DNA from: Granulicella mallensis MP5ACTX8
GTDB lineage: Bacteria > Acidobacteriota > Terriglobia > Terriglobales > Acidobacteriaceae
NCBI RefSeq assembly: GCF_000178955.2
Contig: NC_016631.1
Location: 1,364,001 to 1,428,000, forward strand
DNA: 64,000 bases
Direction: 5' to 3'
This document shows, piece by piece, positions 1 to 64,000 of the stretch. The notes under the pieces are model-generated. The model was given only the letters and a program-made list of their open reading frames with translations, had not been told where the DNA came from and ran no database searches. How positions within the stretch are numbered: position 1 is the stretch's first letter; each line of letters opens with the position of its first letter. The translations under genes were made by a program, and so were the position numbers.

Positions 1-1
1 G

Positions 2-1297
2 GTGCAGTTGTATCCAGGCGCGACCGACCTGCCCTCGCTGCGTGGAATTGAAATTACGCAGACAGGGACCGCACCTCCACCCCCGGTTCTTCCCGGGGCG
101 CCGACGGCACTTAGCGCGACGACAGCTTCGGCCAGCCAGATCAACCTGAGTTGGACGGCGAGCAATACCTCCGGCGTGCAGTACCAGGTATTTCGGCGCA
201 CAACGTCCGGATTTACACCGTCAAGCAGCAACCAGGTGGCTACGACCACTACGACAACCTATTCCGATACGGTCTTAGCGGCAGCGACTACCTACTACTA
301 TGTGGTTGAGGCCAGCAACGCGTCGGGAAGCTCGCCGGCCTCCAACCAGACCAGCGCCACAACGGCTGGCAGTGGCGGCAGTAACACCGATGTAGTGGAC
401 ATCAACGCAGGTGGAACGGCCGCAGGCAGCTATCTGGCGGACACCGACTTTACAGGTGGCACGGCGTCCTCGACCACAGCGACAATCAATACCTCCCTGG
501 TAGCCAACCCCGCTCCGCAATCCGTTTATCAGACGGAGCGGTTCGGGGATTTCACTTACACCATCCCCAACCTGACTCCCGGCGCAAGCTACACCGTGAA
601 TCTGCACTTTGCGGAGATCTACTGGACTGCTCCCGGCAAACGGCAGTTCAACGTCCTGATTAACGGAGCCACCGTGCTGACGAACTTCGATGTCCTTGCC
701 ACTGCGGGTGGAGAAGACATCGCCATCGTCAAATCGTTTCCTGCGACCGCCTCCAGTAGCGGAACCATCACCATACAGTTCACCACCGGCGCCGCTGACC
801 TGCCCAAGATCAGTGGGATTGAAATTACTCAACCAACGTCTCTTCACAAGACCGATCTTCAGATCGATGCGGGCGGCGCTGCCGGCGGTACGTGGCTGGC
901 GGATGAGGACTTTAACGGCGGGACGGCCTCTTCAACGACAGCTGCGATCAACACCTCCCTGGTGGCCAACCCTGCTCCGCAAGCCGTCTATCAGACGGAG
1001 CGGTTCGGGGACTTCACTTACACCATCCCCAATCTGACTCCTGGTGCAAGTTACACCGTAAATCTGCACTTCGCGGAGATCTACTGGTCTGCTGCGGGCA
1101 AGCGACAGTTCAACGTCCTGATCAACGGAGCAACCGTGCTGACGAACTTCGATGTCTTCGCTGCGGCTGGGGGTGAAGATATCGCCATCGTCAAATCGTT
1201 CTCTGCAATCGCCACCAGTAACGGAACCATCACGATACAGTTCACTACCGGCGCCGCCGACCTGCCTAAGGTTAGCGGGATTGAGGTTGTGGGCTGA
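2..1297 (+). CDS. Malectin/FN3-domain protein, 5' end outside window
   Basis: C-terminal part of a larger, probably secreted protein. The first ~22 residues are the tail of a malectin-like domain (ending in a SLRGIEIT strand that matches the ends of the later domains), so the GTG at position 2 is an internal codon, not the start. An FN3-like module follows (about residues 28-120, with INLSWTAS and TYYYVVEASN strands), then two near-identical malectin domains (about 128-276 and 285-431), each with NLHFAEIYW and GKRQFNVLINGATVL. Malectin-type domains bind di- and oligoglucosides in characterised eukaryotic members; in bacteria they usually decorate secreted carbohydrate-active proteins. No catalytic domain lies in the visible part. 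The next gene starts 76 bp downstream and also ends in a malectin domain, so the two probably act together on extracellular polysaccharide. Domain calls come from motif reading only. Confidence 0.85.
   Translation: MQLYPGATDLPSLRGIEITQTGTAPPPPVLPGAPTALSATTASASQINLSWTASNTSGVQYQVFRRTTSGFTPSSSNQVATTTTTTYSDTVLAAATTYYYVVEASNASGSSPASNQTSATTAGSGGSNTDVVDINAGGTAAGSYLADTDFTGGTASSTTATINTSLVANPAPQSVYQTERFGDFTYTIPNLTPGASYTVNLHFAEIYWTAPGKRQFNVLINGATVLTNFDVLATAGGEDIAIVKSFPATASSSGTITIQFTTGAADLPKISGIEITQPTSLHKTDLQIDAGGAAGGTWLADEDFNGGTASSTTAAINTSLVANPAPQAVYQTERFGDFTYTIPNLTPGASYTVNLHFAEIYWSAAGKRQFNVLINGATVLTNFDVFAAAGGEDIAIVKSFSAIATSNGTITIQFTTGAADLPKVSGIEVVG
394..1290 (+). repeat. Tandem duplication of a malectin-domain coding unit
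   Basis: The coding stretch 394-830 is repeated at about 856-1290 in the same reading frame. Long runs are almost identical at base level, for example from the TERFGDFTYTIPNL segment through NLHFAEIYW, with mostly silent third-position changes. The high nucleotide identity points to a recent internal duplication or to gene conversion between the two domains. Confidence 0.85.
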
Positions 1298-1373
1298 ACC
1301 TTTGTAAACCTGGTGCGGCAATCGCTCGCCGCTGCGCTAAACCACTCACGTCACCTATACCCACGAGGGATTC

Positions 1374-3611
1374 ATGCGACTTTCGATCACGCTGCGCAGT
1401 AAACTCCTGATTCTTAGCGCTGCATGCGCTGTTACATGCGGTTTTACGAATCGAGCCGTCGCACAATACAACTCCACCATCTTTGGACCGAACGTCTATG
1501 TTTTCGATCCATCCGTTGCAGGATCTGTCATCAACGCCGACATCGCTTCCATCTCAAACCCCACGGTTAGCAGCGGACAGTTCAGCAGCAGCCGTGCGGC
1601 AGTTCTGTTCAAGCCCGGTACATACTCCGGAGTGAGCCAGGAGGTAGGCTTTTACACCTCCATCGCCGGACTGGGACTAACACCGGATTCGACGGTGCTC
1701 AATGGTGGTGGCCTCTACCTGGATGTGACCGACAGCAATGGCAACGTAACGACGAACTTCTGGCGGTCGATGGAGAATCTCCGCATCAATGTGCCCGCAG
1801 GCGATACGGAGACCTGGGCTGTCTCGCAGGGGGCTTCACTTCGCCGCGTTCATATCGCCGGCGGTCTGGAGTTAAGCAATCAGAGTTGCGGCGAGGCGAG
1901 TGGAGGCTTTATCGCAGATGCCACGGTTGATAATGGGATTAACGCCTGTTCACAGCAGCAGTGGTACACCCGCAACAGCACCATGGCCTCGTTCAGCGAC
2001 AATGTGTGGAACTTTGTCTTCTCCGGCGATACGTTTACATCCACGGCACCTTCCAATAGTTTTCCTAAGAACACGATCCTTTCCACTACTCCTGTCGTGC
2101 GTGAGAAACCTTATCTCTACGTCGACAGCAGCGGGAACTATAACGTCTTTGTGCCTGCTGTGAAGAGTTCTTCCAGTGGTGTCGACTGGACAGCCAACAA
2201 TGGGTTGGGAACAGGCTCCAGTGACGCCATCAGCACCTTCTTTATCGCCACGCCTTCGAATACCGCAGCTCAGATCAACTCCGCGTTGGCATCGGGCAAA
2301 AATCTTATCCTGACTCCCGGCATCTACAATCTCTCAGCGCCTATCAGTATTACGAACGCGAACACGATCATGCTGGGGCTGGGGTATCCGACGCTGATTC
2401 CGCAAAGTGGCAGCTCCGCGATAACAGTCGCCGATGTGAATGGCGTGCAGATTGCAGACGTCCTGATCGACGCCGGTCCAACGAACTCCTCTGTGCTTCT
2501 GCAGGTGGGCGTCGCCGGTGCTACACGTGTAAGCCATGCTTCGAACCCCACTTCGATCAGTGACGTGTACTTTCGTATCGGCGGTGCAGAGGGGGGCTCT
2601 GCTACTACCAGCCTCGAGATCGATAGCGATAACGTCATTCTCGATAATGTGTGGGCGTGGCGAGCGGACCACGGTACCGGTGTGGGTTGGACCTCCAACA
2701 CCGCCTCGCATGGGCTTGTTGTCAATGGTGACAATGTGACTGCGCTTGGCCTTGCTGTCGAGCACTATCAGCAGAGCCAGGTGCAGTGGAATGGCAACGG
2801 TGGCGAAACGATCTTCTACCAGAGCGAAGATCCGTACGACGTCCCGAACCAGACCTCGTGGACCTATAACGGTGCAAACGGGTATCCCTCGTACGAGGTC
2901 ACATCCAACGTGTGCTCGCATACCGCGTATGGTCTGGGTATTTACTCCTTCTTCGATGTCACAGGAGTGACGATCTTTCAAAGCAACGCGATTCTCGCCC
3001 CGAACGTCTCCGGAGTGAACTTCACAGACATGGTAACTGTGATGCTTAGCGGCTCGGGCGGCATCAGCAATGTCATCAACAACACAGGAGGATCTACAGT
3101 CTCTGCCGGAACGCCGCATGATCTTACGACGTACAACGGAAGTGGAGCGTGCTCCAGCACAGGGGCTTCGAGCGTCGAGATCAACTCCGGCGGCGGCGCA
3201 GACTCGCCCTTTGTTGCAGACACGGATTACACCGGCGGCTCGTCTTATGCTGTTTCCAATACGATCTCTACGGCGGGCGTAAACGACCCAGCGCCGGAAG
3301 CGGTCTACCAGGATGCTCATGAGGGTACGGCGACTTACACCGTTCCAGGCTTTGTTGCTGGCAGTACCCATACTGTAAGGCTGCACTTCGCGGAACTCTA
3401 CTGGTCCACTGCTGGCAAACGTCAGTTCAATGTTGCTATCAATGGAGTACAGGTTCTCAATAACTTCGACATAGTGCAAACGGCAGGTGGTCAATATAAG
3501 GCCAACGTGCAGCAATTCACCGCCACCGCCAACAGCGCAGGCCAAATCGTAATTAGCCTAAGCAATGGAAGTGTTGACCAGCCAGAGATCAGCGGTATCG
3601 AGATTCATTAG
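1374..3611 (+). CDS. Secreted beta-helix (pectate-lyase-like) protein with C-terminal malectin domain
   Basis: 745 residues. A signal peptide is clear: basic MRLSITLRSK, a hydrophobic core, and an AVA-Q cleavage-like site near residue 30. The ATG at 1374 has a GAGG-type ribosome site 6 bases upstream. The central part, about residues 35-590, reads as a right-handed parallel beta-helix of the pectate-lyase superfamily: repeated short strands rich in N, T, S and V, and a segment of the LTPGIYNLSAPISI kind that is typical of the first coils. Residues ~600-745 form a malectin domain (RLHFAELYW, GKRQFNVAINGVQVL) ending in the SGIEIH strand. Catalytic residues could not be assigned, so the substrate is unknown; lyase, hydrolase or pure binding are all possible. 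It is probably co-transcribed with the upstream malectin gene and is followed by a hairpin terminator. Confidence 0.8.
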   Translation: MRLSITLRSKLLILSAACAVTCGFTNRAVAQYNSTIFGPNVYVFDPSVAGSVINADIASISNPTVSSGQFSSSRAAVLFKPGTYSGVSQEVGFYTSIAGLGLTPDSTVLNGGGLYLDVTDSNGNVTTNFWRSMENLRINVPAGDTETWAVSQGASLRRVHIAGGLELSNQSCGEASGGFIADATVDNGINACSQQQWYTRNSTMASFSDNVWNFVFSGDTFTSTAPSNSFPKNTILSTTPVVREKPYLYVDSSGNYNVFVPAVKSSSSGVDWTANNGLGTGSSDAISTFFIATPSNTAAQINSALASGKNLILTPGIYNLSAPISITNANTIMLGLGYPTLIPQSGSSAITVADVNGVQIADVLIDAGPTNSSVLLQVGVAGATRVSHASNPTSISDVYFRIGGAEGGSATTSLEIDSDNVILDNVWAWRADHGTGVGWTSNTASHGLVVNGDNVTALGLAVEHYQQSQVQWNGNGGETIFYQSEDPYDVPNQTSWTYNGANGYPSYEVTSNVCSHTAYGLGIYSFFDVTGVTIFQSNAILAPNVSGVNFTDMVTVMLSGSGGISNVINNTGGSTVSAGTPHDLTTYNGSGACSSTGASSVEINSGGGADSPFVADTDYTGGSSYAVSNTISTAGVNDPAPEAVYQDAHEGTATYTVPGFVAGSTHTVRLHFAELYWSTAGKRQFNVAINGVQVLNNFDIVQTAGGQYKANVQQFTATANSAGQIVISLSNGSVDQPEISGIEIH

Positions 3612-3654
3612 CGCCAACTTAGTTGCTATTGAAGATGAAAGATCATCTGGTTTC

Positions 3655-3691
3655 ATCACCGTAGACTTCATCGTCTACGGTGATTCTTTCT
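3655..3691 (+). terminator. Rho-independent terminator after beta-helix gene
   Basis: A 12-bp perfect stem (ATCACCGTAGAC at 3655-3666 against GTCTACGGTGAT at 3673-3684) with a 6-base loop is followed by a pyrimidine tract TCTTTCT, 44 bp after the stop codon. Confidence 0.75.
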
Positions 3692-3709
3692 GCGTCCATG
3701 CATTTTCGT

Positions 3710-3841
3710 CGGAAGGGCGTGCAGCAGTGGGATGGGCTAGAGAATTAGCGATTGGACCCAAATCGGGTCTGGGGCAAAAAACCTGTGACTCTAACTAGTT
3801 GATTGCTTGGTATCTAAATGGTCGGGGCGAGAGGATTCGAA
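3710..3841 (-). repeat. Displaced 3' end of tRNA-Pro with downstream flank (att-like copy)
   Basis: Positions 3819-3841 reproduce exactly the last 23 bases of the tRNA-Pro gene at 6130-6206, including the encoded CCA and the T-arm part, then diverge abruptly at 3842. The similarity also runs ~110 bp into the tRNA's downstream flank (3710-3818 against about 6020-6129) with scattered mismatches. A truncated tRNA 3' end in direct orientation 2.3 kb from the intact gene is what site-specific integration into a tRNA leaves behind. The intervening ~2.3 kb holds a propeller gene and a degraded immunity-type gene, and no integrase. The rest of 3612-4108 holds only the terminator and no convincing gene. 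Confidence 0.75.
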
Positions 3842-4108
3842 ATGGCAAAAGATCCCTTAGTCCTCGCAGATGGTGGTCCTACCGAAGTTCAGGTTGGACC
3901 CGTCGACTTTCCGTATCTTGATCTTGGGCCCTTTTCGTTTTCAGGTTTTTGCAATAGCGATTACCACAGAGCAGTTCCCGTAGGTGTATAGCGAACCACA
4001 GGTCTATACGTTCTTTTTCCCTAAGAGAAACAGCACTCGCAGGGATTATCCACTTCACATCAATACGAGAACTGCTCTAGCAAATGCCCCGCCGCACGAT
4101 GGAGGATG

Positions 4109-5155
4109 TTACGGGGTAGCTTTGTTAATCTTCAGCTGGGACACGTAGATCTGTTGGCCTTCTTTGGACGTGCCGTCACCCTTATTAGCCAGGATCAGCA
4201 CCCATTCATTGTTTCGGAAGGCCGTCGTCATGCCCGTAGTAGAGTCGGTTTCCGGTTGGATATTCGAGGATTCGTAGATCTCCTTGTTGCCAGACCACGC
4301 CTGGTTGGTGAGCATTGCCCAGTAGATCTCTTTGTACTTCTCGCCTTTGTAGGTCATGTACATTGAACCGTTGTACAACGCGATACCGGGCGGTACATTA
4401 GACTTCGGGGTTTTAAATTCGCCACGCTTGTCCTTGATGTCTTCGTTGCCGCTCCATTCCTTAGTGATGACGTTATAGGAGGCCCACATCAGCTCGTCGC
4501 CGTGGCGTGCCTTGAAAATGACCATCACGGTATAGCCGTAGCCGCACAGCGTAGGTCCGTAATCCGACTGTGGCGTTCCGTTCGAGGCGACCTTCTCGAT
4601 CTTGCCCATATTGGTCCAGGTTGTTCCATCAAAGGTTGCTGTGAAGAGGTCGCTGTCCTTCTGCCAGCCAAGCCACAGAGCCGCTGAACTTCCGGTGCCC
4701 TGCACGGTCAGCGAGGGTGCGTGATCGGTCGGCAGATTTTTGCCGCCGATGCTAATCAACTTTCCATCCTGCCATTGGCCGGTGGGGCAGGCCAGCGTCG
4801 TTAGCATGATCGGATACTCGTCGTCGATTTTGATCGACGAGCGATAGGCCATGTAGAGTGTTTCATTGAATACGGCGAGGCTTGGTCCATTGCTGGTGTA
4901 GAGTTTTTTATTGTTGATGGTCTCCACTACATCCTCTTTCCAGATATTGTCCTTGTAAAGACATTGCCAGATGACATTGGTTTCGTCGTAGGAGCAATAG
5001 GTGAACAACAGACTGTCGGAAAAGTAGGCCACAGCAGGTGTGGCGCTAGTCCGCGGGCTAATTTTGCCATGGTTGGCGGAGAGTACCGCGATTGATTGGT
5101 TGCCGGTCCACGAGCCGTCGCTCGATGGGATTTCCAGGGTGGATTGCTCTGACAT
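4109..5155 (-). CDS. Cytosolic beta-propeller repeat protein (lectin/sialidase-like fold), function unknown
   Basis: 348 residues, no signal peptide and no membrane segment. The sequence is built from about six to seven repeats of ~45-50 residues. Each has a PSLAVFNETLYMAYRS-like strand pair followed by a W-x-G-N-x-x-I turn (SWTGNQSIAV, EWSGNEDIKD, AWSGNKEIYE), a pattern found in propeller lectins and sialidase-fold proteins. Sialidase catalytic residues (Arg triad, Asp boxes) were not recognised, so a binding role is more likely than catalysis. The start is supported by a strong GGAGGA ribosome site 5 bases upstream of the ATG. It lies inside the islet bounded by the tRNA-Pro repeat and is lower in GC and richer in Lys/Asn than its neighbours, which fits acquisition by transfer. 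Confidence 0.6.
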   Translation of the reverse strand: MSEQSTLEIPSSDGSWTGNQSIAVLSANHGKISPRTSATPAVAYFSDSLLFTYCSYDETNVIWQCLYKDNIWKEDVVETINNKKLYTSNGPSLAVFNETLYMAYRSSIKIDDEYPIMLTTLACPTGQWQDGKLISIGGKNLPTDHAPSLTVQGTGSSAALWLGWQKDSDLFTATFDGTTWTNMGKIEKVASNGTPQSDYGPTLCGYGYTVMVIFKARHGDELMWASYNVITKEWSGNEDIKDKRGEFKTPKSNVPPGIALYNGSMYMTYKGEKYKEIYWAMLTNQAWSGNKEIYESSNIQPETDSTTGMTTAFRNNEWVLILANKGDGTSKEGQQIYVSQLKINKATP

Positions 5156-5426
5156 TTTTCTCCTCCGGATGCTGGTTTGTGTGTAGCGTTAACGTTGAAA
5201 GTCGCAGGATCTCCATCGTCCAACCCGAGGTTAGCCGTTGAATAAACATGGGTATGATGCAGAAATCCCGGCGAACGCGTGTGCAACTGCGACTTCGCAC
5301 ACGTGCGATCTAGAGGCACGAAAGAGTCTTTGCGCTTCGGCCTCCAGCTCGGGGATCGACGATTGCCGCATAAGGGCATAGACGGTTCTCGGCAGTTGAA
5401 AGCCGCTACTGTGCGGATTTCAAACT

Positions 5427-5828
5427 GTGCACCATCCTCACAAACGAAAAACGGACCGCCCACTCTTGTACAGTGCTCATCGCCTGGTACAAGAGTGTCG
5501 CGCCACAATAGCAGACTATGATTCAACGCGTTCAGAGATTGGCACTGACGGGGAACATTGCCTGGGGTATGTTCAGGGCGTTATAGAAACCGCGACTATG
5601 TGGCAGGTCGCCAATGAGAAGACTACTCAGGCCCAGGTGCCTATGTTCTGCCTAAACCCTAAGGCCACGAACGAGGTCATCATTCGCAAAATACCCATTT
5701 GGGCTATCGAATATCCAGAAGATACAAAGGGCTCAGCAATAGAATTTCTTATCAGCATGCTTGTTGGAAACTATCCCTGTTCGAAATGGCCTAAGGGCTG
5801 CTTGGCACGTGCAGATTGCCCCTGGTGA
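5427..5828 (+). pseudogene. Rap1a/Tai immunity-like protein remnant, signal peptide missing
   Basis: The 133-codon frame from GTG 5427 carries the signature of the Rap1a/Tai family of T6SS amidase-type immunity proteins: a RLVQECRA opening helix, a GEHCLGYVQGVIETA helix, an MFCLNPKATN segment, then a helix ending in MLVGNYPCSKWP. Four well-placed cysteines match the two disulfides of that fold. Family members are periplasmic and begin with a signal peptide; here the frame is closed by a stop at 5397-5399 and the ~20 residues before the domain are basic and polar, so the export signal has been lost. The frame also ends in a short unrelated tail. I read it as a decaying gene in the tRNA islet; a functional cytosolic variant is possible. 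Nothing else convincing is seen in 5156-6019. Confidence 0.5.
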
Positions 5829-6019
5829 AAGCAATGTTGAGTTCACCCCTATAATGCTATGCCCGAGTTTCAACGGCTTCAGACAATACAAGGACGTATG
5901 CGAGCCTTCACGTTTTATGGGGACGCTATCGAGAGTGAACGAATATGCCTGAATCTTCGCGGGATCCCTTGAAACTTCAACGCGATCTTCTCGATTCAAT
6001 AAATGACAAGGACGCTCCT

Positions 6020-6206
<187 letters not shown>

Positions 6207-6395
6207 AACCTCTGGTGGTGTTGTCTTGCCGGCTTGTGATGGGAGCAAGACGCTCAGTTCCTAAAACCTCTGGAACCTGCCGCTTGCCGACCGACTGATC
6301 TAGTCTAGCAGAAAATAAGGGTCTTGCCTCGACAGCACAACCTGAGAAGCTGTCCAAAACTGTTCCAGGGCATCTTCTGACCGTTGAGCCGGAGA

Positions 6396-6424
6396 TTGCT
6401 GAAGCTATACGGCCCGCGTAGAAT
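6396..6424 (+). promoter_or_regulatory. Predicted sigma-70-type promoter of the cysDNH operon
   Basis: TTGCTG (6396-6401), a 17-base spacer and TAGAAT (6419-6424; five of six matches to TATAAT). Transcription would start near 6431, just ahead of the Cys-rich leader ORF at 6447. The rest of 6207-6395 shows no gene. Confidence 0.5.
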
Positions 6425-6446
6425 AGAACGAGTGAAAGTTACCTGT

Positions 6447-6488
6447 ATGTGCGGTTGTCGCTGTCCACAGCTCTTTGGCTGTTGTTGA
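6447..6488 (+). CDS. Cys-rich leader peptide upstream of cysD
   Basis: A 13-codon ORF that reads Met-Cys-Gly-Cys-Arg-Cys-Pro-Gln-Leu-Phe-Gly-Cys-Cys-stop (ATG 6447, TGA 6486-6488). Five of the 13 codons are cysteine, ending in a Cys-Cys pair directly before the stop. It sits between a good promoter-like sequence and the first gene of a cysteine-precursor (sulfate reduction) operon. That is the layout of amino-acid attenuators, in which ribosome stalling at codons for the end product controls downstream genes; Cys-rich upstream ORFs of this kind are known before sulfur genes in actinobacteria. The ribosome site is weak (GAAAG about 9-10 bases upstream). The regulatory role is inferred, not shown. 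Confidence 0.65.
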   Translation: MCGCRCPQLFGCC

Positions 6489-6625
6489 CACCTTTCCGCA
6501 ACCTGGCTGTCCTTCACTTTTACAGCCTGTAGTTGGTACCTTCACCCCATCAAATTCCAGATTTATCCATTGCCGGCAGGTCAGCCGGAGGCGCGGGTGC
6601 AAATGCGCCGAACCAGGAGGATTCC
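6489..6625 (+). promoter_or_regulatory. Leader segment with alternative hairpins, possible cysteine attenuator
   Basis: A hairpin can form with stem GGCTGT (6505-6510) against ACAGCC (6522-6527), extended outward by CAAC (6499-6502) with GTTG (6532-6535). The CAACC at 6499-6503 can instead pair with GGTTG inside the leader ORF (6453-6457), so the position of a ribosome on the leader could decide between structures. No long T tract follows, so control of translation is as likely as transcription termination. The energies of these folds were not computed. Confidence 0.35.
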
Positions 6626-7570
6626 TTGCCAATCAAAACTGCTCCAGAAGAAAACGTCTCGGAGGTGCTGCGAGAGCGGCTGAACCATCTGCAGGCGCTT
6701 GAAGCCGAGAGCCTCTATATTCTGCGCGAGGCTGTCGCTGAGTTCGCGAAGCCGGTGATGCTGTACTCCATCGGCAAGGACTCGAGTGTCATGTTGCGGC
6801 TGGCGCAGAAGGCGTTTTATCCGGGCAAGATTCCGTTTCCGCTGCTGCACGTCGATACCAGCTACAAGTTCCCGGAGATGATCTCGTTTCGCGACACCTA
6901 TACGAAGGAGATTGGCGCCGATCTTATCGTGCATCGCAACGAGGCGGCAATCGCCGATGGAGCCAGCCCCTGGAAGCTCGGCACGCAGAACTGCTGCGGT
7001 GCTTTAAAGACGCGGTCTCTGCTGGATGCCCTGGAAGAAGGCGGCTTCGACGCTGCTTTTGGCGGCGCGCGGCGCGATGAAGAAAAGAGCCGTGCGAAGG
7101 AGCGTGTTTACAGCTTCCGCGATGGGGCGGGGCAGTGGGACCCCAAGAACCAGCGGCCTGAGCTGTGGAGCCTCTACAACTCGCGTCTGCGCAAGGGTGA
7201 GAGCATTCGAGTCTTCCCGCTGTCGAACTGGACGGAGCTCGATATCTGGCTCTACCTCTACTCTGAGCAGATCCCTATCGTACCGCTGTACTTTGCGGAA
7301 GAGCGTCTGGCGGTTGTACGTGGCGGTTCAATCACGCTGATACACGATGGTGTACGTCTGTTGCCCGGCGAGAAGCCTGAACTGATGAAGGTGCGGATGC
7401 GTTCGCTGGGCTGCCTGCCCTGCACGGGCGCGATTCGCAGCGATGCGGACACGCTGCCGAAGATTATCGAGGAGCTGATTACGTTCCGCCGCAGCGAGCG
7501 CGAGAACCGCGCGATCGATCACGATGAAGAGGGCTCCATGGAGCTGAAGAAGCGGGAGGGCTACTTCTAA
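6626..7570 (+). CDS. cysD: Sulfate adenylyltransferase subunit 2 (small subunit)
   Basis: ATP sulfurylase small subunit; with CysN it makes adenosine 5'-phosphosulfate (APS) from ATP and sulfate in the cytosol. The PP-loop is seen as [16 protein letters not shown], followed by the family's [35 protein letters not shown] and SNWTELDIW blocks. The likely start is the TTG at 6626, 5 bases after an AGGAGG ribosome site; the frame stays open to 6533 but the extra residues do not resemble the family. This gives 314 residues, close to the usual ~300. It is the first gene of cysD-cysN-cysH; the stop abuts the cysN start directly. Expression is probably governed by the promoter and Cys-rich leader at 6396-6488. 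Confidence 0.95.
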
Positions 7571-9214
7571 ATGAGCACACAGGGATTGGGTTTGAACGAT
7601 AGTGTGCGCGAGACGGCCTTCCGCGCTTTTCTCGATGCACATCTCGACCAGGAGATGCTGCGCTTTACGACTGCCGGCAGCGTCGACGACGGCAAAAGCA
7701 CGCTCATTGGCCGTCTGCTGCACGATACCAAGAGCGTGTATGAAGACCAGCTTGCCTCGATTCGCGCGAGCCGCGTAAACCGCGCGGGCGCAGGTGTCGT
7801 CGATCTTTCGCTGCTGACCGATGGTCTGAAAGCGGAGCGCGAGCAGGGCATTACGATCGATGTGGCCTACCGCTACTTTTCGACCTCGAAGCGGAAGTTC
7901 ATCATCGCCGATACTCCCGGGCACGAGCAGTACACGCGCAATATGGCGACCGGAGCTTCCACTGCGGACGTGGCGATTGTTCTGATCGATGCGAACGCTT
8001 TCGCGAAAGCTGATGGCTTGTTGCCGCAGTCGCGCCGCCACACGTATATCGCCAGCCTGCTGCGGATTCCACATGTGGTGGCGGCGGTGAACAAGATGGA
8101 TCTCGTCGGTTACTCCGAAGAACTGTTCCAGCGTATTCGCGAGGAGTACGGCAAGCTCACTACGCAGCTCGGTCTGCCGAGTGTGGAGATCATTCCCGTA
8201 AGCGCGCTGGCTGGCGACAATGTCGTGGAGCCTTCAACGGCCATGCCGTGGTACACCGGTCCCACGCTGCTGGAGTATCTGGAGACGGTGCCGCTGGAAC
8301 TCGTTGAGGCCAAGCATGGGCCGCTGCGTTTTCCAGTGCAACTGGTCATGCGGCCCGATGCGACCTTTCGCGGATTTGCCGGACGCGTTGAACGCGGTGA
8401 GGTGAAGCCCGGCCTGCGGGTGAAGGCCTTGCCGAGCGGGCGTACTACGCGTGTGAAGAGCATCGTGACCTATGACGGCGAGTTGAAGTCCGCGAGCTTT
8501 CCGCAGAGCGTGACCCTGGAGCTTGAGGACGAGATCGATCTCAGCCGCGGCGAGATGCTGGTGGCGGAAGATCAGGCGCCGCCGCTCATCAGCACGCAGT
8601 TTCGCGCGATGGTGGTGTGGATGGGCGAAGACCCGCTCGTCGTGGGCAAGACCTACCTGGCCAAACACACGACCCGTACTGTGCGTGCGACCGTGCGGAC
8701 GATTCGCTATCGCGTGGACGTGAACACGACCGAGCATCGCGATGCGGCAAAGCTAGCAATGAATGACATCGCCGAGGTGGAGTTCGAGACCAGCCTGCCG
8801 CTGTTCTTCGATACCTATGCCGAGAGCCGCGGTGCGGGATCGTTGATCCTGATCGACGCGGTGACCAACGCCACGGTGGGCGCGGCGATGATCAACGCGT
8901 CGATAGACGACTCCGAGAGTGCTGTCGAGCACAAACCGGCCTTTCTCTTCTTCCAGGGCGATGAGGCTGCGGCCATCTCGTTCCGTGAAGAGCTGCATCA
9001 TCTCGGTCAGCGGGCGGTGATCGTCGACGATCCGCTGATTCCCGAGAGCACCTTGGTAGCGGTAACGCGTGCTTTGCAGCTCGCTGGTGTAACGGCCATC
9101 TCCGCGCGCGCGGTTCTCAGCTCTGAAACTGTTGCCTCACTTCGGTCATCTACTGAAGACCACTTCGTGCAGGGCCTTGAGGCTGCGCGGACCTGGCTGG
9201 AGGCGAAGCGATGA
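7571..9214 (+). CDS. cysN: Sulfate adenylyltransferase subunit 1, with decayed APS-kinase-like tail
   Basis: Regulatory GTPase subunit of ATP sulfurylase. G motifs are clear: GSVDDGKS (residues 36-43), DTPGHEQYT, and NKMD. Domains 2 and 3 of the translation-factor type follow. At 547 residues it is ~70 longer than stand-alone CysN but shorter than CysNC fusions (~620-640). The last ~90 residues (about 455-547, starting KPAFLFFQGDEAA) line up in pattern with the opening of APS kinase, where LWFTGLSGSGKTT is expected, but the P-loop is gone, so this tail cannot be an active kinase. This fits CysH being an APS rather than PAPS reductase. It starts at the base after the cysD stop and overlaps cysH by 4 nt (ATGA). 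Confidence 0.93.
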   Translation: MSTQGLGLNDSVRETAFRAFLDAHLDQEMLRFTTAGSVDDGKSTLIGRLLHDTKSVYEDQLASIRASRVNRAGAGVVDLSLLTDGLKAEREQGITIDVAYRYFSTSKRKFIIADTPGHEQYTRNMATGASTADVAIVLIDANAFAKADGLLPQSRRHTYIASLLRIPHVVAAVNKMDLVGYSEELFQRIREEYGKLTTQLGLPSVEIIPVSALAGDNVVEPSTAMPWYTGPTLLEYLETVPLELVEAKHGPLRFPVQLVMRPDATFRGFAGRVERGEVKPGLRVKALPSGRTTRVKSIVTYDGELKSASFPQSVTLELEDEIDLSRGEMLVAEDQAPPLISTQFRAMVVWMGEDPLVVGKTYLAKHTTRTVRATVRTIRYRVDVNTTEHRDAAKLAMNDIAEVEFETSLPLFFDTYAESRGAGSLILIDAVTNATVGAAMINASIDDSESAVEHKPAFLFFQGDEAAAISFREELHHLGQRAVIVDDPLIPESTLVAVTRALQLAGVTAISARAVLSSETVASLRSSTEDHFVQGLEAARTWLEAKR

Positions 9215-9900
9215 GCACGGTGTCAGTCGATATCGAATCGTTGCAGGCGGAAGAGCTAGTTGCAGAGATCGTGCGCGAGTCGCAGGGTGAAGCTGTATGC
9301 CTGACGAGCAGCTTCCAGACCGAAGACATGGTCGTGCTGCATCTGCTGCGCAAACACCTGCCGCATGTGCCGGTGATCTTTCTCGAAACGGGATATCACT
9401 TTCCCGCATTGATCGAGTATCGCGATCGCCTGGCGCAGGAGTGGGATTTGAACCTCATTAACGCGATGCCGCGCACGACGCTTGCCGAGCATGAGAAAGA
9501 GTTTGGCCTCTTGCATATTGTGGAGCCCACGAAGTGCTGCCAGATTCGCAAGGTCGAGCCTCTGATGCGCTCGCTGGAGCCGTACTCCTGGTGGTTTACC
9601 GGGCTGCGGCGCGAACAGTCGCCGACACGCGCGGGGCTCAAGAAGATTGAAGACCATAAGCTGCCGACCGGCAAGCAGATGAAGAAGATCAGCATCCTGG
9701 CGGACTGGGACTGGGCACGCGTTGAGGCCTACGCGCAGGAGCACGGGATTCCACGGCTCTCGCTCTACGACCAGGGCTATACGAGTATCGGCTGCGAACC
9801 CTGCACGGCCATTCCAGCAGCGGGTGCGGATGCGCGCAGCGGGCGCTGGGGCGGCAAAAAGCTGGAATGCGGCATCCATACCTTTAGCGAGAAAGAATAA
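9211..9900 (+). CDS. cysH: Assimilatory APS reductase (phosphoadenylyl-sulfate reductase family)
   Basis: 229 residues, PAPS/APS reductase family with the SSFQTEDMV phosphate-binding segment. The cysteine set that separates APS reductases from PAPS reductases is present: a CC pair (109-110) and CEPC (195 and 198), which bind a [4Fe-4S] cluster in characterised APS reductases, plus the catalytic C-terminal ECGIH (Cys220). It should therefore reduce APS directly to sulfite and AMP with thioredoxin-type electrons, bypassing APS kinase. The start codon overlaps the cysN stop (ATGA), implying translational coupling. Sulfite reductase genes are not in the window. Confidence 0.93.
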   Translation: MSTVSVDIESLQAEELVAEIVRESQGEAVCLTSSFQTEDMVVLHLLRKHLPHVPVIFLETGYHFPALIEYRDRLAQEWDLNLINAMPRTTLAEHEKEFGLLHIVEPTKCCQIRKVEPLMRSLEPYSWWFTGLRREQSPTRAGLKKIEDHKLPTGKQMKKISILADWDWARVEAYAQEHGIPRLSLYDQGYTSIGCEPCTAIPAAGADARSGRWGGKKLECGIHTFSEKE

Positions 9901-9921
9901 GCGCAAAGGAGTATTCTGCGC

Positions 9922-10983
9922 ATGATGCGCGAACGTCGCCAGATTGTTGAGCTTTGGGAGCGCGGCGAGGCCGAAGCCCTGGTAACGCTCGTGCGCGTGG
10001 AAGGCTCGAGCTATCGTCGTACAGGCGCACGGCTATTGGTGGCCGCGAACGGCGATTATGCAGGTTCTATCTCTGGTGGCTGTTTGGAGGCCGAGGTCGT
10101 TCGCAAGGCGAAATGGCTTGTCCGCGAGGGCGCTACGATCCAGCGCTACTCGACCTTGTTCGATGATACGGCTGAGATTCCTTACGGTCTCGGGTGTGGT
10201 GGCACGGTGAACCTCTTGCTCGAACCAGCGGGGACACCGGAGTTCGAGAGGCTGATGGAGGGCATGCGTTCGTCCCTGCGAGGTGAGACGCTGTTTGTTG
10301 AGACGGGGCTTCCGACCGCTGGAAAGGCGCTGTACCGCATCATTCAAAGCGTAAAGACTGCTTTTCCTCCGCGCGTCAGTTCTGACTGTCCTTCCGATTC
10401 CGGCAACGCCTTCTGCGAAACGCTCGAGCCGCCACAGCGGCTCTTTGTCTTTGGGGCGGGTGATGATGCTCGGCCGGTCGTGCGCATGGCATCACTGCTG
10501 GGGTGGAGCGTTATTGTGGTGGATGCGCGTCCCCAATGGGCACGGGCCGAGCGCTTTCCCGAAGCAGAGCGTGTGCTCGTATCGCCAGTCACTGACGATT
10601 TGCGCATCGACTCGAGAGATGCCGTTGCCGTGATGACGCATAGTTATGAGCAGGACCGCGCGTGGCTTGCTGCTGTCTTGCCCCACAGCCCACGCTATCT
10701 TGGATTGCTGGGAGCGCGGCATCGCAGCGCTTTGCTGGTGAGCGAAGCGGCTGCCCTGTTGGGGTGGACACTGGAACGTGTCTGCGCGGGAATCTTTGCT
10801 CCTGTTGGGCTGGATCTTGGCGGCGACGGCGCGGAGGCGATTGCTCTTTCAATCGTTGCGGAGATACAGGCCTGTCGTGAAGGGAAGCTTGGTGCCTCGC
10901 GGCGCATGGCCCCCGAGACGGTTATGGCGCTGATTGCTAAAGAAGGAGCGTCGCGCTACGTGCAAACGCAGTGTGCTCTATGA
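9922..10983 (+). CDS. XdhC/CoxI family molybdenum-hydroxylase maturation protein
   Basis: 353 residues. The N-terminal XdhC/CoxI domain contains VEGSSYRRTGARLLV, GSISGGCLEAEV and YGLGCGGTVNLLLEP; the C-terminal Rossmann-like XdhC domain begins LFVFGAGDDARPVVRMA and contains LGLLGARHR. Family members bind molybdenum cofactor and help insert its sulfurated form into xanthine dehydrogenase-type enzymes. An MocA-like gene overlaps its stop by 4 nt, a common pairing. The molybdoenzyme itself is not in the window. It starts 21 bp after cysH and could be on the same transcript, although the functions differ. Confidence 0.9.
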   Translation: MMRERRQIVELWERGEAEALVTLVRVEGSSYRRTGARLLVAANGDYAGSISGGCLEAEVVRKAKWLVREGATIQRYSTLFDDTAEIPYGLGCGGTVNLLLEPAGTPEFERLMEGMRSSLRGETLFVETGLPTAGKALYRIIQSVKTAFPPRVSSDCPSDSGNAFCETLEPPQRLFVFGAGDDARPVVRMASLLGWSVIVVDARPQWARAERFPEAERVLVSPVTDDLRIDSRDAVAVMTHSYEQDRAWLAAVLPHSPRYLGLLGARHRSALLVSEAAALLGWTLERVCAGIFAPVGLDLGGDGAEAIALSIVAEIQACREGKLGASRRMAPETVMALIAKEGASRYVQTQCAL

Positions 10984-11540
10984 GTATTGCGGGAATCGTT
11001 CTGGCCGCGGGTTCTTCAAGCCGGCTGGGCAGGCCAAAGCAGACAGTCGTGCTCGATGGCGAGATGCTTGTGGAGCGTGCCGTGCGTGTGGCGCAGGAGG
11101 CCGGACTTTCACCAGTAATCGCTGTGATGAACCCTGAGGGTGACTTCGGTCACTCACTGCAACAGTTGGGCTGCCTTGTTGTGATCAATGAAAGTGCCGC
11201 AGAGGGTATGGCATCTTCAATTCGCCGCGGTGTGGTTGTGGCGAAGATGCGGAAGGCCAGTGGCGTCGTGTTGATAACCTGCGATCAGATCGCAATCAGT
11301 CCTGAGCATCTGCAGGCTCTATGCGAGGAGCCTGCAATCATCGCCGGTTCAGGATATGCAGGCAGAGTTGGCATTCCAGCATACTTTCCTGAGTCGAGCT
11401 TCGAGAGCTTGCAGCAGTTGAGTGGGGATGTGGGTGCACGTGAACTGTTGCGGACTGCGCGAGTGGTGGCGAATGAAAAGCTTGCGCTCGATATCGATAC
11501 GGAAGAGGATCTAGCACGCGTACAAGATACGCTCTCGTAG
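10980..11540 (+). CDS. MocA-like molybdenum cofactor cytidylyl/nucleotidyltransferase
   Basis: 186 residues, nucleotidyltransferase of the MobA/MocA group. The signature GIVLAAGSSSRLGRPKQ sits at the N-terminus, with GVVLITCDQIAIS carrying the metal-binding Asp and a DIDTEEDL end. MocA proteins transfer CMP (MobA proteins GMP) to molybdopterin; pairing with XdhC favours the cytidylyl form used by hydroxylases. The ATG at 10980 overlaps the preceding stop (ATGA) and is preferred over the GTG at 10971. It is the last gene of this run; a MITE-like repeat and a convergent gene follow. Confidence 0.88.
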   Translation: MSIAGIVLAAGSSSRLGRPKQTVVLDGEMLVERAVRVAQEAGLSPVIAVMNPEGDFGHSLQQLGCLVVINESAAEGMASSIRRGVVVAKMRKASGVVLITCDQIAISPEHLQALCEEPAIIAGSGYAGRVGIPAYFPESSFESLQQLSGDVGARELLRTARVVANEKLALDIDTEEDLARVQDTLS

Positions 11541-11639
11541 CGTGGGTCCGGACTGGGGCAGATGTCTTGTTCAGCTTCGAGCTATGAGGTAACGAGCTAC
11601 GAGGTGGTTTTGGCTGCGAAGTGCAAGATCGAACGGGTT

Positions 11640-11754
11640 TAGAGCAAATCTCCTGTTACTGGGAAGTTGAACCGGGCGTGCAGTGCCGTTTTTCTGGGGA
11701 AAAACGGCCATAAATGTCGTGGTTTCGCTATACACCTACAGGAGATTTGCTCTA
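11640..11754. repeat. MITE-like palindromic element, copy 1 (115 bp)
   Basis: Terminal inverted repeats TAGAGCAAATCTCCTGT and ACAGGAGATTTGCTCTA (17 bp, perfect) enclose an inner hairpin GCCGTTTTT-CTGGGG-AAAAACGGC. A second 115-bp copy, about 90% identical, is at 57546-57660. The last bases of the element form the TAG stop of the minus-strand carrier-protein gene at 11752-11754. No coding capacity. The rest of 11541-11639 shows nothing. Confidence 0.85.
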
Positions 11755-12006
11755 GCGTCCCTGAGCGACCAGCTTCGACTGAACGATGTCGGCAAGGTGG
11801 CCTACCGTATGCATCGATTCAAGCTCAGCGGTCTGGAACTTGATGCCGAAGCGTGACTCGATGGCTACGATCAGGTTGATGTGGTTGAACGAGTCCCACT
11901 CGGGAACGTCCGCAGCCGTGAGGCCAGGGCTTAGTTCGATGGAATCGTCATCAAAGAGATCGTGAAAGATCGTGGTGAGCCGCTCGTAAATATCGTGCTG
12001 TTGCAT
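11752..12006 (-). CDS. Acyl carrier protein-like protein
   Basis: 84 residues from the ATG at 12006; a GTG two codons earlier is possible. Small four-helix carrier protein with the 4'-phosphopantetheine attachment motif in variant form, VPEWDSFNHINLIVAIE, where Ser in D-S-F replaces the usual D-S-L. Such stand-alone carriers usually serve specialised acyl, polyketide or O-antigen chemistry rather than bulk fatty-acid synthesis. No acyltransferase or synthase is adjacent; the next genes on the strand are a membrane protein and the trehalose block. The TAG stop lies in the terminal repeat of the MITE-like element. Confidence 0.8.
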   Translation of the reverse strand: MQQHDIYERLTTIFHDLFDDDSIELSPGLTAADVPEWDSFNHINLIVAIESRFGIKFQTAELESMHTVGHLADIVQSKLVAQGR

Positions 12007-12031
12007 CAGCACATTATATCGGCGGCTCCTG

Positions 12032-12790
12032 TTAGAAGTGGCGCAGCTTGGGGCCTGGGGTCTCGCGTATTTCGGTCGCGGCCGAGGCCTCTGGACGGCT
12101 GGGAAGTGGCTTTTCGATGCTCTTCTCGATTGAACGGCTGACCAGGTCGCGCGAGCCGAGTCCGATTGCCAGCGAGAGCGTCAGGACGATGCCGCCGAAG
12201 AGAATCCCAAAGGCCAGTTCAACGACCGTACCGCCGATGTGCAGGTGATCGAGCGCCATGGCTGCGGTAAGCACCAGCACGAGCCACTTCACTCCGAACG
12301 AAAGAAAGCGCGCATATTGCAGTTGCGCATTGACGGCACCGATGAGCACGGAACGCGCGAGAAACCGTGCCAGCAGGTTGCCGGTGAAGAGGATCAGGAT
12401 GGCGCCGAGGAGGTGTGTCAGGTAGGGAAGAACAAAGAGCGAGACCTGATCGTCGGCAGAGTAGGACGCGTCGAAGGCAGAGATCCCGACGGCGACGCCA
12501 GCAAGGATGCAGAGCCAGAAGACCACACGCGCAACCAGAAGTGTGGGCGAGTTAGAGGGCGCCCAATCAGAGAAGTTGACCGGCGAACTGATCTTCTCGC
12601 TGGCGGCGATGCGTTCGTCGAAGCGTGTCGCGGTAAGCAGTCGCCGTACGAGTGACGCAAGTAGGAAGCCTATGGCTGTCAGCACGAACACAGCGAGCAG
12701 AAAGGCCAGCAAGCCGGGAAGAAAGCGGACGAGCACGACCACTACGCGATGGGTGGACTGAAGAAGGGCGAATTTGATTTGCTGACCCAT
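12032..12790 (-). CDS. Membrane protein with conserved TM-helix repeats (mechanosensitive-channel related)
   Basis: 252 residues. About five membrane segments: ~18-45, ~87-108, ~122-142, ~165-185 and ~190-212. The LHIGGTVVELAFGILFGGI stretch followed by LSLAIGLGSRDL resembles the pore-lining helix of MscS-like proteins and the TM_helix repeat family. There is no MscS cytoplasmic beta domain, so it is a short relative and gating is uncertain. The ATG has an AGGAG ribosome site 9 bases upstream. It lies downstream of trehalose genes on the same strand; a role in osmotic response would fit but is inferred only from position. Confidence 0.65.
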   Translation of the reverse strand: MGQQIKFALLQSTHRVVVVLVRFLPGLLAFLLAVFVLTAIGFLLASLVRRLLTATRFDERIAASEKISSPVNFSDWAPSNSPTLLVARVVFWLCILAGVAVGISAFDASYSADDQVSLFVLPYLTHLLGAILILFTGNLLARFLARSVLIGAVNAQLQYARFLSFGVKWLVLVLTAAMALDHLHIGGTVVELAFGILFGGIVLTLSLAIGLGSRDLVSRSIEKSIEKPLPSRPEASAATEIRETPGPKLRHF

Positions 12791-12853
12791 GATGATTGGC
12801 TCCTGAGTTCGTTGGTGCCGGGATGCTGTGATTCCGAGGGTATCGGCCGATTG

Positions 12854-14086
12854 CTAAGGATTGAAACGGTCCGGCCAGCGCCAGCGGGCAACGACGTAAG
12901 GTTTTTCGGCGGCGAATGCAGCGGCCGTCTCTTCGACGTGAAGAGCGGAGCGCGTTGCATCGCCGGCTGCGCGGCGAAGATGCGAGGTGACCCATGCCAG
13001 GTAGAGCGGTGTCAGCGCGCCGAGCAGATGGCCGCGATTGATCGTCCGCAGGTGATAGGCGAGGACAAAGTCATAGACGACTCGCGCCCACAGGTCTGGC
13101 GGCATCAGGAAGCTCTCCGCCGGGGCGAGTGAAAGCTTCTTCAGCGCCAGCAAAGACTGCGGCGGAAGCACCAGCGACCAGATCTCCTGCAGGTTCAGGT
13201 AGGCGCTGCGGAAGCTCTCAGCCATGGCGCGAACTTCGGCAAGCTCTTCGGTTTCTGCCCCTAGGGGGAGGGGTTCGGCGGTCGGAATGGCAGAGATGGA
13301 AGCCCGGCTGCGTTGCCAGAAGGGAGCCTTGGCTTCGATGTCGGTAAAGAGCGAACCTGCGACCTCGGCAAGCAGCGAGTTCAGATCGGCATCGCCAGGG
13401 TGCGGCATCGTCCTCTCACCCGCTTCGACCTCACGAACAACGAATGCTGCGACGGAAGCTTCCGCCACCGGCCAGAGAAGCGGCGTGCTCTGAGCGGCGC
13501 TTCCCAATCTGCGGGCGGCTGCGGCGAGACGTTCCGCCATACGCGAAGAGAAGGCTACGTCGAGGGGCAGGGGCAGATGCGTGCCCGCTCCGAAGAGCGC
13601 GTGGGTCAGGGGATAGAGCAGCGCGGAACTCACGAGGGCATCGTGCGGACCTGTCTGGTAGCGCGGCAACGCCAGGTCGACCCGCTGGCTCAGGACGGAG
13701 GCGACCAGGGCATGCAGGCCGCCGGTCGAGAGCGAAAGGGTCTCCGCACCCAACACCAGGATCGTCGATGCTCCGTGTTTTTGTGCGAGATCGGCCGCGC
13801 CGAGATAATCGCTCGCCGTAAGTGCCCATCCTGCATGCGGAAGCGATGAGGGATATTCGACCAGTTGAATTGTTTCGCTGGCCGGGATGTTCTCCGGCAG
13901 AACATCGGGCGAAGCGAGCAGAACGGATTGCCCGGGAAGTGCGGCGGCGATGCGTTCGTGCATCGTCTGCAGCGCTTCGGGACTCAGTGACGGAAGGCAG
14001 ATGAGCACGGAGGCAGCGCTGCGTGCCGCTGTAGCTGTTCCCAGCGGGCGTTCATTCGAGATGTCGGCGATGGGCAATGAGGACAT
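12854..14086 (-). CDS. GT81/glucosylglycerate-synthase-like glycosyltransferase, possibly inactive
   Basis: 410 residues, no signal peptide. The layout matches large GT-A proteins of the glucosyl/mannosyl-glycerate synthase group: an N-terminal Rossmann-like part with ASTILVLGAETLSLS, then VDLALPRYQTGPHDALVSS and YPLTHALFGAGTHLPLPLD, where the family has a D-x-V-x-P-x-Y block and a QP-G-D acceptor-site block, and a helical C-terminus. The canonical DxD metal motif is not evident, so activity is doubtful. It starts 32 bp after the stop of the TreS-maltokinase gene and is probably in the same operon, which suits a compatible-solute or glucan role. The family assignment is moderate. Confidence 0.5.
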   Translation of the reverse strand: MSSLPIADISNERPLGTATAARSAASVLICLPSLSPEALQTMHERIAAALPGQSVLLASPDVLPENIPASETIQLVEYPSSLPHAGWALTASDYLGAADLAQKHGASTILVLGAETLSLSTGGLHALVASVLSQRVDLALPRYQTGPHDALVSSALLYPLTHALFGAGTHLPLPLDVAFSSRMAERLAAAARRLGSAAQSTPLLWPVAEASVAAFVVREVEAGERTMPHPGDADLNSLLAEVAGSLFTDIEAKAPFWQRSRASISAIPTAEPLPLGAETEELAEVRAMAESFRSAYLNLQEIWSLVLPPQSLLALKKLSLAPAESFLMPPDLWARVVYDFVLAYHLRTINRGHLLGALTPLYLAWVTSHLRRAAGDATRSALHVEETAAAFAAEKPYVVARWRWPDRFNP

Positions 14087-14118
14087 GAGGGTTCACTAGA
14101 CAGTGCAACAGTAGACGG

Positions 14119-17100
14119 TTAAGCAGTATCACGGGCGAGTGCCAACAGGCCACTCAGGGGAATATGCAGCCAATCGGGACGGTTATTCAATTCGTACAGC
14201 AACTCATAGAGCGATTTCTCCAGCAGCAGGGCCCGAAGCATCGTATCTGCCTGGGACGACTTGGGAAGCAGTGACTCTCCCTGCGTACCAGCGGCGTGTA
14301 TTGCATCGCGATAGGCCTGAAGAAACTTTGTGGACACGGCATTTTCCCAGAGTGATGCCCATCCCGCGAGAGTTACCGAGTGTTCCGGGCGGCGCTGGGT
14401 GTAGCGGTCAAGCGTAGAGCGTGAAGCATAGCTGAAGCTGCGTAACATTCCGGCAACATCCTTCAACGGAGATTGTTTCAGACGCCGCTCTTCCAGCGGC
14501 CGCGCAGGTTCTCCTTCAAAGTCGACGATGAGGAAGTCGGACTTTACATGCAGCAGTTGACCTAGATGATAGTCCCCATGGCTACGAATGCGTTGACCGA
14601 AGGCCTCGGGGGCAGCCGCAGCCAGGGACTGGGTGCGCTTCAAGAGTTCGCTGCGGTGGCTCAGGAGCAAGGCTGCACCGTCGACCAGGTCGTCGGGAAT
14701 CGCTGCAAGGTTGCGCTTGAGAGCTCCGAGCGTGTGCTCGACCTGTTCGCGGATGCGTGCGGAATCGAGAGCGAGATCCTTGGCTGCGGTAATTTCCGCG
14801 GTAAAGGCGGCATCATCCGTTGGCGTTGCCAGGGCAAGATGCATCTGCGCGGTGCGAGTGCCGATCAGTGCCGCGGCCTCGAGCGAGAAGCCTGCGTGCT
14901 CCTGCGCATCCAGCGGGATCTCCGCTTCCACGAGAAAGCTTGCGGGTTTGCCGTACGACGCAGGTTGAGGAGAGTTGGCAACCGACTCATAGAAGCGTAT
15001 CAACTCCTCTGAGAACCACGACCATCCGTCGCCTTCATTGGCCGCAAAGGCCTGCAGAAAGGCGAGGGTCGTTCCATCGGCCTCGTGATGAAGCTCGCCC
15101 AAATAGGCGGGGATGCGGTCGAAGTGCGCCACGTCGGTTAGAAAGCGGCTGATCTCGACGTCGGGATTTTCGCCGGGCTGCAGCCGCCGGAAGAGCTTGA
15201 GAATGGCCGTCTGACCGAACAGGAGACTGGTATTGGACTGCTCCGCGGAGCCGACACGAGACTCCGTCTGCGAGAGGCTTGCGGGATCGAAGGCGGGGGA
15301 GTGCGAGGCCACGAGCGTCGCATCGGCTTTCGGAGAGGTGATGAACATCTCCAGCAGCGCCTGTCGAAAGCCCTCGCTTGCCGTGGCGTCGTAGAGTACC
15401 GAACCGCTCGAAGCATCTCCTAGTGTTGCCAGGATCGCCTTTGGCGAGTTCTTGCGCAGCGTTTCTGCTGCATCGCCTGCAGCGATGGCGAGCGGAAGCT
15501 GATAGCGCTCGGTGCTTCCATTGTCATAGGTGACATCGATCAACGTAACGGCATATTCGCTGTTGGCGAGCGCCAGCGAAGAGCCGACAGTCGCAGAACG
15601 GATCTTGCGCGACTTGCTGCCGAACCAGCGTTGTTGCTCGAGATAGTTCGGCAGCAGTTGCTGGAGGAGTTCGTGCCCGCCGCCTTGCAGAAGAATTCCA
15701 ATGGACAAGGTGGGCGATGCCTGCGTCTTGTTTGGCACGATGCCCGCCAGAGCTTCGTGCTCAGCGGGAGACTCAATGGTTGGCGCTTCCGGCTTAGGCG
15801 GAGCAGGCTGCAGTTCGAGCCAGAAGAAGCTGTACGGTGCAAGCGTCAGGGTGTAGGGCTGATCGGTAATCTCGGGGAAGGCGACGTAGCCCAGCATCTC
15901 CATGGGCTGACGACCGGCAAACTGGGCCAGGTCGAGCGCGACAGGCTGGGCAAAGCGCGAGAGGTTGGCGACGCAGAGCACCGTCTCCGACGCGCCGTCC
16001 TCATATTTGTGGTCGCGGATGTAGGCGAGAACCTTGCGGTTTGACGGGTGCAGGAACTCAAGCGAGCCGCGTCCGAAGACCTGGAACAGCTTGCGCAGCG
16101 CAATCATGTTGCGCGTCCAGTGCAGCAGCGAGGAGGGATCGCTGAGCTGAGCCTCCACATTGATCGCCTGGTAGCCCCAGATAGGGTCCATGATGACCGG
16201 GAAGTAGAGTCTCGCGGGTACGGCCTTGCTGAATCCGGCGTTGCGGTCGGAGTTCCACTGCATGGGCGTGCGCACGCCGTTGCGGTCGCCGAGATAGATG
16301 TTGTCGCCCATACCCAGTTCGTCGCCGTAGTACATGATCGGCGTTCCGGGAAAGCTCAGCAGCAGGGAGTTCATCAGTTCGATGCGGCGGCGGTTGTTGT
16401 CGAGCAGGGGAGCGAGACGGCGGCGGATGCCCACGTTAACGCGCATGCGCGGATCGGCCGAGTAGGCCATGTACATGTAGTCGCGTTCGTCGTCGGTCAC
16501 CATTTCGAGCGTGAGCTCGTCGTGATTGCGCAGAAACAGTCCCCACTGGCAGTTGGCGGGGATGTCCGGTGTCTGCGCCATGATGTCGGTGATGGGCAGA
16601 CGATCTTCCTGCCGCAGCGCCATGTACATGCGCGGCATCAGCGGAAAGTGGAAGGCCATGTGGCACTCGTCGCCGTCGCCAAAGTAGGGCCGCACATCTG
16701 CGGGCCACTGGTTGGCTTCGGCCAGCACCAGGCGGTTCTCGTAGCCCTCATCGATCGCCGCGCGGATGGCCTTGATTGCGGCGTGTGTCTCGGGCAGATT
16801 TTCGCAGTTGGTGCCATCGCGTTCCACCAGGTAGGGAATCGCATCCATGCGCATGGCGTCGACTCCCATGTCGAGCCAGAAGCGCATGGCTTTCAGCACC
16901 TCTTCCATCACGGCTGGATTGTCGAAGTTCAGGTCGGGCTGATGCGAGAAGAAGCGATGCCAGTAGTACTGCTGGGCCTCTTCGTCCCAGGTCCAGTTCG
17001 ACTTCTCGGTGTCGGTGAAGATGATGCGGGCGTCCTTGTAGATCTGGTCGCTATCGCTCCACACGTAATAGTCGCGTTCGGGGCTGCCCTTGGGGGCGTG

Positions 17101-17466
17101 GCGTGCGCGCTGGAACCAGGGATGCTGGTCGCTGGTGTGGTTGATGACCAGCTCGATCATTACCTGCATGTTGCGCGCGTGCGCCGCGTCGAGAAACTGC
17201 TGAAAGTCCGCTATCGTCCCGTAAGAGGGATTGACGCTGGTGTAGTCGGCGATGTCGTAGCCGTCGTCACGCAGCGGCGAGGGGAAGAACGGCAGAATCC
17301 ACAGGCAGGTGACGCCAAGGTCCTGCAGGTAATCGAGCTTGGAGATCAAGCCCTGGAAGTCGCCGATGCCGTCGTCGTTGGAGTCCGCGAAGGCGCGTAC
17401 GTGCAACTCATAGATGATCGCGTCTTTGTACCAAAGTGGGTCGGTGGCGCTACAGGATTTCTTCAC
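14119..17466 (-). CDS. treS: Trehalose synthase-maltokinase fusion
   Basis: 1115 residues from a GTG start. Residues 1 to ~555 are a GH13 trehalose synthase that interconverts trehalose and maltose: nucleophile Asp208 in MRMDAIPY, acid/base Glu250 in VLAEANQWP, and Asp316 in FLRNHDEL. Residues ~610-1115 are a maltokinase (Pep2/Mak-like, aminoglycoside-phosphotransferase fold) with the catalytic loop RSHGDYHLGQLL and metal site IVDFEGEPARP; it makes maltose 1-phosphate from maltose and ATP. Such fusions are known and feed GlgE, whose gene lies directly upstream on the same strand. A palindrome separates the two genes, so some uncoupling of transcription is likely. Confidence 0.95.
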   Translation of the reverse strand: MKKSCSATDPLWYKDAIIYELHVRAFADSNDDGIGDFQGLISKLDYLQDLGVTCLWILPFFPSPLRDDGYDIADYTSVNPSYGTIADFQQFLDAAHARNMQVMIELVINHTSDQHPWFQRARHAPKGSPERDYYVWSDSDQIYKDARIIFTDTEKSNWTWDEEAQQYYWHRFFSHQPDLNFDNPAVMEEVLKAMRFWLDMGVDAMRMDAIPYLVERDGTNCENLPETHAAIKAIRAAIDEGYENRLVLAEANQWPADVRPYFGDGDECHMAFHFPLMPRMYMALRQEDRLPITDIMAQTPDIPANCQWGLFLRNHDELTLEMVTDDERDYMYMAYSADPRMRVNVGIRRRLAPLLDNNRRRIELMNSLLLSFPGTPIMYYGDELGMGDNIYLGDRNGVRTPMQWNSDRNAGFSKAVPARLYFPVIMDPIWGYQAINVEAQLSDPSSLLHWTRNMIALRKLFQVFGRGSLEFLHPSNRKVLAYIRDHKYEDGASETVLCVANLSRFAQPVALDLAQFAGRQPMEMLGYVAFPEITDQPYTLTLAPYSFFWLELQPAPPKPEAPTIESPAEHEALAGIVPNKTQASPTLSIGILLQGGGHELLQQLLPNYLEQQRWFGSKSRKIRSATVGSSLALANSEYAVTLIDVTYDNGSTERYQLPLAIAAGDAAETLRKNSPKAILATLGDASSGSVLYDATASEGFRQALLEMFITSPKADATLVASHSPAFDPASLSQTESRVGSAEQSNTSLLFGQTAILKLFRRLQPGENPDVEISRFLTDVAHFDRIPAYLGELHHEADGTTLAFLQAFAANEGDGWSWFSEELIRFYESVANSPQPASYGKPASFLVEAEIPLDAQEHAGFSLEAAALIGTRTAQMHLALATPTDDAAFTAEITAAKDLALDSARIREQVEHTLGALKRNLAAIPDDLVDGAALLLSHRSELLKRTQSLAAAAPEAFGQRIRSHGDYHLGQLLHVKSDFLIVDFEGEPARPLEERRLKQSPLKDVAGMLRSFSYASRSTLDRYTQRRPEHSVTLAGWASLWENAVSTKFLQAYRDAIHAAGTQGESLLPKSSQADTMLRALLLEKSLYELLYELNNRPDWLHIPLSGLLALARDTA

Positions 17467-17539
17467 TCGTGAAATGCCTCTCTCGTGCGGGGCTTCTGAG
17501 GTGGTTGGATGCAGATTTGATGGTTCGCGGTGGTTATCG

Positions 17540-17600
17540 TAGTTGCCTGTTTTTCGTCGTCATCCGTAGAGGAAGGATGACGACGAAAAACAGACAACTA
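17540..17600. repeat. Long inverted repeat with GTCATCC core
   Basis: Arms of 26 bp (17540-17565 and 17575-17600) pair with one mismatch around a 9-base loop. The inner end reads GTCATCC...GGATGAC, the core shared with palindromes near 29.8, 30.8, 51.6 and 58.8 kb, while the outer part (including CTGTTTTTCGTC) occurs only here. It lies 28 bp past the glgE stop codon, where it could end transcription or protect an mRNA 3' end. Confidence 0.85.
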
Positions 17601-17627
17601 TAAAGACTGCTGCGAGGCTTAGGGCTT

Positions 17628-19640
17628 CTACGGTCTCACAATCCGGAACACATGCGCCGGCATCACGCTGGGATTGAGCGCGACGTAGTTCCATTGGTCG
17701 TGCCATTGATAACGCGCGCCGGTAAGCAGGTCTTCGACCTCAAAGTTGCCCTGCCAGGGTAGGCCGAGCTTGTCGAGCGCGAGGTCGATGATCCCGGCCT
17801 GCTCATTGAGCGGATCGAGATTGACCGCTACGAGGATCGTGTCCGAAAAATCCGGGGTCGACTTCGAGTAGCAGAGCAGATTTGGATTGGGGCACGAGTG
17901 GAAGTGCAGGCTCTCGTTGCGCTGCAGCGCAGGGCTCGCGTCCCGAATCTTGTTGAGTTGCGTGATGAGTGGGGCAATGGACAGCGGCGATGAGCGATCC
18001 CACTCGCGAATCTGGTACTTTTCGCTGTCGAGATACTCTTCCGATCCGGTCTTTCCGGGTGACGGCTTCGCGGGACGGCCCTCGCACAGCTCATAGGCCG
18101 GGCCGTAGATGCCGTAGTTGGCAGACAGTGTGGCTGCCAGGATCACGCGCTGCATGAACATGGGCCGTCCGCCGGTCTGGAGCTGTTCGTGCAGAATGTC
18201 GGGCGTATTCGGCCAGACGTTGGGGCGGAAGAAGTCCGAGACGGGTGGCTTCGTCAGCTCTTCAAAGTAGCTTTGCAGCCCAGGTTTATCGGTGCGCCAG
18301 GTGAAATAGGTGTAGCTCTGGGTAAAGCCGCTCTTAGCCAGCGAGTACATGACGTGCGGACGCGTAAAGGCTTCGGCGAGGAAGAGGGCGTCGGGCGCGA
18401 CGGCCTGGACCTCCGCGATGCACCACTCCCAGAAGGGCAGAGCCTTGGTGTGGGGGTTATCGACGCGGAAGACGCGCACGCCGCGATCGACCCAGAACTT
18501 GAAGACGCCAAAGAGAGCGTCCCAGAGGCCGCGCCAGTCGCTCGACTCGAAGTTCAGCGGGTAGATGTCCTGATATTTCTTCGGGGGATTTTCGGCGTAT
18601 TGAATCGTGCCGTCCGGACGGTGAACGAACCAGGCAGGATGTTGTTTCACCCAGGGGTGATCGGGCGAGCACTGGAAGGCGATGTCCAGCGCCAGTTCCA
18701 TGCTCTGCGCTTGCGCCGCCTTTACCAGGTCGTCGAAGTCGGCCAGTGTGCCCAGCTTCGGATGAATCTCGGTGTGGCCACCCTCTGCCGCGCCGATCGC
18801 CCAGGGACTGCCCTCCTCGCCGGGCTCGGCAGTTACGGAGTTGTTCTTCCCCTTGCGGTACGCGACACCGATGGGGTGGATCGGAGGCATGTAGACCACG
18901 TCGAAACCCATCGCGGCGATCTCCGGAAGCCGGGCCTCGACGTCTTTCAAGGTGCCGTGCCGGCCTGCAACCGGCGAGGCGGAGCGCGGAAACAACTCAT
19001 ACCAGCTCGAAAAGCGAGCGCGTTCGCGATCCACCCACAGAGGCAACTCCACTGGGTACTTCGTGGCGAATGAGAGGTCGGGATACTTCGCCGCAAGCGC
19101 TTCCAGCTCGGCAGTGATGGGCGACTCGTAGAACGGCAGGTTCGCCTCGGCGAGCGCGCGCAGTTGTCCCGCAGCAAGCTTTAGTGCCTTTGCGTCGGCT
19201 CCCTTGGCCCGCGAAGAGGCTGCATCCAGATGGTTGGCTCCGATGCGGAGCGCCAGTGGAATGTCCTGCGGAGCCGTTTGCTGCGTTGGCTCTTTAGGGT
19301 CTGGTTGAGCTGCCAGCCGTTTGCCGAGATCATGTACCCATGTGTCGAAGTGGTCGACCCAGGCTTCGACAGTGAAGTTCCAGGGGCCGAGCTTGTCGAC
19401 GGAAAAGGTTGCCGTCCACAGATCGTTTGAAAGCTCGCTGAAGGGAACGGAACTCCATTTGCGCTGCGAGGAGTGCCGATACAGCAGGCGGGCTGCAACA
19501 TGATCGTGGCCATCGCCAAAGATCGCTGCCGTGACCTCGACGAGGTCTCCGACGACGCGTTTTGCGGGATAGCGGCCTGCATCGACCTGGGGTTGAATCT
19601 CTTCGATGACAATGCGGCGGCGGCCTTCACTTGGTTTCAT
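17628..19640 (-). CDS. glgE: Alpha-1,4-glucan:maltose-1-phosphate maltosyltransferase
   Basis: 670 residues, GH13 GlgE type. It elongates alpha-1,4-glucan by two glucose units from maltose 1-phosphate. The N-terminal beta-sandwich part is followed by the (beta/alpha)8 domain with family blocks MPPIHPIG, ALDIAFQCSPDHPW, the nucleophile Asp394 in FRVDNPHTKALPFWEW and the acid/base Glu423 in LFLAEAFTRP. It belongs with the TreS-maltokinase gene downstream. The ATG at 19640 has AGGAG 13 bases upstream, a little far. A divergent GH15 gene starts at 19853, so 19641-19852 probably holds both promoters. No glgB branching-enzyme gene is in the window. Confidence 0.95.
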   Translation of the reverse strand: MKPSEGRRRIVIEEIQPQVDAGRYPAKRVVGDLVEVTAAIFGDGHDHVAARLLYRHSSQRKWSSVPFSELSNDLWTATFSVDKLGPWNFTVEAWVDHFDTWVHDLGKRLAAQPDPKEPTQQTAPQDIPLALRIGANHLDAASSRAKGADAKALKLAAGQLRALAEANLPFYESPITAELEALAAKYPDLSFATKYPVELPLWVDRERARFSSWYELFPRSASPVAGRHGTLKDVEARLPEIAAMGFDVVYMPPIHPIGVAYRKGKNNSVTAEPGEEGSPWAIGAAEGGHTEIHPKLGTLADFDDLVKAAQAQSMELALDIAFQCSPDHPWVKQHPAWFVHRPDGTIQYAENPPKKYQDIYPLNFESSDWRGLWDALFGVFKFWVDRGVRVFRVDNPHTKALPFWEWCIAEVQAVAPDALFLAEAFTRPHVMYSLAKSGFTQSYTYFTWRTDKPGLQSYFEELTKPPVSDFFRPNVWPNTPDILHEQLQTGGRPMFMQRVILAATLSANYGIYGPAYELCEGRPAKPSPGKTGSEEYLDSEKYQIREWDRSSPLSIAPLITQLNKIRDASPALQRNESLHFHSCPNPNLLCYSKSTPDFSDTILVAVNLDPLNEQAGIIDLALDKLGLPWQGNFEVEDLLTGARYQWHDQWNYVALNPSVMPAHVFRIVRP

Positions 19641-19852
19641 GCTGTACGTCTCTCCTGCGTCAATCTTTATGTAAATTCAATCGTTTGCAGACAACGCGAA
19701 ACGCTTGTCCGGCTACGACGCATCCAACGGTGGAAGATGTCTTTCCAGCGTCTCCACCTTACACCGTTCTTTCTCTAGGGTAAGGGATGCGCCGGGGTAA
19801 GAGCTGGTTGTGCCGTGGATAGTGATAGGGCGGAGCCAGCACGGAGGAACTT

Positions 19853-21697
19853 GTGTCGAAGTGGTTCGGGAAAGAAGAAAAGCAAGCTCCGCTTCATGCG
19901 GCCCGCATTGAAGACTACGCTCTCATCGGAGATTGTGAGACGGCGGCACTGGTCAGCCGTGAGGGCTCGATCGACTGGTTGTGCTGGCCGTCCTTTTCGT
20001 CCGGAGCTTGTTTTGCGGCTCTGCTGGGAACGGCTGATAACGGCTATTGGAGAGTGCGGCCTGAAGCTGAAATTCAGTCGACTAGCCGGCGCTATCTTCC
20101 CGGCACGATGATCGTCGAGACGACTTTTGCCACGAAAGAGGGTGAGGTTACTCTTACCGACTTCATGCCGCCGCGCGGCAAGCACTCCGACGTGATCCGC
20201 ATCGTGACTGGTGTTCGCGGCAAAGTGAAGATGCGTATGGAACTCGCGATACGTTTCGACTATGGTCTTACTGTTCCCTGGGTCACGAAAAAAGATCAGG
20301 ACCTGCGCGCCGTCGCCGGGCCGCACATGGTGGTACTGCGCAGCATATGCACGCGTGGCGTGGCTATCGAGTTAGAGGGCGAAGGCCTGAAGACCGTCAG
20401 CGAGTTCACGCTCCGGGAAGGGGATCGTGCTTGCTTCGTGCTGACGTACGCGAACTCGACGGAAGAGGCGCCAACGCCGGTAACTCCAGAAGACGCTCTT
20501 GCCGACACGCAAGACTATTGGTGTGAGTGGACGGCGCGCTCGAAGTACGAGGGCGAGTATGGCGATGCTGTGGCGCGAAGCCTGATGACGCTGAAGGCGA
20601 TGACCTATCGTCCGACGGGAGGTATCGTTGCCGCGGTGACCTCGGGGTTGCCGGAGAAGATCGGCGGTGAGCGCAATTGGGACTATCGCTACTGCTGGTT
20701 ACGAGACACGTCTTTTACTTTGTTGGTGCTGATGAGCGCTGGTTATACGGAAGAGGCGGTGCAGTGGCGGTTATGGCTGCTGCGTGCCATCGCCGGAGCC
20801 CCGGGCCAGGTGCAGAGTCTCTATGGCATCGGCGGCGAACGGCTCCTGGTCGAATGGAATGCGACCTGGCTGCGCGGCTATGAGGATTCCTCGCCGGTAC
20901 GTTTTGGTAACGCCGCGGCCGGACAGTTCCAGTTGGATGTCTTTGGAGAGGTCGTGACGGCGTTGTACCGTGTGCCCGACGCCGATGAAGATATTCGGGT
21001 TCCGGCCTCCGCGCTGCAGGCTTCCCTCGTCGATCACTTATGCCACGTCTGGGAGGAGCCGGACGAGGGTATCTGGGAGACACGTGGAGGACGCAAACAC
21101 TTCGTTCACAGCAAGGTCATGGCGTGGGTAGCGCTCGATCGCGCGCTTAAGAACCATGAGCGCTTCGATGGGCGGGGTGACGTCAAACGCTGGCGCAAGA
21201 ACCGCGACATGCTGCACAAGGAGATCTGCGAGAAAGGCTTCGATAAGAAACAAAATGCCTTTACGCAGAGCTATGGGTCGAAAGAGCTGGATGCTTCGTG
21301 CCTGCGCTTAGGTCTTGTCGGATTTCTGCCGATGGATGATCCACGCATTATCGGCACTGTAGATGCGATCCAGAAGTCTCTGATGAAAGACGGTTTGGTG
21401 CTGCGTTATATTCCTGCGGAGGCTCCCGATGGATTGAAGGGAGATGAGGGTACTTTTCTGGCGTGTAGCTTTTGGCTGGTAAGTTGCCTGCACCTTATGG
21501 GCCGTAAGGATGAAGCCAAGGAGATATTTCAGCGGCTGCTGGCACTGCGTAACGACGTAGGTTTATTGAGCGAGGAGTACGATCCGGTCAATAAACGGAT
21601 GCTGGGCAACTTTCCCCAGGCGCTCTCGCATATTGCGCTGGTGCATACCGCCTTTACGCTGTCAGATCACTGGAAACCCACTCCTTATACCCCTTGA
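19853..21697 (+). CDS. GH15 family glycoside hydrolase (glucoamylase/trehalase-like)
   Basis: 614 residues, cytosolic (no signal peptide). An N-terminal beta-sandwich (IEDYALIGDCETAALVSREG, SIDWLCWPSF) precedes an (alpha/alpha)6 barrel with GERNWDYRYCWLRD, where the conserved Asp and Arg contact substrate, and SKVMAWVALDRA. Relatives include fungal glucoamylase and the GH15 trehalases of mycobacteria, which share this N-terminal domain. Beside TreS, GlgE, TreY and TreZ, a trehalase or an intracellular glucan-end glucosidase are both reasonable. The GTG start is chosen because GGAGG lies 5 bases upstream. It is divergent from glgE and heads a run with treY and treZ, after a 254-bp gap with no clear signal. 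Confidence 0.88.
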   Translation: MSKWFGKEEKQAPLHAARIEDYALIGDCETAALVSREGSIDWLCWPSFSSGACFAALLGTADNGYWRVRPEAEIQSTSRRYLPGTMIVETTFATKEGEVTLTDFMPPRGKHSDVIRIVTGVRGKVKMRMELAIRFDYGLTVPWVTKKDQDLRAVAGPHMVVLRSICTRGVAIELEGEGLKTVSEFTLREGDRACFVLTYANSTEEAPTPVTPEDALADTQDYWCEWTARSKYEGEYGDAVARSLMTLKAMTYRPTGGIVAAVTSGLPEKIGGERNWDYRYCWLRDTSFTLLVLMSAGYTEEAVQWRLWLLRAIAGAPGQVQSLYGIGGERLLVEWNATWLRGYEDSSPVRFGNAAAGQFQLDVFGEVVTALYRVPDADEDIRVPASALQASLVDHLCHVWEEPDEGIWETRGGRKHFVHSKVMAWVALDRALKNHERFDGRGDVKRWRKNRDMLHKEICEKGFDKKQNAFTQSYGSKELDASCLRLGLVGFLPMDDPRIIGTVDAIQKSLMKDGLVLRYIPAEAPDGLKGDEGTFLACSFWLVSCLHLMGRKDEAKEIFQRLLALRNDVGLLSEEYDPVNKRMLGNFPQALSHIALVHTAFTLSDHWKPTPYTP

Positions 21698-21951
21698 GGT
21701 CACTCAGAAGTAGTTGATTATCGCCCCAATGCAACCTCATACCTCGTGAAGTGACTCTATCGATACTATAGGTGGCTCACGAGTGTGGGGCATTCCTGCG
21801 GGCTCAAGCGGTTTCATCCTATGTGCAGAGCAAAAGTGTAGGAGACTCATGGGTTTCCTCATGGGAAATCACATGGCGCAAGGTTGCGGGATGACCGCAA
21901 TCGTGAAACCGCCCTAACGTACATAACCACAGATGGGACAAAACCTAACCT

Positions 21952-24600
21952 ATGGCGAAGACTCCGGGGTCGACATATCGGCTGCAGCTGCATAAAAACT
22001 TTACGTTCGACGATGCTGCGTCGATCGCCGATTATCTGAAGACTCTTGGCGTTACTCACGTCTACACGTCGCCCTATCTGCAGGCCGCACCGGGAAGTAT
22101 GCACGGTTACGATGTGGTCGACCATCGCAAGGTGAATGAGGAACTCGGCGGCGCGGCGGCACACGAGCGTTTCTGTGCGCGATTGAGGGAACTGGGGCTG
22201 GGGCAGGTGCTGGACATTGTGCCGAACCACATGAGCCTCGGCGAACAGAATCGCTACTGGTGGGATGTGCTGGAGAACGGCACCAGCAGCCGCTATGCCA
22301 GCTTCTTCGACATCGACTGGAACTCGGCGGAAGAGCGTCTGCGCGACAAGGTTCTGGTGCCGATTCTTGCGGACCAGTATGGCCATGTCGTCACAGAGGG
22401 CGGCATCAAAGTTGTGCGGAGAGGAAGCGCCTTCACGGTGGAAGCCGCTGGGCAGGCGCTTCCGGTTGCTCCCGAGAGCCTGTTTGCCATCCTGAACAAA
22501 GCTGCGGAGTATGCCAAGAGCGACACGCTGAACTTTCTTGCTGCCAGTTATGGACGGCTGCCGTATCCGGACCTATCGGATCGGCGTACTACGCTGGCGC
22601 GTCATCGCGATAAGAACGTGCTGCATCGCCTGCTCGACCGGCTCTGCGGGGAAGAGATCGATATCTGCGAAGCTATCGATCGAACGGTGAAGGAGTTGAA
22701 CGCGAACCCGGACGCGCTCGACGCGTTCCTGACGCAACAGCACTACCGCCTCGCTTACTGGAAGACGGCGGATCAGCAACTTGGCTATCGCCGCTTCTTC
22801 GATGTCAACACCCTGATCGGCTTGCGCGTTGAGCGAGAGTACGTCTTCGACGAGACGCACGCGTTGATTGTGAAGTGGCTGAAGCAGGGGATGCTCGACG
22901 GCGTTCGCATCGACCACCCCGATGGCTTGCGCGATCCGCTGCAATACTGCCAGCGCCTGCGCGACCGTGCGCCGGACGCATGGATCGTCGGCGAAAAGAT
23001 TCTTGAGCCTGGAGAGTTTCTGCGCGATACGTGGCCGATACAGGGAACCAGCGGCTACGACTTTCTGAATGCCGCCATGAACGTGCTGGTAAAGCCCGAA
23101 GGCCTGCGCGAGCTGGGCAGGTACTACGAAAAATTTACAGGTGAGTCCACGGACTTTCCGGTCATCGTGCACGACAAGAAGATCGCCGTTGCGCAGGAGG
23201 CCCTGGGTAGCGATGTGAACCGCCTGACGAACATCCTTGTCGACATCTGCGAGAGCCATCGTGAGCAGCGCGACTTTACACGAGCCGAGATTCGCCGCTC
23301 GATTCGTGAGGTAGCGGCCTGCTTCTCGGTCTACCGGACCTATGTGATGCCCGACCGCGAGGAGATCACAGATGAGGATCGCCAGATTATCGACCGCGCG
23401 ACCCAGTGCGCCAAGGACAATCGTCCGGACATCGACGGTGCGCTCTTCGATTTCATGCGCGACGTCCTGCAACTGAAAGTGCGGGGCGCCAACGAGAGCG
23501 AGTTTGTCTATCGCTTTCAGCAGTTCACCAGCCCGGTGATGGCAAAGGGCGTGGAGGACACAGCTTTTTACTGCTTCAATCGGCTGATCGCGCTGAATGA
23601 AGTGGGCTCCGACCCTTCGCACGATGGCATCAGCCTCGCGCAGTTTCACGAGTACAACTCGACGATGCAGCACACCCATCCGGAGACGATGACCTCGCTG
23701 GGAACGCATGACACCAAGCGTAGCGACGATGTGCGCGCCCGCCTGATCGTGCTTGCCGAGGTGCAGAAGGCTTTTGCTCAGACGGTCAGGCGATGGTCCA
23801 GGCGCAATGCGCACTATCGTACCGGTGAGTTTCCCGATCGCGGTACGCAATGGTTTCTGTATCAGACCATGATTGGAGCGTGGCCTATCAGCGCGGAACG
23901 TCTGCGGGAGTACATGCAGAAGGCCATGCGCGAAGCCAAGGTGCGCACGAGTTGGGTTGCGAATAACGAGGCGTACGAGAATGCGGTCAATCAATTTATC
24001 GATTCGATTCTCGGCGATGAAGAATTCGTTGCTGAGCTTGAGGAGTTCGTCTCTAACATCCTTCTCGCAGGACGAATTAATTCGCTGTCGCAGACCTTGT
24101 TGAAGTACACCGCGCCCGGCGTGCCCGACCTTTATCAGGGCGGCGAGCTGTGGGACCTGTCGCTGGTCGATCCGGATAATCGGCGGCCAGTGGCGTATGA
24201 GCTGAGACGCAAGCTGCTGGCGGAGATGGAAGGTCTTGACGCCGCCGGCGTCATGGCGAGAATGGATGAAGGTCTGCCGAAGTTGTGGGTGATTCGTCGC
24301 GCACTGCGGTTGCGGGAACGGCATCCGGATTGGTTTGGCCGCGAAGCAGACTATGTGCCTCTGTTGGCGAACGGAACAAAGAGCGGTCATGTGATCGCGT
24401 ATCGCCGTGGGGTCTATGTACTGACCGTGATGCCTCGTTTCTGGATGACGCTGCGCGGTGACTGGGGTGACACCTCGATCGTGCTGCCCGATGGCAACTG
24501 GAAGAATGTAATGACCAACCAGACCATGCCTGGGGGAACGATAAGGCTTTCTGAGTTGTTGCGAGAGTTTCCCGTTGCTCTGTTGACCCGTGAGGGGTGA
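21952..24600 (+). CDS. treY: Malto-oligosyltrehalose synthase
   Basis: 882 residues, GH13 TreY type. It rearranges the reducing-end alpha-1,4 bond of maltodextrin to alpha-1,1, giving maltooligosyltrehalose. Seen: the opening STYRLQLHKNFTFDDAAS, LDIVPNHMS, the nucleophile region DGVRIDHPDGLRDP, acid/base WIVGEKIL, the long insertions typical of the family, and LGTHDTKRSDDVRAR. The length is usual. No good ribosome site precedes the ATG at 21952, so the start is less certain. treZ follows after 24 bp, so the two are very probably co-transcribed and act in sequence. Confidence 0.95.
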   Translation: MAKTPGSTYRLQLHKNFTFDDAASIADYLKTLGVTHVYTSPYLQAAPGSMHGYDVVDHRKVNEELGGAAAHERFCARLRELGLGQVLDIVPNHMSLGEQNRYWWDVLENGTSSRYASFFDIDWNSAEERLRDKVLVPILADQYGHVVTEGGIKVVRRGSAFTVEAAGQALPVAPESLFAILNKAAEYAKSDTLNFLAASYGRLPYPDLSDRRTTLARHRDKNVLHRLLDRLCGEEIDICEAIDRTVKELNANPDALDAFLTQQHYRLAYWKTADQQLGYRRFFDVNTLIGLRVEREYVFDETHALIVKWLKQGMLDGVRIDHPDGLRDPLQYCQRLRDRAPDAWIVGEKILEPGEFLRDTWPIQGTSGYDFLNAAMNVLVKPEGLRELGRYYEKFTGESTDFPVIVHDKKIAVAQEALGSDVNRLTNILVDICESHREQRDFTRAEIRRSIREVAACFSVYRTYVMPDREEITDEDRQIIDRATQCAKDNRPDIDGALFDFMRDVLQLKVRGANESEFVYRFQQFTSPVMAKGVEDTAFYCFNRLIALNEVGSDPSHDGISLAQFHEYNSTMQHTHPETMTSLGTHDTKRSDDVRARLIVLAEVQKAFAQTVRRWSRRNAHYRTGEFPDRGTQWFLYQTMIGAWPISAERLREYMQKAMREAKVRTSWVANNEAYENAVNQFIDSILGDEEFVAELEEFVSNILLAGRINSLSQTLLKYTAPGVPDLYQGGELWDLSLVDPDNRRPVAYELRRKLLAEMEGLDAAGVMARMDEGLPKLWVIRRALRLRERHPDWFGREADYVPLLANGTKSGHVIAYRRGVYVLTVMPRFWMTLRGDWGDTSIVLPDGNWKNVMTNQTMPGGTIRLSELLREFPVALLTREG

Positions 24601-24624
24601 AGTTTCTTTAGGAGAAAAGAATCA

Positions 24625-26382
24625 ATGCATGAGTTTGCAGTGTGGGCGCCGAAGGCGAAACGCATGACCTTGAAGCTGGGTGAGCAACTGCTCCCCATGG
24701 AAGGCCCGAACGATCATGGCTGGTGGTGTACGGTTTGCATGGAAGCGCGGTGTGGCGATGACTATGCGTATCTGATCGACGATGATCCGACTCCCTATCC
24801 CGATCCCCGGAGCCTGTGGCAGCCGTATGGAGTTCATGGAGTTTCGCGACTGTACGACCATCGCCTCTTTCCGTGGACCGACCAGCGCTGGCAGGGGCCG
24901 CCCCTGTTCGGAGCGGTTCTCTACGAACTGCACATCGGGACCTTCACGAAAGAAGGAACATTCGACTCCGCGATCGAGAAGCTCGATCACCTGGTAGAGC
25001 TTGGGATTACGCACGTGGAGATCATGCCGGTGGCGGAGTCTCCCGGCAATCACGGCTGGGGCTATGATGGCGTCGCACTGTCCGCTGTGACGAACAAGTA
25101 CGGTGGCCCGGACGGCTTGAAGCGCTTCGTCGACGCGTGCCATAACAAGGGCCTCGCCGTCATTCTCGATGTCGTCTACAACCACTTTGGCCCGACAGGG
25201 AACTACACGCATAAGTTCGGACCGTACCTGACCGAAAAGCACAAGACGCCCTGGGGCGATGGCGTGAACTTCGAAGATACGGGCAGTGACGAAGTGCGCC
25301 GCTTCTTCTGCGACAACGCCATCATGTGGCTGCTCGAATACCACATCGACGGCTTGCGCCTGGACGCAGTGCACGAGCTTACAGACAGGTCCGCCATTCA
25401 CTTCATGGAGCAGCTCTCAGCCGAAGTGGAGACGGTCGGCGCGATGCTCGGGCGCAAGCTGGTGCTCATCGCCGAAAGCGACCTGAACGATCCGAAGGTC
25501 GTGCGCCCACGCGAAGCAGGCGGATACGGTATGGATGCGCAGTGGTCGGATGACTTTCATCACGCACTCTTTACTCTGCTGCACTCCGAGAGTGGGGGCT
25601 ACTACGACGACTTCGGAAGCTTCTCCTACCTGGGGAAGGCTCTGAAGGAGATGTTCGTGTTTGACGGCAACTACTCCATCTATCGAGCCCGCTCGCACGG
25701 CAGGCCGATCGATGGGCTCTCGGCACACCACTTCATCGGCTTCATCCAGAACCACGACCAGGTCGGCAATCGAGCGACAGGAGAACGCCTGGAGCATATT
25801 GTTGGTCTTGATGCTGCAAAGGTTGCGCTGGGAATGGTGTTGACCGCACCCTTTATCCCAATGCTGTTTATGGGAGAAGAGTTCGCCGCATCGACACCGT
25901 TCCTCTACTTTGCCGATCACGAAGACGAGCAGATGGCGAAGCTGGTCTTCGAGGGCCGTAAGAATGAGTTTTCTGCATTCGGTTTCAATGAGGCGGAACA
26001 GATCCCCGACCCGGAGAAGCCGGAGACCTTTGAAGCGTCGAAGCTGAACTGGGACGAAGTCCATGAAGGCAGGCACGCGGAGATGCTGGACTGGACGAAG
26101 AAGCTTCTCCATCTGCGCCGGCACTCGCTTTCGCTCAACGATGGCGATCTGAGCCACGTGCTGATTGACTGCCACGAAGAGGAGAGATGGCTCACGATGC
26201 AGCGCGGCAAGATGCTCGTGGTGCTGAACCTGGGAGAGAAGCTGACGCGGGTGAAGACGCCTGGACAATATGTCCTGGCGCTGGCGTCGAAGCCGGAGGT
26301 TGCGGTCGCACCGGGTGAGGTGGGGATGCCTCCTATGAGCTTTGCGGTATTCTCCGCCGAGGGCAGGGAGCGGGTGTCGTAG
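24625..26382 (+). CDS. treZ: Malto-oligosyltrehalose trehalohydrolase
   Basis: 585 residues, GH13 TreZ type. It hydrolyses maltooligosyltrehalose to release free trehalose. An N-terminal carbohydrate-binding beta domain (EFAVWAPKAKRM) is followed by the barrel: GVLYELH-type opening, VVYNHFGPTGNY, nucleophile block DGLRLDAVHEL, acid/base block VLIAESDLNDP, and FIQNHDQVGNR. AGGAG precedes the ATG by about 11 bases. It completes the TreYZ route to trehalose from stored glucan, complementing TreS and GlgE, which run the opposite way. The debranching enzyme TreX often linked to these genes is absent here. Confidence 0.95.
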   Translation: MHEFAVWAPKAKRMTLKLGEQLLPMEGPNDHGWWCTVCMEARCGDDYAYLIDDDPTPYPDPRSLWQPYGVHGVSRLYDHRLFPWTDQRWQGPPLFGAVLYELHIGTFTKEGTFDSAIEKLDHLVELGITHVEIMPVAESPGNHGWGYDGVALSAVTNKYGGPDGLKRFVDACHNKGLAVILDVVYNHFGPTGNYTHKFGPYLTEKHKTPWGDGVNFEDTGSDEVRRFFCDNAIMWLLEYHIDGLRLDAVHELTDRSAIHFMEQLSAEVETVGAMLGRKLVLIAESDLNDPKVVRPREAGGYGMDAQWSDDFHHALFTLLHSESGGYYDDFGSFSYLGKALKEMFVFDGNYSIYRARSHGRPIDGLSAHHFIGFIQNHDQVGNRATGERLEHIVGLDAAKVALGMVLTAPFIPMLFMGEEFAASTPFLYFADHEDEQMAKLVFEGRKNEFSAFGFNEAEQIPDPEKPETFEASKLNWDEVHEGRHAEMLDWTKKLLHLRRHSLSLNDGDLSHVLIDCHEEERWLTMQRGKMLVVLNLGEKLTRVKTPGQYVLALASKPEVAVAPGEVGMPPMSFAVFSAEGRERVS

Positions 26383-26391
26383 CATCGATTT

Positions 26392-26985
26392 ATGCCATCT
26401 ATAAAGGATGTACAGTCGCCCCCCATCAAGACCATCAGTAGCCGAGAGGTGTACCGCAACCCATGGACGCGTGTGCGTGAGGATGTAATCGAGCGCGAGA
26501 ACGGCACGCGTGGGATCTACGGTGTTATGGACAAGGACCCGGCCTGCATCGTCATTCCGCTGGAGCAAACCCCGGAGGGCGATTTTCTTTGGCTGGTGCG
26601 GCAGTATCGCTACACGGTGGGAGACACGTTCTTCGAACTGCCGCAGGGCGGCTGGGAGACCGCCGAAGTCGATCCCGAGGAACTGGCTCGCGGTGAGTTG
26701 CGTGAGGAGACAGGACTGCTGGTCGATCGCATGACGCACCTGACGGATCTATGGATTGCCTATGGCGCGATGCGGCAGATCCACCATGTCTACCTGGCCG
26801 AAGGGCTGACGCATGGCGAGACGGAACGCGATCCCGAAGAGCAGGACATGACCGTGCATCGAGTCCCGGTGAGTGAGTTTGAAGCGATGCTGCTGGATGG
26901 CCGCGTGATGGATAACTGTACGGCTTCGGCCTGGGGTGTGTATCGGGTCTGGCGTGATCGCAGAGATGTGGTTCGCGAGGCGTAA
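26392..26985 (+). CDS. Nudix hydrolase (ADP-ribose pyrophosphatase-like)
   Basis: 197 residues. The sequence after residue ~55 follows the ADP-sugar pyrophosphatase type: LWLVRQYRYTVGDTFFELPQGG, then a Nudix box GWETAEVDPEELARGELREE. The first Arg of the R-E-x-x-E-E core is Gly here and the upstream Glu is shifted by one, while the metal-binding E-L-R-E-E is kept. Such enzymes cleave ADP-ribose or ADP/GDP-sugars. It starts 9 bp after treZ, so co-transcription with the trehalose genes is likely and an ADP-glucose-type substrate is conceivable but unproven. Confidence 0.85.
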   Translation: MPSIKDVQSPPIKTISSREVYRNPWTRVREDVIERENGTRGIYGVMDKDPACIVIPLEQTPEGDFLWLVRQYRYTVGDTFFELPQGGWETAEVDPEELARGELREETGLLVDRMTHLTDLWIAYGAMRQIHHVYLAEGLTHGETERDPEEQDMTVHRVPVSEFEAMLLDGRVMDNCTASAWGVYRVWRDRRDVVREA

Positions 26986-27013
26986 CCCATTTGCCTTCTT
27001 AGCTCACCACAAA

Positions 27014-27066
27014 ATTGTCATCTCGACCGAAGGCGGCCTTTTGCGCCGCAGTGGTGAGACCTGCAG
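27014..27066. repeat. Half copy of the GTCATCTCGACCGAAG repeat
   Basis: Single arm reading GTCATCTCGACCGAAG, then a small GC hairpin (GGCGGC...GCGCCG) and AGTGGTGAGACCTGCAG. It matches the left half of the complete palindrome at 30694-30865 but lacks the inverted partner. It lies between convergent genes. Confidence 0.7.
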
Positions 27067-27121
27067 CCAAAACGATCTACCCTATGTGATTTCGGAAACG
27101 GCTCTAATCTGAATCCTAGCC

Positions 27122-27682
27122 CTAAACCTTGTTGCGCCGAAAGCAATCTGCGCTGTGATCGTTGACGATGCCTGTCGCCTGCATCCAGGCATAGACGATG
27201 ACCGGCCCGACAAACTTGAAGCCACGTTTCTTGAGCGTCGCGGAGATCTCTTCGGAGAGCGGCGTCTTCGCCGGAATAGGACCCTTACTGCGGATGGGTT
27301 TGTTGCCAGCCAGTCCCCATACGAAGGTGGAGAAGTCTTCACCAGCCTTCTCCATGTCGACGAAGATACGAGCGCCGTTAATCGTTGCTTCGATCTTGGC
27401 GCGTGAGCGGACGATACCCTCGTTCTTTAGCAGGCGTGCAATGTCGCGCTCTGTGAACTTCGCGACAATGGCTGGATCGAAGTCTGCAAAGGCCTCGCGG
27501 AAAGCCTCACGCTTACGCAGGATGGTGATCCAGGAGAGCCCGGCCTGGAAGCCCTCCAGCATCAGCATCTCCCAGAGCGCACGGCTGTCATGCACTGGCA
27601 CGCCCCACTCTTCATCGTGGTAGGTCTGGTATAACGGGTCATTCCCAGACCACGCGCAGCGTTGGAGATCGTGTTTTGCCAT
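27122..27682 (-). CDS. tag: DNA-3-methyladenine glycosylase I
   Basis: 186 residues, HhH-GPD superfamily, Tag family. Base-excision repair enzyme that removes 3-methyladenine. It shows the family blocks RCAWSGNDPLYQTYHDEEWG, LEGFQAGLSWITILRKRE with the base-binding Glu, FKFVGPVIVYAWMQATG and NDHSADCFRR; the zinc ligands are Cys9 and the two C-terminal His/Cys. It starts one base after the stop of the VWA-protein gene upstream, so it is the last gene of that minus-strand run. Confidence 0.95.
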   Translation of the reverse strand: MAKHDLQRCAWSGNDPLYQTYHDEEWGVPVHDSRALWEMLMLEGFQAGLSWITILRKREAFREAFADFDPAIVAKFTERDIARLLKNEGIVRSRAKIEATINGARIFVDMEKAGEDFSTFVWGLAGNKPIRSKGPIPAKTPLSEEISATLKKRGFKFVGPVIVYAWMQATGIVNDHSADCFRRNKV

Positions 27683-27683
27683 C

Positions 27684-28916
27684 TCAGTTCACCATCTTCT
27701 GGCGGCGGGACATGAAGTCCATCAACAGATAATTGCCCAGGTTTTGCGGTGTGGTGAAGTAGGCCTTGCCGCGGCACATGGCGCTGACCTTCTGCACGAA
27801 CTGGACGAGGGCGAAGTCCTGCGCCAGCATGAAGGTGTTGATCATGATGCCCGCTCGCTTGCAGCGGCTGACCTCTTGCAGCGTCTCTTCGATCACGATG
27901 GGATCGAGCCCAAACGCGTTCTTGTAGATGCGGCCGTCAGCGAGTGTCAGCGCGGAGGGTTTGCCGTCGGTGATCATCACGATCTGCTTCATGTCCTTGT
28001 TCGACCGTTGCAGGATGCGATGCGCAACGCGCAGACCCTCGCGAGTGTTGGTGTAGTGCGGGCCAACCTTGACGCGTGGCAGTTGCGAGATCGGAATCTC
28101 CTCGGCGGAGTCATGGAAGAGCACCAGCGAGAGCGTATCGCCCGGATACTGCGTGCGGATGAGATGACTGAGCGCCATCGCGACACGCTTCGCCGGGGTG
28201 AAGCGGTCTTCGCCGTAGAGGATCATCGAGTGCGAGCAGTCGAGCAGAACGACGGTCGCGCAGGAGCTCTGGTAGTCGGCCTGCTGCACGTGGAGATCGC
28301 TGTACTCCAGGTTGAGCACGCCATTTCCTGTGGGCGCTCCTTCGCGGGCGAAGACGGAGTTGAGCGTGGCGGTGATGTCGAGATTGAGGGAGTCGCCAAA
28401 CTCATACTGCTTCGAAGACCCATTGGTCTCCACTCCGGCGGCTTCGTAGCTCGTGTCATGGCGGCCGAGCGACGACTTGCCCAGGGGCCCAAGCAGATCG
28501 CGCAGCGCCTTGTAGCCGAGGAAGTCCATGCCCTTGTCGGTGACTTCAAAGCGCGAGGACTCCCCGTCTCCCTCTTCGCCCTGTCCCTGGCCTTCGGCGG
28601 GCTCCTCGGCGTTGAGGAAGTTCTCGTCCTTCATACGCTGGACGATCTTATCGATCAGCGCCTCGACCTGATCTTCCGGCAGGCTGTCGAACTGCTCCTG
28701 CGCATCCTCGTCGAGCAGGTCGCCGGACTCTAGCGCCTGGCGGATGGCCTCGCGCAGGTCGTCCATGGTCTGCTCGCCGTCCATGTTCTGAAAGGGCGAG
28801 AAGGGGTCCTGAAAGCCGGAGTTGAGCAAGAAGTCGGAGAGCGCCTGCATCAGGTCGTCGAGCCCGAAGCTCGTGGAGAGGTCGCCGGTGAACTTGGTAT
28901 AGCGGGTGAGCTTCAT
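27684..28916 (-). CDS. VWA-domain protein, partner of a MoxR/Mg-chelatase-type AAA+ ATPase
   Basis: 410 residues, no signal peptide. An acidic N-terminal half (rich in E/D/Q/G around residues 80-130) precedes a C-terminal von Willebrand A domain from about residue 215, with a MIDAS motif [10 protein letters not shown] and later Thr/Asp residues (ITDGKPSA). VWA proteins of this type work with AAA+ ATPases like the one encoded at 30885-32447, by analogy with ChlD/ChlI and MoxR systems, to insert metals or remodel proteins. The two genes are on one strand but separated by two methyltransferase genes. The substrate is unknown. Confidence 0.8.
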
Positions 28917-29030
28917 AGTAGGCCTGCGTTCTACATTAGACGCTCGGCGATGGTGGAGGATGCGGGGAGTAGTTGTCAGTTCTCAGTTCCGCCGAACCTG
29001 CCAAAGGAGAACTGACAACTACCTTATGAA

Positions 29031-29702
29031 CTACGACTTTGTTCCCGAAAGCACCGCGAAGCGGTTGTCCTTGAACCAGCAATCGGCATCGGTAAACCCT
29101 GCCTCGCGCATCCAGTGGAGCTGGTCTTCGACGGAGGCGCAGCGATCATCCTGCTGGCGGTAGAGCGAATCCGCGATCTGCTGGGGAGTGGCTCCGGCTT
29201 CGCGTACCTGCTGGAGCCAGATCACCTTGTAATGAGCATCGAGGGCGGGCGTGGGGCCTGCTACCTGCTCGGCGTTGACGAAGGTGCCACCGGGCCGGAG
29301 CGCGGCGTAGATCTTCTTGAAGAGCGACTTCTTGGCCTCGTTGTCGAGATGATGGATCGAGAGCGCCGAGACGATAGAGTCCTGGTTCTGAGGCAGAGCC
29401 GCGGTAGCGTAGTCGGCGACCTCAAAGCTCACATTGGAATCGGTGCCGAGGCGAGTGCGAGCCCGTTCGAGCATCGGCTCGGAGACGTCCATCAGGTGAA
29501 TGTGGGCCTTGGGATACCAGGTACGCACAAAGGTCGAGAGCAGCCCCGTACCTGCGCCGAGGTCGAGCACACGTTCTGCGCCGCCGACGATCAGGTCGGT
29601 GGTGCGGCGATAGAAGGCGTCATAGCAGGGGATCAGCTTGGCGCGATCGGCATCGTAGGTGGCGGCGGTGATATCGAAGATTTCCTGGGTAGGGTTAGAC
29701 AT
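29031..29702 (-). CDS. Class I SAM-dependent methyltransferase (paralog 1)
   Basis: 223 residues from the ATG at 29702; a TTG four codons upstream is possible. SAM-binding motif I is VLDLGAGTGLLS, with the acidic motif II in HLMDVSEPML and the post-I block DSIVSALSIHHLDNEAK typical of UbiE/Methyltransf_25-type enzymes. It closely resembles the gene at 29899-30573 throughout, including PGGTFVNAEQVAGPTP and the C-terminal DCWFKDNRFAVLSG, so the pair arose by tandem duplication. The substrate is unknown. It lies between VWA and AAA+ genes on the same strand. Confidence 0.85.
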   Translation of the reverse strand: MSNPTQEIFDITAATYDADRAKLIPCYDAFYRRTTDLIVGGAERVLDLGAGTGLLSTFVRTWYPKAHIHLMDVSEPMLERARTRLGTDSNVSFEVADYATAALPQNQDSIVSALSIHHLDNEAKKSLFKKIYAALRPGGTFVNAEQVAGPTPALDAHYKVIWLQQVREAGATPQQIADSLYRQQDDRCASVEDQLHWMREAGFTDADCWFKDNRFAVLSGTKS

Positions 29703-29818
29703 GGTTGTTTCCAAGGATAAGCGTTTGAGCGAATTATGTCGCTGGCTGGAGTGACGGGTGGGTAGTACGGTTCACTTTAGAACCCGCTTTGGTGCTGTGA
29801 CTGCCTCTGTCTTTGTTC

Positions 29819-29886
29819 TTGCTTTTGCCTTTCTGGTTGTCATTCCGAGCGCAGCGAGCGAATGACAACCAGAAAGGCAAAAGCAA
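29819..29886. repeat. Long inverted repeat with GTCATTC core
   Basis: Perfect 27-bp arms (29819-29845 and 29860-29886) around a 14-base loop CGAGCGCAGCGAGC. The inner end reads GTCATTC...GAATGAC, the core shared with other palindromes of the window; the outer GCTTTTGCCTTTCTGG is unique to this site. It starts 13 bp after the stop of the upstream methyltransferase gene. Confidence 0.9.
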
Positions 29887-29898
29887 AGACAATAAGAA

Positions 29899-30573
29899 TC
29901 AGCCCCGGACACCGCTAAGCACGGCAAAGCTGCTGGCCTTGTACCAGCAGTCAACATCCGCGAACCCCGCCTCGCGCAGCCATGCAAGCTGCGGCTCGAC
30001 GGGCGTGCGTCGATCTTCCTGCTGGCGATAAAGTGAGTCGGCGACCTGCTGCTCGGTCGCCCCCAGGGCACGGACGTCGCTCAGCCAGCGCTGCTGGTAG
30101 AGAGTTTCGAGCTCAGGGGTGGGACCGGCGATGTGATCGGCATTGATGAACAGCCCGCCAGGACGGAGCGCCGCGAAGATCAAGGGAAGGATGACCCGTT
30201 TCTGTTCGTCTTCGAGATGGTGGATGGAGAGCGCAGAGATCACGGCGTCGCAGGGCGTTGGCAGCGGCACGGTGGTGTAATCGGCGAGCGTATAGGTGAG
30301 AGAGGGGCCGTCGCCAAGCCGCTGACGGGCGAGATCGAGCATGGGCTGGGAGAAGTCGATCAGGTGAAGGTGAGCCTTGGGAAAGGCTGCACGGATCATC
30401 GAGGAGAAGAGTCCCGAACCCGCTCCAAGTTCCACGATGCACGTAGCCTCCGAGGGAATCTGCTCCAGTGCGGCGGCATAGAAGGCTTCATGGCCGGGGA
30501 TGAGCCGCATGCGATCACGGTCGTAGGTGGCGGCGGTGGCATCGAAGACGGCGCGAGTGTTGTTCGTTCTCAT
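29899..30573 (-). CDS. Class I SAM-dependent methyltransferase (paralog 2)
   Basis: 224 residues. Motif I is IVELGAGSGLFS, motif II HLIDFSQPMLD, post-I DAVISALSIHHLEDEQK. It is a tandem paralog of the gene at 29031-29702, sharing the Y-D-x-D-R-x-x-L-I-P opening, PGGLFINADHIAGPTP and the DCWYKASSFAVLSG end. The substrate is unknown. Upstream on the same strand, across a long palindrome, is the AAA+ gene. Confidence 0.85.
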   Translation of the reverse strand: MRTNNTRAVFDATAATYDRDRMRLIPGHEAFYAAALEQIPSEATCIVELGAGSGLFSSMIRAAFPKAHLHLIDFSQPMLDLARQRLGDGPSLTYTLADYTTVPLPTPCDAVISALSIHHLEDEQKRVILPLIFAALRPGGLFINADHIAGPTPELETLYQQRWLSDVRALGATEQQVADSLYRQQEDRRTPVEPQLAWLREAGFADVDCWYKASSFAVLSGVRG

Positions 30574-30693
30574 GCCTAGAACATAAGTGGATGTGATGGA
30601 TTATGCAATGAAAATAAGAAAATCTAATAGATGTCAAAGCTGGCGATTGGAACTGTTCTCAGGGGTGTAGACGCTGAGCTGCTTGCATGTACC

Positions 30694-30865
30694 ACCCAAA
30701 CCCTGTCATCTCGACCGAAGACGGCGCTCTTTGCCGTCGTAGTGGAGAGACCTGCAGCCTGCTTGCGCTAGCACCGATGCCCGCACAAGCAAACTGCAGG
30801 TCTCTCCACTACGCATGACGATAAAGCAATTATGCTTCGGTCGAGATGACAGTGCTTGGGTGATA
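30694..30865. repeat. Complete 170-bp nested palindrome (GTCATCTCGACCGAAG family)
   Basis: Outer arms with CTGTCATCTCGACCGAAG (30703-30720) and its complement at 30835-30852 extend outward with few mismatches through ACCCAA/TTGGGT. An inner perfect 19-bp pair (30739-30757 with 30794-30812, reading GTAGTGGAGAGACCTGCAG) encloses a further imperfect hairpin. It begins 20 bp past the stop of the AAA+ gene. The rest of 30574-30884 shows nothing. Confidence 0.85.
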
Positions 30866-30884
30866 CGCCTCTTGCGGAGCTGTT

Positions 30885-32447
30885 CTAGTTGAATCCCCGT
30901 CGTGTGCGATTGTGGGCGTCTTCCCGCTCCTGCTCACGCTTGCGTTCTGCGAAGTTCGCTGCCTCTTCGTTGCGCTTGCGCTTTTCACCGGCGCTGAACT
31001 TGCGGGCTTCGCTGCGCGAGATGCGCTTATGCGCGGTCATGCCTTCGAGCAGGAACTCCGCCGCTGAGACGGCTACCTCAGGCTGGGACTTCGAGGTGAT
31101 CTTGAACGGCGTCAGCTTCTCGAAGAGGCCCTGGATCTGTTGGAGTTCCGCCAGAACCGTTGCGGCAGGCTGCTTGTCATTCAACTCCACGGCACCGCCA
31201 AGGTTGAACCACTGCTCGATCTGCTGCGTGTTGGTATCGGCAAAGTAGCTGTCGAAGATGTTGGCGACAGAGCTGCGGATCAACTCGCGGATGACGTTGT
31301 CCGAACCGCGCATCTCGCCTTCGTACTCCAGCTCAATCTTGCCCGTGATGCCCGGCAGAGCGGCGAAGATATCGCCGACCCGAGGGACGACGAGCGATTC
31401 GCCGTGAATCAAAGCCCGGCGTTCGGCGTTCGAGACCACAAGCTCCATCGTGCTGATCGGCAGGCGCTGCGACACGCCCGAGCGTTTGTCGACCTTCTTA
31501 TCCTCACGCGCGACAAAAGCGATCTGCTCGACGATCTGACGGATGTAGTGCGGAATCTCGATGCGCTGGATGGCGTCGTTGGAGGGAGCATAGGTGCGCG
31601 CCGTCCAGGCCTCCTGCTCCGTGATGCTGATGGCTTCGTCGAGCGACTCAGGGTAGTGCGTGCGAATCTCGCTGCCGATGCGGTCTTTGAGCGGGGTGAC
31701 AATCTTGCCGCGCGCCGTGTAGTCCTCGGGGTTGGCCGAGAAGACGATGGCGACATCGAGTTCCAGGCGTACCGGATAGCCCTTAATTTGTACGTCGCCT
31801 TCCTGCATGATGTTGAAGAGGGCGACCTGGATCTTCCCGGCGAGGTCCGGGACCTCGTTGATGGCGAAGATTCCGCGATTGGCCCGGGGCAGCAGACCGT
31901 AGTGCATGGTCAGCTCGCTGCCGAGCTCGTGGCCGCTACGCGCGGCTTTGATCGGATCGACGTCGCCGATGAGGTCGGCCACGGTCACGTCCGGAGTTGC
32001 GAGCTTTTCGACGTAGCGCTCGATCGGAGTCATCCACGCGATGGGGGTATCGTCGCCGAGCGAGGCGACGAGGTCGCGCGAGAACTTCGAGAGCGGGGCG
32101 TAGGGGTTGTCGCGCAGCTCGGAGCCAGCGACGTAGGGGCTGAAGGGATCGAGCAGCGTCGTCAGCGAGCGCAGGATGCGCGACTTCGCCTGGCCGCGCA
32201 GGCCCAGCAGGATGAAATTATGCCGCGAGAGCAGCGCATTGACCACCTGCGGAACGACCGTGTCGTCATAGCCGACGATGCCGGGGAAGAGCGATTCCCC
32301 TTCCTTCGGTCCCCCAGGGGCGATCTCGCGCAGGCGGGCAATCAGGTTGTCGCGAAGCTCGTCCTTGACGCTGCGGGAGACGCGATCGGCGGTGTAAGCA
32401 GAGGTGCGGAGTTGACCCAGGGTGCGCGGAAGTGCAGTCGACGGCAT
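30885..32447 (-). CDS. MoxR/Mg-chelatase-I-like AAA+ ATPase
   Basis: 520 residues. AAA+ core related to ChlI/BchI and MoxR: a variant Walker A GLRGQAKSRILR where G-K-S is expected, a long helix-2 insert, Walker B-like RGIFAINEVPDLAGKIQ, a sensor block AIVFSANPEDYTARGKI, and arginine-finger region LKDRIGSEIRTHYP. The C-terminal ~60 residues are strongly basic and charged. Paired with the VWA gene at 27684-28916, it probably forms a two-part remodelling or chelatase-like machine. The Walker A change (GQAKS) occurs in some members and need not abolish ATP binding. Confidence 0.82.
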   Translation of the reverse strand: MPSTALPRTLGQLRTSAYTADRVSRSVKDELRDNLIARLREIAPGGPKEGESLFPGIVGYDDTVVPQVVNALLSRHNFILLGLRGQAKSRILRSLTTLLDPFSPYVAGSELRDNPYAPLSKFSRDLVASLGDDTPIAWMTPIERYVEKLATPDVTVADLIGDVDPIKAARSGHELGSELTMHYGLLPRANRGIFAINEVPDLAGKIQVALFNIMQEGDVQIKGYPVRLELDVAIVFSANPEDYTARGKIVTPLKDRIGSEIRTHYPESLDEAISITEQEAWTARTYAPSNDAIQRIEIPHYIRQIVEQIAFVAREDKKVDKRSGVSQRLPISTMELVVSNAERRALIHGESLVVPRVGDIFAALPGITGKIELEYEGEMRGSDNVIRELIRSSVANIFDSYFADTNTQQIEQWFNLGGAVELNDKQPAATVLAELQQIQGLFEKLTPFKITSKSQPEVAVSAAEFLLEGMTAHKRISRSEARKFSAGEKRKRNEEAANFAERKREQEREDAHNRTRRGFN

Positions 32448-32511
32448 ATGTAGAAGTATAGATGTCTTACAGGGAGGGAGGATTCGCGGCGTTGATTATC
32501 AATTCTCAATT

Positions 32512-32561
32512 GCGCGAAGCGCGTTCGTTGACGCTGAACCGTCATGGTTTGCGCTTCGCGC
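32512..32561. repeat. Intergenic hairpin
   Basis: GCGCGAAGCGC (32512-32522) pairs perfectly with GCGCTTCGCGC (32551-32561), loop 28 bases. It lies 39 bp past the stop of the TPR gene and could terminate it; no T tract follows. Confidence 0.6.
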
Positions 32562-32599
32562 TATGGGGCCGCATTGATTCTTCGGCACTCTAACGCGAC

Positions 32600-32909
32600 T
32601 TAGCTCAAATCATCCAGCATTGCCTGCATCTCGCTGGCAGCATGGGCATTATTGGTGCGCTCGCAGGCGGCTAGACCGGCGGCAAGGCGCTCGCGGGCCT
32701 CGTCCGTGCGGCCTGCCTTCAACAGCTCCTGGGCGGACATCTGGTAGGCGGGCACGTAGTCCGGGGTGTGCTGCAGGATGGTGGAGAACTCGGTGAGTGC
32801 TGCCTCCTGCTTGCCCTCGGAGGAGTAGGCCATGGCCAGGCCGTAGCGGGCAAAGGCGTCGGTGGGGTTCTGCTTCAGGATTTCGGTGAGCATCGCGATC
32901 TTGTCCATC
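32600..32909 (-). CDS. Small TPR-repeat protein
   Basis: 102 residues from the ATG at 32909; the frame extends 23 codons upstream but those residues (basic, phenylalanine-rich) do not look like TPR. Two to three tetratricopeptide repeats are visible (AFARYGLAMAYSSEGKQEAA, YVPAYQMSAQELLKAGRTDEA, then HAASEMQAML). TPRs mediate protein contacts; no partner is evident. No signal peptide with this start. Divergent from the thioesterase gene at 32992. Confidence 0.75.
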
Positions 32910-32991
32910 TGCTTAGGATGCGGGGAACGCTGGCGAAATGCAAAAGGGGTGCCGGAGAGCAATGATTTGACGGGCAATTTAGAATGGAGAG

Positions 32992-33513
32992 ATGAGTGAA
33001 GGCATGTTAGTGCGGCCCGTGAGTGAGTCGCAATCGGAGCGCAGCGAGATTATTTTCCCGGGAGACGCCAATGCGCTCGGCAATCTCTTCGGAGGCAGGC
33101 TGATGCAGTTTATCGACCTCGTCGGAGCAATGGCGGCCAGCCGCCACGCACGGGCCATCACGGTAACGGCGTCCATGGATCACCTGGACTTCGTCGCGCC
33201 GGTAAAGGTCGGAGATCTGCTGATCCTGAAGTCCAGCGTGAATCGCGCGTACAAGACTTCGATGGAGGTAGGCGTGAAGGCGATGGTCGAAGATGTGCGC
33301 GCACAGCGTCTGCGGCATGTATCGTCGGCCTATCTCACCTTTGTCGCGGTAGATAGCACGGGGCAGCGCATCGAAGTCCCCCAGGTTCTGCCGGAGACCG
33401 AGAATCAGAAGCGGCGATTTGAAGATGCAGCCCGCCGCCGCGAGATGCGCTCCGAGGAGACCCTGCGCAAGCGTGCGATGCGTGCCGCCATGGCGCCGGA
33501 GTGGCATTCGTAG
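32992..33513 (+). CDS. Acyl-CoA thioesterase, hotdog fold (YciA/ACOT type)
   Basis: 173 residues. Hotdog domain with the family's FPGDANALGNLFGGRLMQFID helix (the Asn-Ala-x-Gly-x-x-x-Gly-Gly pattern carries the active site) and VTASMDHLDFVAPVKVGDLL. Cytosolic hydrolase of acyl-CoA esters. The C-terminal ~35 residues are an extra charged helix. GGAG lies just ahead of the ATG at 32992; an in-frame ATG at 33004 is an alternative start. Confidence 0.88.
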   Translation: MSEGMLVRPVSESQSERSEIIFPGDANALGNLFGGRLMQFIDLVGAMAASRHARAITVTASMDHLDFVAPVKVGDLLILKSSVNRAYKTSMEVGVKAMVEDVRAQRLRHVSSAYLTFVAVDSTGQRIEVPQVLPETENQKRRFEDAARRREMRSEETLRKRAMRAAMAPEWHS

Positions 33514-33569
33514 GGCAGTAAGTTTTTAGCAGGAAGAAATAGTTAACAGGAAGAGCAAGGACGAATTCG

Positions 33570-34403
33570 ATGGGACATAGTGGACAGGGAATGCCGCAGG
33601 GGCCTCAGCCGTTGCCGGGTGTACAGCATGTGGTGGCGGTGGGATCGGGTAAGGGCGGCGTCGGCAAGACGACGGTGAGCGTCAACCTTTCGGTGAGCCT
33701 CGCGAAGCTGGGCTACCGGGTGGGGTTGATTGACGCCGACATCTACGGGCCGAACGTTCCCACGATGCTGGGCATCACGCGGCAGCCGAACATCATCGGT
33801 GAAAACCGCATTGAGCCGCTGCAGGCGCATGGCGTTAAGTTCATCTCCATCGGCCTGATCTCTCCCGGCGACAAGCCGATGGTGATGCGCGGGCCGATGC
33901 TGCACCAGATCATCCGGCAGTTTCTGCAGCAGGTGGAGTGGGGCGAACTGGACTTCCTCATCGTCGACCTGCCGCCGGGTACGGGCGACGTCGTCATCTC
34001 GCTGGTGCAGACAGTGCCGTTGACCGGTGCGGTCGTCGTCTCGACCGGGTCGAGCGTGGCGTTGCAGGATGCACGCAAGGCACTTGAGATGTTCCACCAG
34101 GTCAACGTCGAGGTACTGGGGCTGGTAGAGAACATGAGCCAGATGACGCTGCCGAGCGGTGAGGTCATCGACGTATTCGGCGCGGGTGGAACGGAGCAGA
34201 CGGCGAAGCAGTTCAACCTGCCGTTCCTGGGCTCTATCGACCTCGATCCTCGCGTACGCGAGGGCGGCGATCGCGGTCTGCCGGCGGCGCTGGGTACCGA
34301 AGAGTCTCTGCGGGCGCGGGAGTTTGCGGCCATTGCCTTGAAGATCGCCGAGAAGGCTAAAGAAGTCGCAGCACGCAGCGAAGATGTGTTGGAGATTAAT
34401 TAG
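33570..34403 (+). CDS. mrp: Mrp/NBP35-type P-loop ATPase, Fe-S cluster carrier
   Basis: 277 residues. Deviant Walker A GSGKGGVGKTTVSVNL, with DADIYGPNVPTMLG and DLPPGTGDVVISLVQ typical of Mrp/ApbC. It lacks the N-terminal DUF59 domain that many bacterial Mrp proteins have. The C-x-x-C cluster motif of longer members was not seen, so Fe-S carriage is inferred from the family. It lies 42 bp upstream of hrcA. Confidence 0.88.
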   Translation: MGHSGQGMPQGPQPLPGVQHVVAVGSGKGGVGKTTVSVNLSVSLAKLGYRVGLIDADIYGPNVPTMLGITRQPNIIGENRIEPLQAHGVKFISIGLISPGDKPMVMRGPMLHQIIRQFLQQVEWGELDFLIVDLPPGTGDVVISLVQTVPLTGAVVVSTGSSVALQDARKALEMFHQVNVEVLGLVENMSQMTLPSGEVIDVFGAGGTEQTAKQFNLPFLGSIDLDPRVREGGDRGLPAALGTEESLRAREFAAIALKIAEKAKEVAARSEDVLEIN

Positions 34404-34445
34404 AAACAGGAAACAGCGAAGGAAGCGAAACCTGAGCTGGAGGCT

Positions 34446-35540
34446 ATGATGGCGGGCATGAACCAGATGACAATACGGCAGCGGCAGATTCTGACCGCGA
34501 TCGTCGAGAACTATATCTCGACGGGTGAGCCGGTGAGCTCTGGCACCATTGCGCGTTCACAGGCCTTTGAAAACGGTGCGATGAGCGCTGCGACGATTCG
34601 CAACGAGATGGCTGACCTGGCGGATGCCGGCATGTTGGAGCAGCCGCATACCTCGGCTGGCCGCATTCCTTCGGCCGAGGCCTTCCGCATGTACGTCGCC
34701 CAGTTGCACGGAGGCTTTGCCGGGCGACTGCCGGGGCTTTCTCTCGCCGAGGTGCAGTCGCAGATCGACTCCAGCTTTGCCGGGGTCGCCGGGGCGCAGG
34801 CTCTGCTGGCGCGAACCTCGCATGTGCTGGCGACTCTTTCCAGTGGTGTCGGTCTGGCCATCGGCGCTATCGCGAACGCCGATCTGCTGGAGCACGTACA
34901 CTTCAGCCGGCTGGCTGCGCGGAGGGTGCTTGCGGTGCTGGTCACGCGCAGCGGCATGGTGCGCGACCGGGTGCTGTCCATCGACCGTGATCTTTCGCTG
35001 CGCGAGCTTGAGACTGCCGCAAACTTTTTGAACGAACACTACCGAGGCTGGAACATCGAGCGCGTGCGTGCGGAGTTGGCGCAGCGGTTGGAACGCGAAC
35101 GCAGCGACTACAGGGAGCTTGCTCAGCAGCTATGGGCAGGTACCGTGCCGGAGGCCGCACACGCCGAACAGGCGGTTTATGTCGAGGGCGTAGCCAACCT
35201 CGTCGGGCTCCCGGAAGACCGCGCCCAGTTGCGCGAGATGCTGGCGGCGCTTGAGACCAAGCAACGCCTGGTGGAGCTGCTGAACGCCTACATCGATTCG
35301 CGGCAGGAGTCGGTCCGCGTCGTATTCGACCTGGAAGAGCAGGCCCCGGAGATGGCAGGGCTGGTGTTGATCGCCGCACCGGCGCGAGTCGGCGGCGAAA
35401 GCGTTGGAACGGTAGGCGTGATCGGGCCCAAGAGAATGCACTATGAGAATGCGATGAGCGCAGTCAGCTACATCGCGCAGGTGTTTGACCGCATCAGCAG
35501 CGATGTGACGGGTGGGATGCTTGGACCGCCCCCGCTATGA
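34446..35540 (+). CDS. hrcA: Heat-inducible transcription repressor HrcA
   Basis: 364 residues. N-terminal winged helix (RQRQILTAIVENYISTGEPVS, SAATIRNEMADLADAGML, then the QPHTSAGRIPS motif diagnostic of HrcA) and a GAF-like C-terminal domain ending GVIGPKRMHYENAMSAVSYI. It represses groE/dnaK heat-shock genes by binding CIRCE. No CIRCE (TTAGCACTC-N9-GAGTGCTAA) was found upstream, so this operon may not be autoregulated. Three in-frame ATGs (34446, 34449, 34458) are close; GGAGG at ~34439 best serves the second. First gene of hrcA-grpE-dnaJ. Confidence 0.96.
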   Translation: MMAGMNQMTIRQRQILTAIVENYISTGEPVSSGTIARSQAFENGAMSAATIRNEMADLADAGMLEQPHTSAGRIPSAEAFRMYVAQLHGGFAGRLPGLSLAEVQSQIDSSFAGVAGAQALLARTSHVLATLSSGVGLAIGAIANADLLEHVHFSRLAARRVLAVLVTRSGMVRDRVLSIDRDLSLRELETAANFLNEHYRGWNIERVRAELAQRLERERSDYRELAQQLWAGTVPEAAHAEQAVYVEGVANLVGLPEDRAQLREMLAALETKQRLVELLNAYIDSRQESVRVVFDLEEQAPEMAGLVLIAAPARVGGESVGTVGVIGPKRMHYENAMSAVSYIAQVFDRISSDVTGGMLGPPPL

Positions 35541-35623
35541 CCCTGAAGCGGAACCGGATAGACGAAGTTCGAGATGCATTCGCGCGATGGTCGCGAATGG
35601 GAAACAATGAAGACGGAGCAAAG

Positions 35624-36178
35624 ATGAGCACACAGGACATGACACAGGAAGAGATGATGGACGCCACGCAGCCCGAACCAGAGAACGGAACCGAAGTGAT
35701 CGAGGCCGATGCACAGCAGGCAGAGATGGAACAGCTTCGCGGCGAGCGCGACCAGTTGAAGGACCGCCTCGCGCGTCTGCAGGCTGAGTTCGACAACGCC
35801 CGCAAGCGCGAGATCAAGGAGCGTCAGGACGCTCGCGACTACGCCGTGCAGGGCGCGGTCGAGCCGTTCCTCGGCGTGATGGACAACTTCCAGCTCGCAC
35901 TGAAGGCCGATGGCTCCGCCGAGCAACTGCGTACCGGGGTGGAGTTGATCCTGAAGCAGATGGAAGAGGCCCTGAAGGGCTTGCAGGTGCAGCCGGTAGA
36001 GACCGTGGGAGCGCAGTTCGACCCGCGAATCCACGAGGCTCTGGGCAGCATCGAAACAGTGGAGCATCCTGACCACCAGGTGTTGGAAGAGATTCGCCGC
36101 GGCTATAAGCTGCGTGACAAGCTGCTTCGTCCGGCGCTGGTGCGGATCGCAGTGAACACCGCACAGAAGAGCGAGTAG
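35624..36178 (+). CDS. grpE: Nucleotide exchange factor GrpE
   Basis: 184 residues. Acidic, coiled-coil N-terminus (EQLRGERDQLKDRLARLQAE) followed by FDNARKREIKERQDARDYA and the beta-rich head with ALGSIETVEHPDHQVLEEIR and GYKLRDKLLRPALVRIA. It releases ADP from DnaK. The start at 35624 is preferred because GGAG lies 8 bases upstream; the frame is open back to 35537, where an ATG overlaps the hrcA stop (ATGA), and that longer form is possible. Confidence 0.95.
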   Translation: MSTQDMTQEEMMDATQPEPENGTEVIEADAQQAEMEQLRGERDQLKDRLARLQAEFDNARKREIKERQDARDYAVQGAVEPFLGVMDNFQLALKADGSAEQLRTGVELILKQMEEALKGLQVQPVETVGAQFDPRIHEALGSIETVEHPDHQVLEEIRRGYKLRDKLLRPALVRIAVNTAQKSE

Positions 36179-36222
36179 AGAAAATCAGCGCGACCCTTTA
36201 ATCGCGAATAAGGAATCAGGTA

Positions 36223-37368
36223 ATGGCGACAGCAACGATGAAGATGGATTACTACGAAGTTCTAAGCGTGGAACGCACGGCCACCGATGCCGAGCTCAAG
36301 GTCGCGTATCGCAAGCTCGCCATGCAGTTTCATCCGGACCGCAACCCGAACAATCCGGAGGCTGAGGAGCGCTTCAAGCAGTGCAGCGAGGCCTACCAGG
36401 TCCTGAGTGACCCGGACAAGCGTGCGGCCTATGACCGTTACGGTCATGCCGGTGTCAGCGGCGCCGGGCCGGGTGGCTTCAACGGCGGCGGCAACCCCTT
36501 CCAGGGGCAGGGCGACCTGGGAGACATCTTCGGCGACCTGTTCGGCGAGATGTTCAACATGGGTGGCAGCGGCAATCGCCGGGCATCGCGCGCCCAGCGT
36601 GGCCGCGACCTGAAGTTCGACATGCGTCTGGAGTTTGAGGAGGCTGTCTTCGGCGTCGAGCGCGAGATCACGATCCGTCGCGCCGAGGTGTGCGAGGTCT
36701 GCTCGGGTTCAGGCTCGGAGGGCGGCAAGCAGCCGGAGACCTGCCAGCAGTGCGGTGGGCGCGGACAGATTCGCACGCAGCAGGGCTTCTTCTCGGTCGC
36801 GAGAACCTGCCCGGTGTGCAGCGGAACGGGCAGCATCGTTCGCAACCCCTGCAAGACCTGCAAGGGCGATGCCCGTCTGCAGCGTGAGCACAAGATCCTC
36901 GTCAAGGTTCCGGCGGGTGTCGAGCAGGACACGCGCATTCGCTACAGCGGTGAGGGCGACGCGGGACGCTTCGGCGGCCCGGCGGGCGACCTCTACGTGG
37001 TGCTCGAGGTCAAGGCTCACAAGTTCTTCGAGCGTGATGGCGACGACCTGCACTGCGTGATCCCGGTAAGCTTCCCCCAGGCGGCGCTCGGCACCGAGAT
37101 CGAATTGACGACGCTCGAGGGCAAGGAGACGCTGAAGGTTCCCGAAGGCACGCAGAGCGGCAAGGAGTTCAAGCTGAAGGGTAAGGGTGTTCCCCACCTG
37201 AACTCGCACGGCAAGGGCGACCTGATCGTCGAGGTAAGGGTGCAGACGCCGAGCAAGCTCAACAAGCAGCAGAAGGAACTGATGAAGCAGCTTGCCGAGA
37301 CGATGACGGTGGAGAACACCCCGGCTTCGCGCGGACTGTTTGGCAAGGTGAAGGACATCTTCAGCTAG
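36223..37368 (+). CDS. dnaJ: Chaperone DnaJ (Hsp40), type I
   Basis: 381 residues. J domain (about 8-73) with [17 protein letters not shown] containing HPD; a G/F-rich linker ([10 protein letters not shown]); a zinc-finger domain with [24 protein letters not shown] and a fourth repeat CKTCKGDA lacking the last glycine; then the substrate-binding C-terminal domain. It stimulates DnaK ATPase and delivers clients. It follows grpE by 44 bp and ends at a strong terminator, so hrcA-grpE-dnaJ form one operon; dnaK is elsewhere. Confidence 0.97.
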
Positions 37369-37390
37369 AGCAAGGTGTAGGAAGTGATCG

Positions 37391-37427
37391 AACGGCGGTG
37401 AGGCTATAAGCTTCACCGCCGTTTTCG
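37391..37427 (+). terminator. Rho-independent terminator after dnaJ
   Basis: A stem of 15 pairs with one mismatch (37391-37405 with 37409-37423, starting AACGGCGGTGA) runs into the tract GTTTTCGTT. Confidence 0.8.
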
Positions 37428-37493
37428 TTGCTACATGTCTTCGTTGTGGCATGCCTGAGTTGCCAGACTATCGATTACTACAGGCTTTGAAAG

Positions 37494-37632
37494 GTACGGC
37501 CTTTAGGCCGTACGTAGAGGGCAGCCAGAAGTGCGGCTTTAGCCGCGGAGGGAATGTTTGCCGAGCGTACATTCCCTCCGTGGCTAAAGCCACCTGAGCT
37601 ATGAAGAGTGATGGCGGGACTGAAGTCCCGCC
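37494..37632. repeat. Cluster of three hairpins with CTTTAG/CTGAAG centres
   Basis: Hairpin 1: GTACGGCC-TTTA-GGCCGTAC (37494-37513). Hairpin 2: a long stem with GCGGCTTTAGCCGC on the left and GGCTAAAGCC on the right arm, joined by GGAGGGAATGT/ACATTCCCTCC (37531-37593). Hairpin 3: GGCGGGACTGAAGTCCCGCC (37613-37632). The centres CTTTAG and CTGAAG recur while stem bases differ. A further one is at 50790-50815. The remainder of 37428-37704 holds no gene. Confidence 0.8.
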
Positions 37633-37704
37633 CTTCAAAGCGAGACAACAGATCCCCTATGGGGATGACAGAAAGAAAAACAACAGCGCCGGTCCATCAG
37701 GCTC

Positions 37705-38412
37705 CTAAAGCAAAGCCGAACAGATAGCCAGCCCCGCTATGGCCGCAGTCTCGGCACGAAGAATACGCGGTCCGAGTGTGACATGCTTCCATCCATGCTC
37801 AGTAAAGAGCTGCATCTCCTCGGGTGTCCAGCCACCCTCGGGACCAACAGCCAAAGCAACGGACTGACTCGCTTGCTGCAACGCAGCAGCGATCGTGTTC
37901 TCCTGCTCCGTCTCGGCGAGCAGCAACTTCGTCTCCGCGCTCACCGACTGCAATGCGGCCTTCAACGTTTGCGGATCATCGACTGTAGGCACATCGCTTC
38001 GCCGCGACTGCTGCGCGGCCTCGCGCACGATGCGTCGCCAACGTTCGACACGTTTTGCCGCAGCCTGGGAGAGATGTTTCTCCGTGCGTCGAGCGAGCAC
38101 CGGCGTGATGCGCTCCGCGCCGAGCTCGGTGGCCTTCTCGATGCCCCACTCCATGTGATCGAACTTGAAGACAGCGAGCAGCAGATGCACCGGCAGTGCG
38201 GCATCGGCTTCGAGTTCCTCGTGCAGCGTGAAGACGACTTCGCTATCGGAGACGCTCGTGATCTCGGCGCGATGCAGGAAGCCGTTGGCGACGACGTCAA
38301 AGATTTGTCCGGGCTCCGCGCGCAGCACTCGCGCGAGATGAGCGGCCTGGTCGCCGGTGAGCGAAGCGGTTGTGTCGGTGAAGGTGTCGGCGATCCAGCG
38401 GCGGCGCGTCAT
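37705..38412 (-). CDS. rsmE: 16S rRNA (uracil1498-N3)-methyltransferase
   Basis: 235 residues, SPOUT-class RsmE. An N-terminal PUA-like domain (HLARVLRAEPGQIFDVVANG) precedes a knotted SAM-binding domain with LLAVFKFDHMEWGIEKATEL, REAAQQSRRSDVP, VGPEGGWTPEEM and LGPRILRAETAAIAGLA. It modifies U1498 of 16S rRNA late in 30S assembly. It is convergent with dnaJ across the hairpin cluster. A PrmA gene often found beside it is missing here. Confidence 0.95.
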   Translation of the reverse strand: MTRRRWIADTFTDTTASLTGDQAAHLARVLRAEPGQIFDVVANGFLHRAEITSVSDSEVVFTLHEELEADAALPVHLLLAVFKFDHMEWGIEKATELGAERITPVLARRTEKHLSQAAAKRVERWRRIVREAAQQSRRSDVPTVDDPQTLKAALQSVSAETKLLLAETEQENTIAAALQQASQSVALAVGPEGGWTPEEMQLFTEHGWKHVTLGPRILRAETAAIAGLAICSALL

Positions 38413-38502
38413 GCTCGTAGGATACTGCGGGAGCGCCTATGTACGACAGGGCACATAGAGGCGTGCACGCGAATGACCCTATAAACATTGGGTGTTAAAC
38501 AC

Positions 38503-38534
38503 CTCGGGGAACGCTCTGTATCGCGTTCCCCGAG
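38503..38534. terminator. Hairpin upstream of rsmE, possible terminator
   Basis: A 12-bp perfect stem CTCGGGGAACGC (38503-38514) and GCGTTCCCCGAG (38523-38534), with an 8-base loop, is followed by GTGTGTTGCCTTTAGTTT. It lies between rsmE and the CPBP gene; in 38413-38754 nothing else is seen apart from an AT-rich stretch around 38640-38700. Confidence 0.55.
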
Positions 38535-38754
38535 TGTGTTGCCTTTAGTTTGATGCTTTGCCTGGTTGCGTTTGCCTGCGCTCCCATATCGACAAAAATC
38601 ATCGATGCTGCATTCACGATGTGAAGCAACTAACGAAGGTATAGATTTTGTGCGGCGCATAGTCAAGAAAAAAAGTGATATATCGCAAAGGAATTTTCTA
38701 AGCGAGGTCGCGACACGAATCATCTTTGCGGATTTTTGATGGCCTCAACGGGCT

Positions 38755-39564
38755 TCATCGCACCTGATGGAGGTGTCGGAGGAAGAGAAAGAGTCCCACC
38801 ATGAAGTCTTGTACGCTATGCGCGACGATGACGGCGCGCAGATTGCCGAAGCGCAACGCGAGAGTCGCGAACACCAATCCAAGCAGACCGATGAAGACAG
38901 CGCCTCCTATTCCTTCATAGAGGTGAAGGCTCCCGAAGAGGATAGATGTGCTTGCGACAGAGAAGATCGCGGCGAATCTCGGCGATGTTCCGGTTCCGCG
39001 GAAGAAGGCGATGGACTGGCGCAGCAGGTATCCGCGAAAGATGTGCTCTTCACAGAATCCTGCCGTGAAACTGACACCCGCCCACAACAAAAGTTCAAAG
39101 CCTGTTGTAGGCGCCGTGGCCTCGACGGTCTTGTTCTTCAGATGGAGGTGGGATAGGGCCGAGGTGTCCGAGACATGCCGCAAAGCCAGAACGTATACGA
39201 AACCCATGACGACGAAGTAGAACATCGCCGAGCACGCCACATAGATCGTGACGCCCCGTACGCCTTCAACGAGCCATGAGCGGCGGTTGTGCAGCAGAGT
39301 GTTCCAGAAGAAGAGTCGACGGCGATACAAGCCGGCGACGACGCAACCGAGCAACATCCAGATCATGAGCATCTGTGAGCAGTAACGCACCGGGTGGTCC
39401 ATCGTGGTAATTTCGCGATGCCCCAAGTGCGACAACAGGGCCAGGCCTGTGAGCAGCGCGCTGATGGCCAGCGTATGGAACCAGGGTGCAAGGAGCTGTG
39501 GGACGTCCTCGGTCCTCGAGGTTTCCGCGAGGGGAAGCAAAGGATCGGGCAAAGTCTCTGTCAT
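38755..39564 (-). CDS. CPBP-family intramembrane metalloprotease
   Basis: 269 residues from the ATG at 39564 (MTETLPDP); the frame is open far upstream into the thiolase gene on the other strand but that part is not plausible. About seven membrane segments. The CPBP (ABI/CAAX) motifs are present: FCEEHIFRGYLLR (EExxxR), SILFGSLHLYEG (FxxxH) and VIVAHSVQDFMVG (HxxxD), which form the metal site. Family members include Rce1-type proteases and bacteriocin-immunity proteins; the target is unknown. Divergent from the thiolase gene. Confidence 0.85.
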   Translation of the reverse strand: MTETLPDPLLPLAETSRTEDVPQLLAPWFHTLAISALLTGLALLSHLGHREITTMDHPVRYCSQMLMIWMLLGCVVAGLYRRRLFFWNTLLHNRRSWLVEGVRGVTIYVACSAMFYFVVMGFVYVLALRHVSDTSALSHLHLKNKTVEATAPTTGFELLLWAGVSFTAGFCEEHIFRGYLLRQSIAFFRGTGTSPRFAAIFSVASTSILFGSLHLYEGIGGAVFIGLLGLVFATLALRFGNLRAVIVAHSVQDFMVGLFLFLRHLHQVR

Positions 39565-39645
39565 GGGACGTATACTACGGCGTTCGCCGTCTTCTTGCGC
39601 GCAAGTGCGGGCTGCTGCGAGCGAGGAGACTGAAGGAGATTCAGA

Positions 39646-40821
39646 ATGCGTGATGTCGTAATCGTAAGTGCGGTGCGGACGCCGGTCGGAAAGTTCCAGG
39701 GCGGGCTGTCGGAGATGTCTGCGGTAGAGCTGGGCGCTATCGCTGTGCGAGCGGCCGTGGAACGCGCCAGCATCGCTCCGGACAGCGTGGACGAGTGCCT
39801 CATGGGCTGTGTGCTGCCTGCAGGGCTCGGACAGAACCCGGCACGGCAGGCGGCTCTGCGTGGCGGACTTGCGGACACTGTAAGTGCCCTGACCCTCAAC
39901 ATGGTGTGCGGATCGGGCCTGAAGGCCGTTGCGCTCGCGGCACAGGCCATCGCACAGGGGGACGCGGAGATCGTTGTGGCGGGCGGCATGGAGTCGATGT
40001 CGAACGCGCCGTACCTGCTTCCGGGTGCGCGCAAGGGGCTGCGCATGGGAGACGGCGCCGTGGTGGACTCGATGATTCGCGACGGACTGTGGTGCGCGTG
40101 TGAGGACTTCCATATGGGCATAACCGGCGAACTCGTCGCAGAGAAGCATTCGATCACGCGCGAGCAGCAGGACGAGTATGCTCTGGCCTCACACCACAAG
40201 GCGGCCGCAGCGTGGCGCGAAGGCCGCTTCGACGCCGAGGTCGTGCCGGTCGAGGTGAAGGGCAGGAAGGGGTCCGTGATGGTGACGCGCGACGAGAGCA
40301 TCCGCGAGGACGCTTCGCTGGAGGCGCTCGCGGCCTTGAAGCCGGCCTTCAAGAAGGACGGCACCGTGACAGCGGGGAACGCTCCCGGGGTGAACGACGC
40401 AGCAGCGGCGGTGGTGGTGATGTCGGCGGAGAAGGCGCGCGAGCTCGGACTCAAGCCGATGGCGACCATCCGGGCGCAGGCTACCAGCGGCGTTGCGCCG
40501 AAGTGGGTGATGCTGGCTCCGGTGACGGGAATCAAAAAAGTGCTGGAGCGCGCGAAGTGGTCGATGGATCAGGTCGATCTGTTCGAGTTGAACGAGGCCT
40601 TCAGCGTGCAGGCGCTAGGCGTGACGAAAGAGTTGGGGCTAGGCCTGGACCGCGTAAATGTAAACGGCGGTGCCGTGGCGATCGGGCATCCCATTGGAGC
40701 CAGCGGCGCACGCGTGCTCGTAACGTTGCTGCACGAGATGCAGCGCCGGGATGCGAAGAAGGGTGTGGCGGCGTTGTGCCTGGGGGGAGGGAACTCGGTG
40801 GCGCTGGCGGTGGAGCGGTAA
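39646..40821 (+). CDS. Acetyl-CoA acetyltransferase (thiolase)
   Basis: 391 residues. Nucleophile Cys88 in [11 protein letters not shown], the NEAFSVQAL block, active-site His in [16 protein letters not shown], and second Cys in [11 protein letters not shown]. It condenses or cleaves acetoacetyl-CoA or 3-ketoacyl-CoA. The length and motifs fit the biosynthetic AtoB/PhaA type, but no reductase or hydratase is adjacent. An AAGGAG ribosome site lies ~7 bases ahead of the ATG. Confidence 0.94.
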
Positions 40822-40828
40822 GTGGATG

Positions 40829-41103
40829 TTATGGCCACCGCTGCGAAGCGTGACGGATGCGGATGATGCGGACAGCATCGCTGGTGACTTTATAGACAGC
40901 GATGTGAGGCCATGGGTGGAACAGAAGCTCACGGGTTCCCGGTAGTTCGCCTATCTTGCCGACATTCGGCATTGCGGCAAGCTGCATCACTTCTTTGTAG
41001 ATTCTGTTGGCTACTCGGGTTGCAGCGTCCGGGCTTCCCGCTGAATGAAGTCGACCACGCCATCGAGATCCGACGCGGCGCGCGGCGTCCAGATAATCTT
41101 CAT
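40829..41103 (-). pseudogene. ParE-family toxin with a one-base frameshift
   Basis: Reading the minus strand from the ATG at 41103 gives MKIIWTPRAASDLDGVVDF-IQREA, then the frame hits TAG about eight codons later. Shifting the frame by one base continues as PDAATRVANRIYKEV, ...MPNVGKIGELPGTRELL, FHPWPHIAVYKV and VRIIRIRHASQRWP to a TAA at 40829-40831. Together these make a typical ~91-residue ParE/RelE-fold toxin. The span of 275 bases is one short of a whole number of codons, consistent with a single-base deletion near 41035. The start codon overlaps the antitoxin stop (ATGA), the usual layout. It is probably inactive unless the shift is a sequencing error. Confidence 0.75.
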
Positions 41104-41330
41104 GCAGCTTTTTTTATTCGCTTGTGAAGTCGTTCGAAGACCTCTTCGTGCGTAAGCCAGCCATCTCGCTCGGCCGAAGCTTCACCTTCTTGCACCTCTG
41201 CCGCCAGGGCTTCCAGATGATTGAGATAGCCATCGACAGCTTCCTGCGCTAGCTCATCAGGCGTGCGATGAGAATCAGCAGCGAGCTGCTGCAGTCTCTG
41301 CTCTTGCGCGGGAGTGAGATGAAGGGTCAT
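41100..41330 (-). CDS. ParD/CopG-like antitoxin of a ParDE-type module
   Basis: 76 residues. The N-terminal part (MTLHLTPAQEQRLQQLA, TPDELAQEAVDGYLNHL) has the strand-helix-helix pattern of ribbon-helix-helix antitoxins, and the C-terminal half is charged and toxin-binding-like (GWLTHEEVFERLHKRIKK). It overlaps the toxin gene by 4 nt. With the toxin frameshifted, this may be an orphan antitoxin. Usually such proteins repress their own promoter, here within 41331-41384 and beyond. Confidence 0.75.
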   Translation of the reverse strand: MTLHLTPAQEQRLQQLAADSHRTPDELAQEAVDGYLNHLEALAAEVQEGEASAERDGWLTHEEVFERLHKRIKKAA

Positions 41331-41384
41331 GAGTTCAGGCTAGAAGAGTGCAAAGTACGCAGTCAAGTATGAAAGAGGCGTCCC

Positions 41385-42848
41385 TTAACATTCGATGATA
41401 TTCAGCGCCAGCCCGGCGAGGCTCGTCTCCTTGTAACGCGACTGCATGTCCATGCCAGTGCGATACATGGTCTCGATCACCTGATCAAGCGAGATCTTAT
41501 GGCTCCCCTGATCGTTCATCGCGAGGCGTGCAGCGTTGACGGCCTTCACCGCGCCCATCCCATTCCGCTCGATGCACGGAATCTGCACGAGGCCTCCGAT
41601 GGGATCGCACGTCATGCCGAGGTTATGCTCCATCGCGATCTCGGCCGCATGTTCGATCGCGCTGTTGTCGCCGCCCAGCGCGGCGACGAGACCACCTGCA
41701 GCCATGGAGCAGGCCACACCGACCTCTCCCTGGCAACCGACCTCGGCGCCGGAGATGCTGGCATTCTCCTTGTACAGAATGCCGATGGCGGCGGCGGTGA
41801 GGAAGTAACGCAGCAAGCCGGCTTCTTTGTCTGCTTCAGACAGATCATGCGACGCATGGTGCAGGTAGAAGTGCGCGATGGCCGGGATGACTCCCGCAGC
41901 GCCGTTGGTCGGTGCGGTGACGACGCGGCCACCGGCGGCGTTTTCTTCGTTCACGGCCATGGCGACGAGCGTGACGGAGTCCATCGGCGCGAGCGGATCG
42001 CGTGTGCGGCCCTCTTCGTCGAGTCTGGCCAGGCGCCGAGCGAGTCCCGCGGCGCGGCGGCGGACGTTGAGGCCTCCCGGCAGCGTGCCCTCCGTGGCAA
42101 CGCCACGGTCGATGCAGGAGCGCATCGTCTCCCAGAGCGTAAGGATGGATTGCTTCACCGCGGACTCGCCATCGTGAACCGCGCTGGCATCCCGAGGTTG
42201 TGGGCGCACGATAGTCTCCTCGTCGAGGAGTGCGACCTCGTTGGCCAGAACGATCTCGGCGATGGAGAGGTGCTGTTCGTTGGCGAGGGCGAGCAATCTC
42301 TCCGCACTTGAAAAGGGGTAGGGAACTTCGCGCTTCTTCGCGCTGCCCGGATTCGCAAACTCTGCCGCCGAGACGATGAAGCCGCCGCCGATAGAGTAAT
42401 AGACCTCGCTCGTCAGCGTATCTCCGTGGATATCGCGTGCGGTAAAACGAAGACCATTTGGATGAGTCGGCGTCTCTGGATCGGGATACATCCGGTCGCG
42501 ATGGAAGAGCAGATGTTCAGCCTCCCGAAAGGCGATCGGATGACGGCCAAGGAGCTGCAACTGCTGCGAAGAGCGAACGGCGGCAATCAGCGAGTCGATC
42601 TTCGCGGGGTCGATGCTGTCGGGCGCTTCGCCGAGCAGCCCGAGAAGGACAGCGCGATCCGTGCCGTGGCCAATCCCGGTGAGCGCGAGCGAGCCATAGA
42701 GCTCAACGGTGATCGATGCTGTCTTCTCGATCAGACCATCGGAGTCGAGAGTGCGAACGAAGCGCAGGGCGGCGCGCATCGGGCCGACGGTGTGAGAGCT
42801 TGAAGGGCCGATACCGATTTTGAAGAGCTCAAAGAGACTGGTGTTCAT
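41385..42848 (-). CDS. sdaA: L-serine dehydratase, iron-sulfur type, single chain
   Basis: 487 residues from the ATG at 42848 ([14 protein letters not shown]); an ATG two codons upstream is possible, but CAGGA lies 5 bases before the chosen start and the family opens this way. The N-terminal beta domain contains [16 protein letters not shown]; the C-terminal alpha domain has the Cys residues for the [4Fe-4S] cluster ([34 protein letters not shown]). It converts L-serine to pyruvate and ammonia. It may be co-transcribed with the YjbR gene 28 bp upstream. Confidence 0.95.
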
Positions 42849-42876
42849 AGACATCCTGCGCCAGTTGGCACGATGC

Positions 42877-43266
42877 CTATTGTAGGCGGCTCCTGGGGGC
42901 CTTGGTTGTGGACACACGCTTCTTCGCCGTCTGTTTGGAGAGAACATGGTGAAAGGCTGTCGAAAGCGCACCTGCGAGAACGGCTTCAGGGGCGTCGAGG
43001 CGTACGAGTGTCATACCCATGCGGCCCCATCCACCAGGTGCAGGCGTGAAGAGCTCGGGTGCATCCGCGAGAACACCTGCCTGTTGTTCAGGCGTGAGCT
43101 TGAGCGTGCCAAGGCCTTTTTCGCCATAGGCAAGCGTCGCGAAGATGCGGTCGTGGATGCGGAAGTCCGGAGCGCCCATATGGGAGCTCTCGATGGCTTC
43201 AGGGAGGGCAAGCGCGAGCTTGCGAAAGAGGTCTGGACTCGGCGTAGTCTCGAAGGTCTTCTTCAT
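42877..43266 (-). CDS. MmcQ/YjbR family protein
   Basis: 129 residues. YjbR fold: an N-terminal helix with FRKLALALPEAIESSHMGAPDFR, then FATLAYGEKGLGTLKLTPEQQ and a C-terminal GWGRMGMTLVRLD segment. Family members are small DNA-binding-like or unassigned proteins; function unknown. GAGG lies 7 bases ahead of the ATG. It is divergent from the DUF2239-kinase gene, and the shared 162-bp upstream region contains two ACCCGGGT palindromes, so the two may be co-regulated. Confidence 0.85.
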   Translation of the reverse strand: MKKTFETTPSPDLFRKLALALPEAIESSHMGAPDFRIHDRIFATLAYGEKGLGTLKLTPEQQAGVLADAPELFTPAPGGWGRMGMTLVRLDAPEAVLAGALSTAFHHVLSKQTAKKRVSTTKAPRSRLQ

Positions 43267-43355
43267 GCTTTCGCCTCTTTGCTCTCTGAATGCAGCGACA
43301 ATTCTATGCGATCGGGCCGATCATCGAATGCCCGAACATCGAAGGTACGGGCGTT

Positions 43356-43400
43356 TATACCCGGGTGATATCTTGAAAGTAGATTTTACCCGGGTATAAT
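43356..43400 (+). promoter_or_regulatory. Promoter with two ACCCGGGT operator-like palindromes
   Basis: A -35 TTGAAA (43373-43378), a 16-base spacer and -10 TATAAT (43395-43400) form a near-consensus promoter. Two palindromes TATACCCGGGTGATA (core 43359-43366) and TTTACCCGGGTATAAT (core 43388-43395) are centred 29 bp apart. The first lies just upstream of -35 and the second overlaps the spacer and -10, as expected for repressor sites. The predicted transcript start (~43407) lies after the first possible ATG (43405), which supports the start at 43429. Confidence 0.65.
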
Positions 43401-43428
43401 TTGGATGGTTATCTCAGAAAGGTATCTC

Positions 43429-45027
43429 ATGTCCGCATCGCCATCGCTCCAGGTCACAGCTTTTGAAGGCAACCGTTGTATCGCATCGGGCCCGCTGGCA
43501 AGCGTTGCGGAGAAGATCAAGGAAGTGCTTGCTCGCGGAGAAGCAGCTTCAGTGTTGGTCTTCGACGATCAAACGGGCTCCCAGGTAGACCTGAACCTTC
43601 GTACGTTGTCAGAGGCAGCACAAGGGATGCCAACGCCTCTGATCGCCCCTGAACCCCTCGAGTCTCGAAATGCCGGGCGGCCGAGACTGGGTGTCGTCGC
43701 GCGAGAGGTAACTTTGCTGCCTCGGCAGTGGGAGTGGCTGGGGCAGCAACAGGGAGGGGCCTCCGCGACGCTGCGAAAACTGGTCGACCAGGCACGCCGT
43801 GAGAATGCGGGCGAAGAAAAAATCCGAGCGGCACGCGAAGCTCTTTACCGTTTCATGACGGCCATGGCGGGGAATGCTCCTGGGTACGAGGAGGCATTGA
43901 GGGCACTATTCGCCGGTGATGTCCATCGTTTCTCAATTCTGACTTCCGATTGGGCGACAGATGTACGCAAGCACGTCGGGAAGCTGGCCCCGGCCGCTTT
44001 CGGTTATGCCCCCTCACCGCTTGACGTTGTCATTCCACTCACGAAGCGCGAAGCCGTTCTTCGCGCATTTGGCACCGCTGAGGTCCAATCGATCGAGCGG
44101 ATTACGAATGGGGCGTCAGGCGCAGGTGTATTTAAAGTCAAAGCCAACCAGGTCGATTACCTGTTGCGAATCGAAGGGCCACCGGATGGCTTGCGCGATC
44201 CTGCACGGCAATACGCCTGCCTGAAGATCGCCGCCGAAGCCGGTGTGGCGCCGCGTTTGGTGTATGCCGATGCGGAGTCCGGAGTGGCCGTCACAGACTT
44301 TATCGCGCCGGACTCCGCCTCAGTCGAAAGATCGAAGGCCGACTCCTTGCGAAGGATCGTAACGGCTGTTCGGAGCTTGCACGATGCACCGCTGTTTCCT
44401 GAGCTGGTCGATTATTTGGACGGTGTCGACACGCTGATCCGCAGCTGTATGGAGACCGGCATTCTGCCGAAGAGAGCTATTGAGACGCATCGGAAGTTTT
44501 ATGGCGAACTGGCCGCTGCCTATCCCAGGAAGAATCTTGATCTGGTCTCCAGCCATAACGATCTCAATCCCGGCAATGTCTTGTTCCAAAAGGAGCGAGT
44601 CTGGCTCGTGGACTGGGAGTCGGCGTTTGCCGCAGACCGGTATGTGGACCTGGCGGCCATTGCCAATTTCTTTACGACGGAGGAGAACGAGAAAGAGCTT
44701 GTGCTGGAAAGCTATTTCGGCGCTGCGTTGAACGATCTCCATCGAGCCCGCTTCTTTCTAATGCAACAGGCGAACCGCATGTTTTACGCCATGGTCGTGC
44801 TGAACTTCGTCGCTGCCGCGGAGCCGGCGATAAAGCTGACAGCGGCCGGCATGAAGGGAATAAGGTGGAGCGAGGTTCGCGGGGAGATGGCCCGGATCAA
44901 CACGACCGAAACCAAGGTGCGCTTCGCCGGTGCTTTGTTGAATGAGGCATTGCTGGCCTTCCAGAGCCCCAGGTTTAGCCAGGCAGTTGCGCAGGTAAAG
45001 GGCAGCAGTAAACGACGCGGAGCTTAG
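43429..45027 (+). CDS. DUF2239 domain fused to aminoglycoside/choline-kinase-like domain
   Basis: 532 residues from the ATG at 43429, which has AAGG ~7 bases upstream and lies after the predicted transcript start. Residues ~1-190 match DUF2239 (VFDDQTGSQVDLNLR, GRPRLGVVAREVTLLPRQWE, QQGGASATLRKLVDQARR, YRFMTAMAGNAPGYEEALRA), normally a stand-alone ~190-residue protein. Residues ~195-532 are an APH/choline-kinase-like domain: NGASGAGVFKV nucleotide loop, catalytic HNDLNPGN from residue 376, and VDWESAFAADRYVDLA metal site. So it is probably a small-molecule kinase with an attached domain of unknown role. The substrate is unknown. A strong bidirectional terminator follows. Confidence 0.82.
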   Translation: MSASPSLQVTAFEGNRCIASGPLASVAEKIKEVLARGEAASVLVFDDQTGSQVDLNLRTLSEAAQGMPTPLIAPEPLESRNAGRPRLGVVAREVTLLPRQWEWLGQQQGGASATLRKLVDQARRENAGEEKIRAAREALYRFMTAMAGNAPGYEEALRALFAGDVHRFSILTSDWATDVRKHVGKLAPAAFGYAPSPLDVVIPLTKREAVLRAFGTAEVQSIERITNGASGAGVFKVKANQVDYLLRIEGPPDGLRDPARQYACLKIAAEAGVAPRLVYADAESGVAVTDFIAPDSASVERSKADSLRRIVTAVRSLHDAPLFPELVDYLDGVDTLIRSCMETGILPKRAIETHRKFYGELAAAYPRKNLDLVSSHNDLNPGNVLFQKERVWLVDWESAFAADRYVDLAAIANFFTTEENEKELVLESYFGAALNDLHRARFFLMQQANRMFYAMVVLNFVAAAEPAIKLTAAGMKGIRWSEVRGEMARINTTETKVRFAGALLNEALLAFQSPRFSQAVAQVKGSSKRRGA

Positions 45028-45064
45028 AGCTTTTTCACTCTTGGAGTAAAAAGGCTCTAAGCTC
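45020..45064. terminator. Bidirectional terminator between convergent genes
   Basis: 21-base arms (45020-45040 and 45044-45064) pair with two mismatches around a 3-base loop, with A/T runs on the inside (CTTTTTC and TAAAAAG). It overlaps the end of the kinase fusion gene and lies 22 bp from the stop of the HEAT-repeat gene. Confidence 0.75.
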
Positions 45065-45085
45065 CAGCGTTGGAATCAAAGGGTT

Positions 45086-46039
45086 CTACTGCTTTGTTTC
45101 CGTAGCAGATGCCTGGGCTGTCGCTCTGACGCCTGTGCTGCGAAGATACGCCGCTGCGGCGGTCAGGCGTACAGGAGCTTTTGAGTCTTGAAAGACATCG
45201 AGCAAGGAGCTGGCGGTAGCCTTGTCGTGATAGTCGCCGAGAGCTTTTGCCGCTGCGGCACGGACGGCGGGGTCCTTGTCGCCGAGAGCCTTCACGAACA
45301 GATCGCGGAGAGATCCTGACCGTGTCTTGGAGAGCTCTGTGATGGCGATGACGTGAGCGGATTCGCCGCCATTCTTGCGGACATACTCATAGGCCGTGAT
45401 GCCGATGCCAAAGGGGCCAAGCAGCATGGAGGCTCCCTGGAGCGCGCCGATCTTGGCGATGGCGGAGGGGTTATGTAGATCCTTGCTCATGGTGTGCATG
45501 GTGCCGTTGATGAGGCCGGAGTTGGCCTTGCGGTCTCCGTCGACGACGTCCATCAGGATGTCCTCTCCAGAGTGATCGTTGGCCTTGGAGAGCGTAAGAG
45601 CCGCGGCGAAGGCGACCTGCGGCTCCTTGTCGTTGAGTTTGTCGCGCAGATTGCTCATCAGGGCGCGATTCTTGGTCTGGCCGGCGGCGAGAACGGCGGC
45701 GGTGCGGACATCGAGATCGGGATCGTTCATGGCGTCGGCGATCAGATGCCCGGCCCGAGCATTCGTGCCCATAGTCCCAAGGGCAGCAAGGGCCTGGGTG
45801 CGGAGGTCGGAGTGTTTTTCATCCTTGATGCCATTGAGAGCGGTGTCGAGCATGCTCCAGGCGGTCTCTGTGTTGTTCAGGTGCGGGGTCGTCGCAGCGG
45901 GGCTGGAGTCCGTGGAGTTGCTGGTGTCGGCCGGTTTCGCGGGAGCTTCCTGGGCGCGGATGGACAGCGGAGCGAGTGCAAGAGTGGATAGCCCAACCAT
46001 AAGGATGCTGGATCGGAGCGAGGAAAGAAAAGGGTTCAT
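45086..46039 (-). CDS. Exported HEAT-repeat protein
   Basis: 317 residues from the ATG at 46039 (GGAG 7-8 bases upstream). Signal peptide with hydrophobic core SSILMVGLSTLALAPLS and cleavage after SIRA-Q. A low-complexity S/T/P/D-rich linker is followed by HEAT/PBS-lyase-type helical repeats (DLRTQALAALGTMGTNA, DPDLDVRTAAVLAAGQ, DKEPQVAFAAALTLSK, DKDPAVRAAAAKALGDYHD). It is a periplasmic scaffold-like protein of unknown partner. Confidence 0.82.
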   Translation of the reverse strand: MNPFLSSLRSSILMVGLSTLALAPLSIRAQEAPAKPADTSNSTDSSPAATTPHLNNTETAWSMLDTALNGIKDEKHSDLRTQALAALGTMGTNARAGHLIADAMNDPDLDVRTAAVLAAGQTKNRALMSNLRDKLNDKEPQVAFAAALTLSKANDHSGEDILMDVVDGDRKANSGLINGTMHTMSKDLHNPSAIAKIGALQGASMLLGPFGIGITAYEYVRKNGGESAHVIAITELSKTRSGSLRDLFVKALGDKDPAVRAAAAKALGDYHDKATASSLLDVFQDSKAPVRLTAAAAYLRSTGVRATAQASATETKQ

Positions 46040-46132
46040 AGTGTTCTCCATAACGTGGGCATGCCATTTGCCTTTCGGGGTAGAGTGTAATGCTACACTT
46101 GCGGAAAATTACCGGCGACATCAGGCAGGTTC

Positions 46133-47725
46133 ATGCTCTTCAAAACTCGTAGCGCGGCGGTCTATGGAATCGACGCACATATTATCGATGTCGAGGTCGA
46201 CTTCTCCGGCGTGAAGCTGGACCAGGAAAACTTCAGTACTGTGGGACTGCCGGACGCCGCTGTGCGGGAGAGCCGCGATCGCGTCCGTTCTGCGATCAAG
46301 AACTCCGGCTTCGACCTGCCTCCGACGCGCATTACCATCAACCTCGCCCCGGCCGACCTGAAGAAGGAAGGCTCCGGCTTCGATCTGCCGATTGCCGTCG
46401 GTATTCTCGGCGCCTACGGTGGACTGGCGATCAAGGATGTCAGCGACTTTGTGATGGTCGGCGAACTGGGACTGGACGGCTCGCTGCGAGCGGTGCAGGG
46501 AATGCTGCCGATTGCCGTTGCCGCGCGCGCCGCGGGAATTCGCAACCTGGTGATCCCGGCGGCGAATGCTCGCGAAGCCGCCGTGGTGCAGGGCGTGAAT
46601 GTATATCCGGTGAACAGTCTGCTCGAGGTGCGCGAGTTGCTGAACTCCGCCGAACTGGGTGGCATCACCGCGACGCCCCTGGCTGTTGATACGCAGGCTC
46701 TGCTGGGCGACGTGCAGGAGTACCAGGCGGACTTTCGCGATGTGCGCGGACAGCATGTGGCCAAGCGGGCTCTCGAAGTAGCAGCCGCCGGTGGACACAA
46801 CATTCTGATGATCGGACCGCCGGGCAGCGGAAAGACGATGCTGGCCAAGCGTTTGCCGTCGATCCTTACGCCACTGCGCTTTGAAGAGGCCCTGGAGACC
46901 ACCAAGATCCACTCGGTGGCTGGGGTTCTGAACAAGGATGAAGGGCTCGTGACGCACCGGCCGTTTCGTTCTCCGCACCATACCATTTCAGATGCAGGAT
47001 TGATCGGCGGAGGAATGATTCCGCGCCCTGGCGAGGTCTCGCTGGCGCACAACGGTCTTCTGTTTCTGGACGAGCTGCCGGAGTTTCCGCGCAATGTGCT
47101 GGAGGTGCTGCGGCAGCCGCTTGAGGATGGCACGGTCACTATCTCCAGGGCGGCGATGAGCCTCAGCTTTCCGGCCCGGTTCATGCTCGCTGCTGCGATG
47201 AATCCCTGTCCCTGTGGCTATTACAACGACAAGAGCCGCGACTGCATGTGTACGCCGCCGATGATCCAGCGCTACGTCGCGAAGGTGAGCGGGCCGCTGC
47301 TGGACCGCATTGATATCCATATCGAGGTTCCGGCAGTGCAGTACAAAGAGCTGCGCAGCGGCACGGCTGCGGAGGGTTCGGCGGAGATTCGCGCACGGGT
47401 GCTGGCGGCTCGAGACCGGCAGCATGCGCGGTTCCTGGAGAGTGGTGCGAGGACAAAGGGTTCATCCAAATCAGCCAGCCGGGCCGTGTTCTCCAATGCG
47501 CAGATGTCGACCCAGCAGATTCGCGTGCACTGCGAACTGGCAAGCGAGGCCGAGAGGTTACTGGAACGAGCGATGCAGCAACAGGGCCTGAGCGCCCGTG
47601 CTCACGATCGCATTCTGAAGGTAGCGCGAACCATCGCCGACCTGGACGCGGCGAACGGGATTGAGGTCAGGCACATCGCAGAGGCGATCCAGTATCGGAC
47701 GCTGGACCGAAGCTACTGGGCCTAA
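46133..47725 (+). CDS. comM: ComM/YifB-type Mg-chelatase-like AAA+ ATPase
   Basis: 530 residues. N-terminal Lon-protease-like fold domain ([37 protein letters not shown]), then AAA+ with Walker [37 protein letters not shown] as Walker [12 protein letters not shown], and a C-terminal helical lid ([22 protein letters not shown]). ComM is a helicase that aids branch migration during natural transformation. It shares a divergent promoter region with the HEAT gene and ends in a hairpin terminator. Confidence 0.94.
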
Positions 47726-47749
47726 TTTCAGAGCCTTTGGCCCTGAAAT
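47725..47749 (+). terminator. Hairpin at comM stop
   Basis: ATTTCAGAGCC pairs with GGCCCTGAAAT with one mismatch and a 3-base loop, immediately after the comM stop codon. The T tract is weak. Confidence 0.55.
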
Positions 47750-47767
47750 GCGCTCGGCGTCACCACA

Positions 47768-48196
47768 CTAAATACGACTATCCTCACGCACTACAAACCG
47801 ATCGAAGAGCGTCAACGGAAGAATCTCAAAGCGATCGAGCGCGAGCGTGATGCCCAGTACGGTGTCGACCTCCACGATGGTCCCGTAGAGATCGATTCTG
47901 CAGCCACGGCGCAGAGAACGAGTCTCGGGATACTGATCGATATCGATGGGCGTGTAAATCAGTCGATCCATGCGAGAGAAGCGGTGCCAACCGCGTTGGT
48001 TGAAGCTGAATTGCTTGAGCGATCCGCGATTGATATCCAGGATGTCGAAGAAACGTGTCTTCCAGTACACGTTCAGCCCCAGATAATTGGAGGCGATCAC
48101 TTCATCGCGCTGGAGCGAAGGAAGGCGCTTAAGCGCACGATGGATCTGGGCCTGGGTGGGAGTCTGCGAGTCGGTCCCGTTCATAGGTCGTAGCAT
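47768..48196 (-). CDS. Conserved-looking hypothetical protein
   Basis: 142 residues from the ATG at 48196; a second ATG at 48184 is equally possible and no good ribosome site decides. No recognised domain. The N-terminal third is helical (AQIHRALKRLPSLQRDEVIA); the rest alternates short strands with aromatic and basic residues (FSFNQRGWHRFSRMDRLIY, CRIDLYGTIVEVDTVLGITL). No signal peptide or membrane segment. Codon use is like that of its neighbours. Function unknown. Confidence 0.55.
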   Translation of the reverse strand: MLRPMNGTDSQTPTQAQIHRALKRLPSLQRDEVIASNYLGLNVYWKTRFFDILDINRGSLKQFSFNQRGWHRFSRMDRLIYTPIDIDQYPETRSLRRGCRIDLYGTIVEVDTVLGITLALDRFEILPLTLFDRFVVREDSRI

Positions 48197-48265
48197 ACAA
48201 GGCGAATTCCGGCTCCGGTATCCCTTTTTACGGAAGTGCAGGGACAAGGATTACAAAAAAAAGTA

Positions 48266-48294
48266 TTGACCTCGGGCTTTGCACGCGATAAGGT
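48266..48294 (+). promoter_or_regulatory. Possible promoter for rpoZ with a long leader
   Basis: TTGACC (48266-48271), 17-base spacer, TAAGGT (48289-48294). If used, it gives a ~370-base untranslated leader before rpoZ. The region 48295-48667 contains small hairpins (TCCGG...CCGGA near 48314-48337) and open frames that do not look coding. Confidence 0.35.
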
Positions 48295-48667
48295 GCAGAA
48301 GTACCGTAGTTTCCGGACATGAGCTGTATTCCGGAGCGGTCCAACTATCTTGCAGGGCGGTCAGACCGCTATCCACCAGCAAACCAACCTCATGCCGTTC
48401 TCGCCGTAGCGAGTGAATCACGCCGTTTTTTGTGCGGCAACCTCCAATCGAATGCATTTGCAAACTATTGGAAGAAAAGCGCTTTAGCGCGACATTTACG
48501 TTGTTCGAGGCAAATAGAGATGCGACGCCGGAGCTTCCGGGTGCGTCTAATCCGTAACGGTCTGCAGGCCACTTTTCCGCCGGCGGATACTCAACACAGG
48601 CAGTTCGGCCAGAGCGCATCGCAAGTTTGAAGACGCTCATGCCTCGCAGAACGAAGGAGATAACATT

Positions 48668-48883
48668 ATGCGCTCAGATCTTATTTTTGGAGCACTCACC
48701 CACGTCAACAACCGCTACAAGCTGTGCCAGCTGGCTTCCAAGGCTACCCGCAAGCTGCACAAGCCCAACACGCGTTTGCAGGACACGACCAACGAGGTTT
48801 TGGACCGCTTCAAGGACACCGTTCCGATGAATGTGGCTGCCGAAGCCGAGCTGGAAAATGCAGTCATGGGTCGCGCAGCTTAA
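48668..48883 (+). CDS. rpoZ: RNA polymerase omega subunit
   Basis: 71 residues. The family core NRYKLCQLASKATRKLHKPN followed by TTNEVLDRF is present; the short N-terminus and a C-terminal acidic helix complete it. Omega helps assemble beta' into RNA polymerase. AAGGAG lies 8 bases ahead of the ATG. The stop codon is inside an 18-bp perfect palindrome (CGCAGCTTAAGCTGCG and flanks, about 48875-48892) that may act as a terminator. Leader peptide or small gene content upstream was not recognised. Confidence 0.93.
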   Translation: MRSDLIFGALTHVNNRYKLCQLASKATRKLHKPNTRLQDTTNEVLDRFKDTVPMNVAAEAELENAVMGRAA

Positions 48884-49120
48884 GCTGCGCGGCAGTACTT
48901 CCTAGTTTTCAACAGACTCTCTGGTAAGCTCTCTTTCAAGACCCCGCAGACTTGAATTTTGCAGTTGTACCCGGTAGGCTGACTCTCAATACCCCCGCAT
49001 TACCGTTTGACACCTCTCTCGCGGTGCCTGCTTTCGGCGAGTTTTCCTGCAAGCAGGACCTTCAACTTCCCTTCCGCAACACCCCAAATCCCCCAAAATA
49101 CGATCGAACTTCAGGAATTC

Positions 49121-50371
<1,251 letters not shown>

Positions 50372-50400
50372 CGGCGTGCTGGTGCATAACGTACTGGTGA

Positions 50401-50440
50401 AATAAGAGAGGCGCGGCCCATGGGCCGCGCCTCTCTTATT
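50401..50440. terminator. Perfect 40-bp palindromic terminator after rho
   Basis: AATAAGAGAGGCGCGGCCCA (50401-50420) is followed directly by its exact reverse complement (50421-50440). The A-rich left end and T-rich right end make it a bidirectional intrinsic terminator, 29 bp past the rho stop. Confidence 0.88.
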
Positions 50441-50789
50441 TATTGGCCGTCGTAAAGCCAAGGGCGTATCTTCCAACGGCTCTTGGAGCGATATCGAACG
50501 CAGCAAAGAGTTTGTTGGGGCATGGAACGGAAGGGTATGGCTTCAGTCATGCCATAAACACCGGGCGAAAGAGTCCTATCACTCTGCCGAAGGCCGGAGT
50601 GAGGCCCGCAGGGCTCAACGACTGAATTGCCTTCTTCGGTTGTGGCAAACCCAACTCCCCTGCCATCGATACTTCCTGAACACCCTCGACAGCATCGAGG
50701 AAAGCAATTTAGGTTGCTCCGGCTACGCTTTCGCTCCGGCCCTTCGACTACGCTCAGGGCAGAGAGGAAGAAGGCTGGTATCCCGCTCG

Positions 50790-50815
50790 TATGGCCCGGC
50801 TGAAGCCGGGCCATA
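50790..50815. repeat. Hairpin with CTGAAG centre
   Basis: TATGGCCCGGCT-GA-AGCCGGGCCATA, a perfect 12-bp stem with the same CTGAAG centre as hairpin 3 of the 37.5-kb cluster. The surrounding 50441-50873 also contains a CCCTTCGACTACGCTCAGGG-type extragenic motif at ~50740, and no gene. Confidence 0.75.
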
Positions 50816-50873
50816 CCGGGACTTGCCAGGGGACACTCTTTGCGCGGCTCGTCAAATCGCAACTCGCTGCGCG

Positions 50874-51527
50874 CTAATACCCGTTAGACAGAATAAAGTC
50901 CAACGTCAACCAATCCATGGCGGCATGTGCGGTTCGCTGCGCGGCGTACTTCGAGAGCACATCTGTCTCAAGGTTGACCGGCGAGCCCGGAGCCAGACTG
51001 TGCAGGTTCGTCGCCTGGTAGGTATGGGGGATGACGGCAATCTCGATGTGTAGCCCATCGATCTTGGCAACAGTGAGGCTGATGCCGTCGATGGTGATCG
51101 AACCCTGAGGCACAATAAAGGGCGCGAGCGTAGAGGGAATCTCGATCGTCATGCGCCAGTCTGAGGTGTCTTGATCGGGGTGTAGCGGAACCAGCGAGAC
51201 GAGCTTTCCTGTGCCGTCCACATGTCCCTGCACGACGTGGCCGCCCAGGGGCGAACCGGCAGGCGTGGGCAACTCGAGATTGATCGGCGTTCCGGGCTGC
51301 AGGCTCGTAAGTGTGGTGCGACGAATGGTCTCTTCGGCGAGATCGGCGGCGAAGCGGGTTTCGTCGTCCGCGAGCAGAGCCGTGAGGCAGACTCCGTTGA
51401 CGGCTATGCTGTCGCCGACCTTCCAGCGACCGGCAAGCTGTGGTGCGACGAGGGTGATGCGCGTAGCTCCCTCGGTCGGCTGGAGCGAAAGGACTTTGCC
51501 TGTGGTTTCAATGAGACCGGTAAACAT
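50874..51527 (-). CDS. ribE: Riboflavin synthase, alpha chain
   Basis: 217 residues. Two lumazine-binding barrels: N-terminal MFTGLIETTGKVLSL with NGVCLT, and the second half with LGGHVVQGHVDGTG and ISLTVA. It dismutates two 6,7-dimethyl-8-ribityllumazines to riboflavin. The ribD gene lies upstream on the same strand, separated by a 32-bp-arm palindrome. No FMN riboswitch was recognised. Confidence 0.95.
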   Translation of the reverse strand: MFTGLIETTGKVLSLQPTEGATRITLVAPQLAGRWKVGDSIAVNGVCLTALLADDETRFAADLAEETIRRTTLTSLQPGTPINLELPTPAGSPLGGHVVQGHVDGTGKLVSLVPLHPDQDTSDWRMTIEIPSTLAPFIVPQGSITIDGISLTVAKIDGLHIEIAVIPHTYQATNLHSLAPGSPVNLETDVLSKYAAQRTAHAAMDWLTLDFILSNGY

Positions 51528-51593
51528 AGCTCTAAGTTAACAGGAAACAGGAAGCTTATGGGCGTAGAGCGGTTTTGTGCAGGCGTAAAGTTC

Positions 51594-51677
51594 ATTCCGA
51601 ACTCACCCTCAAAGCCTGTCATTTCGACCGACTAACGGGAGTGGAGAAATGACAGGCTTTGAGGGTGAGTTCGGAAT
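51594..51677. repeat. Perfect 32-bp-arm palindrome, GTCATTTC core
   Basis: Arms 51594-51625 and 51646-51677 are exact reverse complements over 32 bp, with a 20-base loop GACCGACTAACGGGAGTGGA. The inner end GTCATTTCGACCGA...GGAGTGGAGAAATGAC is a relative of the GTCATCTCGACCGAAG family; the outer part (with CCGAACTCACCCTCAAAGCC) occurs nowhere else in the window. It lies 11 bp past the ribD stop. Confidence 0.92.
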
Positions 51678-51688
51678 AAGTACAAGTT

Positions 51689-52852
51689 CTAGATGCCGGC
51701 CCACGGATCGTGCAGATACCCGGTGATGCGAACATCCTCAGCAGTCCCGTGGGGTAGGCTGGTACGTTTCATGCGCTGCAGTTGTTCCTGCACGACATAA
51801 GGCGAGGCGATGCCCTCGGCGAAGGGGATGGCGTCGAGGCCCAGCTCACACTCGGCATAGTAGAGGGTCAGTTTGTCGACCAATCCCTCATGCAGCAGGC
51901 TGCCATTAAGCGACGAGCCGCCTTCAATCAGCACGCTGATGATATTGCGTTGCGCCAGCGTGTCCAATGCAGCGCGTAGATTGAGATGGCCCCCGCTACC
52001 CGAAAGACGAAGCACTTCCACTCCGCAATCGGAGAGAGCCGCTTCACGATCGGCAGGCGCGGTCCTAGAGCAGAGCAGAAGCAGGTCGCTGCCTGCGGAT
52101 CGCACAAGCTGCGAGTTCAGCGGCGTCCGCAGATCGCTGTCGAGTACCACGCGCAACAGAGAACGCCGCCGGGGAAGGCCGCTGCGGTCGGTAAGGGAAG
52201 GATCGTCGGCAAGCACAGTGCCGATTCCTGTAAGGATGGCGTCAACCTCGTGGCGTAGCCGATGGACGTCCGCGCGTGCCGCTTCACCGGTAAGCCAATG
52301 GGGCTGGTTTGCTGTACGGACAGAGGGCGCGGGAGCGAGCTTGCCGTCGACCGACACGGCGGCCTTCAGAGTGACGAACGGACGGCGATGCTGAATCCAA
52401 TGGGCAAAGGCATCGTTGAGGCGTCGTGTCCTCTGCGCCAGTGCGGAAGCAGGATCGGCCACTACGACTTCGATCCCCGCCGCCTGAAGCTTGGCGAGAC
52501 CGCCTCCGCTGACCAGGGGATTCGGGTCCACAGTGGCAACTACACAGCGAGCGATCCCCGCTGCGATGAGCGCGTCGGCACAGGGGCCAGTGCGACCCTG
52601 GTGCGAGCAGGGTTCAAGAGTGACGTAAGCGGTTGCGCCCTGTGGGGTATGTCCCAGGGAGGCGGCCTGCTTCAGAGCGGCGATCTCAGCGTGATCGCGC
52701 TCGTCGTAGTGGTGCGCGCCTTCGCCGAGGACTACGCCATCGCGAACCAGCACGCAACCGACCGTCGGATTGGGCGAGGCGAGGCCAACGGCCTCCTGCG
52801 CGAGATCCAGTGCGCGTTGCAGGTGACGTTCATCGTGCGGGAGTAGCGACAT
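51689..52852 (-). CDS. ribD: Bifunctional riboflavin deaminase/reductase
   Basis: 387 residues. The N-terminal cytidine-deaminase-type domain has zinc motifs HAEIAALKQA and EPCSHQGRTGPCADALI; the C-terminal reductase domain shows FVTLKAAVSVDGKLA and IEGGSSLNGSLL. It carries out the second and third steps of riboflavin synthesis. It starts 6 bp after the ftsY stop, so it is probably co-transcribed with ftsY. Confidence 0.95.
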   Translation of the reverse strand: MSLLPHDERHLQRALDLAQEAVGLASPNPTVGCVLVRDGVVLGEGAHHYDERDHAEIAALKQAASLGHTPQGATAYVTLEPCSHQGRTGPCADALIAAGIARCVVATVDPNPLVSGGGLAKLQAAGIEVVVADPASALAQRTRRLNDAFAHWIQHRRPFVTLKAAVSVDGKLAPAPSVRTANQPHWLTGEAARADVHRLRHEVDAILTGIGTVLADDPSLTDRSGLPRRRSLLRVVLDSDLRTPLNSQLVRSAGSDLLLLCSRTAPADREAALSDCGVEVLRLSGSGGHLNLRAALDTLAQRNIISVLIEGGSSLNGSLLHEGLVDKLTLYYAECELGLDAIPFAEGIASPYVVQEQLQRMKRTSLPHGTAEDVRITGYLHDPWAGI

Positions 52853-52858
52853 ACAACC

Positions 52859-53863
52859 TCAATCGAGCAGGGAATCGACGAATGCGGCAGGATCGAAGGG
52901 CAGAATGTCTTCCATCTTCTCTCCAACGCCGGCGTAGAGCACCGGCAGGCCGAGCTCACGGGCGATGGCGACGACGATGCCGCCCTTGGCCGTGCCGTCG
53001 AGCTTAGTGAGCACGATGCCGGTGACGCGCGCGGCCTCGGTGAAGAGCCGGGCCTGCTGCAGCCCGTTCTGTCCCGTCGTCGCGTCCATGACGAGCAGCG
53101 TCTGGTGTGGCGCGCCGGGAATGAGCTTCTCGGCGGTACGGCGCATCTTGTCGAGTTCCTTCATTAGGTCGCTCTTGGTGTGCAGTCTGCCCGCCGTGTC
53201 GACGATGAGGATCTCCGTTGCACGGGCCTTCGCAGCGGTGCAGGCGTCGAAGAGCGCGGCGGAAGGGTCGCCGCCCTGGCGCGTCTTGATGAGCTGCACG
53301 CCGGAGCGGCCGGCCCAGACCTCAAGCTGCTCGATCGCCGCGGCGCGAAAGGTGTCGGCGGCGCAGAGCAGGACGCTGCGGCCCTGGCTGCGGTAGAGTG
53401 CGGCGAGCTTGCCGGTGGTCGTCGTCTTGCCCGTGCCGTTGACGCCGACCATCATGATGACCTCCGGCGGCGTGGAGGGATGCGCGATGGGGTGGGCGAC
53501 GCTGTCGAGGATGCGGCGCAGCTCGGCCTTCAGCAGGGACTTGAGCTCGGCGCCGTCATTGATGCCCTGGCGCAGGGCGCGCTCGCGGAGATGCGTGATG
53601 ATCTCGCCGGTGGTGACCGAGCCGATGTCGGAGGCGAGCAGTACGAGTTCGAGGTCGTCGAGGTTGTTCTCGTCGATCTCGCGGGTGAGAGCGACGACGC
53701 TGCCGATGGACTCGCTGAGGGCCTCGCGGGTGCGCGAGACCGCCTGCTTCATGCGGTCGAAAAATCCGCGGGGTTTGGACGATTCGGGCTGCGAGGGTTC
53801 GGGCGCGGCTGGGTTGGGTTCCGGGGTTTCTTTGTCGCGCTTGCCGAAGAAGGAGAAGGCCAT
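52859..53863 (-). CDS. ftsY: Signal recognition particle receptor FtsY
   Basis: 334 residues. A short acidic/proline N-terminal A domain precedes the NG domain: G1 MMVGVNGTGKTTTTGKLA, LLCAADTFRAAAIEQLEVW, LIVDTAGRLHTKSDLM, and TKLDGTAKGGIVV. It docks SRP-ribosome complexes at the membrane. It is upstream of ribD on the same strand; a palindrome lies between its start and the divergent Uma2 gene. Confidence 0.97.
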   Translation of the reverse strand: MAFSFFGKRDKETPEPNPAAPEPSQPESSKPRGFFDRMKQAVSRTREALSESIGSVVALTREIDENNLDDLELVLLASDIGSVTTGEIITHLRERALRQGINDGAELKSLLKAELRRILDSVAHPIAHPSTPPEVIMMVGVNGTGKTTTTGKLAALYRSQGRSVLLCAADTFRAAAIEQLEVWAGRSGVQLIKTRQGGDPSAALFDACTAAKARATEILIVDTAGRLHTKSDLMKELDKMRRTAEKLIPGAPHQTLLVMDATTGQNGLQQARLFTEAARVTGIVLTKLDGTAKGGIVVAIARELGLPVLYAGVGEKMEDILPFDPAAFVDSLLD

Positions 53864-53878
53864 TTCCCTTTAGTTTAG

Positions 53879-53984
53879 AGCAGTTTCGGCTTTACTCGTT
53901 ATCCCGGGAAAGGAGGAGGGTGGTTTCCTTGGTGAAAACCACACATACGGCTTTCGCTCCTGTAAATGCCAAGCCGAAGCTGCT
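53879..53984. repeat. Intergenic element with outer inverted repeat and inner hairpin
   Basis: Outer arms AGCAGTTTCGGCTT (53879-53892) and AAGCCGAAGCTGCT (53971-53984) pair with one mismatch. Inside, GTGGTTT and AAACCAC form a small hairpin. The size (~106 bp) and nested plan resemble the 115-bp MITE-like element, but the sequence differs. Confidence 0.6.
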
Positions 53985-54028
53985 GTAGCGGACGACGCGG
54001 TGTAGGCTAAAAGCGACAGGAGGAATCC

Positions 54029-54586
54029 ATGGCGACGGCGACAATCTATCCTGCTCCTGAGACCCAAGACAAGTATGTGCCGGTGGAAGTTTATCTGACT
54101 TCCATGTATCACCCTGACTGCGACTACGTTGACGGCAAGTTATTGGAGAGAAACGTGGGGGAGCTACCGCACGGCAAGTTGCAATCCTTTTTCGGCTGGT
54201 ATTTTCGCAATCACAATGACGAATGGCAGATCGAAGTAAGTACGGAGCAGCGTGTCCAGGTATCGGAGACGCGCTATCGGATTCCCGATGTCAGCATCAT
54301 TTCGCGGGACGCCCCCGAGGAACTCATCCTTCTAACCCCGCCTGTCCTGTGCATCGAAATTCTCTCGCGAGAGGACCGCATGAGCGAGATGCAGGACCGC
54401 GTCGAGGATTACATCGCTATGGGAGTACGTGCTGTATGGGTGGTAGATCCGTGGCGCAGAAAAGCGTTTTCCGTTACGACGGACGGACTGCTTCATCCAG
54501 AGCCTGTGACGCTCCAGGTGCCCGGAAGCGAGATTCGAGTGCCAGTTGCAGAGATCTTTCGCGAACTGGATCGCAAAAAAAATTAA
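54029..54586 (+). CDS. Uma2-family putative restriction-endonuclease-fold protein
   Basis: 185 residues. Uma2/DUF820 family with a PD-(D/E)xK core: RIPDVSIIS supplies the Asp, VLCIEILSRED supplies the E-x-x, preceded by YVDGKLLERNVGELPHGKLQ. Members are abundant in cyanobacteria and other environmental bacteria, and their biological role is not established. Single gene, divergent from ftsY, with AGGAGG ~6 bases before the ATG. Confidence 0.88.
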   Translation: MATATIYPAPETQDKYVPVEVYLTSMYHPDCDYVDGKLLERNVGELPHGKLQSFFGWYFRNHNDEWQIEVSTEQRVQVSETRYRIPDVSIISRDAPEELILLTPPVLCIEILSREDRMSEMQDRVEDYIAMGVRAVWVVDPWRRKAFSVTTDGLLHPEPVTLQVPGSEIRVPVAEIFRELDRKKN

Positions 54587-54600
54587 GCTCTGGCCAATCT

Positions 54601-55593
54601 TTACTCCGTCCGGCCCGGCCGTGCCATCAACTCACGAATCGCATCCTTCGGGCTCTTGTCCTTATGCAGGATCGCCGCCATCTGCTCGGTGATCGGCATC
54701 TCCACGCCATAGCGGGCCGCCAGGCCGAGCGCAGCAGTAGTGCTGCGAACGCCTTCGGCAACCTTGCCGTTCAGCCCGGCGATGATATCCGGCAGTTTGC
54801 GTCCCTTGCCCAGCTCCACGCCGACCGTGCGATTGCGTGAAAGGCTGCCGGTGCAGGTCAGCACCAGGTCGCCAACCCCCGAGAGTCCGGCCATCGTATC
54901 CCGGCGTCCCCCGCAGGCTACGGCGAGCCGCGTAATCTCCGCGATGCCGCGTGTGATGAGTGCCGCAGCAGAGTTCGAGCCCAGCTCCAGGCCGGTGACG
55001 ATGCCCGCAGCCAGCGCGATGACGTTCTTCAGCGCTCCCCCGAGTTCGGTTCCGGTTACGTCCTCATTGCGATACACACGCAGCGAGGCCGACGTGAAGT
55101 CATCCTGCAGAGACTTGCCGAGCAGAGGGTCGTCGGTGGCGATGGTGATCGCGGTCGGCATGCCCGCGGCGACCTCCTGAGCGAACGAGGGGCCTCCTAG
55201 GGTGCCGATGGGATTGTCGCCGTGCTCCTTCATAACCTGCGACATGCGCAGAAAGGTCTTCTCCTCGATCCCTTTGCTGGCCGAGAGCAGTACCTGGTGC
55301 GGCTGTAGCGCGGGGGCGATCTCCGTCATGACGGCGCGCAGATGTTGCGACGGGGTGACACAGAGGATGATGTCCGCGCCCTCGATGGCCTTAACGAGCT
55401 TAGAGGTGATGTGAATCCCCATCGGCACGATGAAGCCGGGCAGGTAGCGCAGGTTCTCGCCGGTCTCGGTAAGCTCCGCCGCGTGCGCGGGCGAGTGTGC
55501 CCAGAGGCAGAGCTCATGCCCGCCTCGCCGGGCCAGAGAGACTGCCAATGCTGTTCCCCACGACCCCGCACCGATCACAGCTATCCGGCTCAT
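54601..55593 (-). CDS. gpsA: Glycerol-3-phosphate dehydrogenase [NAD(P)+]
   Basis: 330 residues. N-terminal Rossmann motif AVIGAGSWGTALAVSLARRG; GGALKNVIALAAGI with the catalytic Lys; and LSGVGDLVLTCTGSLSRNRT. It reduces dihydroxyacetone phosphate to sn-glycerol 3-phosphate for phospholipids. The start overlaps the plsY stop by 4 nt (ATGA), so plsY-gpsA form an operon supplying and using glycerol 3-phosphate. Confidence 0.96.
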   Translation of the reverse strand: MSRIAVIGAGSWGTALAVSLARRGGHELCLWAHSPAHAAELTETGENLRYLPGFIVPMGIHITSKLVKAIEGADIILCVTPSQHLRAVMTEIAPALQPHQVLLSASKGIEEKTFLRMSQVMKEHGDNPIGTLGGPSFAQEVAAGMPTAITIATDDPLLGKSLQDDFTSASLRVYRNEDVTGTELGGALKNVIALAAGIVTGLELGSNSAAALITRGIAEITRLAVACGGRRDTMAGLSGVGDLVLTCTGSLSRNRTVGVELGKGRKLPDIIAGLNGKVAEGVRSTTAALGLAARYGVEMPITEQMAAILHKDKSPKDAIRELMARPGRTE

Positions 55594-56219
55594 GCCTGTA
55601 CCCCTTCAGTCTTGTCCTTTTTGCTTCCAAACTTGTTTTCTTTGCCCTGCAGCAGCCTCGAGATGTTGGCGTGATGCTTGACGATGACCAGCAAAGAGAT
55701 GAAGACCATACTGCCGATAGCAACCGGCGAGTGATCCGGAGAAAACTTCACGAACAGGAGCGGCAGCACGACTGCGCCAAGGATTGACGCCAGGGAAACG
55801 TATCGTGTCAGCGCGAAGATGACGATGAAGATGCCGAGTGCGGCCAAAGCTGAGGGCCACGAAAGCGCGAGGTAGATGCCCAGCGCGCTGGCAACTCCCT
55901 TGCCGCCGCGGAAGCCCAGCCACACCGGAAACACATGGCCCAGGATGGCTGCGACGGCGGCCAGGGGCGCGAGGTCGAGGCTGCTGGAAGGCGCGAAGTG
56001 TTTCGCGATCAGGACGGCGGCAATGCCTTTCGAGCAGTCCAGTAGCAGAGTGAGAATGCCGAGACCCTTGGCTCCGGAGCGCGCCACGTTGGTGGCGCCG
56101 ATGTTCCCGCTGCCGGTGGCGCGGATATCCTCCTTGCGGAAGATGAGCACAAGGAGGTAGCCGAAGGGGATAGACCCGAGCAGATAGGCAATCGCGAGGA
56201 TGAGAATGGAGGTCTTCAT
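55590..56219 (-). CDS. plsY: Acyl-phosphate:glycerol-3-phosphate acyltransferase
   Basis: 209 residues, five or so membrane helices. PlsY motifs: ATGSGNIGATNVARSG, WLGFRGGKGVA, and a basic C-terminal tail. It transfers acyl from acyl-phosphate to glycerol 3-phosphate, the first step in phosphatidate synthesis. It is translationally coupled to gpsA. Confidence 0.95.
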   Translation of the reverse strand: MKTSILILAIAYLLGSIPFGYLLVLIFRKEDIRATGSGNIGATNVARSGAKGLGILTLLLDCSKGIAAVLIAKHFAPSSSLDLAPLAAVAAILGHVFPVWLGFRGGKGVASALGIYLALSWPSALAALGIFIVIFALTRYVSLASILGAVVLPLLFVKFSPDHSPVAIGSMVFISLLVIVKHHANISRLLQGKENKFGSKKDKTEGVQA

Positions 56220-56273
56220 AAGAACCGGGCTGACTTGTCGAGTGTAGCAAGGAGGCTTCTGGAAACAGCTTTG

Positions 56274-57527
56274 TTACTGGAAGCTGCGACGCAGCATCTC
56301 CAGGGCGTGCTCCGAGGCCCACAGGCGCACGCGATCGCGGTCCCCAGCGATTTCGAGCCGTTTGACCTGGGTGTCGTCCTGGTCGGCCAGCCCGATATAG
56401 ACCAGCCCGGCCGGTTTACCGGCGTCCGGTCCGGTCGTTATCGGCGGTCCGGCGATACCCGTGATGCTGAGCCCCAGCGAGCTTCCAGTGCGCCTGCGGA
56501 TGCCCTCGGCGAGCGCCCGCGCGACCTCCTCGCTGACCGCGCCCTTCTCTGCGATCAACTCCGCCGGCACATCCGCAAAGACCGTCTTCATCGCGTTGGT
56601 GTACACGACCACGCCGCCTGCAAAGTTCCGGGAGCTATTAGGGATTCTTGTGAGGCGTTCCGCGAAGAGTCCGCCGGTGCAGCTCTCCGCCGCGCTCAGG
56701 GTCAGGCCGCGCAGCCCGAGCATTAGCAGCACGACCTCCTCGAGCGACTCTCCGTGAGAGGAGAAGATATCGTCGCCCATCTCCTGCTCGACGAGCTCGG
56801 CGACCGCGTCGACCCGCGCCTGGGCCTCCTCCATCGTTGGCTTGGAGCAGAGGAAGTGCAGTTGGATCTCTCCGGAGCCCGCCAGGATCGTCGTCTCGAC
56901 GTCGCTGAACTGCTGGTAGATCGGTGCGGTGCGCGCATCGACCTGGCTTTCAGGGATCAGCGCCATGCGCAGCAGCCGCTTGGCGAGCGAACGCCGAGGC
57001 AGGGAGAGGGCAAGCCTAGGAACACACTCGTCGTCGAAGAGCGGCATAAGCTCCTTCGGCGGTCCGGGAAGCAGGATCACGATCTTGCGATGGCCCTCAA
57101 ACGAGAGGTCGAGCCACTGCCCGGGAGCGCTGCCGTTCTTGTTGGTCAGCAGCTCGGCTCCGTCGAGCACGTCCGCCTGGCGCTGGTTGTTGGGCGGCAT
57201 CGCCATGCGGCGGGCGATAAAGCGCCGCTGCAGCTCGACCAGCACGGAGGGCTCGCGGTGCAACTCAAGGCCAAGTGCCTCGGCGGCGCATTCGCGCGTC
57301 AGGTCGTCCTCCGTCGGCCCCAGGCCGCCCGAAAGGAGGACGATATCGGCACGGCGCAGTGCGATGCGTATGGCATCGACCAGATGCTGCCGGTTGTCGC
57401 CGACGATGGTCTTGAAGGCGACCGAGACCCCAAGGTCGTTGAGACCTTGCGTGAGATACAGCGAATTCGTGTCCTGACGATGGGGAGTCAGCATCTCGGA
57501 ACCGACGGCGATAATTTCAGCGATCAT
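56274..57527 (-). CDS. cinA: CinA-like protein (nicotinamide nucleotide amidase/ADP-ribose pyrophosphatase family)
   Basis: 417 residues from the ATG at 57527; the frame runs further upstream through the MITE-like repeat but that part is not coding. The N-terminal MoCF-like (COG1058) domain begins IAEIIAVGSEMLTPHRQDTN and includes LLSGGLGPTEDDLTRE; the C-terminal CinA amidase domain has LSAAESCTGGLFAERLTRIP and GVVVYTNAMK. Characterised members recycle NMN. It lies 55 bp upstream of the plsY-gpsA pair on the same strand. Confidence 0.93.
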   Translation of the reverse strand: MIAEIIAVGSEMLTPHRQDTNSLYLTQGLNDLGVSVAFKTIVGDNRQHLVDAIRIALRRADIVLLSGGLGPTEDDLTRECAAEALGLELHREPSVLVELQRRFIARRMAMPPNNQRQADVLDGAELLTNKNGSAPGQWLDLSFEGHRKIVILLPGPPKELMPLFDDECVPRLALSLPRRSLAKRLLRMALIPESQVDARTAPIYQQFSDVETTILAGSGEIQLHFLCSKPTMEEAQARVDAVAELVEQEMGDDIFSSHGESLEEVVLLMLGLRGLTLSAAESCTGGLFAERLTRIPNSSRNFAGGVVVYTNAMKTVFADVPAELIAEKGAVSEEVARALAEGIRRRTGSSLGLSITGIAGPPITTGPDAGKPAGLVYIGLADQDDTQVKRLEIAGDRDRVRLWASEHALEMLRRSFQ

Positions 57528-57545
57528 GGGTGGCTTGTTTGATGC

Positions 57546-57660
57546 TAGAGCAAGTCTCCTGTTGCTGGGAAATTGCAACGGGCGTGCATGACCGTTTTTC
57601 TGGGGAAAAACGGTCATGAATGTCGTGGTTTCGCTTTACACCTACAGGAGATTTGCTCTA
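57546..57660. repeat. MITE-like palindromic element, copy 2 (115 bp)
   Basis: Terminal repeats TAGAGCAAGTCTCCTGT and ACAGGAGATTTGCTCTA (one mismatch between them) enclose an inner 13-bp stem CATGACCGTTTTT/AAAAACGGTCATG. About 90% identical to copy 1 at 11640-11754 and in the same orientation. Again its last three bases supply the TAG stop of the minus-strand gene next to it (57658-57660). It ends 19 bp before the cinA start codon. Confidence 0.88.
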
Positions 57661-58497
57661 TCGCGAACGGAATCGATTGAATGACCGAGGAGGTGGTGGA
57701 GGAGTTTCAGCCGAGAGCAGGGCCTCAGGATTGAAGGCCTTCTCCTTGCGCCGGGCCCTTCCCAGGTCGAGCTCATAACGCCTCATCGCCATGCCGATGT
57801 TTCCCTTGACCAGCGCGGCGAGTTCCGCAAGCAGATCGCGGCCCCTGAGTGCCTCCTCGGCGGTACGTTCTTTGAGCAGAGCCATCTCGGATTGTCCAAG
57901 AGCTTCAATCTCGGCGGCGACGATCTCGAGGTCCTCCTTTGCCCGCTCGATCTGCATGAGCGTGCGTGCGAGGGCGGAAACCATATCCTCGGAGCTCCAT
58001 GAATCGGTAGAAGGGTCGTAGCCGTTAAGCATGCGCTGCAGGACGGCTGCGTCATCGCGGCGATAGGCTTCGTTCGCCTGGGCCATCAGGTGGGTGCGAT
58101 GGCGCTCGTCGTGGTCGTTGATAGCGAAGTCCGGGTGGATGAGCTTGGCGACCTCGCGGAAGAGGATCTTGAGATCCAGCGAGGGTTCAGGGGCTTGCAC
58201 TTCGGGGACTGCGACTTCGGGCTTCTGCGCGGCCTCGCGAGCATAGCGCTCGCGCTCCTCGGGGGTCTCCTGGGAGACCTTCAACTCGGCGATGCGCTCC
58301 TCCCACTCATCCAGTTGACGATAAAGCACACCGACCTGGCGAATGTAGCGAGCCTCAAAGCTGAGGATCTGGTGGCGCAGATGTTCCAGCTCCAGCTCGC
58401 GTTCAGCCAGCAACTTGCGGATGGAGGCGAGCTCGTGACGCTGGCGGCCGAGTTCGACCTCCTCAGGCGTGGGCTCGCGGAAGATTGCTGTGGACAT
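57658..58497 (-). CDS. Coiled-coil protein with J-like domain
   Basis: 279 residues from the ATG at 58497 (MSTAIFREP). An N-terminal coiled coil (ASIRKLLAERELELEHLRHQ) and a Pro/Glu-rich linker are followed at ~120-175 by a J-domain-like segment: LFREVAKLIHPDFAIND with the HPD tripeptide, then AQANEAYRRDDAAVLQRML. A second helical region and a Pro-rich tail (PPPPPRSF) end it. J-domains recruit Hsp70, and this could be a specialised co-chaperone. Client unknown. The stop lies in the MITE-like repeat. Confidence 0.75.
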   Translation of the reverse strand: MSTAIFREPTPEEVELGRQRHELASIRKLLAERELELEHLRHQILSFEARYIRQVGVLYRQLDEWEERIAELKVSQETPEERERYAREAAQKPEVAVPEVQAPEPSLDLKILFREVAKLIHPDFAINDHDERHRTHLMAQANEAYRRDDAAVLQRMLNGYDPSTDSWSSEDMVSALARTLMQIERAKEDLEIVAAEIEALGQSEMALLKERTAEEALRGRDLLAELAALVKGNIGMAMRRYELDLGRARRKEKAFNPEALLSAETPPPPPRSFNRFRSR

Positions 58498-58612
58498 CGG
58501 TGAAATAAAACTCCGTCGATTCAATTATCTATGAACGTCCGGGGAACATGCCCGTAACGGATGACACCGTGCGGGGCAATACAGATAGAGAAAACAAAGC
58601 CAGAGCGCAGCA

Positions 58613-59008
58613 CTAGGTTGTGTCTGACGAATCGAAGACCCCAGCCTTGGAGCGAAACCAGGCTCGCTGCACGCATAGCTTTTGTTTTGCGTTTCCCCAC
58701 AGAGCCGTCATCCTGAGCGAAGCGTCCCAGCCTTTGGGGACGCGTCCGTTCGACTACGCTCAGGACCGAAGGACCCCGAGGGTTAACCTCTTGCCTAAAC
58801 CTTTTGCACCTTTTCAACCCCAAGCGCTTGAGCCTGGACTCTCGTGCTGGAAAAGGTCCCAACAGTAAGGGTGAGATCAAGTCCCTCGGGGTCCTTCGAC
58901 TGCGCACCTCGCAAAAAAACGCGAGGCGCTTCGCTCAGGATGACGCTCCTGTGGGGGAGTAAAATATGTGATTCGTTGCTATCCACGATTCGTCAAACAC
59001 TACCTGGT
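58613..59008. repeat. Large composite inverted repeat with GTCATCCTGAGCGAAG arms
   Basis: Three nested arm pairs in mirror order: AGGTTGTGTCTGACGAATCG at ~58615-58634 with its near-complement at ~58987-59006; CCCCACAG...GTCATCCTGAGCGAAGCG (58696-58724) with CGCTTCGCTCAGGATGAC (58927-58944) and flank; and GGACCGAAGGACCCCGAGGG (~58763-58782) with CCCTCGGGGTCCTTCGAC (58883-58900). A GC hairpin sits near 58910-58925. The whole 58498-58992 gap shows no convincing gene. Confidence 0.8.
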
Positions 59009-59409
59009 CCAGTCCTGCGCGAGGCTCCTTTGAGAATCCCAAGATAGGCCGCGCACGCTGCGGCTCCAAGCAACGCACTCTTCCATGCGATCTCCTGGAA
59101 CCACGCTGTCGTGGGCATCTGAGCCGGGGGCGCATGCCGATAGAAATGATGGGCTTCGACGAAAGCAACGATTGAAGCGATCGCCGCCCCAGTCAGGGCA
59201 AAAACGACCGGCTGCCAGGCGCGAAGATTGTCAGAGATCACAACAAAGGGCAGCAGCAGAAGCCAGCAGGGCAGGATCACCAGCAGCGATCCAAGGGCCA
59301 GCAGGAGAAAGTACCGATCCATGTGGCCGTTATCTACAAAGAAGGCGGCCACGGCAGCAGCGGCAAAAGCGATGAGTGCAAACAGCAGAATCCGCTTCCC
59401 ACGGCTCAT
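58993..59409 (-). CDS. Small four-helix membrane protein, function unknown
   Basis: 138 residues, mostly hydrophobic. Membrane segments are near 7-24 (RILLFALIAFAAAAVAAFF), 32-56 (YFLLLALGSLLVILPCWLLL), 67-86 and 109-128. No recognised domain or motif. The ATG overlaps the stop of the propeller gene upstream (ATGA), so the two are translationally coupled. The last codons lie within the big composite inverted repeat. Confidence 0.7.
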   Translation of the reverse strand: MSRGKRILLFALIAFAAAAVAAFFVDNGHMDRYFLLLALGSLLVILPCWLLLLPFVVISDNLRAWQPVVFALTGAAIASIVAFVEAHHFYRHAPPAQMPTTAWFQEIAWKSALLGAAACAAYLGILKGASRRTGPGSV

Positions 59410-60452
59410 GCAAGCGGTCTCCCTTGGATACCCAGGTCGACATGGAAGATCGTCGTGTTGGTCGCCAGGGCGGCACAGCCGTCCTCAAGGAAGGCGAGGC
59501 CGACGAGATCGTTGCCCGAAACGATAAGTTCAGCTTGGCGGTCGTGGTTAATCTTTACGATCCCACGGCGTCCGTGCAGAGAGGCCGCGACATAAAGATT
59601 TCCGTCCACATCGAAGGCCATGCCCTGTGGACGTCCCAGGCCACGATAGAAGACAGTGGCATTGCCCTGGGGGTCGATGGCGTGGATCGACTGGTTGGAC
59701 GACGTGGTGGGCGCGGTCACGAGCAGCACCCCGTCATCGCGGAACGCCAGGTGATAGGCGGCGACGGAGGGTTCGAGGGTCGCAAACACAAAGATCTCCC
59801 GCTCGCGATTGATCTTGAAGATGGTGCCTGAGCGATCGCCGACAAAGAGGCTGCCTTCGCGATCGAAAGCAATGCCCGTAGCGATACCCATGCCCTCGGC
59901 GAAGGTGGAGATCGCACCGTGCGGCGAGATGCGATAGACAGTCCCCTCGGCGCGTGAGCTGGCGTAGAGATGGCCGTCGCCGTCGAAGGCCAGCGCCGAG
60001 ACGTTCATCAGATCGCGCACGAAGGGCCGCACCTGGAGGTCGCGGTCGATACGGAAGATCGACACAGGCACGCGTTCGCCGCGTGGCCCGGAGACCATCG
60101 CAAAGAGATTGCCGTCTGCGTCGACCGCGGGGTTTGAGACGAGGTGCAGGTTCTCGGCCATCGGGATAGCGATGTTCGCGTGGAGGATGTTGCTGGTCAG
60201 TCCATCGCGATGGAAGACGAGATCGCTGGCGATGGCACCCTCGGGCACGCGCACAAGAGCCCGTGTGTCGCGGCTGAGGTCGAGCGTAGCCGCAGCTTCG
60301 CCAAAGAACGCCTGGGGGATCTGCGGCTCGGGCGTGGCGGGGCGCAGCAGGCGGCTGCCGAAGACCTCGAAGCTGCCGCCTGGGATGGCTGCCTTGGGGG
60401 TCAGGTGGTCGAGATGCGGAGCGTCGGGCCGGGTTGGATTCAACAGGTTCAT
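59406..60452 (-). CDS. IPT/TIG-like plus NHL/SMP-30-type beta-propeller protein
   Basis: 348 residues, no signal peptide. Residues ~12-85 look like an IPT/TIG immunoglobulin-like domain (LTPKAAIPGGSFEVFGSRL). From ~100 on, six repeats of the NHL/SMP-30 type are visible (NPAVDADGNLFAM, ALAFDGDGHLYASSR, GIAFDREGSLFVGDRSG, HLAFRDDGVLLVTAPT, GMAFDVDGNLYVAASL). It resembles gluconolactonase-like propellers. Function unknown; the downstream coupled membrane protein may be its partner. Confidence 0.8.
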   Translation of the reverse strand: MNLLNPTRPDAPHLDHLTPKAAIPGGSFEVFGSRLLRPATPEPQIPQAFFGEAAATLDLSRDTRALVRVPEGAIASDLVFHRDGLTSNILHANIAIPMAENLHLVSNPAVDADGNLFAMVSGPRGERVPVSIFRIDRDLQVRPFVRDLMNVSALAFDGDGHLYASSRAEGTVYRISPHGAISTFAEGMGIATGIAFDREGSLFVGDRSGTIFKINREREIFVFATLEPSVAAYHLAFRDDGVLLVTAPTTSSNQSIHAIDPQGNATVFYRGLGRPQGMAFDVDGNLYVAASLHGRRGIVKINHDRQAELIVSGNDLVGLAFLEDGCAALATNTTIFHVDLGIQGRPLA

Positions 60453-60494
60453 CTATCGGTAAGCGTAGACGCGGCGAAGGGCGAAGGCAAACAT

Positions 60495-61007
60495 CTAGAA
60501 GAAGCGGCCCACAATCAGCGCTATGATCAGCGCGAACACTCCTGCCACAACATCGTCGAGCATGATCCCCGTGCCCTCCGGTAGCGCTTCAAATTTGCGG
60601 ATGGGCCAGGGCTTGAAGATGTCGAACAGCCGGAAGAGAACCAGCGAAAGCACCGCATGTTGCCAGTTGGGCCGAACGGCGATAAGCGCGATCAACTGCC
60701 CCGCGACCTCGTCGACAACGACGAACCCAGGATCTTCACGGCCAGCTTCGCGCGCGACGATCGTCGACGCAGGAATGCCGATCAGGGTGACGGCCACGGC
60801 GGCAATCACAGTCCCAATAGCAAGAGCGCTGAACGTAGCCTGGAACGCGTGGGCGGCACCGTACCAAAGCAGTACCGCCGCGATAGACCCGTAGGTTCCC
60901 GGCCCAGGCTTGAGCAACCCTGCACCGAAGAAGGTACCGAGAGCCCAGGCCCATTTTGTTTTGGGTCCGCGAAGTTCAGAGATGGAGACGCTTGGCTGAT
61001 GAGCCAT
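60495..61007 (-). CDS. pgpA: Phosphatidylglycerophosphatase A
   Basis: 170 residues from the ATG at 61007, which shares its A with the yacG stop (TAATG). PgpA family, with ALGTFFGAGLLKPGPGTYGS, DPGFVVVDEVAGQLIAL and RLFDIFKPWPIRKFE carrying the acidic active-site residues; about four membrane segments. It dephosphorylates phosphatidylglycerophosphate in phospholipid synthesis. Confidence 0.93.
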   Translation of the reverse strand: MAHQPSVSISELRGPKTKWAWALGTFFGAGLLKPGPGTYGSIAAVLLWYGAAHAFQATFSALAIGTVIAAVAVTLIGIPASTIVAREAGREDPGFVVVDEVAGQLIALIAVRPNWQHAVLSLVLFRLFDIFKPWPIRKFEALPEGTGIMLDDVVAGVFALIIALIVGRFF

Positions 61008-61234
61008 TAGTTCTTCCACTTCGATTCATCGGTCGGGTGTTGCTGCTGCTGGGCGTGTTCGAGATCTTCCAACAGATCCGGGTCGAGGATCGGCGAGCTG
61101 ATCTTGTAGTCACCCGAAGCCCATTTGCCGAGATCGATGGTACGGCAGCGCTCGGAGCAGAAGGGGACCTCAGGCGTGTCGAGGGGAACGTCCTTACGGC
61201 AGATGGGGCAGCGGAGTGTTTTGGTCTCAGGCAT
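61007..61234 (-). CDS. yacG: DNA gyrase inhibitor YacG
   Basis: 75 residues from the ATG at 61234. Zinc site CPIC...FCSERCR with the highly conserved CRTIDLGKWASGDYKI stretch. In E. coli YacG binds gyrase and blocks DNA binding. The C-terminal tail is acidic and Gln-rich. Overlaps pgpA by one base (TAATG). Confidence 0.93.
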   Translation of the reverse strand: MPETKTLRCPICRKDVPLDTPEVPFCSERCRTIDLGKWASGDYKISSPILDPDLLEDLEHAQQQQHPTDESKWKN

Positions 61235-61363
61235 GGCAAACTTAAGTTTAGATGATGAAGCGGACGAGGCAGCCTTCTGCACGATCCAGGGTCAACTGCC
61301 CTGAATCACCGCATCGGCATTTTTTTGCGGCTCACCTGAATCTGTCGATGCCGCAGCACGGCA

Positions 61364-62983
61364 CTACTCGATGATTCTCGCAACCACATCGTAATCATGC
61401 GACTCGGTAATCTCGGCCCGATAGAAGGTCCCCGGCACCAACACTTCATGCGGCCCGAAGTCGTTGATCAATACCTTGCCGTCGATCTCGGGGGCCTGGT
61501 CCAGCGAGCGACCCTGCCAGAGAAGCTCGGTCTCTTCGCTCTCGCCTTCGACCAGAAGGTCGATCTCGCGTCCTACCCAAGCGCGCCGGGCCTTGGTGCT
61601 GATCTTGTTCTGCAGCTTCATCAGCTTGCGGCGGCGAGCTTCAATCGTGCGCTTCGGCACCTTCTCGTCGAGCGAGAACGCACCTGCGCCTTCCTCGTCG
61701 GAGTACGAGAAGACACCGAGCCAGTCGATCTTGGCCTCCTGCACAAACGCCAGAAGCTCCTCGAAATCGGCTTCCGTCTCGCCGGGGAAGCCGACGATGA
61801 AGCTGGTCCGCAGCACAAGGCCGGGGACGATCGAACGAGCCTTGTCGATGATCTGCAGGAAGCGGTGGGAGGTGCCGCCGCGCTTCATACGACGTAGTAC
61901 GTTCGCGCTGGCGTGTTGCAGCGGCACGTCGAGATACTTCGCGACGGTGTCATGCTTCGCGATCGACTCCAGAAGCCGCGTCGTGACCTTGTTCGGGTAT
62001 GCGTAGAGGAAGCGCAGCCACTTGAGGCCCGGCAGCGGTGCCAGCGCGTCGAGCAGGTCGGCCAGTTCCGGGCGCTTGCCGGTGACGGCATCCTTGGGCA
62101 GGTCTTCGCCGTAGCAGGTCGTGTCCTGGCCGATGAGCGTGATCTCGCGAACACCCTGCGCGATGAGCGACTTCGTCTCTGCCACGATGCTGGCGAGGGG
62201 GCGCGAACGGAACTTGCCACGCAACTGCGGGATGATGCAGAAGCTGCACGGATGGTCGCAGCCTTCGGCGATCTTGATGTACGCCGAGGCGCGTGGCGTG
62301 GTGAGAATGCGCGGCGTCTCGTCCGAGTAGAGGTAGTTCGGCAGGGCAGCGGTCGCGCCGTCCCAGGCCTCGCGCGAGAAGCGGCCGGCCTGTTCGCGGG
62401 CATCACCTTCCGGGCGGCTCGACTGCGCGTCGGACGAGATGTTTCGCGTGGCTTCGTGAGCGATTTGTGGCCCGTCGGACTCGGGGCGTGAGTGCTGGTT
62501 GACCGACGACGCATGCCGCTCGATCTGCGCGGTCGTCAAGATCGCGAACGGAGAGTTGTTCTCAGCGGGTGTGGGGCGCGAGAGGCCCGCGGCCTCCATG
62601 ATCGCTTCCAGCTCACCGGTGCCGACGACAGCGTCGACCTCCGGGATGTTCTTGCGGATCTCATCGCGATAGCGCTCAACCAGGCAGCCGGCGACGATGA
62701 GCTTCTGGGCGCGGCCGCCGTTGGCGATCTTGTGTTGCACCATCTCGAGGATGGTGTCGACCGACTCCTGCTTGGCGGAGTCGATGAAGCTGCAGGTGTT
62801 GACGACAAGGATCTCGGCGTCTTCGGCCCTGGGGGTGAGCTCCGCTCCGCCACGATGCAGCAGGCCCATCATGACCTCGGAGTCGACGAGGTTCTTGGGG
62901 CAGCCGAGCGAGACAAATCCGACCTTGGGGCGGCGGGTCTCGGTTTCAGTGGCTGGGTTTTCGAGGGTGGGGGAGAGGCTCAC
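61364..62983 (-). CDS. rimO: Ribosomal protein S12 methylthiotransferase RimO, with insertion
   Basis: 539 residues from a GTG start, ~95 longer than usual RimO. MTTase N-terminal domain (VGFVSLGCPKNLVDSEVMMG, VNTCSFIDSAKQES), radical SAM cluster CDHPCSFC in KIAEGCDHPCSFCIIPQLRG, and a C-terminal TRAM domain. It adds methylthio to Asp88 of S12. Between the MTTase and radical SAM parts, about residues 140-215, lies a hydrophilic insertion with Ser/Arg/Glu-rich repeated text (QHSRPESDG, SSRPEGDA) that is not part of the known fold. Confidence 0.93.
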   Translation of the reverse strand: MSLSPTLENPATETETRRPKVGFVSLGCPKNLVDSEVMMGLLHRGGAELTPRAEDAEILVVNTCSFIDSAKQESVDTILEMVQHKIANGGRAQKLIVAGCLVERYRDEIRKNIPEVDAVVGTGELEAIMEAAGLSRPTPAENNSPFAILTTAQIERHASSVNQHSRPESDGPQIAHEATRNISSDAQSSRPEGDAREQAGRFSREAWDGATAALPNYLYSDETPRILTTPRASAYIKIAEGCDHPCSFCIIPQLRGKFRSRPLASIVAETKSLIAQGVREITLIGQDTTCYGEDLPKDAVTGKRPELADLLDALAPLPGLKWLRFLYAYPNKVTTRLLESIAKHDTVAKYLDVPLQHASANVLRRMKRGGTSHRFLQIIDKARSIVPGLVLRTSFIVGFPGETEADFEELLAFVQEAKIDWLGVFSYSDEEGAGAFSLDEKVPKRTIEARRRKLMKLQNKISTKARRAWVGREIDLLVEGESEETELLWQGRSLDQAPEIDGKVLINDFGPHEVLVPGTFYRAEITESHDYDVVARIIE

Positions 62984-63163
62984 AACTAACCATTTTAGCA
63001 GGTTTTACGAGGGTTTTGGATATAGACAGCACGCACGCCAAGCCAATGGCGGGAATGTGAAATGGAGGGGGAATGCCAGAGACTGGCACAAAACCAGCAC
63101 CAAAGGTGGGGTGGGCAGACAATATCAACCCGAATCCACCGGAAGGTCTGCTTAATTAGCAGG

Positions 63164-63511
63164 CTATTTCTTTACCGGAGCCGGCATCTTTCGCGATCCT
63201 GCCCAGGCCTTAAGCGCCTTGAGCGCCGGACGAAGAGCCGTCCCATCTTTCGTTAACATGTATTCCACCTTGGGTGGCACCTCCGGATATACCTTGCGGT
63301 GAACCACACCATCTTTTTCCAGATCACGCAATTGCTGAATCAACATCTTCTGAGATATCCCGGACACTGCGCGGAGTAATTCCGAGAACCGTAGTACCGG
63401 TGCACTGAAGAGATGGAAGAGAATGAGGATCTTCCATCGCCCTTCCAGCACTTTGAGCGCTTCTTCCAGTTCCACTGTGGAACATGTTGGCGTGAATATT
63501 TGTTTTTTCAT
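63164..63511 (-). CDS. HxlR-family transcriptional regulator
   Basis: 115 residues. HxlR winged helix: LEEALKVLEGRWKILILFHL, RFSELLRAVSGISQKMLIQQ, LRDLEKDGVVHRKVYPEVPP and VEYMLTKDG. The usual CPVE opening is CSTVE here. Such regulators sense quinones, aldehydes or redox stress. Divergent from the SDR gene at 63652, its likely target, with an AT-rich 140-bp region between. Confidence 0.9.
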   Translation of the reverse strand: MKKQIFTPTCSTVELEEALKVLEGRWKILILFHLFSAPVLRFSELLRAVSGISQKMLIQQLRDLEKDGVVHRKVYPEVPPKVEYMLTKDGTALRPALKALKAWAGSRKMPAPVKK

Positions 63512-63651
63512 GGTTACTTATAGGTTAGTATTGCACTTTTTTGTATGTTCTTGCGTGTTATAAACCGAAAAGGTAGCCTTTGTTCAAGGCGGTAAATCAG
63601 CTTCGCGGCAGGAAGAAGCCGGCCTTAATCTAAAGGAAGTAAAGAGGTTTT

Positions 63652-64000
63652 ATGGCTGTGATAGCAGTAGTCACCGGAGCGAGTCGAGGTGCGGGAAAGG
63701 GCATAGCCATTGCGTTAGGTGAGGCGGGGGCAACCGTATATGTCACCGGACGCAGCATTGCGGACGGCGACTCTCTTTATGGCGGTACAGTAACCGAAAC
63801 CGCTGACCTGATTACTCGGGCTGGGGGCAAGGGCGTTGCCATCGCCCTTGATCACACTGATGACAAAGCAGTCGCGGCGCTATTCGCCCGCGTAAGGGCG
63901 GAGCATGGCCGCCTCGACATCCTGGTCAACAATGCCGCCAATGCGGTCGAAAGCACAACGATGCGCGGCGGCTTCTGGGAAAAGCCGCTGGAGGCGGTCG
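63652..64000 (+). CDS. Short-chain dehydrogenase/reductase, 3' end outside window
   Basis: Partial gene: 116 codons from the ATG at 63652 to the window edge, open throughout. SDR motifs are present: the dinucleotide loop VVTGASRGAGKGIAIALGEA, VYVTGR, an ALDHTDD acidic turn and DILVNNAANAV. The catalytic Tyr-x-x-x-Lys would lie beyond the window. AAGGAAGTAAAGAGG precedes the ATG. It is divergent from an HxlR regulator that probably controls it. Confidence 0.88.
   Translation, partial: MAVIAVVTGASRGAGKGIAIALGEAGATVYVTGRSIADGDSLYGGTVTETADLITRAGGKGVAIALDHTDDKAVAALFARVRAEHGRLDILVNNAANAVESTTMRGGFWEKPLEAV

Follow-up and report, generated by a model that had tools for sequence, protein, structure and literature searches.

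What does a very short, cysteine-rich open reading frame (ORF) do in front of a sulfate-assimilation operon? The question is raised by a stretch of 64,000 nucleotides from the genome of the cultured soil type strain Granulicella mallensis MP5ACTX8 (hereafter the window), in which a sequence-only reading had placed a 13-codon Cys-rich ORF behind a promoter-like sequence at 6396–6424 and ahead of the first gene of such an operon, and had proposed it as a candidate cysteine attenuator. The ORF lies where that reading put it, 6447–6488 (+), and translates to MCGCRCPQLFGCC*; the promoter-like segment holds TTGCTG and TAGAAT separated by 17 nt, and family models identify the downstream genes as cysD, cysN and cysH. 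A long ORF from 6533 is unlikely to mark the start of cysD, since the Shine–Dalgarno (SD) sequence AGGAGG at 6615–6620 points to TTG 6626, 137 nt beyond the leader stop. The features of the promoter, leader and operon are as follows.

6396..6401 (+): −35 hexamer TTGCTG, read from the sequence
6419..6424 (+): −10 hexamer TAGAAT, ending 7 nt before GTG 6432
6432..6488 (+): Cys-rich leader ORF with putative GTG start, 18 codons, V(M)KVTCMCGCRCPQLFGCC followed by TGA, six Cys; the GTG is kept in loci L002 and L003
6447..6488 (+): 13-codon ORF of the sequence-only reading, from an internal in-frame ATG that is lost in L003
6467..6482 (+): possible hairpin within the leader ORF, ACAGC 6467–6471 with GCTGT 6478–6482, read from the sequence and speculative
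6615..6620 (+): SD sequence AGGAGG of cysD, read from the sequence
6626..7570 (+): cysD, sulfate adenylyltransferase small subunit, TTG start (NF009214 and TIGR02039, both above cut-off)
7571..9214 (+): cysN, sulfate adenylyltransferase large subunit (TIGR02034 and NF003478, both above cut-off)
9211..9900 (+): cysH-type phosphoadenylyl-sulfate reductase (NF002537, above cut-off)

A tRNA gene lies upstream of the cys promoter on the opposite strand (6133–6206, −). Behind cysH, at 9922–11540, are XdhC- and molybdenum cofactor cytidylyltransferase-related genes that match below curated cut-offs and perhaps share a transcript with cysH.

Start codon and coding signal of the leader

The sequence-only reading has to be revised as to the start at ATG 6447. 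An in-frame GTG at 6432 lies exactly 7 nt behind the −10 box and is conserved in both closest relatives (L002 and L003), and the ATG has become ATT in L003. The true start of the leader is probably GTG 6432, giving an apparently leaderless peptide of 18 codons, since a −10 box at this distance predicts a transcript that begins with, or right beside, the start codon. The pattern TTG-N20-TANNNT-N7-RTG has a single match on both strands of the 64 kb, with 0.25 expected and at least one match in 23 of 100 shuffles, which is weak on its own.

The earlier reading also held that such a density of Cys would hardly arise by chance. A simple binomial with the local TGY frequency gives P of about 1e-4 for at least six Cys in 17 codons of one frame; strong evidence for rejecting chance is that Cys-rich ORFs recur in other species. 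It had further looked to conserved Cys codons in relatives as the mark of a real leader. Between the window and L003, the 18 codons align with no indel, gaps falling only outside the ORF, and differ by three synonymous and seven amino-acid changes; amid these, L003 keeps five of the six Cys (in one case with a synonymous codon) and gains another. The DNA of L002 is nearly identical to that of the window and adds little.

Recurrence in the genus, the family and the class

cysD is present in 26 of 28 genomes of the genus, with a usable upstream region at 25 loci (L026, a truncated gene, and L027, a second piece from genome G021, were excluded). Upstream of cysD, within 450 nt, a stretch whose final 14 codons ahead of a stop include at least three Cys was found at 14 of the 25 (L001–L003, L008, L015, L016 and L018–L025, of which L008, L023 and L024 are doubtful); it was not found at the other 11 (L004–L007, L009–L014 and L017). 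Peptides with two Cys and an RC[PS] motif, for example MKDTSFRVARCSKLTEKC, occur at L007, L010, L012 and L014, and like peptides at L011, L013 and L017; at these seven loci the sensor has possibly been lost or changed.

Across the family, a cut-off of E ≤ 1e-60 gave cysD matches in 128 of 250 genomes. Another 112 upstream regions were read, which brought the set to 137 loci and left out a handful of places that were partial or at contig ends (G115, G210, G218, G225, G239 and G245); a further 80 named loci were scanned separately, outside this count. With start codons chosen by Cys score, so that individual starts may be wrong, the best short ORF before cysD held at least four Cys at 93 of the 137 loci and at least five at 75, compared with 12 and 8 on the reverse complement and 14 and 7 in the reversed sequence. 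Among 685 shuffles the corresponding shares were 6.7% and 2.8%. Recurrence, which the sequence-only reading had made its test, is thus borne out, with exceptions at 11 of 25 loci in the genus and at the 44 of 137 loci that fall below four Cys.

As in leader-peptide attenuators, a short ORF rich in Cys codons stands before an operon of the Cys pathway, and what recurs between species is the Cys codons while the overall sequence differs. Peptides diverge widely across subfamilies (MRRVLTDRCCCLL, MSLYSMSVACCACCCAPRRTMG and MVVFVNRACCCCRMLPCPCPRCCR), with Cys as the main common feature. In 92 upstream ORFs (uORFs), 28.1% of in-frame codons encode Cys, while the two alternative frames give 4.5% and 3.1%; the size of this difference is inflated by preselection for at least four Cys. 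The same uORFs have a median of six Cys and a median length of 22 codons. An extreme case is the leader at L185, MKSTSHLRCCCCHACCACRGFVRACMCCCC, with 12 Cys in 30 codons.

Beyond these loci, leaders with at least four Cys were found at all six further loci of the own family, at 21 of 27 in family f7 (reverse strand, 3 of 27) and at the single locus in f2; none of 20 loci in f6, a family of the same class, had one. This survey covered f7, f2 and 20 of the many f6 loci, with families f4, f8 and f9 left out. At three f7 loci (L237, L317 and L318) the Cys part is followed by a common Gly-rich tail (CSGAGR, CTGAGG and CTGAGR).

These data bear on three alternative interpretations. One is that the ORF in the window arose by chance and that genuine leaders exist only in other species, as the 11 genus loci without a stretch of three Cys and the uninformative near-identity of L002 might suggest; we consider this scarcely credible because L003 preserves frame, length and five of six Cys with gaps only outside the ORF, the promoter spacing in the window fits the family pattern, and a NirA-type gene of the same genome also has a leader (see below). 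Another is that the ORF encodes a functional small Cys-rich protein, for example one binding metal or thiols, co-expressed with the operon. High Cys density would suit such a protein, but non-Cys residues, length and Cys spacing vary between subfamilies (by eye), Cys continues to the end of the ORF (the last is within four residues of the stop in 69 of the 92 uORFs) and SD sites are missing, all of which make this interpretation very improbable.

A third interpretation holds that what is conserved is a DNA or RNA element, such as a regulator site or a structured RNA, which gives rise to the Cys-rich ORF incidentally, and that the peptide is unused. A TGTCCACRGC core and the end TGTTGTTGAC are indeed conserved in L001–L003, L018 and L025, and several codons (TGT TGT, TCG and GAC GGG) are third-position-fixed in 16 aligned members of the subfamily SCCRLSNIFDGC. 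We nevertheless judge it improbable, although somewhat less so than the previous two, because unrelated-looking peptides across subfamilies share in-frame Cys after a start just behind a −10 box, and because Rfam covariance models, applied to the window and 20 other loci, placed only tRNA genes above the gathering score, with no riboswitch or T-box; the best non-hit reached 18.9 bits against a cut-off of 64.5, on the opposite strand.

The subfamily SCCRLSNIFDGC was aligned separately (alignment A1, 21 loci including L206, L056 and L168). It has a GTCGAA/TTCGAC hairpin inside the ORF, and GACGGGTG is complementary to CACCCG about 60–90 nt downstream, a trp-like layout. Helix 15–23/28–36 is 93.7% paired, the alternative helix 32–39/102–109 is 90.4% paired and helix 102–108/122–128 only 66.4%. 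Eight of the 17 pairs in the first two of these helices are invariant; in helix 32–39/102–109 no double change occurs, and its pairing does not exceed that of shuffles. Covariation is slight because the helices hardly vary, and we make no claim of trp-like covariation in A1.

Predicted initiation at the 5′ end of the transcript

The arrangement of promoter and start codon recurs with the peptide. In 50 of 96 distinct ATG-bearing uORFs, the nearest ATG follows the end of a TAnnnT box by 6–12 nt, where about 4.5 would be expected from a background of 0.0067 per position. When any in-frame start is allowed, TAnnnT at 4–12 nt is found at 73 of 104 loci, and in 56 of these 73 TTGnnn lies exactly 17 nt before it. 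The 104 loci are those with at least four Cys or a CCC, CCR or GCC motif (107 minus three duplicate peptides), and retain a few doubtful ORFs such as L004, L008, L197 and L230. SD-like sites occur before 3 of 92 uORFs, which is not above a background of 30 in 552, and before 49 of 93 cysD genes. As in the mycobacterial leaders discussed below, the start codon is predicted, from sequence alone, to lie at or near the 5′ end, with no SD site. Initiation of this kind is plausible in the phylum because predicted leaderless genes average 13.3% (9.7–19.4) in three Acidobacteria genomes, according to the portion of PMC3160421 that was available.

The region between the leader and cysD

No intrinsic terminator of the kind used in trp-type attenuation was found between the leader ORF and cysD in the window. 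The sequence-only reading had pointed here to alternative pairings (CAACC with GTTG) as a switch; these are not supported, since they comprise only 4–5 bp and the leader region of the window folds no better than shuffles (z +0.56, 141 of 200 shuffles at least as stable). Two features of this region are listed.

6489..6573 (+): C-rich, G-poor strip (C29 T28 A17 G11), candidate Rho-binding (rut) region by base composition
6505..6527 (+): hairpin GGCTGT 6505–6510 with ACAGCC 6522–6527; in L003 GGTTGC/GCAGCC, with one double change and one G-U pair

The hairpin has no T-run behind it and is not a terminator, and the comparison with L003 is one of only two distinct lineages.

Many relatives differ in this respect. 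Under a loose rule, a hairpin with a T-tract lies between the uORF stop and cysD at 49 of 104 distinct loci, compared with 15 and 21 in two controls, and 46 of the 49 begin 20–60 nt past the uORF stop (for example at L136 and L022); a stricter rule leaves 21 of 104, against 4 and 5 in controls. In the genus, L015 and L019–L023 have such a hairpin, and the window, L002, L003, L004, L008, L016, L018 and L025 have none. Antitermination, taken as pairing of the 3′ end of the uORF with the left arm of the terminator, gave a weak signal in 37 terminator-bearing relatives (mean −14.4 kcal/mol versus −12.6 for mismatched pairs, s.d. 3.2), and a similarly weak one by rank, with 6 of the 37 in the best 5%.

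What may take the place of a terminator in the window is the strip at 6489–6573. Its excess of C over G is matched by 295 of 25,566 stretches of the same length (85 nt) sampled from both strands of the window. Among the 64 loci that lack a strong terminator, 61 likewise have more C than G over the 80 nt behind the stop, compared with 24 of 64 in an upstream control. The combination of no terminator with a C-rich, G-poor strip after the stop, in a genome that encodes rho, favours Rho for the window; on this base composition, we tentatively regard Rho-dependent termination, masked by a stalled ribosome, as the likeliest version of the termination step there. The rho gene itself is at 49124–50362 (+) of the window.

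A second leader in the same genome

Cys leaders are not confined to cysD. Before the genes that are the best matches to the NIR_SIR family in the genus, leaders with at least four Cys were counted at 11 of 26, with no reverse-strand control and with L254 and L269 doubtful; at the other 15 loci, a peptide with a Cys-Cys pair was seen by eye in 11. The window's own genome has the leader MSFSRIATCCLCPGTGASILVAR, with three Cys, before a NirA-type gene (L255, about 3395730–3395801, −), and its putative promoter, TTGCTT-17-TACCCT-7-ATG, has spacing equal to that in the window. For the reductase gene at L255 the best-matching family is NirA (397.7 bits against a cut-off of 523); the gene falls below every curated nitrite or sulfite reductase cut-off and reaches that of CobG marginally (236.5 versus 234.8). 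We infer that the NirA-type gene with a Cys leader is probably an assimilatory sulfite reductase.

Control genes of the genus gave leaders with at least four Cys at 0 of 26 loci for cysS, 0 of 26 for cysE, 1 of 30 for cysK and 1 of 16 for the sulfate permease, not beyond background. Searches of the own genome with the patterns TGYGGNTGYCGNTG (26 matches versus 17 in the reversed control) and TGYTGYTGYTGY (119 versus 54) were too unspecific for finding leaders.

Proposed mechanism

Together, the recurrence, the in-frame Cys signal and the promoter arrangement argue strongly for a cysteine-responsive leader peptide (uORF) that would control cysDNH in cis. We take the ORF to be a genuine Cys-coding leader under selection that most likely acts as a cysteine attenuator. 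RNA polymerase would start the transcript on the leader's start codon or no more than a few nucleotides away, and the resulting leaderless message would be taken up by a 70S ribosome. With ample Cys-tRNA, the ribosome would pass the Cys codons and terminate, exposing the RNA behind the stop, and most transcripts would stop short of cysD. Under a shortage of Cys-tRNA, the ribosome would stall on Cys codons near the 3′ end of the ORF and the operon would be transcribed. The stop signal in many relatives would be the intrinsic terminator shortly behind the leader stop; in the window it would be Rho-dependent termination at the C-rich strip, masked by the stalled ribosome. The earlier term candidate cysteine attenuator thus stands in so far as the Cys leader recurs across species; as the window has no terminator, the sequence suggests an attenuator in the strict sense only for relatives.

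An alternative interpretation, translational attenuation or coupling, is that the ribosome on the leader affects the translation start of cysD and not transcription. In its favour, no terminator was found in the window, and mycobacterial leaderless poly-Cys sORFs are described, in the available text of PMC13236596 and PMC9031893, as acting on downstream translation. We consider this rather unlikely here because the leader stop is far from TTG 6626 for coupling (137 nt), AGGAGG is unpaired in the centroid fold, though the minimum-energy fold pairs part of the region, and relatives have transcription terminators at the same locus.

Relation to known leader peptides

In trp-type attenuators the regulatory codons of the leader peptide specify the amino acid that the pathway makes, whereas with tnaC tryptophan is sensed in the ribosome. 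Canestrari reportedly described, in 2020, leaderless poly-cysteine sORFs before mycobacterial cys operons.

Cys-rich leader ORFs have been described in mycobacteria and a few other Actinobacteria (PMC1262725, PMC4633059, PMC9094748, PMC13236596 and PMC9031893, each as far as its text was available), the first mycobacterial candidates in PMC1262725 and PMC4633059, whose available parts agree with the sequence-only reading that Cys-codon uORFs are known in actinobacterial sulfur operons. As described there, the mycobacterial poly-Cys sORFs resemble the apparently leaderless leader in the window in being leaderless short Cys ORFs that head a sulfur-assimilation operon, with Cys near the stop and no obvious terminator. 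This is a likeness by description only, as ORFs of this size are too short for testing homology, and the system reported here belongs to another phylum, has terminator-like hairpins in about half of the family members, includes leaders before a NirA-type reductase gene and is known solely as sequence. That reading knew of no description in this kind of genome, and our literature searches found none for Acidobacteriota: the matches listed, from searches that left subscription journals mostly uncovered, held no report of an Acidobacteriota Cys leader in the text available (including PMC4833913 and PMC2965389).

The uORFC-8-2 motif, which precedes cysS in Rhodobacterales, shares with many relatives here a uORF whose Cys codons are followed by an intrinsic terminator, but it regulates cysS and usually has two tandem Cys at codons 14 and 15 (PMC8632094, available portion); the element in the window precedes cysD, and cysS leaders are absent at all 26 control loci. 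Trp-type attenuators and ilvB1 (PMC13236596, in part) likewise use codons for their own product and, as in many relatives here, terminators; the leader ORF here differs from classical attenuators in being apparently leaderless, and the window in having no terminator. For mycobacterial Cys leaders Rho has been proposed and tna-type attenuation named (PMC1262725, available text), an arrangement in which, as here, a leader peptide is followed by a terminator-free region, C-rich in our case, that would be covered by a ribosome standing at the end of the ORF. The difference is that we propose codon starvation and not the sensing of tryptophan in the ribosome.

Implications

Leaders of this kind are already known from mycobacteria, and none was found for Acidobacteriota in the literature searched, as far as its text was available. 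We regard it as an even prospect that Acidobacteriota have a cysteine regulon of leaderless leaders, independent of the mycobacterial one, whose members in Acidobacteriaceae are cysDNH and a reductase gene of NirA type (probably for sulfite) and which extends to cysD leaders in at least one further family, and that related lineages have kept the leader but exchanged the switch, some having an intrinsic terminator and others, the window included, a Rho-type strip. With cysteine as its named signal, such a system would offer two targets (genes or operons) and many variants found in nature. Leader ORFs that are apparently leaderless would also be known from a second phylum and, in relatives, would be joined to an intrinsic terminator, a combination that raises the question of how a ribosome starting at the very 5′ end is timed in its race with RNA polymerase.
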